Assembly: GCF_001592935.1 (NCBI RefSeq)
Contig: NZ_LRDB01000012.1
Coordinates: forward strand, 1-64,000
DNA: 64,000 nt
DNA from: Roseivirga echinicomitans
GTDB lineage: Bacteria > Bacteroidota > Bacteroidia > Cytophagales > Cyclobacteriaceae
Direction: 5' to 3'
Part shown: positions 1 to 64,000 of the stretch, piece after piece
Layout of the letters: each line of letters opens with the position of its first letter
How positions within the stretch are numbered: the first letter of the stretch is position 1
Made by a program: the position numbers and the translations under genes
Notes under the pieces: model-generated
Databases searched by the model: none
Told to the model about the DNA's origin: nothing
The model's input: only the letters and a program-made list of their open reading frames with translations

Positions 1-597
1 AATGTCATCAGGGTTAATCCTATTAATGTTTCCGCTAAAAGGAACACCATCAACGACTATGAAAGGTTCGTTACTTCCGTTAACTGAACCAATACCTCTT
101 AATCTGATGGCAGGGCTAGAACCAGGCTGACCTGTTGCTGTCGTTACTTGAATACCAGGGCCAGAACCACCAAGTGCAGAAATTGCACTAGTAATTGGTC
201 TGTCTTTGATTTTCTCAGCTGAAAGCGATGTCACAGAACCTGTGATACTCTTTGCGTCTTGAGTTCCATAAGCAACTACTACTACTTCACCTGCGTCAAT
301 AATGTCAGGTACCATTGACACGTTAATTGTGGTTCTGTTACCTACAGGTTCTTCTTTGGTTTTGTAACCTAAGTACCTGAATACAAGAACTGCATTCTCA
401 GCATTCACTGATAGTGAGAATTTACCGTCCGATTCTGTGGTTATTCCAGTGGTTGTTCCCTTAATGGAAACCGTCACGCCTGGAAAGCTAGAACCGAATT
501 CATCAAGCACAGTACCCTCCACGGTACGTTGCTGGCCCATTACACTGCTACTAACGAGTAGCAAAATGAGCATTAATTTTAGTTTAAATTTTTGCAT
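1..597 (-). CDS. SusC/RagA-family TonB-linked outer-membrane receptor (5' part only)
   Basis: The first 199 codons of an outer-membrane active-transport receptor; the rest lies beyond the left edge. The ATG is at 597-595. A signal peptide (MQKFKLKLMLILLLVSSSVMG) is followed by QQRTVEGTV, the start of a carboxypeptidase-regulatory-like domain (about residues 23-100) with the usual DEFGSSFPGVTVSIKGT signature. After GEVVVVAYGTQ the TonB-dependent plug begins (about 125 onward), with the typical RLRGIGSVNGSNEPFIVVDG. These features are characteristic of SusC-type receptors, which import oligosaccharides or peptides with a SusD lipoprotein; no SusD is visible here and the substrate cannot be inferred. 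The reading frame stays open to base 1, so this is a gene cut by the window and not a pseudogene. Energy would come from a TonB protein such as those at 57.5-60.5 kb. Confidence 0.95.
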   Translation of the reverse strand, partial: MQKFKLKLMLILLLVSSSVMGQQRTVEGTVLDEFGSSFPGVTVSIKGTTTGITTESDGKFSLSVNAENAVLVFRYLGYKTKEEPVGNRTTINVSMVPDIIDAGEVVVVAYGTQDAKSITGSVTSLSAEKIKDRPITSAISALGGSGPGIQVTTATGQPGSSPAIRLRGIGSVNGSNEPFIVVDGVPFSGNINRINPDDI

Positions 598-747
598 TTA
601 TAAGTAATTCATTTGTTTGCGCGAATAACACCTAAACGGATATTGATGTTGCTTTAACGTACGTATAAGGATACATCATTTTATAAATGGTGATAATTCT
701 GTTTTATCGGTATATATTTTAATTGTCATATTTAAATTTTTATTGTT

Positions 748-766
748 CATATATGACCATATATGG
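748..766. promoter_or_regulatory. Phased CATATATG palindrome pair, possible operator
   Basis: Two copies of the 8-bp palindrome CATATATG start exactly 10 bp apart, the second extended to CCATATATGG. They lie about 150 bp upstream of the SusC-like start codon in an otherwise AT-rich region. The spacing of one helical turn is what a dimeric regulator could use, but AT-rich palindromes also arise by chance. Confidence 0.3.
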
Positions 767-995
767 CTCATTATAAAATTGTAAATATCTATGACAATAT
801 TGGTTTTATTAAATTATTGACGGTTATTGAGGTGTATTTGGTTCATCTTCAAATAATTACAAAAAATATTACTTGTCTGATGTATTATAACGTTATCGCG
901 AAATTTATAATTTTTACGATCTGTCGATTTTAGTGTGATAATTACGAGGGGATACACGCTAAAATATTTCTGGGTACGTTTTTGAGATTTTGAAC

Positions 996-1023
996 AAAAA
1001 AAACAGCCCTTTCGAGGCTGTTT
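996..1023 (-). terminator. Rho-independent terminator of valS
   Basis: A perfect 8-bp stem (AAACAGCC 1001-1008 with GGCTGTTT 1016-1023, 7-nt loop) is followed on the minus strand by a run of eight T. It sits 28 bases past the valS stop codon. Confidence 0.9.
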
Positions 1024-1050
1024 CAATGTTTAATAGAGAACTGGTAGCCC

Positions 1051-3735
1051 TTAACTCAGTCCAGCTAGTTTTTCTTCCAATACTTTTATTTTTCCTTCTG
1101 CATCGGCTTGTTTAGCCTTCTCTATGGCTACTACTTGCTCAGGAGCACCAGCCACAAAACGTTCATTACTCAGTTTTTTCATTACGGAGTTCAAAAAGCC
1201 TTTAGTGTATTCTAGCTCTTTCAATATTTCGGTCTTTTCTACTTCAATATCAATCGCGCCTTCTTCCATAGGAATAAAGAATTCATCAGATTTAATGACA
1301 AAGCCTAGCGTGCCGCTTACTTTCTCATCCGTATAGGTTAGTTGATCGATGTTGGCTAACTTCTTAATGATATTAATGAAAGGCTCGTAAGCCTCAGGGT
1401 TGCCTGATTTAATCGCTAAGTCCAAAGCCTTGTTCGGGGAAATTCCTTTTGACAATCGCAAGTTTCTAAGGTTAGAAACCAAGTCAAAAACGATTTCAGA
1501 TTGCTTGTTCAGTGCTTCATCAGCACCGCCAATGATTGGCCAAGTAGAAACAATGATGTCTTGTCCTTCGGCTCTTTCTCTTAATTCACTCCATATTTCC
1601 TCGGTAATAAAAGGCATAAACGGATGAAGCACCTTCATGATTTTCTCGAAGAAATTAAGTGTTACCTCGTAAGTAGGTCTGTCGATAGGCTCTCCAAACG
1701 GAGGCTTAATCATTTCTAAATACCACGAACAGAAGTCGGTCCAAATCAGCTTATAGGTGGTCATTAGTGCATCAGAAATTCTGAATTTGCTGAAATGATC
1801 CTCGATTTCAGCAAGGGCTGCATTGAACCTAGAATCGAACCAACGCACTGCGGTTTGGTTTTCTTGACCGTTTGAACTGCCACCAACTTCCCAACCTTTA
1901 ACTAAACGGAAAGCATTCCATATCTTGTTGGCAAATTTTCTTCCTTGCTCAACAAGCTTTTCATCGTAAAGCAAATCGTTGCCTGCTGGCGAAGAAAAAA
2001 GCATTCCAGTACGCACGGCATCAGCGCCTAGTTCTTTAATTAAGTCCAGTGGATCAGGTGAGTTACCCAAAGACTTCGACATTTTTCTTCGCTGTTTGTC
2101 GCGTACAATTCCCGTTAAATAAACGTGCTTAAATGGTTTCTCTCCAGTGTACTCATAGCCAGCAATAATCATTCTGGCTACCCAGAAGAATAAAATTTCT
2201 GGTGCGGTAACCAAAGTGGTGGTAGGGTAGAAGTAGTCTAACTCAGCATTCTTGCCTTTAATAATCTTACCTGTCTCTCTATCAAAGCATGAATCATCAA
2301 AGCCATTGAAAACTGCCATTGGAAACAACCATGAAGAAGCCCAAGTGTCGAGTACATCTTCATCTTGCTTTAGGTCACTGGCAGTGAGTTGAGCATTGCC
2401 TGATTTCTCTTTGGCCAATGCCAATGCTTCATCTGCCGATTCAGCGACAACAAAGTCATTTTCACCTTCACCATAGAAGTAGGCCGGAATTTGTTGTCCC
2501 CACCAAAGCTGACGTGAAATACACCAGTCGCGTACATTCTCCATCCAGTGGTTGTAAGTGTTTTTGAATTTAGAAGGAAGAATCTCCACTTCGTCATTCA
2601 TCACCACTTCATGCGCTGTGCGCGATATTTCTTTCATTTTGATGAACCATTGCAAAGAAAGCTTTGGCTCTATCACTGTATTTGTTCTTTCTGAACGACC
2701 GATTCTGGTTGTAAACTCTTCAAAACCGATGTAATAACCAGCTTCTTCTAAGTCTTTCACCATTACCTTGCGCGCTTTGAAGCGCTCCATGCCCATATAT
2801 TTCGGCACACCACAGTTTTCATTCAAATTACCATCAAAGCCGATGGTGTCAATCACTTCTAAATTATGACGCAAACCAATTTCGTAGTCATTCGGGTCGT
2901 GGGCAGGCGTTACTTTTAGGCAACCTGTTCCGAATTCTATTTCTACATAGTCATCCGCAATGATTGGAATTTCACGGTTAACGAAAGGCACAAGTGCAGT
3001 TTTACCAATCAAATGTTGGTAACGCTCATCTTTTGGGTTTACGGCAATAGCGGCATCTCCTAAAATAGTTTCAGGGCGCTGCGTAGCAATAATTACCTTT
3101 TCGTCTGAATCTTTAATGCTGTACTGAAATTTGTAAAGCTTCGATACTTCATCTTGGTCGGCATAAATCACCTCTTCATTCGAAACCGTAGTTTGGGCTT
3201 CAACATCCCAGTTGACCATGCGTAAATCGCGGTAGATGTATCCTTTATTATATAGGTCTACAAAAACACGGAGCACAGCCTTGTGGTAGCCTTCATCCAT
3301 GGTGAACGCGGTGCGGTCCCAGTCGCATGAGGCACCAAGTTTCTTCAGTTGTTCAAGAATGATCCCGCCATATTTTTCTTTCCATTCCCAAGCATGGGTC
3401 AAGAATTCCTCCCGACTGAGGTCAGATTTTTTGATGCCTTTTTCGCGAAGCATCTTCACTACTTTGGCTTCAGTGGCAATCGAAGCGTGGTCGGTACCAG
3501 GTACCCAGCAAGCTTCTTTGCCTTCCATTCGGGCTTTTCTGATCAGCACATCTTGGATGGTATTATTCAGCATGTGGCCCATGTGGAGCACACCCGTTAC
3601 GTTTGGCGGAGGGATGACAATAGAGTAAGGCTCTTTTTGAGGGTTTACCTTGCCATGGAAATATCCTTTATCCATCCAGTGGGCATACCATTTATCTTCT
3701 ATCTCGTTCGGGTTATACTTCGTTGAAAGCGACAT
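1051..3735 (-). CDS. valS: Valyl-tRNA synthetase
   Basis: Charges tRNA-Val with valine in the cytoplasm. The 894-residue protein has the class I Rossmann signatures: PPPNVTGVLHMGHML with HMGH at residues 51-54, and KMSKS at 551-555. Between them lies the editing (CP1) insertion, where mischarged threonine is hydrolysed. The anticodon-binding region follows (about 640-790), and a C-terminal lysine/glutamate-rich coiled coil (about 825-890, ending KVLEEKLAGLS) is the usual tRNA-binding arm of ValRS. Length is normal for the family. A TATTTTTG -7 box lies 27 bases upstream of the ATG and a terminator follows, so it is probably transcribed alone. Confidence 0.98.
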   Translation of the reverse strand: MSLSTKYNPNEIEDKWYAHWMDKGYFHGKVNPQKEPYSIVIPPPNVTGVLHMGHMLNNTIQDVLIRKARMEGKEACWVPGTDHASIATEAKVVKMLREKGIKKSDLSREEFLTHAWEWKEKYGGIILEQLKKLGASCDWDRTAFTMDEGYHKAVLRVFVDLYNKGYIYRDLRMVNWDVEAQTTVSNEEVIYADQDEVSKLYKFQYSIKDSDEKVIIATQRPETILGDAAIAVNPKDERYQHLIGKTALVPFVNREIPIIADDYVEIEFGTGCLKVTPAHDPNDYEIGLRHNLEVIDTIGFDGNLNENCGVPKYMGMERFKARKVMVKDLEEAGYYIGFEEFTTRIGRSERTNTVIEPKLSLQWFIKMKEISRTAHEVVMNDEVEILPSKFKNTYNHWMENVRDWCISRQLWWGQQIPAYFYGEGENDFVVAESADEALALAKEKSGNAQLTASDLKQDEDVLDTWASSWLFPMAVFNGFDDSCFDRETGKIIKGKNAELDYFYPTTTLVTAPEILFFWVARMIIAGYEYTGEKPFKHVYLTGIVRDKQRRKMSKSLGNSPDPLDLIKELGADAVRTGMLFSSPAGNDLLYDEKLVEQGRKFANKIWNAFRLVKGWEVGGSSNGQENQTAVRWFDSRFNAALAEIEDHFSKFRISDALMTTYKLIWTDFCSWYLEMIKPPFGEPIDRPTYEVTLNFFEKIMKVLHPFMPFITEEIWSELRERAEGQDIIVSTWPIIGGADEALNKQSEIVFDLVSNLRNLRLSKGISPNKALDLAIKSGNPEAYEPFINIIKKLANIDQLTYTDEKVSGTLGFVIKSDEFFIPMEEGAIDIEVEKTEILKELEYTKGFLNSVMKKLSNERFVAGAPEQVVAIEKAKQADAEGKIKVLEEKLAGLS

Positions 3736-3761
3736 GTAATTGTTTGAATAAAATTAGGCTG

Positions 3762-3769
3762 CAAAAATA
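3762..3769 (-). promoter_or_regulatory. Promoter -7 box of valS
   Basis: TATTTTTG on the minus strand fits the Bacteroidota -7 consensus TAnnTTTG and predicts a leader of about 20 nt before the valS ATG. No good -33 TTG is seen. Confidence 0.55.
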
Positions 3770-3871
3770 GGTGGAATAGTCGGAACACGGAAGTTAGAAG
3801 GCAGAAGAATGAAGCTAAGAAGAGGAAGTGCTTATTAATTCCTCAATGATCGCTGTCATTATACCTCTTCT

Positions 3872-4330
3872 CTAAAAACTAAATGCCGTAGTGTGTATGT
3901 TCTTGGAGAGCACAAATGAGCTTTGTACCTGTCCCAAATTTGCTGTGGTAGAGAGTTTGGTGAGAATAAAGGTTTCATATGATTCCATGCTCTTTACCAC
4001 CACTTTTAAGAGGAAATCAAAGTTGCCAGCAATGTGGTAACATTCCATAACTTCAGGATAGGCCTTAATTTCATTTACAAACTTCTCTAAGTACATACGG
4101 CTGTGTTTCGTAAGCGAAATTGAAATAAACACAGTGAGCATTAAATCTAGTTTTTTTCCATCGAGTAGTGCCGCATATTTTTTAATAACTCCTTCTCTTT
4201 CTAAACGTTTAATCCGTTCAAAGATTGGTGTGGTGGAAAGGTTGAGTTGGTCGGCAAGGGCTTTTGTGGTGATACGCGCATCTTCTTGCAGAATCTCTAA
4301 AATGCGAATGTCGGTGGCGTCTAATTTCAT
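3872..4330 (-). CDS. Lrp/AsnC-family transcriptional regulator
   Basis: A 152-residue feast/famine regulator. Residues 1-60 form the helix-turn-helix (LDATDIRILEILQEDARI ... NLSTTPIFERIKRLEREGVI), and residues about 65-145 form the ligand-binding RAM/AsnC domain, with the typical VMECYHIAGNFDFLLKV strand. The family binds amino acids and assembles as octamers on DNA. The gene is transcribed away from the amino-acid dehydrogenase at 4506, with about 175 bp between start codons, which suggests it controls that gene and perhaps the tyrosine-degradation genes beyond. The specific ligand cannot be read from sequence. A TATCTTTA box (4346-4353, minus) is a near-consensus promoter element. Confidence 0.92.
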   Translation of the reverse strand: MKLDATDIRILEILQEDARITTKALADQLNLSTTPIFERIKRLEREGVIKKYAALLDGKKLDLMLTVFISISLTKHSRMYLEKFVNEIKAYPEVMECYHIAGNFDFLLKVVVKSMESYETFILTKLSTTANLGQVQSSFVLSKNIHTTAFSF

Positions 4331-4450
4331 AGAAGTGGAATTTTCTAAAGATACGTGTTTTTGGATAGCTTTTAAGTGGAATACTCTGTTGATTGATTAT
4401 TATTAATTTGAATCAGCTAAACATGAAAATCATTTTGGGTGAAAGGTATT

Positions 4451-4477
4451 TTGAACAAATTGTAAAAAGTATATTTG
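4451..4477 (+). promoter_or_regulatory. Promoter of amino-acid dehydrogenase
   Basis: The -7 box TATATTTG (4470-4477) exactly fits TAnnTTTG, with TTG at 4451-4453 sixteen bases upstream, slightly short of the usual spacing. Predicted initiation near 4484 gives a leader of about 22 nt to the ATG at 4506 and argues against an in-frame TTG start at 4485. Confidence 0.6.
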
Positions 4478-4505
4478 TTAGTATTTGACCTTAGTAAAAA
4501 GAGAT

Positions 4506-5732
4506 ATGGAAGCGCTATTAGCGAAATTTGAAAATAAGAGACCTGAAATCGTTTTTGAGTGGAAAGATTCTGAAACCGAGGCCGAAGGCTGGGTGGTGAT
4601 TAATTCGTTGCGCGGAGGAGCTGCTGGTGGCGGTACTCGTATGCGTGTGGGTTTGAATAAAAGAGAAGTAGAATCGCTTGCCAAAACTATGGAAGTGAAA
4701 TTCACCATTTCTGGTCCGGCCATTGGTGGTGCCAAATCTGGCATCAACTTCGATCCACAAGATCCAAGAAAGGAAGGGGTATTGAAAAGATGGTTTGCTG
4801 CGGTAAGCCCACTTTTGAAATTCTATTATGGAACGGGGGGTGATTTAAACGTAGACGAAATTCACGAAGTAATTGCCATGACCGAAGAAGCTGGTATCTG
4901 GCATCCACAGGAAGGCGTTTTCAATGGTCACTTTAAACCAACAGAAGCACAGAAGATCAATCGTATAGGTCAGCTTAGGAATGGAGTCATCAAAGTAATT
5001 GAGAACCCGGAATACACACCAGATTTAAGCAGGAAGTACAAAGTAGCCGATATGATTACTGGTTATGGAGTAGCAGAAGCCATTCGCGGCTATTATCAAA
5101 TTTGGGGTGGCGACTACAAAGTGAAAAGAGCTGTGATCCAAGGCTGGGGAAATGTAGGCGCTGCTGCGGGTTACTATTTGGCTCAAATGGGAATGAAAGT
5201 GGTGGGTATTATTGATCGCGAAGGTGGGGTGATGAAACAAGAAGGTTTCTCTTTGGAAGAGATTAAAAACTACTTTTTAAACAGGAAGGGGAACCAACTT
5301 GTTGCAGAAGATATGATCCCTTTCGATCAAATCAATGAAGAAATTTGGGGCTTAGATTTCGAAGTTTTTGTTCCTGCTGCAGCCTCTCGATTAATCACAA
5401 GGCCACAGGTTGATCGTATGATCGAATCGAAGTTGGAAGTGATTTCGTGTGGAGCAAATGTGCCGTTCAATGATCCTGAAATTTTCTTTGGGCCTACTGG
5501 TTTATTTGCTGATGAGAATCTTTCAGTACTGCCAGATTTTATTGCTAACTGTGGAATGGCGCGTGTTTTTGCGTATCTTATGCAGGGCGGAATTGCCTTG
5601 ACAGATGAGGCGATTTTTGAGGATACTGCCAATGTTATTCGAAATGCATTGCAGAAAGTATATGACCTTTCTCCAGAAAAAACAGGCATCTCGAAAAGAG
5701 CATTGGAAAATTCCCTTAAGCAGTTAATATAG
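4506..5732 (+). CDS. Glu/Leu/Phe/Val dehydrogenase family protein
   Basis: A 408-residue NAD(P)-dependent amino-acid dehydrogenase that oxidatively deaminates an amino acid to its 2-oxo acid and ammonia. The dimerisation/substrate domain carries GPAIGGAKSGI with the conserved catalytic-region lysine at K77, and a Rossmann domain follows with GWGNVG at about 213-218. A later NCGMARVF segment is also family-like. Which amino acid is used is not decided by these motifs; it differs enough from textbook GDH and LeuDH that I leave the substrate open. The divergent Lrp regulator and the downstream tyrosine-catabolism operon (gap 94 bp) suggest amino-acid catabolism. I chose the ATG at 4506; the TTG at 4485 falls at the predicted transcription start. 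A short GC-rich hairpin (5745-5760) after the stop lacks a T-run. Confidence 0.9.
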   Translation: MEALLAKFENKRPEIVFEWKDSETEAEGWVVINSLRGGAAGGGTRMRVGLNKREVESLAKTMEVKFTISGPAIGGAKSGINFDPQDPRKEGVLKRWFAAVSPLLKFYYGTGGDLNVDEIHEVIAMTEEAGIWHPQEGVFNGHFKPTEAQKINRIGQLRNGVIKVIENPEYTPDLSRKYKVADMITGYGVAEAIRGYYQIWGGDYKVKRAVIQGWGNVGAAAGYYLAQMGMKVVGIIDREGGVMKQEGFSLEEIKNYFLNRKGNQLVAEDMIPFDQINEEIWGLDFEVFVPAAASRLITRPQVDRMIESKLEVISCGANVPFNDPEIFFGPTGLFADENLSVLPDFIANCGMARVFAYLMQGGIALTDEAIFEDTANVIRNALQKVYDLSPEKTGISKRALENSLKQLI

Positions 5733-5826
5733 TAAGTCACCCTGCCCCGAGAATTCGGGGTGTTTCAGGGGCTGTTTATAGTAAGCTCTTAGGTTTACGG
5801 GAGCTAAATAATTAAAACAAAGCGAT

Positions 5827-6987
5827 ATGCCGTTTTATCATCAATTGGGAAAGATCCCACATAAACGCCACACTACTTTTAAAAAGGAAGATGGTGGCTA
5901 CTATTACGAGCAGCTTTTCGGAACTGTAGGCTTTGACGGAATGTCGTCATTGCTTTATCATGTGCATAGGCCTACACAGGTCAAGGAGGTACTTCGTTCA
6001 TACGATGTTGCACCCAAAATCGCTGTGGAAAAGAATATGCTTTCGCTTGGGTTGAAAGGCTTTTCGGTGCCTCCAAAAGTAGATTACTTGGAAAGCCGAA
6101 CACCAGTCTTGGTGAACAGCGATTGCGAGATTATTCTGGCCGCACCTACAAAATCTCAAACGGATTATTTCTATAAAAACTCCGATTGCGATGAATTGAT
6201 TTTCATCCATCAAGGTACAGGGCGGTTACGCACTTTGCTCGGTACTTTAGAGTTTGGTTATGGTGATTACCTGATGGTGCCACGTGGAATGATTTATCAA
6301 ATCGAATTTGATGATGAGAAAAACCGCTTGTTCATTGTAGAATCACACCGCCCGATTTATACACCAAAACGTTATCGTAACTGGTTTGGTCAGCTTTTAG
6401 AGCATTCGCCTTATTGCGAAAGGGACATTAGAAGACCGCAAAATTTAGAAACGCACGATGAAAAGGGCGACTTTATCATTAAGGTGAAAAAGCAAGGTAT
6501 GATTCACGAATATGTCTATGCCACGCATCCTTTTGATGTAGTGGGCTGGGACGGTTATAATTTCCCCTATGCCTTTTCAATTCACGATTTCGAGCCAATT
6601 ACAGGTCGAGTTCATCAGCCGCCTCCAGTTCACCAAACTTTCGAAACCGATGCTTTTGTGGTATGCTCATTTGTGCCAAGGCTCTACGATTACCATCCAG
6701 ATTCAGTGCCTGCGCCTTATAATCACAGCAATATCGATTCAGACGAAGTGCTCTATTATGTTGATGGCGACTTTATGAGTCGTAATAATATAGAGAAAGG
6801 ACAGATTACATTGCACCCAGCGGGAATCCCTCACGGTCCGCACCCGGGAGCGATGGAAAGAAGTTTGGGTAAAACCGAAACGCAAGAATTGGCGGTAATG
6901 GTCGATACTTTTAAACCTTTAAAAGTAACCGAAGCCGCAATGAAATTATTAGTAAAAGATTATCATAAATCTTGGTTAGAAGAATAA
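5827..6987 (+). CDS. hmgA: Homogentisate 1,2-dioxygenase
   Basis: Opens the ring of homogentisate to maleylacetoacetate in tyrosine and phenylalanine breakdown. The 386-residue protein is the shorter form, against about 430-445 for the proteobacterial and animal enzymes. N-terminal hallmarks are FGTVGFDGMSSLLYH and a cupin with PRGMIYQIEF. The iron site is in the C-terminal half: H300 and H336 (HPAGIPHGPHPG) are 36 residues apart, as the two histidine ligands are in the human enzyme. The position of the glutamate ligand (H+6) holds D306, followed by E307. It is first in a tight set with hppD (6-base gap) and the fumarylacetoacetase gene. Maleylacetoacetate isomerase is not in the window. Confidence 0.93.
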   Translation: MPFYHQLGKIPHKRHTTFKKEDGGYYYEQLFGTVGFDGMSSLLYHVHRPTQVKEVLRSYDVAPKIAVEKNMLSLGLKGFSVPPKVDYLESRTPVLVNSDCEIILAAPTKSQTDYFYKNSDCDELIFIHQGTGRLRTLLGTLEFGYGDYLMVPRGMIYQIEFDDEKNRLFIVESHRPIYTPKRYRNWFGQLLEHSPYCERDIRRPQNLETHDEKGDFIIKVKKQGMIHEYVYATHPFDVVGWDGYNFPYAFSIHDFEPITGRVHQPPPVHQTFETDAFVVCSFVPRLYDYHPDSVPAPYNHSNIDSDEVLYYVDGDFMSRNNIEKGQITLHPAGIPHGPHPGAMERSLGKTETQELAVMVDTFKPLKVTEAAMKLLVKDYHKSWLEE

Positions 6988-6993
6988 AAAATT

Positions 6994-8133
6994 ATGGCAA
7001 CAGAGAACGCAAATTATCCTGGAGAAAAAATATTTAAGGAAGCAAAAGATTTCCTTCCGATCAACGGAACCGACTATGTAGAGCTTTACGTGGGTAATGC
7101 TAAGCAGTCGGCTCACTATTATAAAACCGCATTTGGTTTTGAATCAGTAGCCTATTCGGGTCTGGAAACGGGCAATAAGGAAAGTGTTTCTTATGTGCTT
7201 CAGCAAGACAAAATTAGATTGGTGCTTACTTCGCCTTTAAAGAAGGATGGACCAATTAACGAGCACATCAATAATCATGGCGATGGTGTAAAAGTAATCG
7301 CCCTTTGGGTGGAAGACGCTACGAAAGCTTGGGAAGAAACTACATCTCGCGGAGCAGTATCTTTTATGAAGCCTGAAAAAACAGAAGACGAACATGGTTA
7401 TGTAGTTCGTTCTGGAATTCATACTTACGGTGAAACCATCCATATTTTTGTGGAAAGAAGAAACTACAAAGGTGTGTTTATGCCTGGCTTCAAAGCTTGG
7501 AAAACGGACTTTAACCCAGCGCCAACTGGTCTTAAATACATTGACCATATGGTGGGTAATGTAGGATGGGGTGAAATGAACAAATGGTGTGAGTTCTATG
7601 CCAAAGTAATGGGCTTTGCTCAATTGGTTTCTTTCGATGACAAAGACATTTCTACCGAATACACGGCCTTAATGAGTAAGGTAATGAGTAATGGTACGGG
7701 TAGAATTAAATTTCCTATTAACGAACCTGCTGAAGGAAGGAAGAAATCTCAGATCGAAGAATACATCGACTTTTATAATGGTGCTGGCGTGCAACACATC
7801 GCTGTGGCAACCAACAATATCATCGAAACAGTTCGCGATTTAAGAAGCCGTGGCGTTGAGTTCCTTTATGTGCCTGAAGTATATTATGATAATATTTTGG
7901 AGCGAGTGGGCGAGATCGATGAGGATTTAGAGCCGTTGAAGGAAATGAATATTCTGATTGACAGAGATGATGAAGGTTATCTGCTTCAGATTTTCACAAA
8001 ACCAGTGTTGGACAGACCAACCATGTTCTTCGAGATCATCCAGAGAAAAGGAGCGCAATCTTTCGGTAAAGGCAATTTCAAAGCATTGTTCGAGTCTATT
8101 GAGCACGAACAAGAATTAAGAGGAACGCTATAA
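6994..8133 (+). CDS. hppD: 4-hydroxyphenylpyruvate dioxygenase
   Basis: Converts 4-hydroxyphenylpyruvate to homogentisate, the step before HmgA. The 379-residue protein has two vicinal-oxygen-chelate (glyoxalase-like) domains, about 25-155 and 175-350. The facial triad for Fe(II) is visible: H185 in KYIDHMVGNV, H268 in GVQHIAVAT and E347 in MFFEIIQRKG. The C-terminus GNFKALFESIEHEQ is the closing helix that gates the active site in this family. It lies 6 bases after hmgA and 13 before the fumarylacetoacetase gene, so the three are almost certainly co-transcribed. Confidence 0.97.
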   Translation: MATENANYPGEKIFKEAKDFLPINGTDYVELYVGNAKQSAHYYKTAFGFESVAYSGLETGNKESVSYVLQQDKIRLVLTSPLKKDGPINEHINNHGDGVKVIALWVEDATKAWEETTSRGAVSFMKPEKTEDEHGYVVRSGIHTYGETIHIFVERRNYKGVFMPGFKAWKTDFNPAPTGLKYIDHMVGNVGWGEMNKWCEFYAKVMGFAQLVSFDDKDISTEYTALMSKVMSNGTGRIKFPINEPAEGRKKSQIEEYIDFYNGAGVQHIAVATNNIIETVRDLRSRGVEFLYVPEVYYDNILERVGEIDEDLEPLKEMNILIDRDDEGYLLQIFTKPVLDRPTMFFEIIQRKGAQSFGKGNFKALFESIEHEQELRGTL

Positions 8134-8146
8134 TTTTTGAGAAAAT

Positions 8147-9418
8147 ATGATTAAAGCAAATAATCCGTCACTTCAATCTTGGGTAGAAGTGGCTAAAGAT
8201 TCAGACTTTCCCATACAAAATTTACCTTTTGGTATTTTCAAAACAGAATACTTGCAGCCGGGCGCTGGAGTGGCCATTGGCGATTCTGTTTTGGATTTGA
8301 CCTACTTATACGAAAATGGCTATTTCGATGGTTTAGCTCTTCCTGCTGGCGTTTTCAACCAAGCTTTCTTAAATGACTTTATTGCTTTAGGGAAGAAAAA
8401 AACAAGTGAGGTACGCAACCGAATTTCCGAGCTTTTAGAAAAAGGCAATGAAGAACTTCGAGACAATGTAGCTGCCCGCGAATTGGCCTTAATTCCAAAG
8501 GAAGAAGTGGAGATGCTGATGCCTGTTCGAGTGCCGAATTACACAGATTTTTATTCTTCTGAAGACCACGCCCGGAATGTGGGTACCATGTTCAGAGGGG
8601 CCGATAATGCCTTGATGCCGAACTGGAAACATTTGCCAGTGGCTTATCACGGTAGGGCTTCGAGCATTGTGGTTTCTGGAACAGAATTTCATCGTCCAAA
8701 AGGGCAAACCAAAGCCGATGATGCTGAAATGCCATCTTTCGGGCCTTGTCGTTTGTTGGATTTCGAATTGGAAATGGCTTTCATTACTTGTAAAGAAAAT
8801 GCGCTTGGTGATCCTGTTTCGGCCAAAGCTGCGCCAGACCATATTTTCGGTTTTGTACTGTTAAACGATTGGTCGGCAAGAGATATTCAGAAATGGGAAT
8901 ACGTGCCATTAGGGCCATTTTTGGCTAAGAACTTTGCTTCGCATGTTTCGCCTTGGATCGTTACTATGGATGCGCTTGAGCCATTTAGAGTCGCTGGTCC
9001 AAAACAAGACCCTGAAGTTTTGCCATACCTAAAAACCAAAGGTGACTTACATTATGACGTGAAATTGCAAGTGGCTTTAAAACCAGAAGGAGCAGACGAA
9101 ACTGTGCTGAGTAATTCTAATTACAAATACATGTATTGGAATGTGAGCCAACAAGTGGCACATCACACTGGTAATGGCTGTAATCTTCAAGTAGGAGATA
9201 TGTACGGTTCAGGTACCATTTCTGGCCCAAAACCTGAAGAGTTTGGTTCGATGTTAGAGCTTACTTGGCGAGGCGAAAATCCAGTCACTATGAAAGATGG
9301 AACTCAACGCAAATTTATCAATGATGGCGATACCGTAATTATGCGTGGCCATGCTGAAAAGGATGGTGTTCGCGTTGGTTTTGGAGAAGTAAGTGCTTTG
9401 GTACTGCCTGCCAAATAG
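8147..9418 (+). CDS. fahA: Fumarylacetoacetase
   Basis: Hydrolyses fumarylacetoacetate to fumarate and acetoacetate, the last step of the tyrosine pathway. At 423 residues it has the usual length. The N-terminal SH3-like domain (about 1-110) precedes the mixed beta-roll hydrolase domain. Active-site elements are visible: YTDFYSSEDHARNVG (metal aspartate and catalytic histidine), LDFELEMAF (two metal glutamates) and LLNDWSARDIQKWEYVPLG (further metal aspartate and substrate contacts). The fumarate made can enter the TCA cycle next to the succinate dehydrogenase encoded at 18.5-22 kb. Confidence 0.97.
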   Translation: MIKANNPSLQSWVEVAKDSDFPIQNLPFGIFKTEYLQPGAGVAIGDSVLDLTYLYENGYFDGLALPAGVFNQAFLNDFIALGKKKTSEVRNRISELLEKGNEELRDNVAARELALIPKEEVEMLMPVRVPNYTDFYSSEDHARNVGTMFRGADNALMPNWKHLPVAYHGRASSIVVSGTEFHRPKGQTKADDAEMPSFGPCRLLDFELEMAFITCKENALGDPVSAKAAPDHIFGFVLLNDWSARDIQKWEYVPLGPFLAKNFASHVSPWIVTMDALEPFRVAGPKQDPEVLPYLKTKGDLHYDVKLQVALKPEGADETVLSNSNYKYMYWNVSQQVAHHTGNGCNLQVGDMYGSGTISGPKPEEFGSMLELTWRGENPVTMKDGTQRKFINDGDTVIMRGHAEKDGVRVGFGEVSALVLPAK

Positions 9419-9481
9419 AAACTATTAGCAGCCAGAAGCGTAATGGAGTCGAATTCGGTTATTTTTACGAAATTAGACCAC

Positions 9482-9880
9482 ATGAGAAACAAGAAATCAA
9501 AGAAGATTGTATCGTGGACCCTTAGGCTTTTGGCTACTTTAATTATGCTCCAAACGTTATTTTTTAAATTTACTGGGGCTGAAGAATCCATTTATATCTT
9601 CACGCAAGTGGGGATGGAACCGTGGGGCAGGTATATGACAGGGACTGTAGAATTGATCGCTAGTATCCTTTTACTGACAAATCGTTACGAATTAGGGGCG
9701 CTATTAGGATTGGGTACAATTTCGGGAGCCATCTTTTTTCATTTAACCAAACTTGGTATCGAAGTGCAAGGTGATGGAGGTTACTTATTTGCGCTGGCCA
9801 TTGTGGCTTTTATGAGTTGTGCGATTACACTATTGATGAATTTTTCAGAGATCAAGGCCAAGTATTTACCAAACAAATAG
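9482..9880 (+). CDS. DoxX-like membrane protein
   Basis: A small inner-membrane protein of about 132 residues with four predicted transmembrane helices and a positively charged N-terminus (MRNKKSKK). The fold resembles the DoxX/DoxX-like group: a first helix with LMLQTLFFKFTGAEES, then TGTVELIASILLL and GALLGLGTISGAIFFH. Family function is mostly unknown. An earlier in-frame ATG at 9443 would add 13 residues, but a near-consensus -7 box (TATTTTTA, 9460-9467) falls inside that extension, so I prefer 9482. It follows the tyrosine operon by about 60 bases, without evidence of a shared role. Confidence 0.75.
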   Translation: MRNKKSKKIVSWTLRLLATLIMLQTLFFKFTGAEESIYIFTQVGMEPWGRYMTGTVELIASILLLTNRYELGALLGLGTISGAIFFHLTKLGIEVQGDGGYLFALAIVAFMSCAITLLMNFSEIKAKYLPNK

Positions 9881-9940
9881 AGGCAGTGCCTGTTAGTAGG
9901 GTGTTCTTCTACTGAATGAATAAATTTTTATACTTCAAGA

Positions 9941-10834
9941 ATGATGAGAATCGATCCTAAAGAAATCCCAACCGGGAAATTGCACGGTTTGATGTTAGGC
10001 ACTATTGGCCCACGTCCAATCGCTTTTGCAAGTACCGTGGACAAAACCGGAAATGTAAACTTAAGTCCCTTTAGCTTTTTCAATGTATTCAGTGCCAACC
10101 CTCCGATTTTGGTTTTTTCTCCAGCAAGGAGGGTGCGCGACAATACGACTAAACATACGCTTGAAAACGCCATTGAAACCAAAGAAGTGGTTATCAATAT
10201 TGTGAGTTATGATATTGTAGAACAAATGTCGTTGACGAGCACGGAATATGCGCAAGGAGTGAATGAGTTTGTAAAGTCAGGGCTGACTGCGGTGGACTCT
10301 GAAATGGTAAAGCCGCCTAGAGTGGGAGAGTCGATTGCAGCTTATGAATGCAAGGTAAACGAAGTGATTTCTCTAGGAGATGAAGGCGGAGCTGGAAACC
10401 TCATTATATGCGAGGTGGTTTTGATGCACTTGAAGGAAGAAATTCTTAACGAACAAGGCATGCCAGATCCAGTAAAAGCTGATTTGGTTGGGAGAATGGG
10501 AGCAGACTGGTATTGCCGGGCCAATGGAGAAGCTCTTTTTGAATTACCAAAACCCAATAAGAATTTAGGAATTGGATATGATCAAATCCCTGAGATAATT
10601 CGAAATAGTGTAGTACTTTCGGGGAATAATTTGGGGCGTTTGGGAAATATTGAAAAACTTCCTGACCCTGAGGCCGTTTCGGCTTTTGGAACTCGCCCTG
10701 AAATAGAAGAGGTGAAATTACGTTTCAAAAATGATCCAGAGTCGTTGGAGTATCATTTGCATACAATGGCGCAAGATTTTTTAAGGAGCGATGAATTAGA
10801 AAATGCATGGTTAACGCTGTTGCAAGTCAATTGA
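9941..10834 (+). CDS. Flavin reductase-like domain protein
   Basis: A 297-residue protein whose first about 190 residues form an FMN-binding split-barrel of the flavin-reductase (DIM6/NTAB) family: TIGPRPIAFASTVDKTGN, then NLSPFSFFNVFSANPPILVF and the RRVRDNTTKHTLEN segment. Related proteins bind FMN and reduce flavins or unknown small molecules. The C-terminal about 100 residues (GYDQIPEIIRNSVVLSGNNLG onward) have no domain I recognise; similar extended forms occur in Bacteroidota. Its place near the aromatic-degradation genes suggests a redox role, but nothing here fixes a substrate. A second ATG follows at 9944. Confidence 0.8.
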   Translation: MMRIDPKEIPTGKLHGLMLGTIGPRPIAFASTVDKTGNVNLSPFSFFNVFSANPPILVFSPARRVRDNTTKHTLENAIETKEVVINIVSYDIVEQMSLTSTEYAQGVNEFVKSGLTAVDSEMVKPPRVGESIAAYECKVNEVISLGDEGGAGNLIICEVVLMHLKEEILNEQGMPDPVKADLVGRMGADWYCRANGEALFELPKPNKNLGIGYDQIPEIIRNSVVLSGNNLGRLGNIEKLPDPEAVSAFGTRPEIEEVKLRFKNDPESLEYHLHTMAQDFLRSDELENAWLTLLQVN

Positions 10835-10865
10835 ATCTATAAATTAAAACTCTAAATAATTGAAA

Positions 10866-11465
10866 ATGAGAAAGTTATTAATAATGGGATTAATGCTGGG
10901 TATGGTATACAGCGTGTCCGCACAGGTAAATTTTGGTCCAAGAGTGGCGGTTATCTCTTCTAACCTTAATGTAAAAGAAGGTGTAGCTAGCGTAAAAGAA
11001 GGTGATGCCGAATTTGGTTACCAATTTGGTGCTTTTTTGAGAGTGAAAGTACCCGTGATAGGATTGTATATTCAGCCTGAAGCCCTGTTAAGCCAGACTA
11101 ATTCTACCATCACTTCGGGTACAAGTAATGTTGACTTAAGTTTCAACAGAGTAGACGTGCCTGTAATGATAGGAGGTAAAATCGGTCCATTGAGAATAAA
11201 CGCAGGTCCAGCCTTTAGTTTTTTAACAAAAGCAGAGAGTGATGTTAGTGGTGCCGTTGTAGATATTAAGGATAACTATAGTAATACAACCGTTGGTTTT
11301 CAAGCGGGCTTAGGTGTAGATGTCTTGAAATTCGTGATTGACCTCAAATACGAAGGAGCGTTAAGCGAGAAATTTGGTGAAACAATTACTGCAGGAGGTA
11401 ACTCTTTTCAAACTGATGAAAGAAGCAGCCAAATCGTATTGGCCGTTGGATTCAAATTGTTCTAA
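10866..11465 (+). CDS. Outer-membrane beta-barrel protein (PorT/OmpA-like fold)
   Basis: A 199-residue protein with a signal peptide (MRKLLIMGLMLGMVYSVSA, cut before QVNFGPR). The mature part alternates hydrophobic and polar residues and has glycine-aromatic turns, consistent with an eight-stranded outer-membrane barrel: FGPRVAVISS, EFGYQFGAFLRVKV, LYIQPEALLSQ, VMIGGKIGPLRINAGPAF, VGFQAGLGVDVLKFVIDLKYEGAL, and a final strand ending in F. Function is unknown. The start is the ATG at 10866; an in-frame TTG two codons earlier is less likely. It ends just before a hairpin shared with bioB on the other strand. Confidence 0.82.
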   Translation: MRKLLIMGLMLGMVYSVSAQVNFGPRVAVISSNLNVKEGVASVKEGDAEFGYQFGAFLRVKVPVIGLYIQPEALLSQTNSTITSGTSNVDLSFNRVDVPVMIGGKIGPLRINAGPAFSFLTKAESDVSGAVVDIKDNYSNTTVGFQAGLGVDVLKFVIDLKYEGALSEKFGETITAGGNSFQTDERSSQIVLAVGFKLF

Positions 11466-11510
11466 GAACTGATAAGCTAAAGGATAAACCTCTGGTTGAG
11501 GTGTAAAGTA

Positions 11511-11547
11511 AAAAAGGAAGGAGGCTATAATGCTTCCTTCCTTTTTT
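11511..11547. terminator. Bidirectional terminator between barrel gene and bioB
   Basis: A 15-bp stem with one G-T wobble (11511-11525 with 11533-11547, 7-nt loop) has A-runs on one side and T-runs on the other, so it can serve both strands. The last bioB codons and stop lie inside the stem. Confidence 0.85.
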
Positions 11548-12628
11548 TATTGGCCTTCTTAGTGGCATCAACGTTCTTTTCGATCCTGTGTCCTGGGCGT
11601 GACCATTTCGCTTTTTCGGCTTCAGACGGAGTCATTTCGTCTGGGTTCACAGGAGTAGGCTTGGCACCTTTAGCATAAGGCTTCATTGGGTTCAGACCTA
11701 AAATATTGAAAAGCTCCATGTCCTCATTTACATCAGGATTTGGAGTGGTTAACAATTTATCCCCTGCGAAGATAGACCCTGCTCCCGCTAGGAAACAGAA
11801 AGCTTGACCTTCTTTACTCATTTCTGTTCTTCCAGCAGAAAGACGCACTGTAGTAGAGGGCAATACGATTCTAGTTGTAGCCACCATTCTAATCATGTCC
11901 CAGATAGGAATCACTTGCTGATCCTCCAACGGAGTGCCTTCTACGGCTACTAATGCGTTAATTGGGACAGACTCTGGCTGTGGACTCAAAGAAGCCAAAG
12001 CGATCAGCATTCCTGCCCTATCTTCAATGGATTCGCCCATGCCTATAATACCGCCAGAACATACAGTAACATTCGTTTTTCGAACATTTTTCAAGGTTTG
12101 AAGACGGTCGTCAAAACCTCTGGAGGAAATGATTTCTTTATAATACTCTTCTGAAGAATCAAGGTTGTGATTGTAGGCATACAGACCAGCTTCAGCCAAG
12201 CGCTGTGCTTGATTTTCAGTAAGCATTCCCAAGGTGCAGCATACTTCCATGTCCAATGTGTTGATGGTGCGCACCATGTCGAGCACTTGTTCAAACTCTG
12301 GCCCGTCTTCTACATTTCTCCAAGCTGCACCCATACAAACCCTTGATGAGCCTGTAGACTTGGCCCTTAAAGCTTGCGCTTTTACCTGGCTAACGGTCAT
12401 CAAGTCATTGGTTTCAATATCTGTGTGGTAGCGAGCTGCTTGCGGACAATAAGCGCAGTCTTCAGGACAACCGCCAGTTTTAATAGATAGCAGGGTACTG
12501 ATCTGTACTTCTCTTGGGTTATGAAATTTTCTATGAACCGTTGCCGCCTCATATACCAATTCAAGCAATGGCCTGTTGTATATTTCAACAATTTCCTCTT
12601 TAGTCCAGTCGTTTCTGATTTCGCTCAT
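11525..12628 (-). CDS. bioB: Biotin synthase
   Basis: A radical-SAM enzyme that inserts sulfur into dethiobiotin. The 367-residue protein has the SAM [4Fe-4S] motif C54-x3-C58-x2-C61 (GGCPEDCAYCPQ). Further typical segments are RVCMGAAWRN, EVCCTLGML, YNHNLDSS and the arginine of RLSAGR near the second cluster. The C-terminal tail, about 40 residues after NPMKPYAK, is lysine-rich and poorly conserved. No other biotin gene is adjacent. A TAAATTTG -7 box ends 4 bases before the ATG, implying a very short or absent leader. Confidence 0.97.
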   Translation of the reverse strand: MSEIRNDWTKEEIVEIYNRPLLELVYEAATVHRKFHNPREVQISTLLSIKTGGCPEDCAYCPQAARYHTDIETNDLMTVSQVKAQALRAKSTGSSRVCMGAAWRNVEDGPEFEQVLDMVRTINTLDMEVCCTLGMLTENQAQRLAEAGLYAYNHNLDSSEEYYKEIISSRGFDDRLQTLKNVRKTNVTVCSGGIIGMGESIEDRAGMLIALASLSPQPESVPINALVAVEGTPLEDQQVIPIWDMIRMVATTRIVLPSTTVRLSAGRTEMSKEGQAFCFLAGAGSIFAGDKLLTTPNPDVNEDMELFNILGLNPMKPYAKGAKPTPVNPDEMTPSEAEKAKWSRPGHRIEKNVDATKKANKKRKEAL

Positions 12629-12632
12629 TCTC

Positions 12633-12640
12633 CAAATTTA
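12633..12640 (-). promoter_or_regulatory. Promoter -7 box of bioB
   Basis: TAAATTTG on the minus strand matches TAnnTTTG and ends 4 bases before the bioB ATG, so the transcript would begin at or next to the start codon. No clear -33 TTG at standard spacing. Confidence 0.5.
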
Positions 12641-12689
12641 TGAACTGGCAAATTAAGGAGGTTCACTATCAACTCCAATAAGCAAATAG

Positions 12690-12697
12690 TATATTTG
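12690..12697 (+). promoter_or_regulatory. Promoter -7 box of folK
   Basis: TATATTTG matches TAnnTTTG and ends 6 bases before the ATG at 12704. An in-frame TTG inside the box could be mistaken for a start codon. Confidence 0.55.
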
Positions 12698-12703
12698 CCT
12701 ACT

Positions 12704-13195
12704 ATGAGCGACATCTACTTATTGTTAGGTACGAATTTGGGGGATCGAGAATATAACTTGCAAATAGCAAAGGAGCAGATCACTGCTCACCAATTGACCA
12801 TCAAGAAGGAATCTGCTATTTATGAAACGGCTGCTTGGGGTATTGAAGACCAGCCTAGTTTTTTAAATCAAGTGGTGATTGTAGAGAGCGATAAGAATCC
12901 TGAACGTATCTTGATTATCATCAATATCATTGAAGGCTTAATGGGGCGGGTGCGAAATATGAAATGGGCACAACGCTTAATCGATATTGATATCCTCTAT
13001 TATGGAGATGCTGTGGTTGATAAGCCAAGATTGAAAATACCACACCCTGAGATTCAGAATAGAAGGTTTACACTAACTCCTTTGGTTGAATTGGCTTCTG
13101 ACTTTAAACACCCAATTAATGGGAAAACGCAATTGGAAATGCTGGAGGCATGCCAAGATAAATTAAAAGCTAAAATTTTTCTGGCTGAACTTTAA
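12704..13195 (+). CDS. folK: 2-amino-4-hydroxy-6-hydroxymethyldihydropteridine pyrophosphokinase
   Basis: Transfers pyrophosphate from ATP to 6-hydroxymethyl-dihydropterin in folate synthesis. The 163-residue protein is family length, with the glycine-containing start YLLLGTNLGDRE, then ESAIYETAAWG, QPSFLNQVV, the LIDIDILYYGD motif (two Mg-binding aspartates) and LKIPHPEIQNRRFTLTPL. The ATG at 12704 is preferred over a TTG at 12695, which lies within the promoter box. It is divergent from bioB, with 75 bp carrying both promoters. Confidence 0.96.
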   Translation: MSDIYLLLGTNLGDREYNLQIAKEQITAHQLTIKKESAIYETAAWGIEDQPSFLNQVVIVESDKNPERILIIINIIEGLMGRVRNMKWAQRLIDIDILYYGDAVVDKPRLKIPHPEIQNRRFTLTPLVELASDFKHPINGKTQLEMLEACQDKLKAKIFLAEL

Positions 13196-13230
13196 GATAC
13201 ACTAATCTGACCTGAAAAGGGGAAGGTCGT

Positions 13231-13956
13231 TTAAAAGAACTGTTTAAACACTTTAATCATGTCTGCTTCATCCCCCCATTTGAGCTTATTCTCTTTGACA
13301 AAATCTTGAATCTCATCGTACAAGTCACCCGAAGTCATAGTTTTAAAGCCTTTCTTGTTTATTGAAACATCTTCATATAAGTCAGCTCCTTTTTTGAAAA
13401 AATAGTTAACATCTACTCTGTATTTGTCTTCTGGGACAGATACGTATCTCAACTGGCTGTCTGCGGGGATAATTCGTTTTGTTTCTTGCTTAAGTATTGA
13501 AAAGCTCTCACTTTCATATAGTATTTCAAAAAATAGGAGCTCGTTTTTTAACTCTTTAAAGTCACTTGTATACTTCCGAATGAAGAATCTGTTTTCTGCG
13601 CCATAGAGTGTAAATCCCGCAACTTTTTCGCTTTCAACTCTAAAAGGATTGTATTCTTCACTAAGCTTGAAAACCAATGCATTTATATTAGCATCGATAT
13701 TTAGCAGCATTGAATCAGCTTTCTGGTCTGTTTTAAAGCTAATGGTTCCGAACTGCCATTCTTTATAGACGAGTGGGCTTCTTTCAAAGTCTAAATCATA
13801 TTGTGTCATTCCAACTAGTTTCTGACCTTTTAATGCGGCATTTTGTTGTGAAATCAAAGTGTTTTCGAGCTGTATGGCCTTAACTTCAGATGTGTATTGC
13901 GCAGAAGCGCCAAAGGATAAACATACAATTGAGAGGGTTAATAAATACTTTGACAT
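13231..13956 (-). CDS. Secreted protein of unknown function
   Basis: A 241-residue protein with a clear signal peptide (MSKYLLTLSIVCLSFGASA, cut before QYTSEV). I recognise no domain. The mature part is charged and looks globular: LVGMTQYDLDFERSPLVY near the N-terminus, a predicted beta-rich core with FTLYGAENRFFIRKYTSDF, and a C-terminal GDLYDEIQDFVKENKLKW helix followed by VFKQFF. The pattern of a small molecule-like core with a YDLDFERSPLVYKEWQFG strand suggests a periplasmic or surface location. The ATG at 13956 is chosen because the signal peptide starts there; a longer frame to 14001 adds 15 residues in front. It is convergent with folK. Confidence 0.7.
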   Translation of the reverse strand: MSKYLLTLSIVCLSFGASAQYTSEVKAIQLENTLISQQNAALKGQKLVGMTQYDLDFERSPLVYKEWQFGTISFKTDQKADSMLLNIDANINALVFKLSEEYNPFRVESEKVAGFTLYGAENRFFIRKYTSDFKELKNELLFFEILYESESFSILKQETKRIIPADSQLRYVSVPEDKYRVDVNYFFKKGADLYEDVSINKKGFKTMTSGDLYDEIQDFVKENKLKWGDEADMIKVFKQFF

Positions 13957-14048
13957 AGCCGTAATTTTTAGATACAGTGGTTTCTTCTCTAATCTAAGCA
14001 AAAGCCTAGGTTTTGGAAAGGCTTTGGGTCGGACAGGGTTTTAAACGA

Positions 14049-14081
14049 AAAATTCCTTCATTGGTTTAATGAAGGAATTTT
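14049..14081 (-). terminator. Terminator of fabD
   Basis: A perfect 14-bp stem (14049-14062 with 14068-14081, 5-nt loop) followed on the minus strand by a T-run, 33 bases past the fabD stop. Confidence 0.9.
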
Positions 14082-14114
14082 GGTGACTCTGAAGACTTTA
14101 GGGTAAGTTTTTTG

Positions 14115-14987
14115 CTAAATGCTTGACACCTCAGCTTCTCTATATATTTTTTTGACTAAGCCTTGAAGCACTTTTCCTGGCCCTGATTCTGTAAAGTGTG
14201 TTGCTCCATCGGCAACCATGGCTTGTACCGACTGTGTCCAACGCACGGGTGCGGTTAACTGAATCTTTAAATTCTCTTTGATTTCATCAATGTCTGATGA
14301 AGCTTTGGCCGTTACGTTTTGATAAACTGGGCATTTTGCGGGATTGAAATGAGTAGCATCGATTGCTTTCTCCAATTCTTCACGAGCGGGTTCCATTAAA
14401 GGAGAGTGGAACGCTCCTCCAACAGGAAGGGGCAGTGCTCTCTTTGCTCCAGCTTCAAGTGCTGCGGCACAAGCCAATTCAATTCCTTTATGTGAACCTG
14501 AAATAACTAACTGACCAGGACAATTATAATTGGCGGCTACCACCACTTCATCAATCGAAGCGCATATTTTTTCCACTTTTTCTTCCTCTAAACCAAGAAT
14601 TGCGGCCATAGTAGAAGGATTGATTTCGCATGCCTTTTGCATGGCTAACGCCCTTTTGGAAACAAGTTTTAAGCCATCTTCAAATGACAAAACACCATTG
14701 GCTACTAATGCAGAAAATTCACCTAATGAATGACCCGCAACCATGTCAGGTTTGAAATCTTCTGAAATTAATGCCAATACTACGGAATGTAAAAAGACTG
14801 CCGGTTGTGTTACTTTGGTTTCTTTAAGCTCTTCGGCAGTGCCGTCAAACATAATATCGGTGATTCTGAAACCAAGTATTTCGTTGGCAGACTCTAAAAG
14901 CGATTTTGCTTTTTCCGAAGAAGAATATAGGTCTTTGGCCATTCCGGGAAATTGGGCACCTTGACCAGGGAAAACGTATGCGTTCAT
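14115..14987 (-). CDS. fabD: Malonyl-CoA:ACP transacylase
   Basis: Loads malonate onto acyl-carrier protein for fatty-acid synthesis. The 290-residue protein begins with YVFPGQGAQFPGM, the oxyanion-hole glutamine region. The nucleophile is S87 in GHSLGE; its partner histidine lies in GGAFHSPLM near residue 196. AILGL and YNCPGQLVISG are family strands. No other fab genes are adjacent, and a strong terminator follows. Upstream on the minus strand TAGTTTTA with TTTG 16 bases before may be its promoter. Confidence 0.97.
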   Translation of the reverse strand: MNAYVFPGQGAQFPGMAKDLYSSSEKAKSLLESANEILGFRITDIMFDGTAEELKETKVTQPAVFLHSVVLALISEDFKPDMVAGHSLGEFSALVANGVLSFEDGLKLVSKRALAMQKACEINPSTMAAILGLEEEKVEKICASIDEVVVAANYNCPGQLVISGSHKGIELACAAALEAGAKRALPLPVGGAFHSPLMEPAREELEKAIDATHFNPAKCPVYQNVTAKASSDIDEIKENLKIQLTAPVRWTQSVQAMVADGATHFTESGPGKVLQGLVKKIYREAEVSSI

Positions 14988-15068
14988 GGATGATCTGATT
15001 TTTTAAGAGGGTAAAACTAATTCTACTTTGGTTGTCAAACAAAAAATGATTGAATTAAGCGCTTGAGC

Positions 15069-15485
15069 TTAAATAAACCTCTGCTTTAATTCAGGGGTAG
15101 GCATTCGACAGGAATCCTGCTTTCCAAACCATTTGTAGCGATTTTTACCAATAATATCGTACACTCCGTTTCGGATGAATGGAGGGATAGCAATGAAGAT
15201 ATACAGTAATGGCCAGAGTCCTTTTAACTTTTTAGCGATGCGTAATGCGGCCGAACTTTTTCGGTAAACTTTGCCGTTGCTTAATAATACTAAGCTATCG
15301 AACTCTTCTTGACTAAAACCCAGTTCCTTCAGTTTGGCTTGACCGAAATCAGATTGAAGTGCTGCAAACTTGAAATGTTTCTTTGGATCTCGGTCAATTA
15401 TGAAATTGACTGAACTGTTACACAGGTTGCAAACGCCATCGAAGAGCAATATATCATGTTCTTGACTATTTGAAGTTGATTGCAT
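15069..15485 (-). CDS. DCC-family thiol-disulfide oxidoreductase (DUF393)
   Basis: A 138-residue protein of the DCC family, named for the conserved Asp-Cys-Cys motif, seen here as DGVCNLCNSSV with C19-x2-C22. The remaining conserved parts are DRDPKKHFKFAALQS, the RKSSAALRIAKKL helix, and a hydrophobic LWPLLYIFIAIPPFIRNGVYDIIGKNRYKWFG segment, written here only as a description of its span (about 88-120). The CxxC suggests a thioredoxin-like redox role; substrates are unknown. It lies between fabD and the T9SS cargo gene on the same strand, with no clear terminator on either side. Confidence 0.88.
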   Translation of the reverse strand: MQSTSNSQEHDILLFDGVCNLCNSSVNFIIDRDPKKHFKFAALQSDFGQAKLKELGFSQEEFDSLVLLSNGKVYRKSSAALRIAKKLKGLWPLLYIFIAIPPFIRNGVYDIIGKNRYKWFGKQDSCRMPTPELKQRFI

Positions 15486-15524
15486 GTGAACTAGACATTT
15501 AGATTGCCATAAAAGTTTCAGCCA

Positions 15525-18377
15525 TTATCTCACAATTTTCACCCAGTTCTTAAACTCCATGGTTTCTTTCCTTGGATTGAAAACATCAAAAGTGACAATT
15601 GCTTGGTAGTAATAGGTGCCTTCTGGCAATTCTTTCCCATTACTATCTCGTCCGTCCCAATCAATAAAGTAGTTTGGTTCAATGCTACTTTTGGTGCTAT
15701 AGCTATAAATTTCTTTGCCGCCCCAACGATTGAAGACTTTAAACTCAATAGCTTTTACAAAGCGTGGACATTTTCCATTTGGTCTGTCAAAGGCCCTAAA
15801 GGTGTCATTTAATCCATCTCCATTCGGAGTGAAAGTGTTTGGCAATTCATAATTAGGGCAGTTATCGAAACAGACTGCTGCACTCAAACTACTTTCGTTA
15901 TTGGAGCGATCAATAGAACTAATCTTGTAACAACCTTTGAATGAGCTTAGGCCAGTATGCGTGAAAGTTGCATCTCTTGAGTTTCCCACCAGTTTGAATG
16001 TGCCTTCTGCTCCAGTTGGAGAAAAGTAAATGTTATAACTGGCAATATCACCGTCAACATCATCTGCCGTCCAACTCAGTGTGTTTGAGAAATTAACGAA
16101 TGCACAACCTAGATTTTCTAGGGCGGCACAGTTAGGACTATCCAATATAATTAAGCCGTTTACCTGCTCAGCACCATCAGGTATATCTATTTCTGGCGTT
16201 TCTGGTGCTACACTGTCGTTAGGCTGAACACACAGCTTTTGCGAATCATTAATAAGGGGGGTAGGAATAAGGTCGTTACCATAACTCCCTTGAGTAGTTA
16301 CTATGTAGCAATATTCCCGATCATCGAGCAATGGTGTATTGTTAAAGCTTCCATCGTCAAAATAAATAAAGCCATGGTCAGTAACTTTTACGCTGTCAAT
16401 CAAGACGAAATTATTTTCATCATTTGCCGCTGCATCGGTGCGGTTTCTCATAATATAATGGTAGGGGTATGCTTGCACCTTGTTAGTCCAAGGCACACTG
16501 GCTTCCCATTTTAATTCAACAGCCTTTACTAAGCCTAGGGCACTAAGCCAAACAGATGAAGCTACAGCGGAGCTATCAATTAGATTGTCACCAGAATCAT
16601 AAAATCTAACTTGGTAGTGATAAGGGATATCTCTAGTGTCTAGTTCAGTATCGGTGTAAGATGTATCAGTTGTAGAAGTTACAAGTGTGCGCCCTGCGGT
16701 ACCCGTATACCCCTCGTATCTTACTAATTCGTACCTGAATGGAGGTGGGAAAAGGGCTTGGTCTATCTCAAGTGGCGATGTCCATTTCACGAACATTTCG
16801 CCATTGGTTGCATTGGTTTCTTTTACAGAAACATTTGTGATGACAGGCACATCAATGGGGATTAAAGTACAAGTTTCAAAAGAGGCGTAACTCGTGCCTC
16901 CCTTTGGGAGTGGAAATTCAGCAACAATTCTATAGCAATAGTTTACGCCAGGTCTTACATTATTAGTGTCAACATAACTGGTTTGATTGATAGGTACCTG
17001 ATCAATTAGTTCATAACCCGATCCATCTGGGATTCCAAGGTTACAATTCTCTGGATCAAAATCAAAGGTGTCTACCCGTCTATAAATTTTCATAACAGGA
17101 CTCAAGTTTCTTCCTAGGTAATTATCCCAAGTCAGTTGTATAGATCGAGCATCTGCAATTGCAGATTTTAACCCTGTAGGAGCCGGAGCCACAACGGTGA
17201 CATACCAAGTTGCATATTCGGTTAACGAAGGGGCATCAGGGTCTGTAGGTTTGTCTGATACTTTAAATTGAATTTCATATGGTCTTTCTCTTACATGAGA
17301 AAAATCAGTTTGCCATCTGAATAATTGATCGACTGGTTGAGTTTTAAAGGCTGGCTCAGGAGTAAACTGTGCAGCATTTGGGTTGAAATCAAAAACACCA
17401 CCAAAGGCTTCCACTAAAACTTTGTTATTATCAGGGTCTGTTCCTCTGATCACAGCCTCCAATAGAGTACCCGCCTCAATGCAGGTGTCTGCTGGTATTT
17501 CTAATTCTGGCCTTTCATTATCACAGTCTTCTATAAGAATCTGCATGTCACGGGTCACATAGCCAAGTAATTCATGCTTCCCGGTGATTTCGGAAAAACG
17601 CCATTCTTCTACTATAAATGCAGCATTGTATTCTCCTGCAATCATAGGAGCATCCCAAGTGAAAGTACCGGTAATCGGGTCAATCTCGAACTTGGCTGGG
17701 CTCCCCCCATTTTCTCTCATTGTAGATATTGATGGATCGTTTAGGGGCACATAACCGTTCACCTCCACGCCCCTGTCTTGTAATAAAGGAACCATTCTGT
17801 AAGCAAGGCTGTCTCCATCAGGATCATATGCTCCTGGGTTATGAACAAATCTGAAACCTATACATCCACGGTCAATTGGGGGGACTGTTAACTGAGGTGT
17901 AGCGTTGACATCTAAGCCTGGGTCTATCCTAAGTACGGTCTCAATATGAAAAGGAACCTGTTTAGAGCTTCCTCCATTGATATTTAAAATTTCATCATTT
18001 CGGTTTTGTTCAGTGTAACTGACCACATAAACTCCAGGCCCATCAAAAGTGTGTTCAAATTGGAAGATGGTCATGGCTGTTTTATTCCCTATGAATTTTT
18101 CTTCAAAGAAAACTGCGGCTTCAATAAACTTCTGGCGATTTCCGCCTTTCAATGAACCAATAGTCCGACCTTGTCCAAAATCAAGCATCCCTCCGTCTGC
18201 TACTTGTACCCCAGAATCAGTGTCGGAATAAATTACTATTGTGAACCTAAATTTTAAGCTAGTTTGTGAAATTCTAACGGCTGTAATCTCACCCGCTCTA
18301 ATGTGTGTTGCCCAAGCTTGGGCTCCTGCCAGCAATAAAAACGAAATAATAAAGAATGACTTTCTCATTAACCCCAT
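15525..18377 (-). CDS. Large secreted protein with T9SS type-B sorting domain
   Basis: A 950-residue secreted protein. After a signal peptide (RKSFFIISFLLLAGAQAWA) come cadherin/Ig-like repeats typical of Bacteroidota surface proteins (YDPDGDSLAYRM at about 190, PITGTFTWDAPMIAGEYN at about 235) and at least two fibronectin type III-like modules (about 395-700). The final about 90 residues form a gliding-motility-associated C-terminal domain: PNTFTPNGDGLNDTF, then FKVFNRWGG and LPEGTYYYQAIV. That is the type-B signal used by type IX secretion, so the protein is probably exported and attached to or released from the cell surface. Its role may be adhesion or gliding. The start could be the ATG at 18377 or, three codons on, at 18368. 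Confidence 0.9.
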   Translation of the reverse strand: MGLMRKSFFIISFLLLAGAQAWATHIRAGEITAVRISQTSLKFRFTIVIYSDTDSGVQVADGGMLDFGQGRTIGSLKGGNRQKFIEAAVFFEEKFIGNKTAMTIFQFEHTFDGPGVYVVSYTEQNRNDEILNINGGSSKQVPFHIETVLRIDPGLDVNATPQLTVPPIDRGCIGFRFVHNPGAYDPDGDSLAYRMVPLLQDRGVEVNGYVPLNDPSISTMRENGGSPAKFEIDPITGTFTWDAPMIAGEYNAAFIVEEWRFSEITGKHELLGYVTRDMQILIEDCDNERPELEIPADTCIEAGTLLEAVIRGTDPDNNKVLVEAFGGVFDFNPNAAQFTPEPAFKTQPVDQLFRWQTDFSHVRERPYEIQFKVSDKPTDPDAPSLTEYATWYVTVVAPAPTGLKSAIADARSIQLTWDNYLGRNLSPVMKIYRRVDTFDFDPENCNLGIPDGSGYELIDQVPINQTSYVDTNNVRPGVNYCYRIVAEFPLPKGGTSYASFETCTLIPIDVPVITNVSVKETNATNGEMFVKWTSPLEIDQALFPPPFRYELVRYEGYTGTAGRTLVTSTTDTSYTDTELDTRDIPYHYQVRFYDSGDNLIDSSAVASSVWLSALGLVKAVELKWEASVPWTNKVQAYPYHYIMRNRTDAAANDENNFVLIDSVKVTDHGFIYFDDGSFNNTPLLDDREYCYIVTTQGSYGNDLIPTPLINDSQKLCVQPNDSVAPETPEIDIPDGAEQVNGLIILDSPNCAALENLGCAFVNFSNTLSWTADDVDGDIASYNIYFSPTGAEGTFKLVGNSRDATFTHTGLSSFKGCYKISSIDRSNNESSLSAAVCFDNCPNYELPNTFTPNGDGLNDTFRAFDRPNGKCPRFVKAIEFKVFNRWGGKEIYSYSTKSSIEPNYFIDWDGRDSNGKELPEGTYYYQAIVTFDVFNPRKETMEFKNWVKIVR

Positions 18378-18500
18378 GCAATACCTTGGTTTCTGCTTTA
18401 ACGCAATATCACGAATAACTTATACTTACGAACAAAAAAACTTTACAATCTGTTTAATCCGTGACTTTCTAATTTAGAATGCATTCAAATAAAAGAGCCA

Positions 18501-18532
18501 TTTGATTACTAACGATTGCAAACTTAACTTTG
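18501..18532 (+). promoter_or_regulatory. Promoter of sdhCAB
   Basis: TTTG at 18501-18504, a 20-base spacer, then TAACTTTG at 18525-18532: a textbook Bacteroidota promoter (TTTG ... TAnnTTTG). Initiation is expected about 20 bases before the sdhC ATG. Confidence 0.75.
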
Positions 18533-18560
18533 GCTACCAAATTTAATCTTTAATAAATTA

Positions 18561-19235
18561 ATGAGCTGGTTAAAACAAACCTTTACGAGTTCCATCGGTA
18601 GAAAATATGCCATGGCACTCTCAGCCCTTTTTCTTGTTGTCTTCTTACTTCAACACTTCATTATCAATTTCACCTCAGTTTTGAGTGAAGAAACTTTTAA
18701 TGAGATTTCTCATTTCATGGGAACCAACGTGTTGGTGCAGTTCGGTCTTCAGCCGGTACTTATTTTCGGTGTGATTTATCACTTCGTAATGGGCTTTGTC
18801 TTGGAGATTCAAAATAGAAATGCACGTGCGATTAAGTATGCGATGAATAAAGGAAGCGAAAACTCTACTTGGTTTTCGAGAAACATGATTTTCTCAGGCC
18901 TTGTAATCCTTGGTTTCATAGGACTTCATTTCTATGATTTCTGGATTCCTGAAATTTCACATAAATATATTGAGGTGTTGCCCGAAGATTCTACAAGGTA
19001 CTTTGGCGAAATGGTAGAGAAATTTCATGAGCCATGGAGAGTAGGAGTATACGCTTTGTGTTTCGTATTTCTGTCACTCCATTTAATGCATGGTTTCCAA
19101 TCTGCATTTCAGTCGGTGGGAGCAAGGCATAGCAAATACACGCCTACCATTAAGAAATTGGGTACGCTATACGCTATCATAATTCCTGCGGGTTTTATCT
19201 TCATTGCGCTGTATCATCATCTAACTGCTCTTTAA
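18561..19235 (+). CDS. sdhC: Succinate dehydrogenase/fumarate reductase cytochrome b subunit
   Basis: Membrane anchor of complex II, carrying haem b and passing electrons to the menaquinone pool. The 224-residue protein has about five transmembrane helices and the single-subunit, diheme layout of Bacteroidota and Bacillus type complexes (no sdhD follows). Histidines suited to haem ligation sit in helices I (LLQHFIINF), II (IYHFVMGFVLEIQNRN), III (IGLHFYDFW), IV (LSLHLMHGFQSAFQSVG) and V (IALYHHLTAL). The N-terminus SSIGRKYAMALSALFLVVFLL is the standard family opening. It is followed after 13 bases by sdhA. Confidence 0.96.
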   Translation: MSWLKQTFTSSIGRKYAMALSALFLVVFLLQHFIINFTSVLSEETFNEISHFMGTNVLVQFGLQPVLIFGVIYHFVMGFVLEIQNRNARAIKYAMNKGSENSTWFSRNMIFSGLVILGFIGLHFYDFWIPEISHKYIEVLPEDSTRYFGEMVEKFHEPWRVGVYALCFVFLSLHLMHGFQSAFQSVGARHSKYTPTIKKLGTLYAIIIPAGFIFIALYHHLTAL

Positions 19236-19248
19236 TTCATAAGTAGCC

Positions 19249-21258
19249 ATGACGAAATTAGATTCTAAGATTCCAAAAGGTCCTATTAAAGACAAATGGA
19301 CGAATTATAAAAATAATATTAAGCTTGTAAACCCTGCGAACAAACGATCTATCGATGTGATTGTAGTGGGGACTGGGCTTGCTGGTGGTTCTGCTGCTGC
19401 AAGTTTGGCCGAACTGGGTTACAATGTAAAAGCATTCTGCTATCAAGATTCACCTAGAAGAGCACACTCTATTGCGGCTCAGGGTGGTATTAACGCAGCA
19501 AAAAACTATCAAGGCGATGGTGACTCTACTTACCGATTGTTTTACGATACCGTTAAAGGTGGAGACTACAGATCGAGAGAGGCTAACGTTTACCGTTTAG
19601 CAGAGGTTTCTGCCAATATTATTGATCAATGTGTGGCCCAAGGGGTTCCTTTTGCAAGGGATTACGGTGGGTTGCTTGATAACCGATCTTTTGGTGGTGT
19701 TCAGGTGTCAAGAACATTTTATGCCAAAGGTCAAACAGGTCAGCAACTACTTTTGGGTTGCTACTCTGCCATGTCTCGCCAAATTGGTAAAGGAAAAATC
19801 AAAATGTACAACCGTCATGAGATGTTGGACATTGTGAAAGTAGACGGAAAAGCCAGAGGTATTATTGCAAGAAACTTAGTGACAGGTGAGATCGAAAGAC
19901 ACTCTGCTCACGCGGTGGTAATTGCTTCTGGAGGTTACGGAAACGTATTCTTCCTTTCTACCAATGCAATGGGCTCTAATGTTTCTGCAGGTTGGAAAGT
20001 ACACAAGAAAGGAGCATTCTTCGCTAACCCTTGTTATACTCAAATCCACCCAACATGTATTCCTCAGCATGGAGATCAGCAGTCTAAATTGACTTTGATG
20101 TCTGAGTCGTTGAGAAATGATGGAAGAATTTGGGTGCCGAAAAAGAAAGAAGATTCCGAAGCGATTAGAGCAGGCAAGTTAAAGCCAACTCAGATTGCTG
20201 AAGCCGATAGAGATTATTACTTAGAAAGAAGATACCCTTCTTTCGGTAACCTAGTGCCAAGAGATGTAGCTTCAAGAGCAGCGAAGGAACGTTGCGATGC
20301 TGGTTACGGTGTTGGTACAAACGAAACAGGTGAAGCAGTTTACTTGGACTTCTCTTCAGCCATTATGCGCTACGGACAGGAACAAGCCAATATTCAACAT
20401 ATCCACAATGCTTCTGATGCAAAAATCAAGGAGCTTGGTGTTGATGTGATCGAAAAGAAATACGGTAACCTTTTCCAAATGTACGAGAAGATTACTGCCG
20501 ATGATCCATACAAAACACCAATGAAAATTTACCCAGCGGTACACTATACCATGGGTGGTGTTTGGGTTGATTATAACTTAATGACCACGATTGAAGGTTG
20601 TTACGCCATTGGTGAAGCAAACTTCTCAGATCATGGAGCTAACCGACTAGGAGCTTCGGCCTTGATGCAAGGTTTGGCTGATGGTTATTTTGTATTGCCT
20701 TACACCATTGGTGATTATTTGGCCAATGACATTAGAACAGGCGAGATTTCTACGGACTTACCAGAATTTGTAGCGGCAGAAAAAGAAGTAACCGATCAAA
20801 TTGAATTCTTTATTAATAATAAAGGAACAAAATCGGTGGACTACTTCCATAAGCGCTTGGGTAAAGTGATGTGGAATAAAGTAGGGATGGCCAGAAATGC
20901 CAAAGGCTTAACTGAGGCGATTGCTGAAATCAAAGAAATCCGTGAGGAGTTCTGGAAAGAAGTGAAAGTACCAGGTAGTGCCGACAGTATGAACCCTGAG
21001 CTGGAGAAAGCAGGTCGTGTGGCCGATTTCCTTGAACTGGGTGAATTATTCGCTAGAGATGCGCTGTTGAGAGAAGAATCTTGTGGAGGTCATTATCGTG
21101 AAGAGTATAGCACGGAAGAAGGTGAAGCGATGCGTGATGATGAGCACTTTACTCATGTTTCGGCTTGGGAGTTTAAGGGAGAACCAGCAGACGCTGTGTT
21201 GCATCAAGAAGCTTTGAATTACGAGAACATCGAGCTCAAAACCCGTTCATACAAATAA
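19249..21258 (+). CDS. sdhA: Succinate dehydrogenase/fumarate reductase flavoprotein subunit
   Basis: Catalytic subunit oxidising succinate to fumarate. The 669-residue protein has an N-terminal FAD Rossmann motif ([15 protein letters not shown], about 41-55) and [18 protein letters not shown], whose histidine is the covalent FAD attachment site in this family. The capping domain holds HPTCIP, and the active-site region has [17 protein letters not shown], then the helical C-terminal domain ending with [10 protein letters not shown]. The protein is slightly longer than E. coli SdhA and matches the Bacteroidota group. It sits between sdhC and sdhB in an operon. Confidence 0.98.
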
Positions 21259-21282
21259 TTAAGAATTTAAGAATCAGAAAAT

Positions 21283-22056
21283 ATGTCAACAGCAAACGGA
21301 TTGAATCTAACACTGAAAGTTTGGCGACAAAAGAACGATAAGGCAAAAGGCCAGATGGAAACCTATCAGGTATCTGATATTTCTCCAGATAGCTCTTTCC
21401 TTGAGATGATGGATATTCTCAATGAAAAATTGATCAACGATGGGGGCGACCCTGTTGCTTTTGATCATGATTGTAGAGAGGGTATTTGCGGTAGCTGCTC
21501 AATGTTCATCAATGGCGAAGCCCACGGACCAGGTAGAGAAATTACTACTTGCCAATTGCACATGCGTGAGTTCAAAAATGGAGAAACGATTTATATCGAA
21601 CCATGGAGAGCAAAGGCATTCCCAGTAATCAAGGATTTGGTGGTGGATAGAGGTGCTTTTGATCGTATTATGGCTGCTGGTGGTTTTGTGAGTGTGAACA
21701 CTTCAGGGAACACCCAAGATGCCAATGCGATTCCAATTCCAAAGGCAGATGCTGATAAGGCTTTTGATGCCGCTACTTGTATTGGTTGCGGAGCCTGTGT
21801 AGCGTCTTGTAAAAACTCTTCAGCCATGCTGTTTGTTTCTGCCAAAGTATCGCAGTTTGCGCTATTGCCTCAGGGTAAAGTAGAAGCGAAAGAGCGTGTA
21901 CTGAACATGGTACAACAAATGGATGATGAAGGTTTTGGTAACTGCTCTAACACAGGAGCCTGCGAAGTGGAATGTCCTAAAGGCATTAGCCTAGAGAATA
22001 TCGCCCGCATGAATCGTGAGTACATGAGTGCCAGCTTTACAGCCGACAAACAATAA
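21283..22056 (+). CDS. sdhB: Succinate dehydrogenase/fumarate reductase iron-sulfur subunit
   Basis: Carries electrons from SdhA to SdhC through three clusters. The 257-residue protein has the N-terminal plant-type [2Fe-2S] motif ([10 protein letters not shown] with a later CQLH) and two cysteine groups in the C-terminal ferredoxin-like domain: [13 protein letters not shown] and [15 protein letters not shown], which ligate the [4Fe-4S] and [3Fe-4S] clusters. It is 24 bases after sdhA and followed by a strong terminator, so the operon is sdhCAB. Confidence 0.98.
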
Positions 22057-22080
22057 AAGATAATTTATAAAATCATTAAT

Positions 22081-22111
22081 CCCCAGTCTAGCAATAGGCT
22101 GGGGATTTTTG
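22081..22111 (+). terminator. Terminator of sdhCAB
   Basis: A 10-bp stem with one wobble (22081-22090 with 22095-22104) followed by ATTTTTG, 24 bases past the sdhB stop. Confidence 0.9.
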
Positions 22112-22149
22112 TTGTGTCCTAATGGAGTCTGTATTGTATTTATTGCGCT

Positions 22150-23304
22150 CTAGTTGAAATCCTTAAATTTCACCCACATTAAAACTGGGTTTTCATTTGA
22201 CTCCAGCCCTTCAAGTGTTGTTCCTGTTCTATATTCAACTTGCCCTGGCGCTAACTTCTCAATGATCTCAACAGCATCATAGGATGCCATAGAGGCAAGC
22301 AGTTTGTCGCCTTCCCATTTTATAGGCGTGAACGTATAGAGCTCCTTTTCTGATTTAGAAATATTCAAAGCAAATTGAGCCCCAGTTTCACGGTCGACAA
22401 TACTCCTAAGATCGCCTCCGATTCTAAAACTAAGGCTCGACCATAGATATAAATACCTTTCGCCCACCAAATGAGAATAAAGCATCCATACTTTTTCTTC
22501 GGTATTAAGCAACCCCATTGCTTTATCAAAGTCAGCTAATGATGCTGGGTCTTTCCAAAGCCAATTATCGCCAAAATCCAATTTAATCAGAGGCCTTACT
22601 TGGCCTCCCTCTACCAAAAAAATAGTATCACTCATTACTGTCCTATAATCTACGTTTCCTTTATACTCATTGAAAGTGTTGTAAGTGAATTGCATAAAAT
22701 CTTGTCTCGCAAAATGCGGAAGCGCAGTGGATCTCCTTTTGAAATTTTCATCCAGAAATACGAGCCTGTCATCTAGGTCATCCGTATTGAGGTTTGCGAC
22801 ATAGCCATTCTTTTGAGGGAAGACATTAGTGTAGGGATACTCCATTTTGAAAGAAGAAATAAAGTTTCCTTCACTATCATACTTTAAGGCTCTATTATCT
22901 ATACTACTGTAAACAACAATATGATCTCCTTCTTGCCATAAATTTAAAATAGGCTGATATTCTTCTGGTCCATTCCCCTTGTGATTAAAATCCCTAATAA
23001 ACTTACCTTGTTTATCAAAAATAAAAACTGTTGAATAACCCCTACTTACAATAACGAAGTGTTCGGCAGACTCACTCAATAGATTGACCTGATCTATAAG
23101 GCCTTCGCTTCCCTCTTCAAACTGCATTATTTCTACGGCTTCAATGGCCGAAGCTAATTTCACCTCTTCTGCATCAAGGTGGATGGGGATCGATTTAAAA
23201 TCGTCAGAAGGAATGTTTGTTGCTTTTGACGATTGTCTTTCTTGTCCTGCTGAGCAGGAGCTGAGCAGGACAGATATTGCGAAAACATATATGGTATACT
23301 TCAT
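22150..23304 (-). CDS. 6-bladed beta-propeller lipoprotein
   Basis: A 384-residue lipoprotein. The N-terminal signal ends in a lipobox (SVLLSSC, Cys17), so the mature protein is lipid-anchored. The body has propeller-type repeats: VFIFDKQGKFIRDFNHKGNGPEEY at about 105-128 is diagnostic of the 6-bladed beta-propeller family (PF17170) common in Bacteroidota, and ALKYDSEGNFISSF is another blade. The function of this family is unknown; it occurs in surface lipoproteins. The gene is convergent with sdhB and monocistronic by position. Confidence 0.82.
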   Translation of the reverse strand: MKYTIYVFAISVLLSSCSAGQERQSSKATNIPSDDFKSIPIHLDAEEVKLASAIEAVEIMQFEEGSEGLIDQVNLLSESAEHFVIVSRGYSTVFIFDKQGKFIRDFNHKGNGPEEYQPILNLWQEGDHIVVYSSIDNRALKYDSEGNFISSFKMEYPYTNVFPQKNGYVANLNTDDLDDRLVFLDENFKRRSTALPHFARQDFMQFTYNTFNEYKGNVDYRTVMSDTIFLVEGGQVRPLIKLDFGDNWLWKDPASLADFDKAMGLLNTEEKVWMLYSHLVGERYLYLWSSLSFRIGGDLRSIVDRETGAQFALNISKSEKELYTFTPIKWEGDKLLASMASYDAVEIIEKLAPGQVEYRTGTTLEGLESNENPVLMWVKFKDFN

Positions 23305-23426
23305 GGATTTACATTAAGAATTATGGCTTTATAAGATTGACTAAAAATTGAGTGACAAAAAATCACATCGGATTGATTGTTTTTGAAAAGCCCTAGAGCG
23401 GGCCAATAAACGAGGCGTCTGATATA

Positions 23427-23804
23427 TTATTCAGCGGACGCTTTATTAGCCTGTGCCCTTAGAGAAAGATAAATGAGTAATGACAAAGCGTAAATCATCA
23501 GTCCGTAGATAGTCGGGATGAAAGTGAGTTTCAAACCTCCAGCCAATACAGCTGGGTGAATATCTCCTGCCGCCTCAATGGCCTGAAATGCACCTGTTAA
23601 ATCAAGAGCGCTGGCGAGTAAGCCTATAATGAGGGCAAATAAACCAACCTCTTTTATAAGGCTTATCTTTCGATGTGAATTCTCATTCACCTGATTTGCT
23701 AAAACGTTTTTAGCACTAAAAATCGACATAACGATCATGATTACGGCAACGGTCGTTTGTATGCCCATGAACAGCTTACTTCCTAAAAAAAATAACTCTA
23801 GCAT
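23427..23804 (-). CDS. Short MotA/TolQ/ExbB-like proton-channel protein
   Basis: A 125-residue membrane protein with three transmembrane helices. Residues about 49-115 (VGLFALIIGLLASALDLTGAF, then the QAIEAAGDIHPAVLAGGLK loop and a final helix IYGLMIYALSLLIYLSL) match the conserved region of MotA/TolQ/ExbB channels. It lacks the large cytoplasmic domain of ExbB and TolQ, which are about 220-240 residues, and no ExbD or TolR gene lies next to it. It could be a small family variant that conducts protons or only keeps the fold. A bulged hairpin overlaps its stop codon. Confidence 0.7.
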   Translation of the reverse strand: MLELFFLGSKLFMGIQTTVAVIMIVMSIFSAKNVLANQVNENSHRKISLIKEVGLFALIIGLLASALDLTGAFQAIEAAGDIHPAVLAGGLKLTFIPTIYGLMIYALSLLIYLSLRAQANKASAE

Positions 23805-23963
23805 AATTTGAATATTTAAGGGTTAAAACTTGCTTTCAAAGCTATTAAGGAAGCTCTACAATGTGTAAGTCATATCCATCTGTATACCTGTCGTTAGTCG
23901 ATATTTGGGTTAAAATAGTAAGAAAGGAGTGGAATTAGTTAAGGTTTTACTTAATCTTGGATA

Positions 23964-24734
23964 ATGATCAAGTATTCTCGTCAAGTCATATTCTGGGTAT
24001 TGGTGTTCTTTTTCTTGAACCTCCTGTTTGGTTTAAAATGGAGTAATTATCTCGATTCCTTTTACTTCACATCCATGCTTATGCCAGTAGCAATTGCCAC
24101 TTCATATTTTTTTAACCTGTTTCTTGTGCCTCGGTACCTCGAAACCAAAAAGCACTTTTGGTTTGTACTCTATACTTTTTACACGGTTGTGGGCTCTGTT
24201 TTTTTAACTGGGCTAATTGCCATGGGGGCATTTATTTTTCTAACTGACTTCGATAAGAATCGGATGAGCCCAATTGCTGGCGATGTAATGCAGCTAGGAG
24301 TCATTATTTATTTTATTGTGATTTTATTCTCTTTCATACGGGTATATCGATTAAACCTTAAGCGTGAGGCTAGGATTACTGCCTTGGAAGAAGCAAACCA
24401 GAAGAACCTCTTGCAGACCATAACAGTAAGGTCAAATCGCGAAGCTGTTTCAATTTCAATTGATGATATCCTCTATGTGGAAAGCCTCGCGGATTACGTC
24501 AAAATCAACACCGATGCTGGAGTGGTCATTACCAAGGAAAAGATAAGTGGCTTAGAGAAAATGCTTCCAGAATGGTTTATTCGAATTCACCGTTCATTTC
24601 TGGTGAATAAAAATAAAGTTCAAGCCTTCGGTCATGATTATGTTAAAGTTCAAGCCCAACAAATCCCTATTGGAAGGAAATACAAGAAAGAGGCCTTAGA
24701 AGGTATGAAGAGTGACAATATACTGTCGCAGTAA
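23964..24734 (+). CDS. LytTR-family membrane transcription regulator
   Basis: A 256-residue protein with four N-terminal transmembrane helices (about 8-135), a short coiled coil (RLNLKREARITALEEAN) and a C-terminal LytTR DNA-binding domain (about 155-250): SIDDILYVESLADYVKI and MLPEWFIRIHRSFLVN are its hallmark strands. No receiver domain is present, so the membrane part probably senses the signal directly. Targets are unknown; the next gene encodes a sigma factor but is separated by about 100 bases. The gene carries no histidine kinase or response regulator motifs. Confidence 0.9.
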   Translation: MIKYSRQVIFWVLVFFFLNLLFGLKWSNYLDSFYFTSMLMPVAIATSYFFNLFLVPRYLETKKHFWFVLYTFYTVVGSVFLTGLIAMGAFIFLTDFDKNRMSPIAGDVMQLGVIIYFIVILFSFIRVYRLNLKREARITALEEANQKNLLQTITVRSNREAVSISIDDILYVESLADYVKINTDAGVVITKEKISGLEKMLPEWFIRIHRSFLVNKNKVQAFGHDYVKVQAQQIPIGRKYKKEALEGMKSDNILSQ

Positions 24735-24738
24735 AAAT

Positions 24739-24766
24739 GTCAGGTTTTAGAACTTAACACGTTTTT
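24739..24766. repeat. Degenerate copy of a palindromic element
   Basis: TGTCAGGTTTTAGAACTT then AACACGTTTTT resembles the perfect palindrome at 25802-25832 over most positions. It directly follows the LytTR stop codon. The two copies flank the sigma-factor operon. Confidence 0.4.
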
Positions 24767-24837
24767 CTTCTTCCAAGAATGAACCATTCAAAAAATCAAA
24801 CGTCTCTTGCTGCGAGTTATTTATAATTTATAGAATA

Positions 24838-25428
24838 ATGGAAGCAGATCACAATCAGGGAGGTAACGAAATCCAAGAAGAGTTTTGGGTTTTACGTTGT
24901 CAGGCTGGTGATGAGACAGCTTTCCGACAATTATATTCCCGATACAAACCCAGAACCTTTGCTTTTTTAAAGGGCTTGGTGAAGAGTGTTGAGGCGGAGG
25001 ACTTGAATCAAGAGGTGTGGTTGACGGTTTACCGCAGAATTGCTTCCCTGACCAATGCGACAGGCTTTAGAATGTGGCTGTTCCAGATTGCCAGAAATAG
25101 GGCATTAGACTACTTCAGACAAAACAAAAAACTAAGCGAATTACAAGAGGCCACCCAAGTGTCACCAGAAGTGGGGAGTGAAGGGCAGCCCTTTGATGCT
25201 GGTGAAGATCAAGAATTAAAAATGAGGTTGAGGGCATGTTTAGAAAAGCTTTCTCAACGGCACAGAGAGGTTTTGATCCTGAGTTATTTAGAGGGAATGG
25301 ATTATGAAGAGATCGGACTGATTACTGGTTGTTCGATCGGAACAATAAAGTCTAGAATGCACCATGCAAAAATGAAACTCAAATATCTGATAAACATAAA
25401 AATAGAAAGCTATGACAAAGATGAATGA
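24838..25428 (+). CDS. ECF-type RNA polymerase sigma factor
   Basis: A 196-residue sigma-70-family factor. Region 2 is at about 20-95 (FRQLYSRYKPRTFAFLK, with VEDLNQEVWLTVYRRI-like segment and ARNRALDYFRQNKK), region 4 at about 130-185 (LSQRHREVLILSYLEGMDYEEIG, then the CSIGTIKSRMHHAKMKL helix-turn-helix). Sigma factors of this type direct RNA polymerase to a specific set of promoters. The 3' end overlaps the next gene, which encodes a small membrane protein that may control it. I do not see a duplicated promoter motif that would show autoregulation. Confidence 0.93.
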   Translation: MEADHNQGGNEIQEEFWVLRCQAGDETAFRQLYSRYKPRTFAFLKGLVKSVEAEDLNQEVWLTVYRRIASLTNATGFRMWLFQIARNRALDYFRQNKKLSELQEATQVSPEVGSEGQPFDAGEDQELKMRLRACLEKLSQRHREVLILSYLEGMDYEEIGLITGCSIGTIKSRMHHAKMKLKYLINIKIESYDKDE

Positions 25429-25780
25429 ACAATCAAAGGACGCGATCTGGGAAATGATTGACCGCGAAAAGAAGAAAGATGTTTTTGTAAAACGCATAAG
25501 CAAAATAGGATGGACTGGTACAGTAGTCATGCTGCTTTTTTTCCTCACAATTACCTTAATTGACCTGAGTAGAATGGTGGGGCTGTACGGTCAAGGCGTA
25601 GTGTCACGCCAATCTGTAATCAATACTGTGGTACCATTTGCTATAGTATTAGGAGGCTTATGTCTCATTATAGCCATACTTAGTACAATAGGTGTGTTCT
25701 TAAGAATGCGAACTACAAGTTTGCTGGAAATTCAACAGCGATTGGCCAATCTTGAGCAGATGGTAGTTGCTAAGCAGTAG
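25421..25780 (+). CDS. Small membrane protein, possible sigma-factor partner
   Basis: A 119-residue protein with a charged N-terminus (NEQSKDAIWEMIDREKKKD), two transmembrane helices (about 33-52 and 65-90) and a C-terminal coiled coil (TSLLEIQQRLANLEQMV). It overlaps the sigma-factor gene by 8 bases and is surely co-translated. Coupled sigma/small-membrane-protein pairs often are sigma and anti-sigma, but I see no known anti-sigma motif, so this is inference. The ATG at 25421 is preferred; another lies three codons upstream at 25412. Confidence 0.75.
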   Translation: MNEQSKDAIWEMIDREKKKDVFVKRISKIGWTGTVVMLLFFLTITLIDLSRMVGLYGQGVVSRQSVINTVVPFAIVLGGLCLIIAILSTIGVFLRMRTTSLLEIQQRLANLEQMVVAKQ

Positions 25781-25801
25781 TAGTTCTCTACTGTCATACT
25801 C

Positions 25802-25832
25802 AACGTGTCAGATTTTCAAAACCTGACACGTT
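25802..25832. terminator. Palindrome and terminator after the sigma-factor operon
   Basis: A perfect 10-bp inverted repeat (AACGTGTCAG 25802-25811 with CTGACACGTT 25823-25832, 11-nt loop). It could end the sigma operon on the plus strand and also resembles the degenerate copy at 24739, so it may be a dispersed repeat. Confidence 0.6.
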
Positions 25833-25870
25833 TCTGCTATTTAATCGTTTTTTCAAAATGGGATTAATGT

Positions 25871-26152
25871 CTATTCTTCCACTTTCACACCTCGCCAAAA
25901 AGCCACGTAGTTCTTTATGCCTTTGGCCATTTCTTTGGTTTCTGGGTAGAACCAAGCTGCATCTGGATTTTCGCTGCCATTTACTTGAATGTTGTAATAA
26001 CTGGCAACCCCTTTCCATGGGCAGGTAGTATGTGTGTCCGTTTGGGTAAAGTATTCTTTCTTGATTGAATCGTGGGGGAAATAATGGTTTCCTTCAATCA
26101 CAATGGTGTCGTTACTTTCTGCAATTACTTCTTCGTTCCAAATGGCTTTCAT
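25871..26152 (-). CDS. DUF427 domain protein
   Basis: A 93-residue cytoplasmic protein of the DUF427 family: MKAIWNEEVIAESNDTI, HYFPHDSIKKEYF, HTTCPWKGVASYY and the closing DAAWFYPETKEMAKGIKNYVAF (span about 64-86). Family function is unknown; the members are small beta-rich proteins with a conserved TTCPWKG segment. The gene follows the malic enzyme gene on the same strand, separated by a strong hairpin that probably ends malic enzyme transcription. Confidence 0.88.
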   Translation of the reverse strand: MKAIWNEEVIAESNDTIVIEGNHYFPHDSIKKEYFTQTDTHTTCPWKGVASYYNIQVNGSENPDAAWFYPETKEMAKGIKNYVAFWRGVKVEE

Positions 26153-26165
26153 AGGCTTAAAATTA

Positions 26166-26210
26166 AAATTGAGGTAAGCTATTCCAGTTTTAGGAAGCTT
26201 ACCTCAATTT
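26166..26210 (-). terminator. Long hairpin between malic enzyme and DUF427 genes
   Basis: A perfect 15-bp inverted repeat (26166-26180 with 26196-26210), extendable inside the loop by three more pairs past a bulge. On the minus strand TTTTAATTTTAA follows, so it is a likely terminator of malic enzyme; it is also in the DUF427 upstream region. Confidence 0.8.
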
Positions 26211-26293
26211 AACCCAGCATACTGGCTGCTGGTTCAAAGTTTATTCATCAAATGTCGGGGAGTGAACAATCGCACAAATCCCGCTACATAGGT

Positions 26294-27517
26294 TTAGCCT
26301 TTCAATTTGGCTTCTTCTCTCTCAATTTCTGCTTCTAACTCTCTTTCATGATATACCGCTTGCTCTACCGCATTGGCGACAACATCAGCCAAAGAAGTAT
26401 CTAGCGCAGAAGGAATCACCTGATCTTTGGTAGGATGCTCAACACTTTTTGCAATAGCAAAGGCAGCCGCTAACTTCATTTCGGTACTAATGGTTTTTGC
26501 ACGTGCTTTTAACGCCCCCTTGAAAATACCGGGGAAAGCCAAAACGTTATTGATCTGGTTAGGATAATCACTTCTGCCTGTACCTACAATGGCTGCTCCA
26601 CCTTCAAAAGCTTCTTCTGGATGAATTTCAGGCTCAGGGTTGGCCATGGCAAAAATGATAGGGTCTTTGGCCATGTTCTGAATGTCTTCTTTGGTAAGTA
26701 CATCTCCTTTACTTACCCCAATAAATACATCGGCACCCTTAATGATTTCATGAATATCTCCTTCAACATCTTGGAAGTTGGAGTACTTCAAAAGTTCAGT
26801 TTTGGCTGAGTTCAGTTCGTGTCTTCTTCTGTGAATAGCACCTTGGCTATCGGCAACAATCAGCTGTTTAATCGAAACACAAAGTTCAGACTCTACATTA
26901 TAGCAACGCAAAAGCTTGGCAATCGCAATTCCCGCAGCACCAGCTCCGTTAATCACCACCTTCATATCTTCTACTTTTTTACCCACCACTTTAGCGGCAT
27001 TAATTAAGGCAGCAAGGGTTACAATGGCGGTTCCATGCTGGTCATCATGAAAAACAGGAATGCCAAGATCTTGTAATTTCTCTTCAATAATAAAGCTTTC
27101 AGGTGCCTTAATGTCTTCTAGATTAATACCTCCAAAAACTGGCGCTATTCTTCTAATGGTCTCTATGATCTCATCAGTATCATTGCAGTCCAGACAAATT
27201 GGAAACGCATTAATTCCTGCAAATTTTTTGAAGAGCATGGCTTTTCCTTCCATTACAGGAAGCGATGCCAATGCGCCAATATTGCCTAAGCCTAAAACTG
27301 CTGTTCCGTTAGTAACCACGGCAATGGTATTGCCTTTAATGGTCATGTCGTAAGCTAATTCTGGATTTTTCTCTATTTCTAAACAAGGTTGGGCAACTCC
27401 TGGAGAGTATAGCAAAGAAAGATCTTCCTTGCTATTTACATCCATTTTATTTGTGATTTCGATTTTACCTTTAAGGTCGTTATGTAGGGTGATGGATTTT
27501 CTATAAACTTCTTTCAT
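26294..27517 (-). CDS. NAD(P)-dependent malic enzyme
   Basis: Decarboxylates malate to pyruvate with NAD(P)H. The 407-residue protein lacks the phosphotransacetylase C-terminal domain found in some MaeB proteins. Motifs: LLYSPGVAQPCLEI at about 36-50 (substrate pocket), GKAMLFKKFAGINAFPI, FHDDQHGTAI near 155-164 (metal and catalytic aspartates), and INGAGAAGIAIAKLL near 189-203 (dinucleotide-binding). It could link the C4 acids from fumarate to pyruvate and provide NADPH. The promoter TAACTTTG and a strong palindrome lie in the leader. Confidence 0.95.
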   Translation of the reverse strand: MKEVYRKSITLHNDLKGKIEITNKMDVNSKEDLSLLYSPGVAQPCLEIEKNPELAYDMTIKGNTIAVVTNGTAVLGLGNIGALASLPVMEGKAMLFKKFAGINAFPICLDCNDTDEIIETIRRIAPVFGGINLEDIKAPESFIIEEKLQDLGIPVFHDDQHGTAIVTLAALINAAKVVGKKVEDMKVVINGAGAAGIAIAKLLRCYNVESELCVSIKQLIVADSQGAIHRRRHELNSAKTELLKYSNFQDVEGDIHEIIKGADVFIGVSKGDVLTKEDIQNMAKDPIIFAMANPEPEIHPEEAFEGGAAIVGTGRSDYPNQINNVLAFPGIFKGALKARAKTISTEMKLAAAFAIAKSVEHPTKDQVIPSALDTSLADVVANAVEQAVYHERELEAEIEREEAKLKG

Positions 27518-27541
27518 ATTCGTGTTTCCGCTTTTTCATTT

Positions 27542-27562
27542 GTTTACCCCCATTGGGTAAAC
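27542..27562. promoter_or_regulatory. Palindrome at 5' end of malic enzyme leader
   Basis: A perfect 8-bp inverted repeat (GTTTACCC with GGGTAAAC, 5-nt loop) sits between the -7 box and the ATG, overlapping the expected transcription start. It could be an operator or a 5' stabilising hairpin. Confidence 0.5.
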
Positions 27563-27567
27563 GGTCG

Positions 27568-27575
27568 CAAAGTTA
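27568..27575 (-). promoter_or_regulatory. Promoter -7 box of malic enzyme
   Basis: TAACTTTG on the minus strand matches TAnnTTTG; a TTTG lies 23 bases upstream, at the far end of the allowed spacing. Confidence 0.6.
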
Positions 27576-27794
27576 GGGATATCATCGCGATTAGCAGCCA
27601 AATATTCTTCTTCTAATTTATTAAATATTGACTATTGTTGATTTTGGGAGCACCTTATTTGGGTTTTGCGTTTGGGTACCTAGGTTGCGTTTTAGAGATA
27701 AGATCAGTTCAAAACATGACGTACATCATCAAAATTATCTAACCATTTTCGGTAATTCATAGTTGTGAATAAGTAATAAATAAAACCTAAAGCC

Positions 27795-28643
27795 ATGAAA
27801 ACCATTCTAGTACCCATAGATTTTTCGGAACAATCGAAACACGCTTTGAATTTCGCTGCTCAGCTGGCCAGAAAAGGCAAGCTTCAAATTCAAGCCATTA
27901 ATATTATTGAAGGGCCTCAAAACCACACTTTTAATACCATGGGCGATGGCTTTGCAAATGAGTCAGAGGATTATTTTTTTCTGAAACAGCTGCTTGAGAG
28001 AACCAAGGAAAACATGGCCAATCTAATAGGGAATGATGCTTATTCCGGGATTGATATTGCCGGATCTGTGGAGATTGGTAATCCATACCAGAGTATTTCA
28101 AAGGCCATTGCTGACCATAAGGCGGATTTGGTTGTGATGGGCTCCAAAGGGGCAAGCGGAATCGATGAAGTTTTAATTGGGTCGAATACAGAAAAAGTAG
28201 TGCGCTATGCTAAATGCCCTGTAATCACCATCAAGTCAGAAGTGAAGCTACATGCCATTCAAAATATAGTATTGGCCACGAGCTTGCGTGAAGAGCAGTC
28301 AAGGTTGTTTGTAGAACTTAAAAAACTGCAAGCTTTAACGGGGGCAAAATTACACTTGGTTAAAATCAACACCACCAATGATTTTCATACACAACGTCAA
28401 ATGCAAGATGAATTTGTGAGGTATATCAACGACCACCAATTGGCCAATGTGCATACCGCAATTTATAATGAGACTTCTGAGGAAGAAGGAATTTTGGCCT
28501 ATGCAGAAGACGTTAATGCGGACATGATAGCCATTGGCACACACGGTCGAACTGGCTTACTACATTTATTGAGCGGGAGTATTGCTGAAGATTTGGTGAA
28601 TCATTCTCAAATTCCAGTATGGACGCTCTCTAGAAAGAAATAG
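27795..28643 (+). CDS. Tandem universal stress protein (UspA domains)
   Basis: A 282-residue protein of two UspA domains. Domain 1 (about 1-145) starts MKTILVPIDFSEQSKHAL and has the ATP-binding G-2x-G-9x-G(S) motif GSKGASGIDEVLIGSNTEKV. Domain 2 (about 150-280) starts IQNIVLATSL and has GTHGRTGLLHLLSGSIAEDL. Both motifs are intact, so both sites could bind nucleotide. UspA proteins respond to stress and growth arrest. A terminator follows immediately. The gene is divergent from malic enzyme with about 277 bp between. Confidence 0.95.
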   Translation: MKTILVPIDFSEQSKHALNFAAQLARKGKLQIQAINIIEGPQNHTFNTMGDGFANESEDYFFLKQLLERTKENMANLIGNDAYSGIDIAGSVEIGNPYQSISKAIADHKADLVVMGSKGASGIDEVLIGSNTEKVVRYAKCPVITIKSEVKLHAIQNIVLATSLREEQSRLFVELKKLQALTGAKLHLVKINTTNDFHTQRQMQDEFVRYINDHQLANVHTAIYNETSEEEGILAYAEDVNADMIAIGTHGRTGLLHLLSGSIAEDLVNHSQIPVWTLSRKK

Positions 28644-28678
28644 AGATGAACTGATTCAAAATCAGAATTTTAATACAT

Positions 28679-28702
28679 AAAGCCCGAAATTGCTCGGGCT
28701 TT
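28679..28702 (+). terminator. Terminator of the uspA-like gene
   Basis: A perfect 9-bp stem (28679-28687 with 28694-28702, 6-nt loop) ends in T-rich sequence only 13 bases before the SUI1 gene; the T tract overlaps a possible promoter box. Confidence 0.85.
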
Positions 28703-28704
28703 CT

Positions 28705-28712
28705 TATTTTTG
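28705..28712 (+). promoter_or_regulatory. Possible -7 box of SUI1/YciH gene
   Basis: TATTTTTG fits TAnnTTTG but ends 3 bases before the ATG and overlaps the upstream terminator tail, with no -33 element. If used, the transcript would be leaderless. Confidence 0.35.
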
Positions 28713-28715
28713 AAA

Positions 28716-29069
28716 ATGGCCAAGAAAAGTAATCGAGATAAGGGACGTTCTGGTGTGGTATATTCTACCAGCGATGATTTTCAATACGAATATGACAATG
28801 ACTCCACCCAAGAAACCCTAGAGATCAGTGCTCAAAAGTTGAAGGTGATGTTAGACAAAAAAAGCCGTGGAGGTAAGCAAGTAACCCTTGTGGAAGGCTT
28901 TGTCGGAACAGATGAGGATTTGAAAGAATTAGGCAAACTGCTCAAGCAAAAATGTGGTGTAGGAGGGTCGGCCAAAGATGGTGAGATTCTAATCCAAGGT
29001 GATTTTAGAGATAAAATACTCCAGTTGCTCCAATCGGAAGGCTACAATGTCAAAAGGGTAGGAGGTTAG
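28716..29069 (+). CDS. SUI1/eIF1-like translation factor (YciH family)
   Basis: A 117-residue protein with a lysine-rich N-terminus ([19 protein letters not shown]) and a C-terminal SUI1/YciH domain (about 45-117): [37 protein letters not shown] and [19 protein letters not shown]. The domain is related to eukaryotic eIF1, and bacterial members affect start-site fidelity. The ATG at 28716 is preferred over an in-frame TTG at 28710 inside the presumed -7 box. Confidence 0.93.
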
Positions 29070-29144
29070 CAGAGAATTGTATTGTTAATTGACCAAGGAA
29101 CTCCTAGCTTAAATATTATTCAGGAAGTTTGCGCTCACCGTTTT

Positions 29145-29169
29145 TCATCCTGAGGAACGAAGGATCTAG
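29145..29169. repeat. Intergenic dispersed-repeat fragment
   Basis: TCATCCTGAGGAACGAAGGA then TCTAG matches a common intergenic repeat type in many bacterial genomes (recognised from memory; copies elsewhere in this genome cannot be seen). Its presence supports a hydrolase start downstream of it. Confidence 0.5.
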
Positions 29170-29185
29170 TTTTAATGATTTTTTT

Positions 29186-30103
29186 ATGAGAACCCTACTT
29201 TTACTCGCTATTTCTTCTGTATTGCTTGGCTGTCAGCTCAGTAAAACGGAAATCCCCACTACCTCAGGCTTTCTAGAAATCAACGGTTCTCAGGTGTATT
29301 ATAAAACCATGGGGCAGGGCGAACCACTGGTGATTGTGCATGGCGGTCCTGTGATGGATCATTCTTATTTACTCCCTCATTTAGAAGAACTCGCCAAAGA
29401 CTACCAACTTATATTTTACGATCAAAGGGCTTGCGGTCAGTCTTCCGTAGAGGTGCAAGTTGCTACCATGAACTTAGCAGGATTTGTGGAGGACATAGAG
29501 CAAATCAGACAAGCGCTGAAGCTAGAGAAAATCAATTTGTTCGGCCATTCTTGGGGTGGGTTGCTGGCCATGAAATACGGAATCAAGTACCCAGAAAATT
29601 TAAATTACCTTATACTCTCCAACTCCATTGCACCCAGCGTGGCCGATTGGGAATTGGAAGGAGGACGTGTTTCAGAAAGGGCCACCAATAAAGACCGTGA
29701 AGATAGGCAAGCCATCATGGAGTCTGGGGCATTGCAAAACGCGAATCCGGCTAAGGCAATTGAAAAGCTCTTGCGCATCTCATTCCGTCCGCAAATGTAC
29801 GACACCATGAACTTGAATAAACTAAACCTCTATGCGCCAGAAGATTATATGCAACGTAGTCAAATTTTTGGCTTACTAGGGCCAGATTTAACGGACTTCA
29901 ATCTTTATTCAGACTTAAAGAAAATCAATTGCCCTACACTTATTCTTTATGGCAGTGAAGAACCAGCCGCAAGCCTCCATGCTCAAAGAATGACGGAAAG
30001 CTTCCCCAATGGTCAACTGTCCATCATCCAAAAATCTGGTCACTTTCCTTTTATAGAAAACCCATCAACTTTTAATAAAGAGATAAAAGAATTTTTGAGG
30101 TAA
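29186..30103 (+). CDS. Alpha/beta hydrolase lipoprotein (proline-iminopeptidase-like)
   Basis: A 305-residue hydrolase with a lipoprotein signal (MRTLLLLAISSVLLGC, lipobox LLGC at Cys16). The fold motifs are VIVHGGPVMDHSYL (oxyanion region), IFYDQRACGQS and the nucleophile elbow FGHSWGGLLAMKYG. Downstream ILYGSEEPAASLHAQ and GHFPFIENPSTF carry the acid and the histidine of the triad. The DQRACGQS resembles prolyl aminopeptidases, but the substrate is unknown. An earlier frame start (29129) would put a repeat into the protein and hide the lipoprotein signal, so I chose 29186. Confidence 0.88.
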   Translation: MRTLLLLAISSVLLGCQLSKTEIPTTSGFLEINGSQVYYKTMGQGEPLVIVHGGPVMDHSYLLPHLEELAKDYQLIFYDQRACGQSSVEVQVATMNLAGFVEDIEQIRQALKLEKINLFGHSWGGLLAMKYGIKYPENLNYLILSNSIAPSVADWELEGGRVSERATNKDREDRQAIMESGALQNANPAKAIEKLLRISFRPQMYDTMNLNKLNLYAPEDYMQRSQIFGLLGPDLTDFNLYSDLKKINCPTLILYGSEEPAASLHAQRMTESFPNGQLSIIQKSGHFPFIENPSTFNKEIKEFLR

Positions 30104-30117
30104 GCTTAATTAGAATG

Positions 30118-30151
30118 AAAGCCGGCTTGATTGATTTCAAGCTGGCTTTTT
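30118..30151 (+). terminator. Terminator after the hydrolase gene
   Basis: A 13-bp stem with one wobble (30118-30130 with 30137-30149) followed by TTTTTT. Confidence 0.85.
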
Positions 30152-30200
30152 TATAGGGGAAATTGTTCTGTCTCTTGAACACAATCAGTTTTGGTTAGGC

Positions 30201-30686
30201 TTACTTATTGAGAGAAATTATTTTTTTATCAATCTCTTTATCTGTGAGTTGGCTTTCTTCTTTTACTATAATAACTCCAGAAGCTCCTATTGAACCACCG
30301 AAATCATTATAAATCATTTCTTCAACGGGTGAGATGTTGTTGAAGCCGTTTTCGATTGGATGTATAAGCAAGTAAATATTACTCATCTTGATATTGGAAT
30401 TACAAACCTCTTGTAAAAGCAATTTCCCAGAGTTGATTGCTATATCGGAGTTGGCAATAAGGAGTCTTTCTGAACTGAAATTAGCTACAGCCTTCCTTGA
30501 CTCTTGTGAATAAGCGTTCATTCTATTGTGAAACTCCAATTGGTTATGTGAAATGAGACAATAGATATATGTTCTGGGCTTAAGCCTTCTTATGATCCAG
30601 AAGAATACAGAGGCAAGGTCTTGGAAAATGGGGCTCAAAATTATTTGTTTGTCAGTTATTGTCGGGCTATTGAAGACTTCATTCAA
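30201..30686 (-). CDS. Unrecognised protein without clear start codon
   Basis: About 161 residues from a TTG at 30686, no ATG. The frame is open further back to the cyclophilin stop at 30725, adding residues LSINLHGDYTRH that look like coding sequence. I recognise no family. It has a hydrophobic stretch near 25-35 (DLASVFFWIIRRLK), a mid segment FSSERLLIANSDIAINSGKL and a C-terminal charged tail (TDKEIDKKIISLNK). There is no signal peptide. The lack of a good start and ribosome site suggests 5' truncation or translation coupled to the cyclophilin gene. It is AT-rich compared with its neighbours. Confidence 0.45.
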   Translation of the reverse strand: MNEVFNSPTITDKQIILSPIFQDLASVFFWIIRRLKPRTYIYCLISHNQLEFHNRMNAYSQESRKAVANFSSERLLIANSDIAINSGKLLLQEVCNSNIKMSNIYLLIHPIENGFNNISPVEEMIYNDFGGSIGASGVIIVKEESQLTDKEIDKKIISLNK

Positions 30687-30722
30687 GTGCCTTGTGTAAT
30701 CACCATGTAAGTTAATTGAAAG

Positions 30723-31301
30723 CTACTTCAAAACACTAATAGAGTAAATCTTGACCTTCTCTACTAGGTATTGATTCTTGTCTTCTTTTTGTTGAATTTT
30801 TTTAACGATATCCATGCCTTTTGTCACTTTGCCAAAGGTGGCAAAACCTTGTCCATCAGGGTTTCTCTTTCCTCCGAAATCCAGTGAAGGTTGGTCTCCA
30901 ATACAGACAAAAAATTCGGCAGTAGCTGTGCCTGGCCCAACGCGTGCCATGGATAAAACACCATCAGTATGTAGAATGCCAGTTTTCTCAGTGGTTTCGT
31001 GCGCAATGGCAGGAAAAGAAGTCACCGAACGATTGTATGAAATTCCACCTTGGATTACTTCAATCTTCACATCATTATTGGGTTGATTGTCCATTCTTAC
31101 CGTGCGGTAAAAACTGGCGCTATCAAACTTATGGTTCTCAATGTACTTAATGAAATTCGCTACAGTAATAGGCGCCTTGTCGGGGTAAAGCTCTGCCATA
31201 ATAGACCCCAATTCCGTTTTGATTTCAATATTCACCACTTGGGCCTTAAGACCGAAAAATGAAGTCAGCATTAGAAATGCGAAGAGGAATGTTCTTTTCA
31301 T
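30723..31301 (-). CDS. Secreted cyclophilin-type peptidyl-prolyl isomerase
   Basis: Isomerises peptidyl-proline bonds, probably in the periplasm. The 192-residue protein has a signal peptide (MKRTFLFAFLMLTSFFGLKA, cut before QVVNIEI). The cyclophilin fold follows: ELYPDKAPITVANFIKYIE, FYRTVRM, EVIQGG, GVLSMARVGPGTATAEFFVC and FATFGKVTKGMDIVKKI. Some usual active-site residues differ (YRTVRM in place of FHRVI), as in other Bacteroidota secreted types. An 8-bp palindrome touches its start codon. It precedes the unrecognised gene at 30201-30686. Confidence 0.93.
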   Translation of the reverse strand: MKRTFLFAFLMLTSFFGLKAQVVNIEIKTELGSIMAELYPDKAPITVANFIKYIENHKFDSASFYRTVRMDNQPNNDVKIEVIQGGISYNRSVTSFPAIAHETTEKTGILHTDGVLSMARVGPGTATAEFFVCIGDQPSLDFGGKRNPDGQGFATFGKVTKGMDIVKKIQQKEDKNQYLVEKVKIYSISVLK

Positions 31302-31302
31302 G

Positions 31303-31322
31303 ATACTATCGTTTGATAGTAT
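31303..31322. promoter_or_regulatory. Palindrome abutting the cyclophilin start codon
   Basis: A perfect 8-bp inverted repeat (ATACTATC with GATAGTAT, 4-nt loop) one base upstream of the start codon on the minus strand. A TATCTTTC box (31322-31329) suggests the palindrome overlaps the transcription start. It could be an operator or an RNA hairpin affecting initiation. Confidence 0.45.
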
Positions 31323-31402
31323 GAAAGATATGTTTTTTAATAATTAACCTACCTAAGAATTTGGCCAAGCACTCACTCGGCCATTTGAATGGCGAAGAAA
31401 AC

Positions 31403-32284
31403 CTAAATACAATTGGCTAAAACCTCGGCAGCCTTAGGGTTCAACCTAAACCAAAGCTCTGGCTCAATCATTTCTAATTCGATAATGGCCAGTTCATCAT
31501 TGTTATCGCGAATAATATCAACACGGGCTAATGAAGGGCTTGGGCTACAAACCGACACCGCTTTTTCAGCGAAATCCATTTCGGCTTGAGTGGGCTGGTA
31601 GTTGTGGACACTGCCGCCAAAATCATCCTGCACGCGGAAATCACCCGGTTTGGCGACTTTCAGCACCGCATGAGTAAACTCACCACCCATGACCATTAAG
31701 GATATTTCGCCTTTAAAAATATTCTTCTGAAAAGGCTGAAGCATAAAGGCTTCGTTCTGAATTAATCCTTGAAAAATAGCCTCGTGTGCTTCAATATTGC
31801 CCGCATTGAGTTTGTAAGTGTGGCGAGATGCACCCGATACACAAGGTTTTAAAATGGTTTCTTCCCAACCCGTTAGTGTATGCAGTTCTTTTAAAGAAGT
31901 GGCAGTGCCCTTTTCAATGTAGTGCGTTTCGGGAATGTTAATGCCACGCTTTTGCAGATCTCCCAAATAATGCTTGTCCATATTCCAGCGCACCAAGTCT
32001 ACGGGGTTGATCAGTGTGCTTTTCTCTGAAACCAAGTCTAACCACTGCTGCCATTCCTCGAAGCGCTCAAAGTAATCCCATGTAGTTCTGATCAATACCT
32101 TATCCGTGCTGTTCCAATCAAAATCAGGATCTGACCATGATTTACGCACTGCTTTAAGCCCTTTCTTTTCGAAAGCAGAAAGCACGAGTTGATCTTCGGT
32201 AAGCACATTCTGTATGTAAGGGGTAATGTTTTCAGGAGTTACATACTTATCGCAGGTAGCGATTACAATATCGAATTGAGCCAT
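31403..32284 (-). CDS. ATP-grasp family ligase
   Basis: A 293-residue protein with the ATP-grasp layout: an N-terminal domain with LIRTTWDYFERF (about 66-77), a nucleotide site with ETILKPCVSGASRHTYKL (about 140-157), LMVMGGEFTHAVLKV (about 196-210) and the Mg-binding ARVDIIRDNNDELAIIELEMIEPELWF (span about 251-277). Members join a carboxylate to an amine or thiol using ATP; glutathione-synthetase-like proteins of this group are frequent but the substrate is not predictable. The ATG at 32284 is supported by a promoter box TATATTTG just upstream, inside the longer frame to 32314. Confidence 0.85.
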   Translation of the reverse strand: MAQFDIVIATCDKYVTPENITPYIQNVLTEDQLVLSAFEKKGLKAVRKSWSDPDFDWNSTDKVLIRTTWDYFERFEEWQQWLDLVSEKSTLINPVDLVRWNMDKHYLGDLQKRGINIPETHYIEKGTATSLKELHTLTGWEETILKPCVSGASRHTYKLNAGNIEAHEAIFQGLIQNEAFMLQPFQKNIFKGEISLMVMGGEFTHAVLKVAKPGDFRVQDDFGGSVHNYQPTQAEMDFAEKAVSVCSPSPSLARVDIIRDNNDELAIIELEMIEPELWFRLNPKAAEVLANCI

Positions 32285-32299
32285 GGTGATTATTTGGGG

Positions 32300-32307
32300 C
32301 AAATATA
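32300..32307 (-). promoter_or_regulatory. Promoter -7 box of ATP-grasp gene
   Basis: TATATTTG on the minus strand is a perfect TAnnTTTG, ending 15 bases before the ATG at 32284. Confidence 0.6.
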
Positions 32308-32450
32308 ATTTCATTCAGTACACCGCAAAGGTTTTTCTACTGTAAATTATATGCCTCTGCAACTAGAGAAAACCTTGCTTTCGAGTTTGATAGCACAGCT
32401 ATTGCCGAATGATTTAAGGGATTGTGGTGACTGTTTTTGTGGAGGGTTAA

Positions 32451-32765
32451 TTACTCTTCCTTTTCAGGATTAACGAAAGTAAAACCTCGAGCATCTGCTC
32501 CTTCATAAAAATCGACTTCTAAACCTAGCAAGTACATGGTTTGTCGCTTTTCAACGTGCACATTCACTCCGTCTACTTGATAAGTAATGTCTCCCTCTTT
32601 GGGCTTGTCGAAGCCCAGTAAGTAGCCCATGCCACCGCAGCCAGAACCGCCTTTAACGCCAATCCTCAGCCCATATCCTTCAGGAATACTCTTAGTTGAC
32701 ATAATGCTTTTCACCTCTTTCAAGGCTTTGGGTGTAATGCTAACGGGTTCTAACACTTGCGACAT
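32451..32765 (-). CDS. IscA/HesB-like protein without C-terminal CGC motif
   Basis: A 104-residue HesB/IscA fold protein: VSITPKALKEVKSIM, GLRIGVKGGSGCGGMGYLLGF, VEKRQTMYLLGLEVDFYEG and ARGFTFVNPE. A-type Fe-S carriers hold clusters with three cysteines, one in the middle and two in a C-terminal CGC. Here only one cysteine remains (GSGCGGMGY) and the chain ends at FVNPEKEE. It probably does not carry a cluster in the usual way. Related Bacteroidota proteins share this form (from memory). The ATG at 32765 is preferred over a TTG at 32771. Confidence 0.9.
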   Translation of the reverse strand: MSQVLEPVSITPKALKEVKSIMSTKSIPEGYGLRIGVKGGSGCGGMGYLLGFDKPKEGDITYQVDGVNVHVEKRQTMYLLGLEVDFYEGADARGFTFVNPEKEE

Positions 32766-32968
32766 AATCAATCGTTGTTTGAAATGTAAACTTAGTCAGA
32801 ATTGAGAATGTTCCATTCCTTCCTTTAAGTTGTTGAATATCTTTTTGATTTAAATTTTCTCTTGTTCATTAGTGTTCGGATTATGTCAATATTAGTGCTT
32901 TTGAGCCTTTATTTCGGTAATTTCAATTTTCCTGAATTCGGCACTCACAAAACCCGCTGAAAATAAAC

Positions 32969-34006
32969 ATGCATTCTAATCACTCAAATAGCCTTGGCAC
33001 TTCGCCATTGGTGTCCATTATTATGGCCGTCAAAGATACTGCACCCTACTTACACGAATGCATAGATTCTATCCTTGCTCAGTCATACACGAACTGGGAA
33101 TTGATTGCGGTAAATGATCATTCTTCTGATGATACGCCTGAAATTTTGGAGGCTTATGCTCAAAAAGATGAACGCATCAAGCTCTATCATAGCGAACGCA
33201 ATTTCTTGATCCCCACCTTAAAGCATGGCTATGCTTTTGCACAAGGTGAATTAATCAATCGGATGGATTCGGATGATATTATGCCTGTCGACAAACTTCA
33301 GGTTTTGGTGGAGGAATGGCAGAAGTTTGGAAAGGGAACCGTGGTAGCTGGAGGCACTGCTCACTTTGTGGATGAAGGCCAAGTGGGCGAAGGTTTTCTG
33401 CGTTATGATCGCTGGTTAAATGAAATTGCGACAGATGACAATCATTATCAGGAGATTTATAAGGAGTGCTCTATCCCTTCTCAGTGTTGGTTAATCCACA
33501 AGGACGATTTTGATGCTGTCGGGGCTTTCAATCCAGAGGTTTACCCAGAGGACTATGATTTGTGCTTTCGCTTTTACAAGCATGGATTAATAGTAATTGG
33601 CTTAAACAAAGTGATGAATCATTGGCGAGATCGACCAGACCGGATTTCAAGAACTTTGGAGGTGTATAAAGATAACCGCTACTTCGACTTGAAACTGCGC
33701 TATTTTTTCGAGCTCGACCGTGACGAATCTAGGCCTTTGGTGCTTTGGGGTGCGGGTACTAATGGAAAACAAATGGCGAAGCTTCTTCAGGAAAGGAATC
33801 AGCCATTTTATTGGGTGTGTAACAATCAGAAGAAAATTGGTTTAGAAGTGTATGACGTGCTAATGAGGCATGTAAGTTTTATACAAGAACTAGAGAACCC
33901 TCAGATCATGGTGGTTGTAGCCTCACCGAATGGTAAAGCTCAGATCAGAAAGCGATTAGCGGACTATGAAAAACAGCCAGTGACCGACTTTTGGTTTTTC
34001 CTTTGA
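32969..34006 (+). CDS. Family 2 glycosyltransferase
   Basis: A 345-residue cytoplasmic enzyme that transfers a sugar from a nucleotide sugar to an unknown acceptor. The GT-A domain is at about 12-230: SIIMAVKDTAPYLHECIDSI, AVNDHSSDDTPEIL, NRMDSDDIMP with the DxD-like DSDD, and YPEDYDLCFRFYKHGL with the base ED. A C-terminal Rossmann-like region follows (LVLWGAGTNGKQMAKLL, about 255-275), found in some Bacteroidota glycosyltransferases. No polysaccharide cluster surrounds it. There is no visible terminator before the next gene. Confidence 0.92.
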   Translation: MHSNHSNSLGTSPLVSIIMAVKDTAPYLHECIDSILAQSYTNWELIAVNDHSSDDTPEILEAYAQKDERIKLYHSERNFLIPTLKHGYAFAQGELINRMDSDDIMPVDKLQVLVEEWQKFGKGTVVAGGTAHFVDEGQVGEGFLRYDRWLNEIATDDNHYQEIYKECSIPSQCWLIHKDDFDAVGAFNPEVYPEDYDLCFRFYKHGLIVIGLNKVMNHWRDRPDRISRTLEVYKDNRYFDLKLRYFFELDRDESRPLVLWGAGTNGKQMAKLLQERNQPFYWVCNNQKKIGLEVYDVLMRHVSFIQELENPQIMVVVASPNGKAQIRKRLADYEKQPVTDFWFFL

Positions 34007-34128
34007 CAGGATGACCGTTGTTTCGGGCAATGAAAAAATGAAAATCTAGTTAGATCAATGGCTTTGGATAATAATCTCATTATTTTCACTCACAATTTCC
34101 GACAGCCTAACAGAATGTCGCTTTAAAA

Positions 34129-34656
34129 ATGAATATGGAATACCTCACCGATTTAATTCAAATTTTAGTCCCAGCAGGTTTAGTGCTTTATGCTGTATAC
34201 TTAATCGTCAGAAGTTTTCTGCAAAAGCAGTTTGATGCTCAGCTGATTGGACTTAAAATGAAGACCACGGACACCCTTCTGCCTATTCGACTTCAAGCCT
34301 ACGAGCGCACCTGTTTGTTACTGGAGCGCATTTCACCTAATAATATGTTGCTTCGCTTGAGCAACCCAGACATCAATGCTTTCGAGTTCCAGCATTTATT
34401 GTTGAATGAAATTGGGGAAGAACTAAACCATAACCTCTCTCAGCAGGTTTACATGAGTGATGAGGCGTGGAAGCGAGTACGAGATACGGTGAACATTATC
34501 ATTGCGGTTGTTCAGGATGCTTCCCAAGAAATGAAGGCCGAAAACAATGCCATTGATTTATCGCAGGCAATTTTTGATAAAATGATGAAATTAGAGCGTG
34601 ACCCTGTGGGCGATACGCTCTCTTTTGTGAAAAATGAAATTAGACAAGTTTTTTGA
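34129..34656 (+). CDS. DUF7935-like membrane-anchored protein
   Basis: A 175-residue protein with one N-terminal transmembrane helix (LIQILVPAGLVLYAVYLIV, about 8-27) and a cytoplasmic helical domain: LPIRLQAYERTCLLLERISP, LSNPDINAFEFQHLLLNEI and the closing FDKMMKLERDPVGDTLSFVK. This matches the conserved Bacteroidota family of unknown function called DUF7935. It begins a compact run of genes on the plus strand, 6 bases before the YkvA gene. A start two codons later (34135) is possible. Confidence 0.78.
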   Translation: MNMEYLTDLIQILVPAGLVLYAVYLIVRSFLQKQFDAQLIGLKMKTTDTLLPIRLQAYERTCLLLERISPNNMLLRLSNPDINAFEFQHLLLNEIGEELNHNLSQQVYMSDEAWKRVRDTVNIIIAVVQDASQEMKAENNAIDLSQAIFDKMMKLERDPVGDTLSFVKNEIRQVF

Positions 34657-34662
34657 TCGTGT

Positions 34663-35085
34663 ATGAGTAAAGAGAAGGATTTAAACGAAAGAGAAGAGCG
34701 ATTTTTTGGCAAAATGAAGGCCAAAGCGGGCAAGATTGTGAATGACCGCGTAAAGCTGAAGGAGCTATTGGCAGACACCCAGAAAAAGATGGAAGCCAGT
34801 AGTAGTGATGATTCGTTGAAAGATAAAATCGTTGAATTTCTTTCCTTGATTATGCGTATGATTTCAAGCTATGTAAAAGGTGTTTATACCGAAACCCCAT
34901 GGCAAACCATTGTTATGTTTGTGGGTGGCTTGATTTACTTCATTACCCCAATCGATGCGATCCCCGATTTTATTCCAGTTGCTGGACTTATCGATGATGC
35001 TACTGTACTGGTTTGGCTGGGAAAAAGCTTTAGAGATGACGTTTCTCGCTTTAAAAAATGGGAAGACGCGAACGATTCTGAATAG
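34663..35085 (+). CDS. YkvA-family protein (DUF1232)
   Basis: A 140-residue protein with a charged N-terminal half (coiled coil, about 1-50) and the DUF1232/YkvA domain at about 80-120: VKGVYTETPWQTIVMFVGGL, then the signature YFITPIDAIPDFIPVAGLIDD and ATVLVWLG. The family is a short membrane-associated module of unknown function. It lies between DUF7935 and the thioredoxin-like gene in the same run. Confidence 0.92.
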   Translation: MSKEKDLNEREERFFGKMKAKAGKIVNDRVKLKELLADTQKKMEASSSDDSLKDKIVEFLSLIMRMISSYVKGVYTETPWQTIVMFVGGLIYFITPIDAIPDFIPVAGLIDDATVLVWLGKSFRDDVSRFKKWEDANDSE

Positions 35086-35123
35086 CCTTTGGTTTCCATA
35101 TTGTCATTCAAAAATCATGACTT

Positions 35124-35762
35124 ATGGAAGCTGTTATTACCAACCAATTACTTGAAAATGCGATCAGCTACGAGCAATATTTAGGCTTGCTCAGTGGCTT
35201 ATTAATGGAAGAAAAAACGACTGGAGAAAATCAGTCGGAGGCCATGCTTAATTATGCGCGAATGAACGATAAGCGCATGAAAAAATGGACGAAAATTGGA
35301 AAGCTAAGTCCCGAAACTCAAGAGCGCCTGCTCAACATTACTTCTCCGCTTACTTTATTGGTGATTACTGAAGGCTGGTGTGGCGATGCCGCTCAAAATT
35401 TACCATTTATCTACAAAATGACGCAGTTGAATCCGCTTTTAGAAATGAAAGTGATTTTGCGCGATGAGCACCCAGAAGTGATTGATCAATTTCTTACCGA
35501 TGGCGGTCGCTCAATCCCGAAAGTTATTGCGGTGAACCCTGAGGATTTAACCATATTGGGCGATTGGGGCCCAAGACCCACCGTAATTCAGAACGAATTT
35601 TTAGAAAATAAGAAGACGCAAGAGCGTACTTCGGATGAATTTGCAGTGTATTTACATTTATGGTACGCTCAAGATAAAGGCATAACTCTACAGAATGAAT
35701 TTTTGGCTAAATTAGGGTTATGGAACAAAAAACAGCAATCGTTGCCGGTGCAAGCGGACTGA
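35124..35762 (+). CDS. Thioredoxin-family protein with a single active-site cysteine
   Basis: A 212-residue protein with a thioredoxin-like fold (about 60-165): VITEGWCGDAAQNLPFIYKM and GGRSIPKVIAVNPED (cis-proline loop). The usual CxxC is CGDA, so it has one cysteine only and cannot do a normal disulfide exchange. Related Bacteroidota proteins carry the same motif (from memory). Its last 43 bases overlap the start of the next gene, in a different frame. Confidence 0.85.
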   Translation: MEAVITNQLLENAISYEQYLGLLSGLLMEEKTTGENQSEAMLNYARMNDKRMKKWTKIGKLSPETQERLLNITSPLTLLVITEGWCGDAAQNLPFIYKMTQLNPLLEMKVILRDEHPEVIDQFLTDGGRSIPKVIAVNPEDLTILGDWGPRPTVIQNEFLENKKTQERTSDEFAVYLHLWYAQDKGITLQNEFLAKLGLWNKKQQSLPVQAD

Positions 35763-36370
35763 TTGGCCGGTCACTCACTCAGAATTTATTGAACAGCAAC
35801 CAGTATGCTAAGGTCATAGCGCTGGTTAGAAAACCCTTGGGAATTTCGCATGAGAAATATGCCGAACTCAACATTGATTTCGATCAGCTAGAAAGTATGG
35901 GGGACTTTCCGAAAGCAGATGATATTTTCTGCTGCTTGGGAACGACCATAAAGAAAGCGGGTTCGAAGGAAGCTTTTTACAAGGTGGATTTCACTTACCC
36001 TTACAATTTGGCAGAAAGGGCATTAAAGTCTGGTGCCGAAAGGTATTTCTTGGTGTCGGCCATGGGCTCAGATAAGAACTCAAGTTATTTTTACAATCGA
36101 GTGAAAGGAGAGTTGGAAGACAAGCTCTCCTTTCTCGCTTACCGAACCATCTACATTTTTAAACCAAGCCTACTTCGTGGTAACCGCAGTGAAAGCCGTC
36201 CGGGAGAAAAGTTTGCACAGCTCATTACCCGCATCATTCCTTTTGTCGGCCCATGGAAAAAGTACCGCCCCATCCATGCCGATAAAGTAGTGGACGCCAT
36301 GATGAAAGTAGCCCAGCAGCACGATAAAGGCTGCTATTATTACCAGTCTGAGATTATGCAGAAGATGTGA
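35720..36370 (+). CDS. NAD(P)-binding Rossmann oxidoreductase
   Basis: A 216-residue protein with the nucleotide-binding start TAIVAGASGLIGRSLTQNLL (GASGLIG), typical of NAD(P)H-binding/atypical SDR proteins. Further segments are DIFCCLGTTIKKAGSKEAF, YFLVSAMGSDKNSSYFYNR with a YxxxK-like position (YNRVK) and IFKPSLLRGNR. The substrate is unknown. The start overlaps the thioredoxin-like gene by 43 bases, so coupled translation is likely. Its stop overlaps the next ATG by one base. Confidence 0.88.
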   Translation: MEQKTAIVAGASGLIGRSLTQNLLNSNQYAKVIALVRKPLGISHEKYAELNIDFDQLESMGDFPKADDIFCCLGTTIKKAGSKEAFYKVDFTYPYNLAERALKSGAERYFLVSAMGSDKNSSYFYNRVKGELEDKLSFLAYRTIYIFKPSLLRGNRSESRPGEKFAQLITRIIPFVGPWKKYRPIHADKVVDAMMKVAQQHDKGCYYYQSEIMQKM

Positions 36371-36828
36371 TGAGCAGTAGTTTAGGCGTTTTGAAGCCAG
36401 GAAAGTCTTGGCCTTTCTATGTGACCTTGTTCTGTACACTGGTTTTATGGGCAGCCGCTTTTGGTATCTATGGTGATACTTTAGATTTTCAGCTTTATGA
36501 CACCTATTTTGTGATGAGTTCAATTTCATTTGGACTTATAATGGCCATAATCATAAGTCTGATTTTAGTAACGATATATCAGGTAATTCATAAATTCAAA
36601 CCGTTGGTATCTGCCATCTTTATACTCGCTGTGGTGGCTTTTTCCATTATTCGAATTGCTCAAGTTTCAAAGTCATTAGAATTTTTTGTGAGCGGATCAG
36701 AAGAACCATACGTTTCAGATAATCCGATTTTTCAATACCTGGATTACGCTCTAATTCCTCTTTTTGTTTTGCTCATGATTAACCTATTCATTGTTGTGAA
36801 AAGGGTCTTTCTTCGAAAGAGAATTTAG
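36370..36828 (+). CDS. Four-helix membrane protein with oxidase-like motif remnant
   Basis: A 152-residue protein with four transmembrane helices (about 15-35, 48-70, 75-95, 125-145). Its segment LDFQLYDTYFVMSSISFG resembles the haem-copper oxidase subunit I signature (HDTYFV ... HFH), but the histidines are replaced, so it cannot bind haem in that way. The similarity may be common ancestry or chance. It overlaps the previous stop by one base (TGATG-type), so it is co-translated. Function unknown. Confidence 0.7.
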   Translation: MSSSLGVLKPGKSWPFYVTLFCTLVLWAAAFGIYGDTLDFQLYDTYFVMSSISFGLIMAIIISLILVTIYQVIHKFKPLVSAIFILAVVAFSIIRIAQVSKSLEFFVSGSEEPYVSDNPIFQYLDYALIPLFVLLMINLFIVVKRVFLRKRI

Positions 36829-36859
36829 TGGTATGAGGTTTCTATTTTACTATATCTCA

Positions 36860-36935
36860 GTCCCATCGGGACGACACTTTTGTAGAATAAAGGATTTTAA
36901 TAATCATGTTTAGAGCTCCGTAGGAGCGGTCTGAT
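36860..36935. repeat. Dispersed repeat with two small hairpins
   Basis: Contains GTCCCATCGGGAC (36860-36872) and GCTCCGTAGGAGC (36915-36927), 5-bp inverted repeats typical of intergenic repeats in Bacteroidota (recognised from memory). The second overlaps the last codons and stop of the minus-strand membrane protein and supplies its C-terminal residues. Confidence 0.55.
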
Positions 36936-38091
36936 TAAAACGATATGCAATTAATGTCGCAATGCCCCCATAGACCAAATACATCAACACAATGCTGATA
37001 TTGGCAAACTCAGGGTACCAGCTTTCCCATAATTCCATTTGAAAAGCGGGGTCGGGGATGTGCTGGTGAAGCATCATAAGCGGAAGGGATAAAAGCCCAA
37101 GAATCAACAATGACTTGGTTTTTATTTCGCGAAGCTCATACATGATCCAAGTGGTAATGAAAGGAAAACCGAGATAGATAATGCGCGTCATATCGCCACC
37201 CGCTAAAATCCCGAAAGCTAAATAGGTAAGTGTAAAGATCAGAAGCACATTTCGCTTGTTGTCATAACGATTGGTCAACGCATATTTCCTTCCAGCCAAA
37301 AACAAAGCAGGGCCAAAAGCCACGAACATGGCCACCAACCAGCGCACAATCTCAAAAGGGTGGAGAATGGTTTCTTTGGCATGGTAAAGCAAGGTGATGA
37401 TGGCTCCCTTTCCTTCTTCAATGGGAGGGAAATAGTGAGCAATGGAGAACTTGGCGATCAAGGAAAGCGCAACAGCCGAAATTAATATTGGAATCGGATA
37501 ATAGCCTTCTTCTGTTTTTCTGTTGTGCCAAATGCCATAAGCCGTGAGTATAACAACTAAGGCCAGGAACGATTCTTTTTGAGCCGTTGCAAAAGGAGCC
37601 AGAATCAGTAACCACACGAATTTTCTTTTCAGAATAATGAGTAATAGCAAGGCCTGAAAAAGGTAGAGCGGAAGATCAACGGTAACCGGATCGAAGGCAT
37701 TCAGGCGGATGATACCCGTCCAATGGAAGAGCAGCCAGAAAAAGCCAGCGATAAACCATTTTAGCTCAAAACCCATTTGGCGCCAAAGTGCAAATAGCGC
37801 GATTATGGAAGCCAGCGTAAAAAATAAGTTCACCCATTGGAAATCCTGAATCATATCCCCAGAGTCAATTTGGGCGGCCAGCCAAGGCACTAAAATTCGT
37901 CCGTTAAAAGGAAAAGGAACTTGATAATTTTCTTCTAAACCCACAAAATAGTGGTAAATATGCGTGTAGTCGTTTCCGTCAAAAGCAGGCGCTAAACCAT
38001 AAGTGATGGGCGCTTGTGTGTTTTTATAGAAAAGGAAGGCAGCCACAGTAATGCTTAAAAAAATGGCCAGCCAAAATAACCTAATTCGCAT
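36910..38091 (-). CDS. Multi-spanning membrane protein (GT-C-like topology)
   Basis: A 393-residue integral membrane protein with about nine or ten helices. The first helix (IRLFWLAIFLSITVAAFLFY) is followed by a periplasmic loop with FDGNDYTHIYHYFVG and FPFNGRILVPWLAAQ, similar in position to the acidic first loop of GT-C glycosyltransferases, though no family motif is certain. Further loops include HWTGIIRLNAFDPVTVDL and AGGDMTRIIYLG. The last seven residues (QTAPTEL) and the stop lie in a repeat. It is convergent with the 36370 gene. Confidence 0.7.
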   Translation of the reverse strand: MRIRLFWLAIFLSITVAAFLFYKNTQAPITYGLAPAFDGNDYTHIYHYFVGLEENYQVPFPFNGRILVPWLAAQIDSGDMIQDFQWVNLFFTLASIIALFALWRQMGFELKWFIAGFFWLLFHWTGIIRLNAFDPVTVDLPLYLFQALLLLIILKRKFVWLLILAPFATAQKESFLALVVILTAYGIWHNRKTEEGYYPIPILISAVALSLIAKFSIAHYFPPIEEGKGAIITLLYHAKETILHPFEIVRWLVAMFVAFGPALFLAGRKYALTNRYDNKRNVLLIFTLTYLAFGILAGGDMTRIIYLGFPFITTWIMYELREIKTKSLLILGLLSLPLMMLHQHIPDPAFQMELWESWYPEFANISIVLMYLVYGGIATLIAYRFNQTAPTEL

Positions 38092-38152
38092 AATTTGAAA
38101 TTTAACTAAATTACTTGAATCCTATTTTATTAATGGGGTTTTTTGCATTGAT

Positions 38153-38605
38153 ATGATCGCAGTTATACAACATGTTTCCGAATCATCGGTAACCATAGAC
38201 GGCCAAGTGAAGGCTGCTATTGGAAGAGGTTTAATGATTTTAATTGGCATAGAAGAAGCCGATAATCATGAAGATATTGAATGGCTCAGCCGTAAAATAG
38301 TGAATATGCGCATTTTCGAAGATGAAGAGGGCGTAATGAATAAAAGCTTGATTGATGTAGATGGAGAAGCTTTGGTGATTAGTCAGTTTACGCTGCACGC
38401 CAGCACTAAAAAGGGCAATCGACCATCTTACCTTAAAGCGGCTAAACCGGATGTAGCCATTCCTCTATACGAAGCGTTTAAGGAGCAATTGGCAATGGAT
38501 TTAGGAAAACCCATTGGCGCTGGTGAGTTTGGTGCAGATATGAAAGTGGCCTTGGTAAACGATGGCCCGGTAACCATAATAATTGATACTAAAGACAAAA
38601 AATAA
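38153..38605 (+). CDS. dtd: D-aminoacyl-tRNA deacylase
   Basis: Hydrolyses D-aminoacyl-tRNAs, including D-Tyr-tRNA, and Gly-tRNA-Ala, for translation quality control. The 150-residue protein has the family marks: MIAVIQHVSESSVTIDG, LMILIGIEEAD, VISQFTLHASTKKGNRPS (SQFTLHA, catalytic region) and NDGPVTIIIDT (the GPxT cis-proline motif). It is the first of a two-gene unit, with TAATG overlap with the MazG-type gene. Confidence 0.97.
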   Translation: MIAVIQHVSESSVTIDGQVKAAIGRGLMILIGIEEADNHEDIEWLSRKIVNMRIFEDEEGVMNKSLIDVDGEALVISQFTLHASTKKGNRPSYLKAAKPDVAIPLYEAFKEQLAMDLGKPIGAGEFGADMKVALVNDGPVTIIIDTKDKK

Positions 38606-38946
38606 TGACTGAGCAATCGAAAGGAATTACTGCCCTTCAAAAAGAAGTTGACAATTGGATCAAGGAGTTTGGTGTTCGCTATTTCAATGAGCTCACCAAT
38701 ATGGCACAGTTGACCGAAGAGGTAGGGGAGGTTGCTCGCATTATTGCACGTAGGTACGGGGAACAGTCTGAAAAAGAGTCAGATAAGAATAAAGACTTGG
38801 GCGAAGAATTGGCCGATGTAATGTTTGTGTTGGTCTGTTTGGCCAATCAAACAGGAACTGATTTACAGGCCGCTTGGGATTTGAAAATGGCTAAGAAGAC
38901 AGAAAGAGATAAAGACAGACATAAAAACAATGAGAAATTAAATTGA
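38605..38946 (+). CDS. MazG-type nucleotide pyrophosphohydrolase
   Basis: A 113-residue all-helical NTP-PPase-fold protein: VDNWIKEFGVRYFNELTNM, AQLTEEVGEVARIIARRYG with the EExxE-type metal site, and KNKDLGEELADVMFVLVCLAN carrying ExxD. Such proteins hydrolyse nucleoside triphosphates, often damaged ones. The overlap with dtd suggests co-translation of two quality-control enzymes, an inference from position. Confidence 0.92.
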   Translation: MTEQSKGITALQKEVDNWIKEFGVRYFNELTNMAQLTEEVGEVARIIARRYGEQSEKESDKNKDLGEELADVMFVLVCLANQTGTDLQAAWDLKMAKKTERDKDRHKNNEKLN

Positions 38947-39058
38947 TAAATGCTAAGGTTGAACAATTGAAGGAGAAATAGGGTTGAACTTTTTGTAAGA
39001 TGCCAGTGTAGACTGGTTGAGCTTTAACTACTTTTTTAATTAAAATCACTACTAAGTC

Positions 39059-39859
39059 ATGATCGTTTTACAGATTTTGGGCATAGTTATATTGGCCTTT
39101 ATTTTTTTAAATGTGATTCTCTATTTTGTAGAGCCCAGCCTTATCGCTGTTACATTTTCATTGGTGTTACGTGTTTTTAAAAAAAACCCACCCATTGTTG
39201 ATCTGGATGAATTCTTTCCCGATCACCAAATTTTAAAAGACAACTGGAAAGTGATTCAGGAGGAACTTATGGAAGTGTTGAAGAATGAAAATAACATCCC
39301 TAAGTTTCATGAAGTAGATAAAATTCAGCGGTTTGTTTCCGACAAAGACAAGGCAGCGTGGAGGGTTTTTATGTTTAAAGCCTATGATAACTGGCAGGCA
39401 GCGAATTGCGAGAAAGCTCCCAAAACAGCTGCGTTATTAAAGCAAATCCCAAGCATTACTACTGCTATGTTTTCTATCATTGGCCCAAGAAAACACATTC
39501 CGCCACACAACGGCTTTTATAAAGGCGTATGGCGCTATCATTTGGGGCTGGTTATTCCTAAAGAAGGGGAATGCTACATCATTGATGGCGGGCAGCGCTA
39601 CGACTGGAAAGAAGGGGAGGATGTGCTCTTCGATGATACCTTCCAACACGCAGTTTGGAACAAAACCAATGAAACCAGAGTGGTATTGTTTTGCGATGTT
39701 TTCCGTAACGACCTGCCGAAGATTTTCCAACCCATCAACCGTTGGGTATATGGCTTGAGAGAAAGAAGCAACAGGCTTAAAAATGTACTCAAGAACGCAG
39801 AAGTTCAAGTGGACCTAGACCCTGAAGAAATTGATAAGCCTTTGGCCAAACAGGCCTAG
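39059..39859 (+). CDS. Aspartyl/asparaginyl beta-hydroxylase family dioxygenase (LpxO-like)
   Basis: A 266-residue 2-oxoglutarate/Fe(II) dioxygenase-like protein with an N-terminal hydrophobic anchor (about 2-38). The catalytic domain (about 130-225) has ITTAMFSIIGPRKHIPPHNG, YHLGLVIPKEG and FDDTFQHAVWNKTNETRVV, with the H of PPHNG and the H of FQHAVW as the expected iron ligands. Family members hydroxylate aspartate residues or, in LpxO, lipid A acyl chains; the membrane anchor points to a lipid substrate, which is inference. It is convergent with comB, 7 bases away. Confidence 0.88.
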   Translation: MIVLQILGIVILAFIFLNVILYFVEPSLIAVTFSLVLRVFKKNPPIVDLDEFFPDHQILKDNWKVIQEELMEVLKNENNIPKFHEVDKIQRFVSDKDKAAWRVFMFKAYDNWQAANCEKAPKTAALLKQIPSITTAMFSIIGPRKHIPPHNGFYKGVWRYHLGLVIPKEGECYIIDGGQRYDWKEGEDVLFDDTFQHAVWNKTNETRVVLFCDVFRNDLPKIFQPINRWVYGLRERSNRLKNVLKNAEVQVDLDPEEIDKPLAKQA

Positions 39860-39866
39860 TCAGTGC

Positions 39867-40565
39867 TTACACAGTGAGTTCTGAACCGATTAACTTCGGA
39901 ACAACATTGAACTCGTTCAGTCTTGCGCAATACTCAATGTCTTCTTTTACATTGAATTTAGAGAGCCTTGCCGCGTGATTACTTCTGTTGATGTAATAAG
40001 CAAGATCGGTAGCCATCGACTGATATAAGAAAAAAGCACATAATGCTGAATCGCTTTCGAGTTCAGCATTTTGCTTTAATGCATTACAAACCGCTCCGGC
40101 AAACAGCGTATCCTCCAAATTGTACCTTCCTTTCCAACCTGCGCAGAAAAGCAGTACATCATTTTCTGATTTCATCATGTGACTAACCAAAGCATTGAGG
40201 TTTAGGAAAGACCCAATTACTACTTCTTTCGCGTTTTTTGAAAGCTCAATAGCATGTGTGCCATTGGTAGTGGTGGTGGCTACTTTTTTACCTTTCAATT
40301 CAGGTTTCATGTAGTCGAATGGAGAGTTGCCAATATGGAATTGCTCTACTTTCTCTCCACCGCGTTCACCCGCCATGATATAGCCTTGTTTGCCCAGTGC
40401 CTCACATTCTTCAATGGTGGCGACAGGGGTGATTGATTGTATACCCGAACCCAATCCGGCCACCATACACGAAGTAGCCCTGAGGATATCAATGACTACT
40501 ACGGTTTTATTTTCAACCTCAAATTGATGGATAAGGTCAGGGGTATAACAAACGTCTAATTTCAT
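39867..40565 (-). CDS. comB: 2-phosphosulfolactate phosphatase
   Basis: Hydrolyses 2-phosphosulfolactate to sulfolactate, a step of coenzyme M synthesis in archaea and also present in many bacteria. The 232-residue protein has the family motifs VVVIDILRATS, AGERGGEKVEQFHIGNSP, VATTTTNGTHAI and FCAGWKGRYNLEDTLFAGAV. Bacteroidota make sulfonolipids with a cysteate-derived head, and sulfolactate can lead to cysteate via sulfopyruvate, so a sulfonolipid role is possible; no other pathway gene is nearby. It is convergent with the LpxO-like gene and 25 bases downstream of gcvT on the minus strand. Confidence 0.93.
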   Translation of the reverse strand: MKLDVCYTPDLIHQFEVENKTVVVIDILRATSCMVAGLGSGIQSITPVATIEECEALGKQGYIMAGERGGEKVEQFHIGNSPFDYMKPELKGKKVATTTTNGTHAIELSKNAKEVVIGSFLNLNALVSHMMKSENDVLLFCAGWKGRYNLEDTLFAGAVCNALKQNAELESDSALCAFFLYQSMATDLAYYINRSNHAARLSKFNVKEDIEYCARLNEFNVVPKLIGSELTV

Positions 40566-40590
40566 GTACGGGGGCTAAATGGAGCTACAA

Positions 40591-41685
40591 TTAAGCTTTA
40601 TAAAAGGGAAGTTTAATCACTTCGGCCTTAAGCTTTCTATTTCTTATCGCTACAAAGATTTCAGTTCCTACTTTTGAGTTTTCGAGTGTTACATAGCCCA
40701 ATCCAACTCCGTAACCTAAAGAAGGTGACATAGTGCCAGAAGTTACTTCTCCTATGTTATTTTCGTTGGCGTCTTCAAGTGCATAGTGGCTTCTTGGAAT
40801 ACCCTTGTCGATCATTTTGAAAGCAACCAGTTTACGTGTAATGCCTGCTTCTTTTTGCGCTTGAAGGTTTTTAGAATTGGTAAACTCTTTGGTGAATTTA
40901 GTTACCCAACCCAATCCCGCTTCTAATGGAGAAGTTTCGTCTGTAATGTCGTTTCCGTAAAGGCAATAACCCATTTCTAAACGCAAAGTATCTCTAGCGC
41001 CTAAGCCAATTGGCTTAATGTCATAAGCAGCGCCTGCTTCGAAAATGGCATTCCAAACTTGCTCTGCGTGGTCGTTACTCACATAGATTTCAAATCCTCC
41101 AGCGCCAGTATAACCGGTAGCTGAAATGATTACGTACTCTACGCCCGCAAGAGGCCCAACTACGAAGTTGTAAAATTTAATATCAGATAGATTTACCGAA
41201 GTAAGTGATTGAAGTGCTTCAATGGCTTTAGGGCCTTGAACAGCAAAAAGTGAATGACTGTCCGACACGTTCTTCATAATCGCGCCTTTCGTATTGTACT
41301 TGCTGATCCAGTTCCAATCTTTTTCAATATTGGAAGCATTTACGACCAGCATATACTTCTCGTCCTTGAACTTGTAGACCAAAAGATCGTCAACCACACC
41401 ACCATCTTCATTTGGCAAGTAAGAGTACTGCGCTTGGCCATCTACTAGCTTAGAGGCATCGTTACTCGTTACGCGCTGAATAAGGTCAAGGGCTTCAGGG
41501 CCTTCTAAAACAAATTCACCCATATGAGAAACGTCAAAAACGCCAACGCCATTTCTCACAGTGTTGTGTTCCTCTAAATCAGATGAATAACGAACAGGCA
41601 TGTTATAACCTGCAAAGGGTACCATTTTAGCTCCAAGCTTTTCGTGGAGATTGTTAAGGGCGACTTTCTTCAATTCCATTTCCAT
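40591..41685 (-). CDS. gcvT: Aminomethyltransferase (glycine cleavage T protein)
   Basis: Transfers the one-carbon unit from the H-protein aminomethyl-lipoyl arm to tetrahydrofolate, releasing ammonia. The 364-residue protein is family length. Typical stretches are [64 protein letters not shown] and [19 protein letters not shown], the last in the folate-binding region. A second ATG lies two codons in (41679). The partner gcvH is at 60.9 kb; gcvP is not in the window. comB follows on the same strand. Confidence 0.97.
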
Positions 41686-41853
41686 AAGGCGATTTAATTT
41701 GTTGGCAAAAGTAACAATTAGAAGATAAAAACAACGCCAATAATAGAAGGTATCGTGGGTTTCATCCTTCGATGGTAAGTTGATGATATGATTGGAAGCA
41801 ACCTTTGTTCTGGTTTGCGCATCTTCAAGTCACTCAAAACAAAACTCAAGGTC

Positions 41854-44241
41854 ATGTTCAAGAATTTTTTCAAAGTAACCCTTCGCAGCTTACTCAAAAG
41901 CAAGCTATTTGTCTTCGTTAATATTTTAGGGCTGGGTTTAGCATTGGGCTGCTGCATTGTCGCGTACCTTAATTATGATTTTGCTAAAACATTCGATGAT
42001 AATCACCTAAATAAGGATGAGATTTATCAAGTCAGCATGAAGCGGCAGATTCAAGGAAATCAGGTGCCCTATAACTTTGTGCCCATGATGGCGGGAGAAG
42101 TCATTAAAAGTGAGATTTCTGGCCTCAAAGCCGTTACTCGATTTGAAGGCAGAGGAATTACCGTAAAAAGAGGTGACCAAGTTTTCAACAGGGGTATTTC
42201 ATTCGCAGATGATAATTACCTAGATGTTTTTACTTATCCTCTCAAGTGGGGTAATAAGGAAAGTTTAAAGGACCGCAGTAAGGTCATGCTCTCTGAACCT
42301 ACCGCCATTGCCCTTTTTGGAGATGTGAACCCCGTAGGTGAGACTGTCGAGTTCATCAATAATAACGGTGCTAATTGGCTATATACTGTGGGCGGTGTTT
42401 TCGAATCTATTCCAGAGAATACGCTGATGCAGTTTCAAATGCTGATGAATTTCGAAAATATCTATACCATGTTTCAGATAGATAGAACGGATTGGGGTGT
42501 TTTTTTAGATGCCATTTTTATCCAGTCTGAAGATCCCGCAGTGGCAAATTCTATCCCTAACGCCATTAATAAATACGTTGCGGTTCAGAATGAAAAGCGG
42601 CCAGATTTTATGATCTCTGATTTTTGGATTCAAACAATGGCCGAAGCACCGGAAAACCAAAGAGATTTGAACGGTGGGGGATTATGGCAAGCCATGAACC
42701 CTGCTGCTATTGTTGCGCCTAACGTTATGGCTATTCTGATTTTGCTTTTGGCCTGTTTTAATTTCACCAATACAGCCATCGCCATGTCGAATAAGCGGCT
42801 TAAGGAAATCGGAATCCGAAAAACAGTAGGGGGTAGCAGAGGTCAGTTGGTATTTCAATTTTTGGGCGAAAACCTTATTCTCTGTTTTCTGGCTTTGATT
42901 GTTGGTTTGACTGTAGCCACTTGGCTCGTGCCCATATATAGTGATTTATGGCCTGGAATTACCCTTGAGCTGGCTTTGTCTCAGAACCCAGGACTAATTC
43001 TGTTCTTAGTTTTAGTGTTGCTCATTACAGCCTTTATGGCTGGTGGTTATCCTGCGTTATTCGTGAGTGGTTACAAGCCTGTTTCTATTCTTAGAGGTAC
43101 TTTGAAAGTGGGGAGCTCTTCCGTTTTGGCCAAAGTGCTACTTTCATTTCAATTCTTGATTTCGGTAATGGCCTTGGTGTCAGGAGTCGCTTTTGTTCAG
43201 AATGCACGGTACCAAGAAGGTCTGGATCAAGGTTATGATAAGAGCAATTTAATAGTGGTAGCCACTGCCAGTAATACCGAAGCGCAGCAACTTAAAAATG
43301 CCATTGCATCCAATCCAATGATCGAAAATATTGGAGCCATGAATAACCACATTGGCTGGGGCTATGGTGAAAGGCCGGTGAAAAATGGAGATACTGAACT
43401 GGAGGTTGGAATCTTAGATTTTGGAACAAACTATATAGAAACCACAGGTATAAAAGTATTACAAGGGCGAAGTTTTAATTTGGAGAACCAAGAGACAGAC
43501 CGTCAAAACTCAATTTTAGTCAATGAGAAAATGGGCTCTTCTTTCGGCTGGGCACCAGAAAATACGGTAGGGCAACAAATAGTGCTATACGATACCATAC
43601 GCTATACCGTGGTGGGGCTGATCAAGGATTTCTATCTCAACGGAGTTTGGGGTAGTATAGAGCCTGCGATGATCAGGTACAGAAAAGATACAGAAGTGAC
43701 TAACCTGATCGTAAGGTCAAATCCTAAAAACGTGAGCGCTGTAAATGCATTCATTGGCGAAAAATGGAGTGAAATCATTACTGATCGCCCTTACGAAGGT
43801 TTTTTGCAGGAAGAAAACGTATTGGGCGAAGCGCGAGAAATCAATGGAAATATTGTGAAAATTTTTCTATTCCTTTCTGTCATTGCCGTAATTCTATCGG
43901 CCGTGGGCTTATTTACGCTGGTGTCTATTAATATTCAAAGTCGGACTAAGGAAATGGGCATTAGAAAAGTATTGGGGGCCTCAGTAGCACGTATTACCAC
44001 TATCATCAATAAACCTTTCCTGATTATAGTATTTATTGGGGCGATAATTGGTGCTGGAGCAGGGTATGCTGTTACTGAACAAATGTTGATGCCGATGATC
44101 TACACCTATTACATTAAAATGAATTTCTGGTCATTCTTTATTCCAATAGCCTCTATTCTAATCATCTCATTACTTTCAGTATCTAGCAGAGTGATCAATG
44201 CGGCAAAAAGAAATCCAGTGGAGTCATTAAGGTACGAATAG
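41854..44241 (+). CDS. MacB/FtsX-type ABC transporter permease
   Basis: A 795-residue permease with two FtsX units. A first helix (VFVNILGLGLALGCCIVAY, about 21-40) precedes a large periplasmic domain (about 45-275), then three helices (290-400) with KRLKEIGIRKTVGGSRGQLVFQF, another helix at about 430-450, a second periplasmic domain (about 460-670) and three last helices with TKEMGIRKVLGASVARI. This is the two-copy arrangement found in Bacteroidota. It needs an ATPase, which is not adjacent. The ATG at 41854 is chosen since the preceding residues to 41788 are not membrane-protein-like. Confidence 0.92.
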   Translation: MFKNFFKVTLRSLLKSKLFVFVNILGLGLALGCCIVAYLNYDFAKTFDDNHLNKDEIYQVSMKRQIQGNQVPYNFVPMMAGEVIKSEISGLKAVTRFEGRGITVKRGDQVFNRGISFADDNYLDVFTYPLKWGNKESLKDRSKVMLSEPTAIALFGDVNPVGETVEFINNNGANWLYTVGGVFESIPENTLMQFQMLMNFENIYTMFQIDRTDWGVFLDAIFIQSEDPAVANSIPNAINKYVAVQNEKRPDFMISDFWIQTMAEAPENQRDLNGGGLWQAMNPAAIVAPNVMAILILLLACFNFTNTAIAMSNKRLKEIGIRKTVGGSRGQLVFQFLGENLILCFLALIVGLTVATWLVPIYSDLWPGITLELALSQNPGLILFLVLVLLITAFMAGGYPALFVSGYKPVSILRGTLKVGSSSVLAKVLLSFQFLISVMALVSGVAFVQNARYQEGLDQGYDKSNLIVVATASNTEAQQLKNAIASNPMIENIGAMNNHIGWGYGERPVKNGDTELEVGILDFGTNYIETTGIKVLQGRSFNLENQETDRQNSILVNEKMGSSFGWAPENTVGQQIVLYDTIRYTVVGLIKDFYLNGVWGSIEPAMIRYRKDTEVTNLIVRSNPKNVSAVNAFIGEKWSEIITDRPYEGFLQEENVLGEAREINGNIVKIFLFLSVIAVILSAVGLFTLVSINIQSRTKEMGIRKVLGASVARITTIINKPFLIIVFIGAIIGAGAGYAVTEQMLMPMIYTYYIKMNFWSFFIPIASILIISLLSVSSRVINAAKRNPVESLRYE

Positions 44242-44329
44242 CAGCAAATAATTTGTGTTAGAGAAAATAGTGTAACCTAAAACTATAAAATCAGTTATAG
44301 TTAGGTAATCACTAACGCAAATTACAACT

Positions 44330-44794
44330 ATGAAAAAAGGTCATTACTTACTGGTTATTATTTGTCTCTTGAGTTTATCATCTTTTGCTTTTATTACACA
44401 TGAAGCAAAGGACAGGGCTGAAGAAGAGGCAATCAAAGATTTAGTACTCAAATCGTATGTGCATGGAGCATTCAATGAATTGAATGCGGAAGCCATGAAA
44501 AAGGGCTTTCACGAAGACTTTGCTATCTATTCAGCCAAAGGTGAAAGCATAAGCAAATATCCCATTGCTGTTTGGGCGGATGGTGTTGCTAAAAGAAAAG
44601 CCAATGGCTATGATGCCAAGGATCCAAAGAACAAATGGGATCATAAGTTTGCTTCTGTGGATGTCACCGGTGGGGCTGCTCAAGTGAAAATAGAGCTTTT
44701 TAACCAAGGTAAGCAGGTGTATACAGATTACCTCAGCTTATTGAAGTTTGATAGTGGTTGGCGTATTGTTGCCAAGGTGTATAACCAACATTAG
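44330..44794 (+). CDS. Secreted NTF2-like protein (lumazine-binding-like)
   Basis: A 154-residue protein with a signal peptide (KKGHYLLVIICLLSLSSFAF) and an NTF2-like fold (about 32-152): EEEAIKDLVLKSYVHGAFNE, MKKGFHEDFAIY, KWDHKFASVDVTGGAAQVKI and a final LKFDSGWRIVAKVY. This resembles the putative lumazine-binding group (PF12893). The function is unknown; the gene follows the permease by about 90 bases and has its own terminator. Confidence 0.82.
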   Translation: MKKGHYLLVIICLLSLSSFAFITHEAKDRAEEEAIKDLVLKSYVHGAFNELNAEAMKKGFHEDFAIYSAKGESISKYPIAVWADGVAKRKANGYDAKDPKNKWDHKFASVDVTGGAAQVKIELFNQGKQVYTDYLSLLKFDSGWRIVAKVYNQH

Positions 44795-44805
44795 AAAGCG
44801 CATAT

Positions 44806-44834
44806 AACCCGAATCTACAAAGGTTCGGGTTTTT
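44806..44834 (+). terminator. Terminator after the NTF2-like gene
   Basis: An 8-bp stem (AACCCGAA 44806-44813 with TTCGGGTT 44824-44831) followed by TTTC, between convergent genes. Confidence 0.8.
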
Positions 44835-44836
44835 CA

Positions 44837-46105
44837 TTACTTCTCTGGCCCAGCAATACAAGTGTAAAAGCTGTCTGGTTGAAGGTGGGTATTTACCATT
44901 TGGGAAATGTCTTCGCTGGTAACTTTGTATACCGAGTTTAAATACTGCTCGTAAAAACTCATGTCCATACCTTGAAAATAGACTGCCTTGAATTTCTCCA
45001 TAATGGCAAAAGGCGAATTTACAGAGCCAGCAAAAGAGCCTGCCATGTAGTTTTTTACTGTTTCCAATTCATTTTCGCCAACAGGCTCTTGTTGTAGCTT
45101 TACAATTTCTTTGAAAATCTCGTCAATAGTCGCTTGTTCGTTTTCGCCATTTACATCTGTACCAATACTGAAGTAGCCTTCCTGATTAAGGGAATAGAGA
45201 TGTGAATGAATACCATAAGTAAAGCCTTTTTCTTCACGAATATTCTTCATCAAGCGCGAGCCAAAGAACCCTCCAAAAAGCTCGTTGGCTACCGTGAACT
45301 TCATATAATCAGGGTGGGTACGGTTGAAGAGTACTTTTCCGATTTTTATTGAAGACTGAACAAAAGCCGGTTTACGGATTTCATTTAAGTGACCTACCGT
45401 GTTTGTGATTTTGTACTCAGGTAAGCTTACTTTTTTTACTTGGCTTTTGCCGAAGTTCAATTCAAGCACTTCAAGGAAATTACTTGGTAGTTTTCCAGAA
45501 ACCATGATATCGAAATCGCTGAAATTTGAAGCGAAAAACGCTTTTACTTCTGAGAGTTCAACGGCCTGTATTTTTTCTACACTGTTACTTTTTCCATAAG
45601 GATGATCAAGTCCAAAAAGTGAGCTTCTTAAAGCTACAGAAGATAAGTAACTGCTTTTTTCGAAGTTCAATTTTAAACGTTGAACCTCTTTTTTCTTTAA
45701 CGTTTCAAACTGCTGTTCATCAAAACTAGGGTTGCTTATTACTTCGGAAAGAAGGGCTAAATTCTTATCAAAGAACCTAGAAAGGCCATAAAATGAGATT
45801 GTGCTTTGGTCGAAACTAGGAGAGAATTCAGCAAAACTTCCAATGAAGTCAATGGCTTCGGCCAACTGATGAGCGTTACGCTTTGTGGTACCCTCATTCA
45901 GCATTTTAAGCGCGAATGAGATCAGGTTATAATTTTCGGTAAACCAACTTCCGCAAGGAATTACCAAATCAATTTTAAATACCTCTACAGCTGGATCATT
46001 CAAAAAGAAGATTTTCCTTCCATTTGAAAGTACTGATGAATCAACTTGAGGAATAGTAACTTTTTTGATGGGGTTAAAACCCGGAGCGATTGTTCTATCG
46101 AGCAT
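44837..46105 (-). CDS. M16-family peptidase homologue lacking the zinc site
   Basis: A 422-residue protein with the M16 (pitrilysin/insulinase-type) fold in two halves: FFLNDPAVEVFKIDLVIPCGS and LNEGTTKRNAHQLAEAIDFI at the front, then FTVANELFGGFFGSRLMKNIREEKGFTYGI (span about 278-307) with the conserved R and Y. The HxxEH zinc motif expected near residue 65 is absent; that place reads ISFALKMLNEGT. It is probably a non-catalytic partner, as in paired M16 systems, but no active partner is seen here. It ends just upstream of porV and may be co-transcribed with it. Confidence 0.9.
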   Translation of the reverse strand: MLDRTIAPGFNPIKKVTIPQVDSSVLSNGRKIFFLNDPAVEVFKIDLVIPCGSWFTENYNLISFALKMLNEGTTKRNAHQLAEAIDFIGSFAEFSPSFDQSTISFYGLSRFFDKNLALLSEVISNPSFDEQQFETLKKKEVQRLKLNFEKSSYLSSVALRSSLFGLDHPYGKSNSVEKIQAVELSEVKAFFASNFSDFDIMVSGKLPSNFLEVLELNFGKSQVKKVSLPEYKITNTVGHLNEIRKPAFVQSSIKIGKVLFNRTHPDYMKFTVANELFGGFFGSRLMKNIREEKGFTYGIHSHLYSLNQEGYFSIGTDVNGENEQATIDEIFKEIVKLQQEPVGENELETVKNYMAGSFAGSVNSPFAIMEKFKAVYFQGMDMSFYEQYLNSVYKVTSEDISQMVNTHLQPDSFYTCIAGPEK

Positions 46106-46110
46106 TCGGT

Positions 46111-47262
46111 TTATTTGGCTTTTTTGTCAAGGTTGTAAGTAAGTCCGAAACGCAAGGTTTCGGCCAAAGGGTGCTCCTGAAGTGTTGGAACTAAATAAGC
46201 AAAGTCGATTCCTAATTTTTTAACTTTAAAGCCTACGCCCATGGTGAAATACTTTCGGTTGCCTTTGTTTTGGTGCTCTGAAAAATACCCAGCCCTTAAT
46301 GCAAAAGCTTCTTTGTATTCGTATTCAGTCCCAAAAGAAATCATAATCTCTTGAAGCTCCTCATTAAAGCCATTTGGCGCATCGGCAAAGGAACCAAACA
46401 TACCTCCAATCAAGGACTTATCTCTGTGACTACCGTCTGCCTGAGGGGTTGGTACCATCAATTTATTAAAGTCTAAGGCGAAAGTGATTTTGTTGTAAGG
46501 GTCAAGGAAACTGGCTAGTGCAGCTCCTAGTCTTAAATTAGTTGGAATAAAATCTTCTTCATCGGCTGTGTTGTAGGAGATTTTCGCACCAATGTTTGAA
46601 ATAATACCACCAAACGAAAGCTGGCTTTGCTTGTCTAAAACATTCATTTCCGTTTTATAATATACTCCAATGTCAGCGGCAATACTGGTGCCTGGCTTAG
46701 GGTCCATTACTGGACTCGTGGTTATGTTTCCAGAAAGGTTAGAGTGAATGAATTTACCTGTAACCCCAATACTTAAATCGTTACTTAATTTTCTTGAGTA
46801 GGTTCCAGCAATGGAAAACTCTCTCGGGTTAATTACCTGAAGATTATTACCTACTCCATCAGTAAGCTGAATGTCTCCCAAATCAAAATAGGTAAGGGCC
46901 ATTCCAAAAGCCTGATTGTCATCTATCTTTTTGTAGCCTGACAAGTAAGAAATCGACATGTCGTCTACAAACTTGCTTAACCAAGGCGTGTATGAAAAAG
47001 CAAAACCATAATCATTGTTAATGAAAGCAAGTTTTGCGGGGTTCCAGTGGATAGTATTGGAATTAGGCGCAGTGGCTGCTCCAACATCCCCCATCGCTCC
47101 CGAAATTGGGTCTGGCGCAATAGTTAGAAAAGGAACCGCGGTAGTGATTACGTTCTTCTTGGTGTCCTGTCCTGAAATTACCCCAGAGTTTTGGGCGGTA
47201 ACTGGAAACGAAAAAATGACGGCTAATACCAGGATTGCTACGATCCTAATGTTAATTTTCAT
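46111..47262 (-). CDS. porV: Type IX secretion system outer-membrane protein PorV
   Basis: Binds the C-terminal signal of secreted proteins at the outer membrane and hands them to the PorU sortase. The protein, 383 residues from the ATG at 47262, has a signal peptide (KINIRIVAILVLAVIFSFPVTA, span) and a barrel: TIAPDPISGAMGDVGAATAPN, then NTIHWNPAKLAFINNDYGFA and YTPWLSKFVDD, ending in GLTYNLDKKAK. These match PorV/LptO. The TTG at 47277, five codons earlier, lies in the -7 box TATCTTTG, so I use 47262. porU is upstream on the same strand, but this promoter allows separate control. Confidence 0.95.
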   Translation of the reverse strand: MKINIRIVAILVLAVIFSFPVTAQNSGVISGQDTKKNVITTAVPFLTIAPDPISGAMGDVGAATAPNSNTIHWNPAKLAFINNDYGFAFSYTPWLSKFVDDMSISYLSGYKKIDDNQAFGMALTYFDLGDIQLTDGVGNNLQVINPREFSIAGTYSRKLSNDLSIGVTGKFIHSNLSGNITTSPVMDPKPGTSIAADIGVYYKTEMNVLDKQSQLSFGGIISNIGAKISYNTADEEDFIPTNLRLGAALASFLDPYNKITFALDFNKLMVPTPQADGSHRDKSLIGGMFGSFADAPNGFNEELQEIMISFGTEYEYKEAFALRAGYFSEHQNKGNRKYFTMGVGFKVKKLGIDFAYLVPTLQEHPLAETLRFGLTYNLDKKAK

Positions 47263-47274
47263 GTAATTTTTTTT

Positions 47275-47282
47275 CAAAGATA
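47275..47282 (-). promoter_or_regulatory. Promoter -7 box of porV
   Basis: TATCTTTG on the minus strand, a perfect TAnnTTTG, 12 bases before the porV ATG, in the short gap after porU. Confidence 0.6.
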
Positions 47283-47293
47283 CTATTATAAAA

Positions 47294-50200
47294 CTAATAT
47301 GAAATAATAAGTTTTTTGCGCTTGGTGTACGTTTTTCCGTTGTTTTTAGACATTAAAACAACATTGTAAACGTAGATTCCTTTACCCAATTTAACCCCTG
47401 AATTGTCTAAACCATTCCATGAAATACTTTCTGTATTTGAGCCCACTTCAATGTCTGAATGGATTGAAATAACTTTCTCTCCTTGAGCATTTATGATTTC
47501 AATCCGTAAATCCAATGGTTCGCCTGCGCTGTTATGCGAAATATTGAAAGTGGTATTCTCTATCAACGGGTTAGGGTAGCTGTTTATTTCTGTAATGATT
47601 GTAGAATTTTCATTTGTCACTGTAAATTCGATCATTTTCTTAGTCAGGTTATTGTAGTTGTCCCAAGCTCTAACCTCTAAGATGTTGATACCTAAAGGTA
47701 AGTCTCGCATTTGAAAGAGGACTCCTCCTTTTCTGAAATTATCTTTATCAGCATTATAAAGACTATTTAAATTGTAAGTCACCGAATCGTTTAGCGTAAC
47801 CGAAAGGTTTTGACCAATACCATTTTCTGAAATATTGATGCCGCTTTCATCGAATAATTTAAGAATGAGCGTTGCATCACGTTTTACCACTGGTGTTGTG
47901 ACACGGGTGGAGTCATTAATAAAAGTCCTGATACTAGGTGGAATATTGTCTTCGTAAAGATTTTTGGCTGTACCTCCGAGTATGAAATCGATTTTAGCAC
48001 CGAAAGCATCTTCTGGATTACTGTTATTCAAGGCATACATGCTCATTTTCCCACTTCCATATTGATAGTTGATGTTTTTCGGTACCACAAATTCCACGGT
48101 GAATGTCCCATTAATTACTGATGCTTGCCCATTAAAAAGTTGACTATTACGCTCCAGATATACAAACTTATCACTTTCAGTACCAATCGTTTGTAAAGGG
48201 TTTCGCTTGTCGAAAAGACTAAAAGTGAGTTCACCATTAAAGGGTTCTATTTTCTGACCATTGGATTCAATTTGTCCTTGAATTCTCACCCTTTCTAGCG
48301 CACTTAGCGTATCTGCTTTGGCAGCAGGTGCTTTTCCATTGATACTTGTGATTGTGATTTCATTTTTAGGGTAAGCCAAGCGCATGCTTGGGTCGCCTAA
48401 AAGGATGAAGTTTCGGTTGTTTGCTCCATTCAGGGCATTATTTTTTGTGAATCGAATGATATCGCCAAGCCTTTGAAAATTACCATTAGGCTGTTCCAGA
48501 ATGGTCTTGTAGAGCGCAAGATTCAAGGCGTAATTGGAAGAAGAAAATACGGGACGCGCGGTGGCTACCAAAGCAATAGCACCACCATCTTCTTTGAACA
48601 TTATCTTTTCAGCACCAGAAAAAATGGTGGGATCATCGTTTCTAGCAAATTCACAAGTAGCGGTTACTAATAAAGGTAGTCGGTGAATGTTTTTCCAATC
48701 GTCAATGGACTGGGTGGTTAGAATTCGCTCTTGCATCCATCCCGTTTCTGCGCCATGGCCTGTGAAGTTCATAATCAAAACGCCTTGCTCAACAGCGTCT
48801 AGTAAGGCCTTCTCAGCTTTTGGCGATGACTCACCATTGGGCGATCTGATTTGCTCATAAGCATCGAGGTAAATTTTGCGCACATTAAAGCCCGCATAAG
48901 TAGTGTCAACCAATGTAGCCAATTGGTCTGCATCGCGCTGGTGTAAATTGTTATCACCATCATCGGCAACAAAAACCAACCTGCGCCTCCAATCTCCTAT
49001 GCTTTCTGCGGAAGTTTGATAGTTAATAATTTTATCAACCGCGGTTTTGGCTTGCGCTAAAGTGGTGCTCGGAATTCGACCTATTCCAATGTCTGAGGTG
49101 TGATCACCTGCTCTGCTTTCAGTCCACTCTCCTTCATCATCTTCCAAAAAGCCAAAATAGTCATCTGAAGAATATGAGGTTAATGGGTGGATCGAACTTC
49201 TGGATTCATAAGTGGGAACCAAGTTAGAGTTGCCTTCAATTCTACTTTTGTAATCATAAGAGCCTTTACCAAAAAGAAGTAAATACTTGAGTTGATCATT
49301 TTGTAACTTTAAGTGACGCATGAAATCACGGATGGCCGTTATGTCTTGCCTGCCTGCTGAAAACTCGTTGTATACCTGTTGTGGAGTGGCTACTAAGATT
49401 GTAAGATTATCTTCACTTCTTCTAAAGGCTGCTAGTCTTTCCGCTTCGGTTAAAAACTCTGGAGCGGAAATTATTACCATATCTGGCGTTGAACTTCCTT
49501 TTAAATCTTGATTGGCCAAAACCTCAAATTTTGTTGGAAGGGGTTGTAATGCTGCCTCAAACATAACATATTCATGAAGTTGATCTGAAAAAGCACCAAA
49601 TCGAATTTCTGAACCACTTAAACTATACGCTTGACTTTGAACAGCCAATGGGGTGGTAATGTCCCAAACCATCAGGTTCTGATTCGCTTCAGAAATTTTG
49701 AAAGTGGTTAAGGCTTGATCTAAGGACTTTGTACTTCGAAATAAAATGGAGCTGCCTGTATATTGAAGTTTGGTTGGAATATCCAATAGGAAACGATCCA
49801 AGTAAGCCACAGCTTTATTGGAACCTCCTTGGTTGAAGGTGAGCTTTAAGCTAAGCTGATCTACCCCAGAGAAATTAGAAGAATTGATTTCGAATACGTC
49901 CGATGCTTCATTCCCCTTAATGCCATAGCGCGTATCTTGAATAGCCGAAAAGTCAAGTTGCCCTATGGATTGACTATTGAGGCTTGCGCTGATCGAAGTA
50001 GTATTGAATGCTTGGGTCAAAGCATCTAACTGCACTTTGATTTGCCCGTTGGCAGTCAAGCTAGAAAGCGGGAAGTCGAAGGTTAACTCATTATTTGTAT
50101 TGAAGCTTTCTCCAAACCATTGTCTTCCAGAACCAAGAATGTTTTTGATATCCGTTTCGTGCCGAATAATTTTGTTGTAGATGCTTACCTCTGGCAGACT

Positions 50201-50695
50201 GATGCCTAAGCTCGGAAGGTTAGTGATTCGCAGGCCTTTGCCATTATTTTTAACTGTGATAAAGTAATGAACTTCATCTGCATAGAGGTTTTGAATAGAT
50301 TCAAAGTTCTTCGTTGCTGGGTTGAACTGGAGTTCATTGACTCGATCTACATAAAAGAGAACGTAGTCATCTGAGTTGAAAGTAGCATCGGCCTCCCCCG
50401 AAACAAAAATGGAGGTTTCTTTAAGTCCTTCTCTTTGAATCGAAATGGCTTGAGGAAGCATTCCTCCCTTACTTCCATAAATAGCAATGTTCTGAGGGTT
50501 TATAGAGCCGATGTCAAAACCCATTTGGCTTAGGGTATTCTGATCAATGCGGTAAATGCCTTCCTTCGCAAAGCTCATTTTCACCCATTTGCTGGTGGCT
50601 AAAACGCTAGAGGTTTGAGCAATCGCGTTCCCAACAAATACCTGAATAAGAAAGGCAATGAGCAAGATATGTTTTGATCGTAATCGACTGGCCAT
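47294..50695 (-). CDS. porU: Type IX secretion system sortase PorU (C25 peptidase)
   Basis: Removes the C-terminal signal of T9SS cargo and attaches the product to lipopolysaccharide at the cell surface. The 1133-residue protein has a signal peptide (about 1-26), N-terminal beta-domains, and a gingipain-like C25 domain (about 410-780): LLFGKGSYDYKS, DIGIGRIPSTT, the catalytic H647 in NFTGHGAETGW and C681 in LVTATCEFARND. After an Ig-like region comes a C-terminal domain of about 80 residues (SYPNPLIENTTFNISHNS) ending in ITKRKKLIISY-type strands. Both catalytic residues are present, so the enzyme is probably active. porV and the M16-like gene follow it. Confidence 0.95.
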   Translation of the reverse strand: MASRLRSKHILLIAFLIQVFVGNAIAQTSSVLATSKWVKMSFAKEGIYRIDQNTLSQMGFDIGSINPQNIAIYGSKGGMLPQAISIQREGLKETSIFVSGEADATFNSDDYVLFYVDRVNELQFNPATKNFESIQNLYADEVHYFITVKNNGKGLRITNLPSLGISLPEVSIYNKIIRHETDIKNILGSGRQWFGESFNTNNELTFDFPLSSLTANGQIKVQLDALTQAFNTTSISASLNSQSIGQLDFSAIQDTRYGIKGNEASDVFEINSSNFSGVDQLSLKLTFNQGGSNKAVAYLDRFLLDIPTKLQYTGSSILFRSTKSLDQALTTFKISEANQNLMVWDITTPLAVQSQAYSLSGSEIRFGAFSDQLHEYVMFEAALQPLPTKFEVLANQDLKGSSTPDMVIISAPEFLTEAERLAAFRRSEDNLTILVATPQQVYNEFSAGRQDITAIRDFMRHLKLQNDQLKYLLLFGKGSYDYKSRIEGNSNLVPTYESRSSIHPLTSYSSDDYFGFLEDDEGEWTESRAGDHTSDIGIGRIPSTTLAQAKTAVDKIINYQTSAESIGDWRRRLVFVADDGDNNLHQRDADQLATLVDTTYAGFNVRKIYLDAYEQIRSPNGESSPKAEKALLDAVEQGVLIMNFTGHGAETGWMQERILTTQSIDDWKNIHRLPLLVTATCEFARNDDPTIFSGAEKIMFKEDGGAIALVATARPVFSSSNYALNLALYKTILEQPNGNFQRLGDIIRFTKNNALNGANNRNFILLGDPSMRLAYPKNEITITSINGKAPAAKADTLSALERVRIQGQIESNGQKIEPFNGELTFSLFDKRNPLQTIGTESDKFVYLERNSQLFNGQASVINGTFTVEFVVPKNINYQYGSGKMSMYALNNSNPEDAFGAKIDFILGGTAKNLYEDNIPPSIRTFINDSTRVTTPVVKRDATLILKLFDESGINISENGIGQNLSVTLNDSVTYNLNSLYNADKDNFRKGGVLFQMRDLPLGINILEVRAWDNYNNLTKKMIEFTVTNENSTIITEINSYPNPLIENTTFNISHNSAGEPLDLRIEIINAQGEKVISIHSDIEVGSNTESISWNGLDNSGVKLGKGIYVYNVVLMSKNNGKTYTKRKKLIISY

Positions 50696-50715
50696 TTCTT
50701 GGAACTCAACGTTAT

Positions 50716-51414
50716 TTAAGCAATTTTCTTATGTGCGGGCTGAGTGAGCAGCGAAAGCAAAAGATAAACAACAATGATTAAGGGGACTGCAGCAGTTTTG
50801 AAAATTACAATGAGCACAATGCTCAATAAGATAAGTAGAAAACGCTGCCAGTTGTCTTTTACGGTAAAGTTTGAAAATTTGAAAGAAAGTAAAGTAACGG
50901 GGGCTACCATGAGTAAGGAAAAGACGATGGCACAAGTGAAAAGCACCCATTCGTTTGCCAGAGAGCCACTCATAAAAGTATCTCCCACAATGATTAAAGG
51001 AAGTGTGCTGGTGAATATTCCGTTTGCTGTGGTGGTTAAGCCCGTAAAACTCGTAGTTTGATTTTCGTCAACATTAAACTTAGCCAAGCGCAGGGCAGAA
51101 AAAACGGCAATGAGTACCCCCGCGTATTCTAGAGGCGAGTCTATTTTACCTACAAGCATATGGTAGTACAAAATGGCTGGCAGTAAACCGAAAGTGATCA
51201 AATCAGCTAAAGAATCCAGTTGCTTACCTATTTCGGATTGTGCCTTGAGGATTCTAGCTAAAAAACCATCGAGGAAATCGAAGCCAGCAGCCAGCCAAAT
51301 AAGATAACATGCAGTTTCAATTTCTCCCTGAAAAGAAAGAATAATACCGACTGTTCCACAGCTTAAATTAGCGAGGGTAAACAGGTTTGGGATGGCTTTT
51401 TTGATGGGTTCCAA
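50716..51414 (-). CDS. pssA: CDP-diacylglycerol--serine O-phosphatidyltransferase
   Basis: Makes phosphatidylserine, the precursor of phosphatidylethanolamine, in the inner membrane. The 232-residue protein has about seven helices. The CDP-alcohol phosphotransferase motif is D-x2-D-G-x(n)-A-R-x-L: AAGFDFLDGFLARILKAQS, then IGKQLDSLADLITFGLLPA carrying the remaining aspartates. The rest is IKKAIPNLFTLANLSCGTVG at the start, typical of PssA. It overlaps no neighbour but sits 3 bases from the MBL hydrolase gene upstream, so both are in one transcript. Confidence 0.94.
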   Translation of the reverse strand: MEPIKKAIPNLFTLANLSCGTVGIILSFQGEIETACYLIWLAAGFDFLDGFLARILKAQSEIGKQLDSLADLITFGLLPAILYYHMLVGKIDSPLEYAGVLIAVFSALRLAKFNVDENQTTSFTGLTTTANGIFTSTLPLIIVGDTFMSGSLANEWVLFTCAIVFSLLMVAPVTLLSFKFSNFTVKDNWQRFLLILLSIVLIVIFKTAAVPLIIVVYLLLSLLTQPAHKKIA

Positions 51415-51417
51415 TGG

Positions 51418-52065
51418 TTATTTTTTAATAGCACAAAATGGGTTGTTGGCTTTTTCATCTCCAATGGTTGTTGGGCCGCCATGCCCAGGGTATACCACCA
51501 TATCGTCATCCAATTTAAAGAGTTTGGAATGAATGCTGTCAATAAGGGTATCCAAATCTCCACCGGGTAAATCTGTTCTTCCAATACTCCCTTCAAAGAG
51601 CACATCGCCACCAATACAAATGTTTTCTTCTTCGTTTACAAAAACAATATGGCCGGGGGCATGGCCTGGAGTGAAGTATACTTTTAGTGCACTTTTGCCA
51701 AATTTCACGGTATCTCCTTCCTTTAAGAATTTGTTAGGTTGAGCAGGCGTATAATTCTGGAAACCATAATTGGCAGCGTAGACACCTACAGATCTAAGTG
51801 TTTCTTCATCATGTTCACCGATAACGAGATCAACATTGAATTTCCTTTTCACGAAATCATTGCCTAAAACATGGTCTATATGACCGTGAGTGTTTAGGAG
51901 TGATTTCACCTTGAGACCTTCGCTTTCAATAAATTTAACCAATTCGGCCTCTTCCTCCTTCTCATAACATCCGGGATCTATGATTACCGCTTCCTTTGTT
52001 TCGTCAAACAAAACATAGGTGTTTTCCATAAAGGGATTAAAGGTGAATGGCTTGATCTTGATCAT
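51418..52065 (-). CDS. MBL-fold metallo-hydrolase (glyoxalase II-like)
   Basis: A 215-residue metallo-beta-lactamase-fold protein. The zinc motif is THGHIDH in SLLNTHGHIDHVLGND (about 57-72), with further ligands in FTPGHAPGHIVF, CIGGDVLFEGSIGRTDLPGG and VYPGHGGPTTIG. This is the glyoxalase II / hydroxyacylglutathione hydrolase-like group, but many members act on other thioesters. It precedes pssA by only 3 bases and is divergent from the FAD oxidoreductase gene. Confidence 0.93.
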   Translation of the reverse strand: MIKIKPFTFNPFMENTYVLFDETKEAVIIDPGCYEKEEEAELVKFIESEGLKVKSLLNTHGHIDHVLGNDFVKRKFNVDLVIGEHDEETLRSVGVYAANYGFQNYTPAQPNKFLKEGDTVKFGKSALKVYFTPGHAPGHIVFVNEEENICIGGDVLFEGSIGRTDLPGGDLDTLIDSIHSKLFKLDDDMVVYPGHGGPTTIGDEKANNPFCAIKK

Positions 52066-52136
52066 AAAATACTGTTTTGCTCAAATTTCATTTAATAATA
52101 GCCATTATTCAAAAAATGTTGGTTTAAATTCGGCCA

Positions 52137-53189
52137 ATGTTAGTGGATTATATTCTGGTAGGGCAGGGGTTGGCTGGAAGTATCTTGGCCAATCACTTGA
52201 TAAATGCGGGTTGTAGTGTGATGGTTTTTGACGATCCATTGCTTTCCAATTCATCAAAAATTGCAGGAGGACTTTATAATCCCGTGACTGGTCGTAAGAT
52301 GGTCAAAACTTGGAATGTAGATAACCTATTCGGTTACCTGACAGACTATTACCCTAAATTTCAACAGCAGTTAGAAGCCGATTTTGTCAATGATATCCCT
52401 ATTTATCGACCATTTATTTCTCCTGAAGAACTGAATGAATGGATGGGTAAAAGCGCTGACATTGATTATTCTTCGTATGTAAAGGCAGTTCATAATAGTT
52501 CGGCCTACGGAAATCAAGTCAACGATGACTTTGGAGGAATTCTGTTAAATCAATCTGGCTTTGTGGATACGGGTAAACTTTTGGATGCTTCAAGAATATT
52601 TTTGGAAAAGAAAAAGAGTTTAACACAAACGTATTTCAATCCTGCCGATTTAAAGTTGAATGAGGGTTTCGCCAGTTATCAGGGTATAAAATGTAAGTCA
52701 GTGATTTTCTGCAACGGTCATAAATCGCTTGAGCAACAATATTTCGGGTGGATGCCGTTAAGGCCTGTAAAGGGCGAACTCTTGATGATTAAGACAGAGG
52801 AAGATTTAAGGGTAATTCATAACAGAGGTGTTTTTGTTATTCCTTTAGGAAACGGAATTTGCAAAGTAGGCTCAACCTATGATCATCAAAATTTGGATGA
52901 AAATCCAACCATTGAGGCAAAAAATGTGTTAGTACATAAATTGAACGAGCTGGTCAAATTTCCTTATGAAATTGAGTATCAGTTGGCTGGCGTCAGGCCC
53001 GCGACAAAAGATAGAAAACCAATAATTGGTCAACATCCTGAATTTAAAAATTTGATTTCTTTTAATGGATTTGGCACAAAAGGGGTTTCTCTCATTCCGT
53101 ATTATGCTATGCAGCTCACGCAGCTTTTAACAGAGGCTGGCAGTATAGATGATGAGGTCAATATTGAGCGATTTTTTTCGTTATATTAA
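52137..53189 (+). CDS. FAD-dependent oxidoreductase (DAO family)
   Basis: A 350-residue flavoprotein of the D-amino-acid-oxidase type. The FAD motif VGQGLAGSILANHLINAG is at residues about 8-25, followed by SSKIAGGLYNPVTGRKM. The substrate domain has LRPVKGELLMIK (about 205-216), and the C-terminal dinucleotide contact is AGVRPATKDRKPIIGQHP then GFGTKGVSLIPYYA. Members oxidise amines such as glycine or take part in tRNA modification; the substrate here is not clear. It is 24 bases ahead of the 1088-residue barrel protein gene, so the two are probably co-transcribed. Confidence 0.9.
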   Translation: MLVDYILVGQGLAGSILANHLINAGCSVMVFDDPLLSNSSKIAGGLYNPVTGRKMVKTWNVDNLFGYLTDYYPKFQQQLEADFVNDIPIYRPFISPEELNEWMGKSADIDYSSYVKAVHNSSAYGNQVNDDFGGILLNQSGFVDTGKLLDASRIFLEKKKSLTQTYFNPADLKLNEGFASYQGIKCKSVIFCNGHKSLEQQYFGWMPLRPVKGELLMIKTEEDLRVIHNRGVFVIPLGNGICKVGSTYDHQNLDENPTIEAKNVLVHKLNELVKFPYEIEYQLAGVRPATKDRKPIIGQHPEFKNLISFNGFGTKGVSLIPYYAMQLTQLLTEAGSIDDEVNIERFFSLY

Positions 53190-53213
53190 CAGTCTTTTCT
53201 GAAAAGAAGATAT

Positions 53214-56200
53214 ATGCTTAAATCTCTACGTTACCCAATCATATTAGCCTTTTTAACCATTGGCTTTTTATCGACTCCTTTTTCTTCTGAGGCGCAGGTG
53301 TATCGTGAAGAGTATGGGCAGAACAGAATTCAATACAAATACTTCGATTGGCAATATCTAAAGTCGAATAATTTTGAAGTTTATTTTTATGAAGGCGGAG
53401 AAGACTTAGCCAAGAAGTCGATTGCCTACTTAGAGTCTGATTTCAGTCGAGTGACCGAAACCATTGGTTTTTTTCCATATTCTCAAACTAGGGTATTTTT
53501 ATATAATTCCATTGCAGAAAAACAGCAGAGTAATGTAGGTGTAAGAGGAGACGATTTTACGATTGGTGGTCAAACAGACTTTGTTAAATCTCAGGTTGAG
53601 ATTGCTTTTTCGGGTGATTACACTTCATTTAAAAAGGAGTTGACCTTCAATTTTACCAAAATGTTGGTGGAAGAGATGTGGTTTGGAGGAAACCTTGCGG
53701 AGATGTTTCAATCTTCTTTTTCATCACCAATTCCCAATTGGTTTATCGATGGTATTTCCGCCTATGTAGCTTATGGATGGACGAAAGAGGCTGACGACAT
53801 GGCCAGAGAGTATGTCTCCCAAGATCAGCCAGTCAAATTTTCAAAATTGAGCAAGGAGGTTAATTTACTATTGGGCCAGTCCATTTGGAGCTTCATCGCC
53901 CAAACCTATGGTAAAAGAGATATTTCGAATATTCTGAACTTAGCTAGAATAGTTAAGGACGAAGAGAGCAGTATTTCCAAAACATTGGGAGTTCCTTATA
54001 AAGATTTCATGACAGGGTGGAAAGCCTATTATTCCCAAATGAATACTCGAATTTTAGAGAGTTATAAAAGGCTTCCAGAAACACAAGTCATTTCTAGCAG
54101 TCGATCCAAAACATCGGTTATTAGTCATTTGAAATTTAACAGTGAAGGCTCGTTGTTGGCCTATGCTGTCTTTGACAAAGGGAAGTATGAAGTTCGAGTG
54201 ATCAATATGGATTCTCAAGAAGAGGAGGTGATTTATAAAGGAGGGATTAAACTATTAAGCCAAGAAGTAAACGATAATTACCCCCTCTTGAGTTGGGTTG
54301 ATGAATTTACTTTGGGCATTGTGGCCAATACTGAGGGTAGGAATACAGTAACAATTAAGAGAGTTGGTACAAAAGGACAACAGGTTTTGGCCATTCCTAC
54401 TGTGGGGCAAATTCAAAGTTTTGAATTTAAGCAAGGAGGGAGACTGGCCGCTTTAACTGGAGTGGTCAATGGCAAAAGTGACGCTTATTTGTTTTTAGTG
54501 AATAGAGGCACAATCAGAAGAATTTCCAATGATAGCTATGACGATCGAGATATTAGCTTTCTGCCTGAATCCAATGTGGTATTATTTGTTTCAAACCGAC
54601 CTAGTGACAGTGTCTATGTAGAAGGGCCAAGTGCTTTAAAAGATGTTGAATCCAACCAGTTTAATGTGTTTACTTATGATTTGGACTTGGTAGATAGTGT
54701 TTATGGTAAGTTAACCAATTCTCTTTCGGTTGAATCGAATCCTGTTGCCAAGAGCCTAAATGAAGTTTATTATTTGAGCGATCAACAAGGAGTCAATAAC
54801 CTCTATTTACATACGATCAACGATTCGATCAGTAAGCAAATGAGTAATTATAGCTTGGGAATTAAGGAGTTCTCTCTCGACCCCAATAATAATCGAATCG
54901 CTTTTATTTCTACTATTGACTCTAAGGATGTTATTTACCTTGAAAACTTGAGTAATATTCAGCATGTATTTACGCCTGTAACTCCTAGAAGAGAACTTGA
55001 AAGTATTCGTATACTTACTGAAATCAGGAGAAAGAGATTGTTGAATACAGAAAATATTGATAGTCTTGAAAAGACCCTAAAAAGTTCAGAAATACCAAAA
55101 CAGCCACAAATTGATTCTTTAAAAACTGGGGCAATTGATACAGAAAACTATGTATTCAAAAATGAGTCTAAGGTAAATTCTAAGGATTATAAGTTTGAAA
55201 CACCAGTGTCTGATGACCAGGGATCGAGTAGGTCTTTTTTGAGCCTTTACCAAAATAGGGGAGTAAAAAATACAATAGAGGGTCCAAATGTGTACGAATC
55301 ACGCTTTCAAACCAATAATATAGTGACATCATTTGTAATTGATGAACTGAGGGCTTTTTCTCAGCTATTGGAAATTCAAATGAATGACTATCTAGAAAAT
55401 CATAGGTTTCATGGAGGAGCATTGATTCCATATAATTTTAATAGTGGATATGATGTTTTTTTGGAATATGATTATCTCAAAGAAGCCATTGACGTAAAAG
55501 CTAAATATTATCGAAAGTCTATTGTCCTAAGGGACAATACTACTCCCCAGTCGCAACGCTATAACCTCAATAGGTTTGAGCTTGGAGCCGCTTTGCCTTA
55601 TAGTCCTTACCTAAGGTTTGAAGTCACTCCATTTTTTGAACAGACTAGGTATATTGATTTAGATTATCTGTTGTTACTTAATGCACCTGCCGGAATTCAG
55701 GCAGAAAAAACAGCGAATTATTTGGGATTGAAGACGAGTGTTGTTTTTGATAATAGCTTAACAGGAGGTGTCAATATACACGAGGGGACAAGAGCTAAAC
55801 TTAGCTTTGAGTCTCATTCAAAGCTGAATAAAAATGCGGTAGGCTTTAATAAAATTGAAGTGGATGTTCGCCATTATGAAAGAATTACCAAGGGAGTTTA
55901 TTTGGCAGGAAGGTTATTCTTTGGACATTATGGTGGAAATGCACCTAAGGCTTACTTACTAGGCGGGGTAGATAACTGGGCGTTTAATAAACGTGAAGCT
56001 GTAGAGGGTACCGAACCTGATCCTTTTATTCTACAAAGTCTTAATGACAACAGCGATATTCTATTTAACCAATTTACTAACCTGAGAGGTTATTCCTATA
56101 ATACGTTTCAGGGAAGTACCGTTTTGACTTTCTCAGGAGAGCTTAGGCTACCTGTAAATCAATTTTTAGCTACAGCTGAGACAAAATCAAGTTTTATTAG

Positions 56201-56480
56201 GAATCTTATGTTTCTTGGCTTTTATGACGTTGGGTCAGCTTGGTACGAAATTTCTGCCTTTAACGCCCGAAATGATGTGAACACCGAGGAGATAACACTT
56301 CCTGGCTCTCCTTTTTCTGGCGTAATTAATGATTTTAGTAATCCATGGTTGCAAAGTACTGGGGTAGGAATGAGAACTATGCTTTTTGGCTTTTTCTCAA
56401 GGCTGGACGTGGCTTGGCCGATCCGAGATTTCGAAGTAGGAAATCCTAAACTTCAAATATCAATAGGTTACGATTTCTGA
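53214..56480 (+). CDS. Outer-membrane protein: peptidase MA-like, TolB-like propeller and BamA-like barrel
   Basis: A 1088-residue secreted protein. After a signal peptide (about 1-27, ending FSSEAQ) comes an N-terminal part (about 40-290) that resembles the peptidase MA family (YLKSNNFEVYFYEGGEDLAKK) but has no HExxH: the place reads NFTKMLVEEMWFGG. A TolB/WD40-like propeller (about 295-590) follows (SVISHLKFNSEGSLLAYAVF, RRISNDSYDDRDISFLP), then a linker with low complexity (about 600-720) and a C-terminal surface-antigen-type barrel (about 740-1088) with RGYSYNTFQGSTVL. Function is unknown; the barrel predicts the outer membrane. Confidence 0.85.
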   Translation: MLKSLRYPIILAFLTIGFLSTPFSSEAQVYREEYGQNRIQYKYFDWQYLKSNNFEVYFYEGGEDLAKKSIAYLESDFSRVTETIGFFPYSQTRVFLYNSIAEKQQSNVGVRGDDFTIGGQTDFVKSQVEIAFSGDYTSFKKELTFNFTKMLVEEMWFGGNLAEMFQSSFSSPIPNWFIDGISAYVAYGWTKEADDMAREYVSQDQPVKFSKLSKEVNLLLGQSIWSFIAQTYGKRDISNILNLARIVKDEESSISKTLGVPYKDFMTGWKAYYSQMNTRILESYKRLPETQVISSSRSKTSVISHLKFNSEGSLLAYAVFDKGKYEVRVINMDSQEEEVIYKGGIKLLSQEVNDNYPLLSWVDEFTLGIVANTEGRNTVTIKRVGTKGQQVLAIPTVGQIQSFEFKQGGRLAALTGVVNGKSDAYLFLVNRGTIRRISNDSYDDRDISFLPESNVVLFVSNRPSDSVYVEGPSALKDVESNQFNVFTYDLDLVDSVYGKLTNSLSVESNPVAKSLNEVYYLSDQQGVNNLYLHTINDSISKQMSNYSLGIKEFSLDPNNNRIAFISTIDSKDVIYLENLSNIQHVFTPVTPRRELESIRILTEIRRKRLLNTENIDSLEKTLKSSEIPKQPQIDSLKTGAIDTENYVFKNESKVNSKDYKFETPVSDDQGSSRSFLSLYQNRGVKNTIEGPNVYESRFQTNNIVTSFVIDELRAFSQLLEIQMNDYLENHRFHGGALIPYNFNSGYDVFLEYDYLKEAIDVKAKYYRKSIVLRDNTTPQSQRYNLNRFELGAALPYSPYLRFEVTPFFEQTRYIDLDYLLLLNAPAGIQAEKTANYLGLKTSVVFDNSLTGGVNIHEGTRAKLSFESHSKLNKNAVGFNKIEVDVRHYERITKGVYLAGRLFFGHYGGNAPKAYLLGGVDNWAFNKREAVEGTEPDPFILQSLNDNSDILFNQFTNLRGYSYNTFQGSTVLTFSGELRLPVNQFLATAETKSSFIRNLMFLGFYDVGSAWYEISAFNARNDVNTEEITLPGSPFSGVINDFSNPWLQSTGVGMRTMLFGFFSRLDVAWPIRDFEVGNPKLQISIGYDF

Positions 56481-56539
56481 TTCCTTTTTGAGATTGACTG
56501 AATAGCTTTAACTTCGCGAGTTGTTTAAAACAAATTTCC

Positions 56540-57421
56540 ATGCTTAAATCAATGACGGGCTACGGCCTATCTAAGGCGCAGAAGGGCGCTATGCAAGTTT
56601 CAGTTGAAATTCGCTCACTCAATTCTAAATTTCTTGATGCACAAATTCGTTTACCACGACATTTGCAAGACAAGGAACTTGAAATCAGGAATATGCTGAA
56701 TTCGGAGTTGGTTAGAGGTAAAGTGGCGGTGAGTATCGAAATGAGCTCAGATGATGCTGAAGCCTCAAAACAAGAAGTGAACCATGTCTTGTTTAAATCA
56801 TACTATAATGAGTATGACCAACTGGCTACTGAAGTTGGTGCTGAAAAAAGAGATCTTTTTAGGTTGGCTTTGCACAGCCCAGAAGTGATGTCTGGCTCTG
56901 GTGTTAGTGAAGAACTCATTGCTGAGCAATGGGATTTTACCAAAGAGAATATAATTGCTGCCATTGTGCATTGTAACGAATTCAGAGAACAAGAAGGTGC
57001 GAAACTTCAGTCAGAGCTTGAATCTTATATCAAGAATATTGGGAGTTACTTGGATAACATCAAGGCAGTAGAAGCTGAACGATTGGTGTCTATTAGAGAG
57101 AGAATAGAAAGTCACCAAAAGGATTTGGTTGGCTCTGATCAGTTTGACGTGAACAGGTTTGAGCAAGAGATGATCTACTTTATTGAGAAACTGGACGTAA
57201 GTGAAGAATTTGTTCGTTTGAACGCGCATCTTGATTACTTTTTAGAGATATTAAAGGAAGCCAATTCGCAGGGGAAAAAATTGAATTTCATTTCTCAAGA
57301 GATTGGAAGAGAAATTAACACCATTGGCTCTAAGGCCAACTACGCGCCTATGCAGCGTTTCGTGGTATGCATGAAGGATGAGTTAGAGAAGATCAAAGAA
57401 CAGCTCTTAAACATCATCTAA
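56540..57421 (+). CDS. YicC/YloC-family endoribonuclease
   Basis: A 293-residue protein of the YicC family, an RNase that acts on small or messenger RNAs in some bacteria. The N-terminal domain opens with MLKSMTGYGLSKAQKG and continues with VEIRSLNSKFLDAQIRLPR; the C-terminal DUF1732-like part (about 205-293) has FEQEMIYFIEKLDVSEEFVR, LNFISQEIGREINTIGSKA and the closing MKDELEKIKEQLLNI. Both halves are complete. It is monocistronic by position, with a strong terminator after. Confidence 0.93.
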   Translation: MLKSMTGYGLSKAQKGAMQVSVEIRSLNSKFLDAQIRLPRHLQDKELEIRNMLNSELVRGKVAVSIEMSSDDAEASKQEVNHVLFKSYYNEYDQLATEVGAEKRDLFRLALHSPEVMSGSGVSEELIAEQWDFTKENIIAAIVHCNEFREQEGAKLQSELESYIKNIGSYLDNIKAVEAERLVSIRERIESHQKDLVGSDQFDVNRFEQEMIYFIEKLDVSEEFVRLNAHLDYFLEILKEANSQGKKLNFISQEIGREINTIGSKANYAPMQRFVVCMKDELEKIKEQLLNII

Positions 57422-57455
57422 GCCTTGATGTAACAGCGTTGTATGAGTTATAGAC

Positions 57456-57484
57456 AAAAGGCCTGCTTTCACAGCAGGCCTTTT
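57456..57484. terminator. Bidirectional terminator between yicC and tonB array
   Basis: A perfect 12-bp stem (57456-57467 with 57473-57484, 5-nt loop) with A- and T-runs on both sides, between convergent genes. Confidence 0.92.
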
Positions 57485-57497
57485 TCGTTGTTTGAGG

Positions 57498-58163
57498 TTA
57501 ATTGAGTTTGAAATTAATGGTTACACGCCTTGGTGATTTCACTGGAACCCCTCTCTGTTGACCAGGATTCCAGCGTGGCGATTTGCTGAGTACACGAATG
57601 GCTTCCGCATCGCAGTCTTTACTAATGCCTCTCAATACTTTTAGATCAGAAATATCTCCATTGGCGGCTACAAAGAAAGTCAATACTACCTTTCCTTCTA
57701 TTCCCATCCTTTGAGCGTTTCGCGGATACTTGAAATTCTTATTTAGGAACTTACCCCATGCTTCGGCTCCCCCAGGAAAGGAAGCTTGCTTTTCCATTAC
57801 AATAAATGGGTCCTCAGCTTTTTCTGGTTTTTTGGCAATAACTTCAGTGGACTCAATATTTAGAAAATCTAATGGGTGTACTTCATTAATAAATATGACT
57901 GTTTCATTGAGTTCCTCTTCATTTGGAATCTCTAACAATACTGGCTGTTGAATAATAGGCTTTGGTGGTTCTATAATTGTGATTGGAGGCTCATCAAAAC
58001 CATGTAGACTATCTGTTTCGTATGATATGACTGGAGGCGCTGCTGGTATGGTCTTGTACTCAAAAGCGGCTAGGCTAAGTCCCGTGCTAATGCACAATCC
58101 AATGAAGAGGAAAAGAGGTCTTTTTTCTTGAGTATCTAATTGTGCGTTTTTTTTCACTTCCAT
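57498..58163 (-). CDS. TonB-like energy transducer, paralogue 4 (most divergent)
   Basis: A 221-residue inner-membrane anchored protein: a short cytoplasmic start, a transmembrane helix (RPLFLFIGLCISTGLSLAAF, about 15-34), a proline-rich stretch (EPPITIIEPPKPIIQQP), an acidic middle with less charge than its relatives, and a TonB C-terminal domain (about 128-221) with NKNFKYPRNAQRMGIEGKVV and PRWNPGQQRGVPVKSPRRV. It is the last transcribed of the four copies and the least alike. TonB passes energy to outer-membrane receptors; no ExbB/ExbD pair is adjacent. A terminator follows. Confidence 0.9.
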   Translation of the reverse strand: MEVKKNAQLDTQEKRPLFLFIGLCISTGLSLAAFEYKTIPAAPPVISYETDSLHGFDEPPITIIEPPKPIIQQPVLLEIPNEEELNETVIFINEVHPLDFLNIESTEVIAKKPEKAEDPFIVMEKQASFPGGAEAWGKFLNKNFKYPRNAQRMGIEGKVVLTFFVAANGDISDLKVLRGISKDCDAEAIRVLSKSPRWNPGQQRGVPVKSPRRVTINFKLN

Positions 58164-58217
58164 GTTATGACTGTTTAAAATTAAAATGAGTACAAATTCT
58201 ATAAATGGGTTTATAGT

Positions 58218-58892
58218 TTACTTTAAACCAAACTTGATCTGAATGGCCATTCTTGACTTTACTGCAACCCCTCTTTGTTTTCCAGGGCTCCATTTTGGCG
58301 ATGATTGAAGTACTCTTATGGCTTCTTCATCACATCCGCCTCCAATGCCTCGGGTTACGACTATGTCGGAAATGACACCATTTGCATCAACTACAAATGA
58401 TAAGTGTACAGTACCTTCAATCCCCATTTTCACTGCTTGACGAGGATATTGAAAGTTCTTGTTTAGAAATTTACCCCATTCACCCCAACCACCAGGGAAC
58501 TTGGCATTCTCTTCGACAAACAGAAAAATTTCATCAGCCACTTCTGCTTCGGGTTCCGCATCAAAAACTAGGTTCTCGACCTCTGTATCTTCTGTAATGT
58601 CTACATCTAAGTTGATTTCAATGGTTTCATCGATTTCCTCATCGTCTGGAATGGGAACGATTTCTGGTTGTTGAAGAGGAGGAGCTTTCGGAGGTGGCTG
58701 TTCTGTAGGTGGAATCTCTATTAAATCGTCAAAATCAGTCATGGCCATGCCCAGGTCCATTAGTTCACCTTTTTCATATACCCTCCATTCAAATGCGATA
58801 AAGGTAAGGCTGAGACTAATGAGCAGGCCGATGGCTAAGAATAGAGTGGACTTTTTATTCAAGTCAGCCGAAGGAGTCTTTTTTGTTTCCAT
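58218..58892 (-). CDS. TonB-like energy transducer, paralogue 3
   Basis: A 224-residue member of the array. Its transmembrane helix is LFLAIGLLISLSLTFIAFEW (about 17-36), its linker is proline-rich (IEIPPTEQPPPKAPPLQQP) and then acidic (IPDDEEIDETIEINLDVDI), and the TonB C-domain has FPGGWGEWGKFLNKNFQYPR, KMGIEGTVHLSFVVDANG, GGGCDEEAIRVLQSSPKWSPG and AIQIKFGLK at the end. It is nearest to paralogue 2 by eye. No terminator separates it from paralogue 4 (54 bases), so those two may share a transcript. Confidence 0.93.
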   Translation of the reverse strand: METKKTPSADLNKKSTLFLAIGLLISLSLTFIAFEWRVYEKGELMDLGMAMTDFDDLIEIPPTEQPPPKAPPLQQPEIVPIPDDEEIDETIEINLDVDITEDTEVENLVFDAEPEAEVADEIFLFVEENAKFPGGWGEWGKFLNKNFQYPRQAVKMGIEGTVHLSFVVDANGVISDIVVTRGIGGGCDEEAIRVLQSSPKWSPGKQRGVAVKSRMAIQIKFGLK

Positions 58893-58947
58893 AATTTATT
58901 TGTTTTTCATTAGTTAAAACTAAAAGCGTAGTTATTAATGATCTGAA

Positions 58948-58970
58948 AAAGCCCAATGTACTTGGGCTTT
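58948..58970 (-). terminator. Terminator of tonB paralogue 2
   Basis: A perfect 9-bp stem (58948-58956 with 58962-58970, 5-nt loop) directly after the stop of the gene at 58974-59642; T-run on the minus strand. Confidence 0.85.
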
Positions 58971-58973
58971 AAG

Positions 58974-59642
58974 TTATTTTAGTCTGAACTTAATTCTGAT
59001 GGCCATTCTTGATTTAACCGCTACACCTCTTTGTTTTCCTGGAATCCATTTCGGAGAAGCTTTAAGTACTCGAATGGCCTCCTCATCACATCCACCCCCA
59101 ATGCCTCTTATTACTTCAATATCTGAGATCGCACCATTAGCATCAACTACAAAGGCAAGGTCTACAGTCCCTTCGATTCCCATTCGTTGTGCTTGACGAG
59201 GGTATTTCAAATTGTCATTTAGGAATTTGTTCCATCCATTTCCTGGGAATGTGGCTGGGTCCTCTACGATTAAGAAGGGCTCATCTGAAACTACCTCATC
59301 AGCTTGATCTTCAAAAACGAGGTCCTGGATTTCAGTTAGTTCCGTAATATCCACATCGATATTGATTTCAATATCCGCATCAATTTCCTCGTCATCTGGT
59401 ATTGAAACAATGACTGGTTGTTGAATAGGAGGGGCTTTTGGTGGTGGTTGTTCGGTGGGTGGGATTTCGATTAGGTCATCAAAATCGTTTAAGGCCACAC
59501 CTAAGTCCATAAGGTCACCTTTTTCGTGCTGCTTCCATTCGAAGGCAGCAAATGTGATTCCAAGGCTGGCTAACAGGCCAATAGCAAGAAACAGGCTTGA
59601 TTTCCTGTTGATATCTGCCGAAGGAGATTTTTTAGCTTCCAT
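58974..59642 (-). CDS. TonB-like energy transducer, paralogue 2
   Basis: A 222-residue member of the array, from the ATG at 59642 (a longer frame to 59708 would add residues absent in the other copies). It has the shared opening KKSPSADINRKSSLFLAIGL, a transmembrane helix (about 16-35), a proline-rich IPPTEQPPPKAPPIQQP, an acidic DDEEIDADIEINIDVDI, and a TonB C-domain that ends with AIRIKFRLK. The FPGG segment of the others is PGNGWNKFLND here, two residues shorter. Its own terminator follows. Confidence 0.93.
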   Translation of the reverse strand: MEAKKSPSADINRKSSLFLAIGLLASLGITFAAFEWKQHEKGDLMDLGVALNDFDDLIEIPPTEQPPPKAPPIQQPVIVSIPDDEEIDADIEINIDVDITELTEIQDLVFEDQADEVVSDEPFLIVEDPATFPGNGWNKFLNDNLKYPRQAQRMGIEGTVDLAFVVDANGAISDIEVIRGIGGGCDEEAIRVLKASPKWIPGKQRGVAVKSRMAIRIKFRLK

Positions 59643-59756
59643 AGTTTTATAATTTAAGATTGAACATGTCTTCTCACTTTTCTTAAAAGAGTAGCCTTTC
59701 AAGAACAACTAACTAAAGATACTCAATATAAAACTAAAAAACTAGTTAATAAATAA

Positions 59757-59782
59757 CTAAAAAAGCCCAATTAGATTGGGCT
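59757..59782 (-). terminator. Terminator of tonB paralogue 1
   Basis: A 7-bp stem (59764-59770 with 59776-59782, 5-nt loop) followed by six T on the minus strand, after the stop of the gene at 59791-60465. Confidence 0.8.
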
Positions 59783-59790
59783 CTTTAATA

Positions 59791-60465
59791 TTATTTAAGT
59801 TTGAAGAGAATTCTGATTGCCATTCTTGACTTCACAGCTCTTCCTCTTTGTTTTCCAGGTGTCCATCTTGGAGATGATTCCAATACTCGAATTGCTTCAG
59901 CATCACAGCCTCCACCGATTCCTCTTGTTACAGTAATATCTGACAGTTTACCTTCCTTGTCCACAACAAAGGATAAGAATACTGACCCTTCAATTCCCAT
60001 TCTTGAAGCTGAACGAGGGTACTTCAAATTTTTCTGTAAGAATTTATTCCACTCAGCATCTCCGCCAGGGAATTCAGCATTGTCTTCAACGATTAGGAAA
60101 ATTTCATCTCCTACTTCCTCTTCAGGCTCTTCTTCAAAAACAATTTCTTCTACCTCTTGCTCTTCGGTGATTTCCACATCCAAATTGATCTCGATTTCTT
60201 CTTCGATCTCCTCTTCATCAGGAATCTCAATAATTTGAGGTTGCTGTTTTACGGGAGGTGGGGGAGGTGGTTGTTCGGTTGGTGGGATTTCAATTAAATC
60301 TTCAAAATCGTCAGTTGCCATACCCAGGTCCATCAACTCACCTTTTTCAGTTTTCTTCCATTCAAAGGCAGCGAATGTTACACCAAGGCTCACAAGCAGG
60401 CCTATTGCTAAGAATAGGCTGGACTTTTTGTTCAAGTCTGCTGACGGAGTCTTTTTAGCTTCCAT
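59791..60465 (-). CDS. TonB-like energy transducer, paralogue 1 (sprA-linked)
   Basis: A 224-residue protein and the first of the four to be transcribed. It opens KKTPSADLNKKSSLFLAIGL, has the membrane helix at about 17-36, then polyproline PPTEQPPPPPPVKQQP, a strongly acidic middle (DEEEIEEEIEINLDVEI, EEEPEEEVGDE) and the TonB C-domain with FPGGDAEWNKFLQKNLKYPR and SPRWTPGKQRGRAVKSRMAI. In the usual rod, E. coli TonB has Pro-Lys repeats instead of the acidic middle. It follows vanZ by about 54 bases, with a 9-bp palindrome between. Confidence 0.94.
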   Translation of the reverse strand: MEAKKTPSADLNKKSSLFLAIGLLVSLGVTFAAFEWKKTEKGELMDLGMATDDFEDLIEIPPTEQPPPPPPVKQQPQIIEIPDEEEIEEEIEINLDVEITEEQEVEEIVFEEEPEEEVGDEIFLIVEDNAEFPGGDAEWNKFLQKNLKYPRSASRMGIEGSVFLSFVVDKEGKLSDITVTRGIGGGCDAEAIRVLESSPRWTPGKQRGRAVKSRMAIRILFKLK

Positions 60466-60499
60466 AATCTCTTTTAGTTACACTTTTTAAAACTATAGC

Positions 60500-60524
60500 A
60501 TTAGTTTGGTATTCGCAAACTAAT
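60500..60524. promoter_or_regulatory. Palindrome overlapping the vanZ stop, upstream of tonB
   Basis: A perfect 9-bp inverted repeat (ATTAGTTTG 60500-60508 with CAAACTAAT 60516-60524, 7-nt loop), 35 bases upstream of the tonB ATG and covering the vanZ stop. No T-run follows, so it may be an operator instead of a terminator. Confidence 0.45.
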
Positions 60525-60888
60525 ATCTCATAAAAGTAGAAAAAACTACGACACCTACAATAGCTCCAATTGTATTTGCGAGCAAATCGTATATATCTGT
60601 CATTCTACCAGGAACAACGGACTGCAATGATTCCAAAATCAATCCATAAACTACGCATATAGTTAACGAATTCCATAGGTATTTGTTTTCAAGTCGAACT
60701 TTGCCCTTGTTATTTCTTTTACCCCAAAGGACTAAAAAACTTAGAATTCCAAAGACACCCAAATGGGCTATTTTGTCATAGGAAAGTAATTTAGACTCGG
60801 GAAAAGAATCTTGTGGCAACAACATTAATACTGCCAAAACTATGGCCCAAGATACGCTGGCCCAATATTGTTTTATAAACGAGCGCAT
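60520..60888 (-). CDS. VanZ-family membrane protein
   Basis: A 122-residue protein with four transmembrane helices: AIVLAVLMLLPQDSFPESKL (first helix and loop), KIAHLGVFGILSFLVLWG with the conserved KxxH, then a helix near 66-84 and GRMTDIYDLLANTIGAIVGV with the DxxxNxxG signature. VanZ-like proteins occur in many bacteria and their role is largely unknown. The order sprA-gcvH-vanZ-tonB is a common Bacteroidota arrangement (from memory). It is 14 bases after gcvH. Confidence 0.92.
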   Translation of the reverse strand: MRSFIKQYWASVSWAIVLAVLMLLPQDSFPESKLLSYDKIAHLGVFGILSFLVLWGKRNNKGKVRLENKYLWNSLTICVVYGLILESLQSVVPGRMTDIYDLLANTIGAIVGVVVFSTFMRY

Positions 60889-60902
60889 CAGGCAAATTGG
60901 AT

Positions 60903-61283
60903 CTATTGACCAATTAATGCTTTATAACTAGCGGCATCCATCAGGCCTTCAACTTCCGAAGGATCACTCATGGTGATTTTGATCATCCAACCTTCTCCGT
61001 AGGGATCAGAATTCACTATTTCCGGAGCATCTTCAAGCTGGCTATTAAATTCTTTTACTTCACCCGAAAGCGGCATGAATAAATCAGAAACGGTTTTTAC
61101 AGCCTCCACTGTACCGAATACTTCTTCTTTGTCAAGCGAATCTCCTTCTGTTTCAATTTCAACATAGACGATATCGCCTAGTTCGCTTTGCGCAAAATCA
61201 GTAATCCCAACTGTTGCTTCATTTCCTTCAACCTTTATCCACTCGTGATCTTTGGTATACAATAAGTTTTCTGGTATGTTCAT
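60903..61283 (-). CDS. gcvH: Glycine cleavage system H protein
   Basis: Carries the lipoyl arm between the P, T and L proteins of glycine cleavage. The 126-residue protein has the normal length. The lipoylated lysine is K63 in [20 protein letters not shown]; other marks are [33 protein letters not shown] and [11 protein letters not shown]. It has a TATTTTTG box upstream, so it can be made apart from sprA. gcvT is 20 kb away and gcvP is not in the window. Confidence 0.98.
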
Positions 61284-61303
61284 TTCTCTAAAATAAATTC
61301 GAT

Positions 61304-61311
61304 CAAAAATA
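61304..61311 (-). promoter_or_regulatory. Promoter -7 box of gcvH
   Basis: TATTTTTG on the minus strand fits TAnnTTTG, 20 bases before the gcvH ATG and after the sprA stop. Confidence 0.55.
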
Positions 61312-61337
61312 AACGGAATATTGTGAAAAGTAAGCGT

Positions 61338-64000
61338 TTATTGAGACAAACTAAACCTAACTCTTCCACCAAAGGCAGTTCTAGCATTTAAGAAGCTCGT
61401 AGTCACTCTTGGTTCGTTTATATTTTTTTCAAAATAGAAGGCAACTTGAAGCGCATCGCTCACACTGTATTCTAATGTTGGACTTAGTTGGAAGATTTTT
61501 ATTCCTTCGGTAACAATGCTTGATTCGCCAATTCTTCGCTGAACGGTTTTGTTATCGCGTAAGCTAAAAGTCATGTTAAAGCGCAATTCGTTAGGAAGGG
61601 TTTCTTTTCTTCCTCTAATCCTGAAAGGAATTTTTACCCCGGCTTTGGTATAGCCCAAGGTTACACTGATATCATTTGCCGATCGTTCTGTAACTTGAAT
61701 ATTGGACAGGTTAAGCGCAATGTTTCTTTCTTTGGAGTAATTGACGTCTAGGTTCCAACTACTGGTAGTCTTCAGGTTTATTCCTACAAGCGGAGAGAAT
61801 TTCTCTGTAAGCACCACTTGCTGCGAAGTGAAAATAGGCACCAAATTACCGTCTTCATTGAACTGATCTGCCAAACCATAATCGTTGAGTTGATTCTCCA
61901 AAGTAAGGTTGGATGTATACAGGGCTGAGTTGATGTAATTACTCACACTGTACTGACTGCTGTAGGAATGGCTAATACTCACTGTACTGAAGAGTTCTTT
62001 TATGGCATCAATTTTTGTTAGACCACGGTAGTTCAAGGCCCAGCCTGGAATGGGAAGCCGAGGGAAGGCTGAGGTCTTGATTTCATCTGGGCTTTGGCCT
62101 GAATAGGCCGCTAAAAATGCTGGAATCACAACGTCCTGCGAATTGACATCATAATTTCCTGTATCATTAGATTGATCTAATCTCGATTTTAAAATATTCC
62201 TGTAGGTTTCAAAATTGGCAAATAGAGGTGAGTCATCATTGTTATTATCTTTTTCAAAAGATGTTTTGAACATATTGTAAGACACAATATAAGTACCTGT
62301 TCGATTTGGATTGATGCTTAAGAACTCACCTGCTACATCATCACGCCTAAATATTTCCTGATAGTTTTCGGAATGTGTTTTTCTTCCTGTTAGCGTCACC
62401 CTAAAATCGCCAAAAGGTTCTAATACCGTAGAGTAGTTGAAGCTCATGTTTTTATCTTGGGTGAATGGAGCGGTCAGGAATGTACTCTGAGCATATAGTC
62501 CATCTCTAGCAAGTTGTGTACGAATGGCAGCGTCTTGGCTACCTACAATGAAGCCGAGACTTGGACTCGTCATCTCTTTATCTAGCCCAAAAAGGAAAAC
62601 ATCAGGCATATAACCAGGCAAAACCGTTCCTTGGGCTACTGAGTAATCAAATGTGGCACTTCTCACCATCATTACTGCCCTGAGTAAGGCCTTGAGCGCG
62701 GGCATCTGATCAATGGTCTTTTTTTGTTTGATTGAGTCGTTTGTTGCTAATCCAGTAGGGCGGGACCTGCTTCGGGTAGGGGAGTTGATTTTCTTTAACA
62801 GCCCAATGTTGTTGTATATCTTCTGAAAATCAATCTTACCATTCAACTTGACAACGCGTGTGTTACCTGCGTAATTGCCTAAAGTATCGGCTTGACCAAT
62901 GGCGCCAGCTTTCCAATTGTAAGTGGAAGCATAACTTAGGGTAGAGTTTAGCCAGTTCGTGACTGGAATTTTCTCAAAGGGTAGGGTATAGCTTGAATTG
63001 ATGGTGTGCGTGTAATTCTTTATTCTTCCAAAGTTTTTGAAGTTGGTCCAAACGGAGTCCTTTTTTATGTCTGTATTAATATCACCCTCTGGTTCATCAA
63101 TAATGGCATTTACGTTGGCAAAGTAATCCAATGTTAAAGCTTTAGTCAGGTTCCAGTTTACGGCATAACTTCTATCAAAAGTGAATGATTTTTCAAAATA
63201 TGGGTCTATTCCGTCCGTGTTGAGGTCGGAGTTTCTTAACTGGGTTTTGAGGAAGCTTCGGTTTACATTTCCATTGACGGTAATAGAGTTTGGTACCACA
63301 TTGAAATTGACATCTTTAATAACTTGAAGCCATTTGGAACTCAAGAACCCTATGTTTTTAAACGGTTCAATAAACCACTCTTTAGGTTGATAACTGTAAG
63401 TGACAGCTCCCCGGTAGTTTTTGTAATCATAAGAAGCGGTGTTGATATTGCTCCTAGTTATTTCATTGTAGGCGTAAGTGAAACTCAAGTTTTCTATATC
63501 ATAAATGCGCTTTGGTGCATCTGCGTCTACTCTTCTTTTTCGGACATTAGAGAAGTTGAAACTCCTTCGTTTAGATTGATCCACCACCTTGTCATAGTAG
63601 GTGTCTCGTTCTTCCTTAGACTCAAAAGAGTTAAGCACATCTTCAAGAGGCAAATCAGGGTCGAGAGGGTCGTATTGTGGTACGGCCCGTGAATTCTCTA
63701 AACTGAGATAGGCAGGAAGCTCAATTCCCCAATTTTCTGGAAAGAACTTGCCTAGTTTAAGACTAGTAGAGATATCATACTGCGTAGTGTTTTCTCTACT
63801 TCTTTCAGAAATTTTATCTGCGATTCCGCCAAAGCCAATAGATGAATGTCTTACTGATGCTGAGACGTTCCCGAAATCGGCCAACTGAGCATCGAACCTT
63901 GCATTAGCTGCGATTCCTGATTTTGAGTCAAAATCTGTTACCCGAAGTTCGTTGGCCCAAATACAGAAACTCTTTGGTTCCAAATCTGGTGAACTTGGGT
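61338..64000 (-). CDS. sprA: SprA/Sov outer-membrane translocon of the type IX secretion system (3' part)
   Basis: The C-terminal about 887 residues of the very large barrel that forms the T9SS pore; the family is roughly 2400 residues, and the start is beyond the right edge. The frame is open to base 64000 (a TTG at 63983 is only an internal codon). Typical content: IWANELRVTDFD near the left end, then long runs of alternating beta-strand patterns such as NFNVVPNSITVNGNVNR, GFIVGSQDAAIRTQLARDGL, and the C-terminal strands LEYSVSDALQVAFYFEKNIN and FGGRVRFSLSQ. It is upstream of gcvH, vanZ and the tonB array. With PorV and PorU it makes three T9SS components in this window. Confidence 0.95.
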   Translation of the reverse strand, partial: PSSPDLEPKSFCIWANELRVTDFDSKSGIAANARFDAQLADFGNVSASVRHSSIGFGGIADKISERSRENTTQYDISTSLKLGKFFPENWGIELPAYLSLENSRAVPQYDPLDPDLPLEDVLNSFESKEERDTYYDKVVDQSKRRSFNFSNVRKRRVDADAPKRIYDIENLSFTYAYNEITRSNINTASYDYKNYRGAVTYSYQPKEWFIEPFKNIGFLSSKWLQVIKDVNFNVVPNSITVNGNVNRSFLKTQLRNSDLNTDGIDPYFEKSFTFDRSYAVNWNLTKALTLDYFANVNAIIDEPEGDINTDIKKDSVWTNFKNFGRIKNYTHTINSSYTLPFEKIPVTNWLNSTLSYASTYNWKAGAIGQADTLGNYAGNTRVVKLNGKIDFQKIYNNIGLLKKINSPTRSRSRPTGLATNDSIKQKKTIDQMPALKALLRAVMMVRSATFDYSVAQGTVLPGYMPDVFLFGLDKEMTSPSLGFIVGSQDAAIRTQLARDGLYAQSTFLTAPFTQDKNMSFNYSTVLEPFGDFRVTLTGRKTHSENYQEIFRRDDVAGEFLSINPNRTGTYIVSYNMFKTSFEKDNNNDDSPLFANFETYRNILKSRLDQSNDTGNYDVNSQDVVIPAFLAAYSGQSPDEIKTSAFPRLPIPGWALNYRGLTKIDAIKELFSTVSISHSYSSQYSVSNYINSALYTSNLTLENQLNDYGLADQFNEDGNLVPIFTSQQVVLTEKFSPLVGINLKTTSSWNLDVNYSKERNIALNLSNIQVTERSANDISVTLGYTKAGVKIPFRIRGRKETLPNELRFNMTFSLRDNKTVQRRIGESSIVTEGIKIFQLSPTLEYSVSDALQVAFYFEKNINEPRVTTSFLNARTAFGGRVRFSLSQ

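Follow-up and report, generated by a model that had tools for sequence, protein, structure and literature searches.

The sprA locus of Roseivirga echinicomitans raises the question of why a genome should carry four genes for TonB, the rod-like protein that energizes the import of nutrients across the outer membrane, directly in a row. The window analyzed here is a stretch of 64,000 nucleotides of contig NZ_LRDB01000012.1. Along its minus strand, from ∼64 to 57.5 kb, transcription passes in order through the 3′ part of sprA, encoding the translocon of the type IX secretion system (T9SS) (61338-63983; TIGR04189, 763 bits; the gene runs past the window), gcvH (60903-61283; PF01597), a vanZ-family gene (60520-60888; PF04892), and four tonB genes, after which lies the convergent yicC. 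We refer to these copies as c1, the sprA-proximal one (59791-60465; 224 aa), c2 (58974-59642; 222 aa from the ATG at 59642), c3 (58218-58892; 224 aa), and c4, the last and divergent one (57498-58163; 221 aa). An earlier note on this DNA had described them as four tandem TonB-like genes of 221-224 aa at 57498-60465, and this description holds for this member of the Cytophagales: the four ORFs are intact and co-directional, and all pass the cut-offs of PF03544 (67-71 bits against 24.6) and TIGR01352. The literature searched contained nothing on this locus. At the opposite end of the window (1-528, minus strand), the contig starts within a gene for a SusC-type receptor. We consider it probable that the four proteins are ordinary TonBs whose gene was duplicated repeatedly and long ago, with c1 as the main copy and the distal copies as auxiliaries, and that the size of the array reflects birth, loss, and conversion of genes rather than receptors.

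In the AlphaFold model of c1, a single helix at residues 9-46 leads into a linker modeled as disordered, after which comes a well-predicted C-domain, and the sequence pattern of this single N-terminal inner-membrane helix is the same in all copies. The best Foldseek hits of c1 were TonB C-domains, and the top PDB match was the TonB C-domain bound to FoxA. Each TonB of the array accordingly consists of an inner-membrane helix, a disordered periplasmic linker that is first rich in proline and then acidic, and a C-domain of the type that holds outer-membrane transporters by their TonB box. Judged from sequence and model, c1-c4 are ordinary TonB energy transducers, with the binding of the TonB box predicted from the family of the C-domain.

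The linkers contain a PPTEQPPPP-type stretch (12-15% Pro) and an Asp/Glu-rich middle, in which these two residues make up 39% in c1, 29% in c2, 33% in c3, and 21% in c4. The earlier note had presented such acidic linkers as distinctive, taking E. coli as the standard. The acidic middle is indeed present, but we rejected it as a peculiarity of the array, since the linkers of other sprA-linked proximal or single copies average 34% Asp+Glu; unlinked TonBs of the lineage average 28%. Within Roseivirga, the value is 40% for the c1 copies and 25% for the last copies. Acidity of the linker therefore characterizes this Bacteroidota TonB lineage as a whole and is most pronounced in the conserved copy. 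E. coli is an unsuitable reference, because reports of the oppositely charged Pro-Glu/Pro-Lys rod are limited to Enterobacterales, Pasteurellales, and B. pertussis (PMC12204202). E. coli TonB and the Roseivirga copies share the anchor, a proline-containing linker, and the C-domain fold, but the former has the oppositely charged rod, whereas c1-c4 have a Pro/acidic linker and an anchor devoid of the His found in E. coli TonB/TolA. The anchor His is a subtype feature and does not define the TonBs of Bacteroidota. After the anchor, the segments FEDLIEIPP (c1) and PPITIIEPP (c4) resemble the published ExbD-binding D-box pattern, with no exact match. The presence of several TonB homologues in one genome, as here, is attributed to Bacteroides thetaiotaomicron in the work of Pollet (2023) as cited in PMC12204202.

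The array is not a chance feature, because synteny at the locus is conserved in every one of the 15 Roseivirga genomes examined; the order sprA-gcvH-vanZ-tonB also occurs in many Cytophagales and in Flavobacteriales and Bacteroidales. In a more distant family of the same class (L189, L201, L202, and L204), two to three tonB-type genes follow sprA-gcvH-vanZ, in some cases with an additional ∼700-aa protein with a TonB-type match, and tandem tonB genes at this locus are therefore not confined to Cytophagales. Such linkage to sprA could mean that these TonBs energize the T9SS by acting on SprA itself or on the plug of this translocon, a function also raised in the earlier note. It would fit this idea that all 15 Roseivirga genomes keep the arrangement, as do 9 of the 22 Bacteroidia sampled outside the order, but the complete set is missing in the remaining 13 of these 22 and in all 18 sprA carriers sampled beyond the class. 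The same cluster contains gcvH, which is not known to have a role in the T9SS. Furthermore, the T9SS already has a motor of its own, being driven by GldL/GldM (PMC8986121). From these genomic comparisons, action of the array on SprA appears highly improbable. Elsewhere in the neighborhood, one genome (G007) has a 351-aa ORF between sprA and gcvH (L050, 7854-8909), and the vanZ gene of the window (60520-60888) shows an unusually low silent divergence from its counterpart in G004 (L047; pS 0.22, with 0.40-0.73 for its neighbors), possibly as a result of interspecies recombination.

With respect to the history of the copies, c1 shares 72% identity with c2, 74% with c3, and 45% with c4, which agrees with the earlier view of copies 1-3 as alike and of copy 4 as divergent. 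Several of the trees have long branches, which, like gene conversion, can distort topology. The copies from Roseivirga group together in a single clade (95/95.7); the array therefore goes back to a single gene in the lineage of the genus and is a true paralogous array, as had been assumed, not a set of four unrelated TonB types. A single clade of distal copies was rejected both across genera (p-AU 3e-6) and within Roseivirga (p-AU 2.5e-4), and therefore duplication recurred. Synonymous sites between the copies in the window are saturated, which rejects the recent expansion that had been proposed. We suggest that the tonB gene at the sprA-gcvH-vanZ-tonB locus of Bacteroidia has duplicated in tandem, repeatedly and anciently. 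Orthologues of c4 are the last copies in G004, G006, and G007, and those of c2 are the middle copies in G004 and G006, whereas c3 has no orthologue in G004 and G006, the two closest genomes. Since c3 branches outside the c2 group, the sequences make loss in these two genomes more likely than gain in this one.

The fluctuating size of the array, the faster evolution of the distal copies, and the lack of a c3 orthologue in two sister genomes are what would be expected if the distal copies were neutral relics, that is, redundant duplicates heading to loss. However, the distal ORFs are intact although their synonymous divergence is high or saturated, and their dN/dS values, where measurable, are ∼0.04-0.17. 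They have therefore long been under selection, and we regard decay toward loss as very unlikely.

The earlier note had proposed testing whether array size varies with the number of SusC-type receptors. Among the genomes searched, which are a sample of species, array size ranges from 1 to 4 copies (mostly 3) in the 15 Roseivirga genomes and from 1 to 3 in other Cytophagales; R. thermotolerans (L064/L141) has two. With receptor number taken as the count of plug domains, copy number showed no relation to it in 14 Roseivirga genomes (Spearman -0.25, p 0.38), G009, the sole single-copy Roseivirga genome, being excluded at 84% completeness. Plug domains numbered 28-67 per genome; the genomes with 56 and 67 have 3 copies, and both 4-copy genomes have only 29 and 30. 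Array size would thus be set by birth, loss, and occasional gene conversion, independently of receptor number.

The copies are not equivalent. In 37 of 40 multi-copy loci (14/14 in Roseivirga and 23/26 elsewhere), which are not fully independent, so that an exact p-value is not to be leaned on, the proximal copy was nearest to the single-copy relatives; the references had been collected through their resemblance to proximal copies, which may favor the latter, while outside Roseivirga array position played no part in the choice. In the exceptions (L089, L096, and L114), the second copy is the conserved one. The dN/dS ratio was 0.03 for c1 versus 0.11 for c4. The silent divergence of c1 is below that of yicC and sprA, and codon bias is stronger in c1 than in the distal copies at 14/14 loci, which together fit high expression. 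The proximal copy would accordingly be the main, well-expressed TonB, held under strong purifying selection, and the distal copies auxiliaries that keep the receptor-binding end while evolving faster in the anchor and linker. The loss of identity in the distal set amounted to 0.17 for the anchor, proline stretch, and acidic linker versus 0.06 for the C-domain, a pattern seen in 49 of 54 copies; among the Roseivirga proximal copies it is reversed, with conservation of 0.90 in the linker and 0.76 in the C-domain.

This distribution bears on the proposal, made in the earlier note, that the copies pair with different receptors. In its specific form, each copy would serve a separate set of SusC-type or siderophore receptors. 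Paralogous TonBs with distinct receptor roles are known (HasB; TonB1/TonB2 of Riemerella anatipestifer), and purifying selection (dN/dS well below 1) keeps the copies of the array. Serratia HasB is, like the array copies, a duplicated TonB, but it differs in its specialized role, which is to serve the hemophore-dependent heme system. Pairing predicts change in the C-domain, yet this receptor-contacting part is the least changed in the distal copies, and array size does not follow receptor number (mostly 3 copies across 28-67 plug domains). The proposal is weakened by these results, and we consider it unlikely. The simplest reading is one main TonB with auxiliary variants that share receptors and would be distinguished by how far they reach, how they couple to the motor, or how they are expressed. 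The concentration of divergence in the anchor and linker, with the receptor end spared, directs attention to the motor side of TonB, which is rarely examined.

Adjacent tonB paralogues exchange sequence in related arrays, as judged from long identical tracts that are clear at L074 and L090. Copies 1 and 2 share an identical run of 196 nt at the former and of 192 nt at the latter, within surroundings of ∼50% codon identity; the converted tracts cover codons 58-123, in the linker, at L074 and codons 153-216, in the C-domain, at L090. A signal of gene conversion was also found at L046. Within the window array, where the longest identical run is 17 nt, we saw no recent gene conversion. We raise as a tentative and rather doubtful idea that recurrent tonB duplication at the sprA locus yields an unchanged receptor end and a retuned motor/rod end, with conversion refreshing parts of the copies. 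If this were true, transducers that differ in their reach or in their coupling to the motor could all serve one set of receptors. Taken together, the array is real and orderly and mostly a matter of ordinary gene-family evolution. The locus offers a clean natural series (1-4 copies at one site, with a conserved reference copy) for testing why Bacteroidota keep several TonBs.

Separate terminators after copies 1 and 2 had been noted previously, and we likewise located terminator-like hairpins on the minus strand after c1 (59760-59786; z -5.0) and after c2 (58948-58970; family D5). Among the intergenic regions of the array, none was found after c3, and a terminator common to c4 and the convergent yicC lies at 57456-57484 (strand not assigned). 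The regions after c1 and c2 are homologous (78% identical over 54 nt), and the terminators were therefore co-duplicated with the gene. A terminator follows the proximal gene at 10 of the 14 multi-copy Roseivirga loci. Individual control of the copies, as suggested in the earlier note, is partly supported by these proximal terminators and by the codon bias of c1, but a search between the array genes for the Bacteroidota-type promoter TTTG...TAnnTTTG gave no match. The intergenic terminators may allow the distal copies to be expressed less or separately.

Which motor the array uses is a related question, as no exbB or exbD gene lies beside it, in agreement with the earlier observation. A search of the rest of the genome, which had been recommended, recovered an orphan exbB-exbD-exbD operon and a separate exbB-exbD operon. 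The former, with the order exbB-120aa-exbD-exbD and no tonB, is on the same contig (G000:C12, ∼178.5-180.8 kb), while the latter houses a TonB-like protein with the anchor His. In 30 loci elsewhere, no array-type tonB was found beside an exbB-exbD-exbD motor; a TonB_C gene was next to the motor in 3 of the 30, in each case for a secreted protein of another type. The array TonBs probably run on the orphan exbB-exbD-exbD operon, by analogy with R. anatipestifer, in which TonB2 sits with an exbB-exbD-exbD motor and TonB3 is encoded by a tonB without its own exbBD (PMC4446302). Like the array copies, TonB2 and TonB3 are Bacteroidota TonBs, but their genes are single, unlike those of the Roseivirga array (PMC4446302). 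The TonB3 gene is not beside sprA but is flanked by a permease-family gene and an ATPase gene, and because the neighbors differ we rejected it as a syntenic orthologue.

TonB_C matches occur at ten places in the genome. Those inspected outside the array read in sequence not as anchored TonBs but as a lipoprotein-like protein, one fusion each of the BlaR1 and anti-sigma types, and secreted proteins. A lipoprotein-like protein (G000:C49, 267.7-268.2 kb; L005, 1294-1803) has a TonB C-domain without an inner-membrane anchor, and similar anchorless, lipoprotein-like TonB_C proteins were seen at L228, L229, L230, L232, and L233. From their sequence, they are possible periplasmic or outer-membrane competitors of TonB or regulators of receptors. 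Their C-domains are up to 62% identical to those of the array, and in congeners one to four such genes are clustered, some of them encoding proteins with two C-domains.
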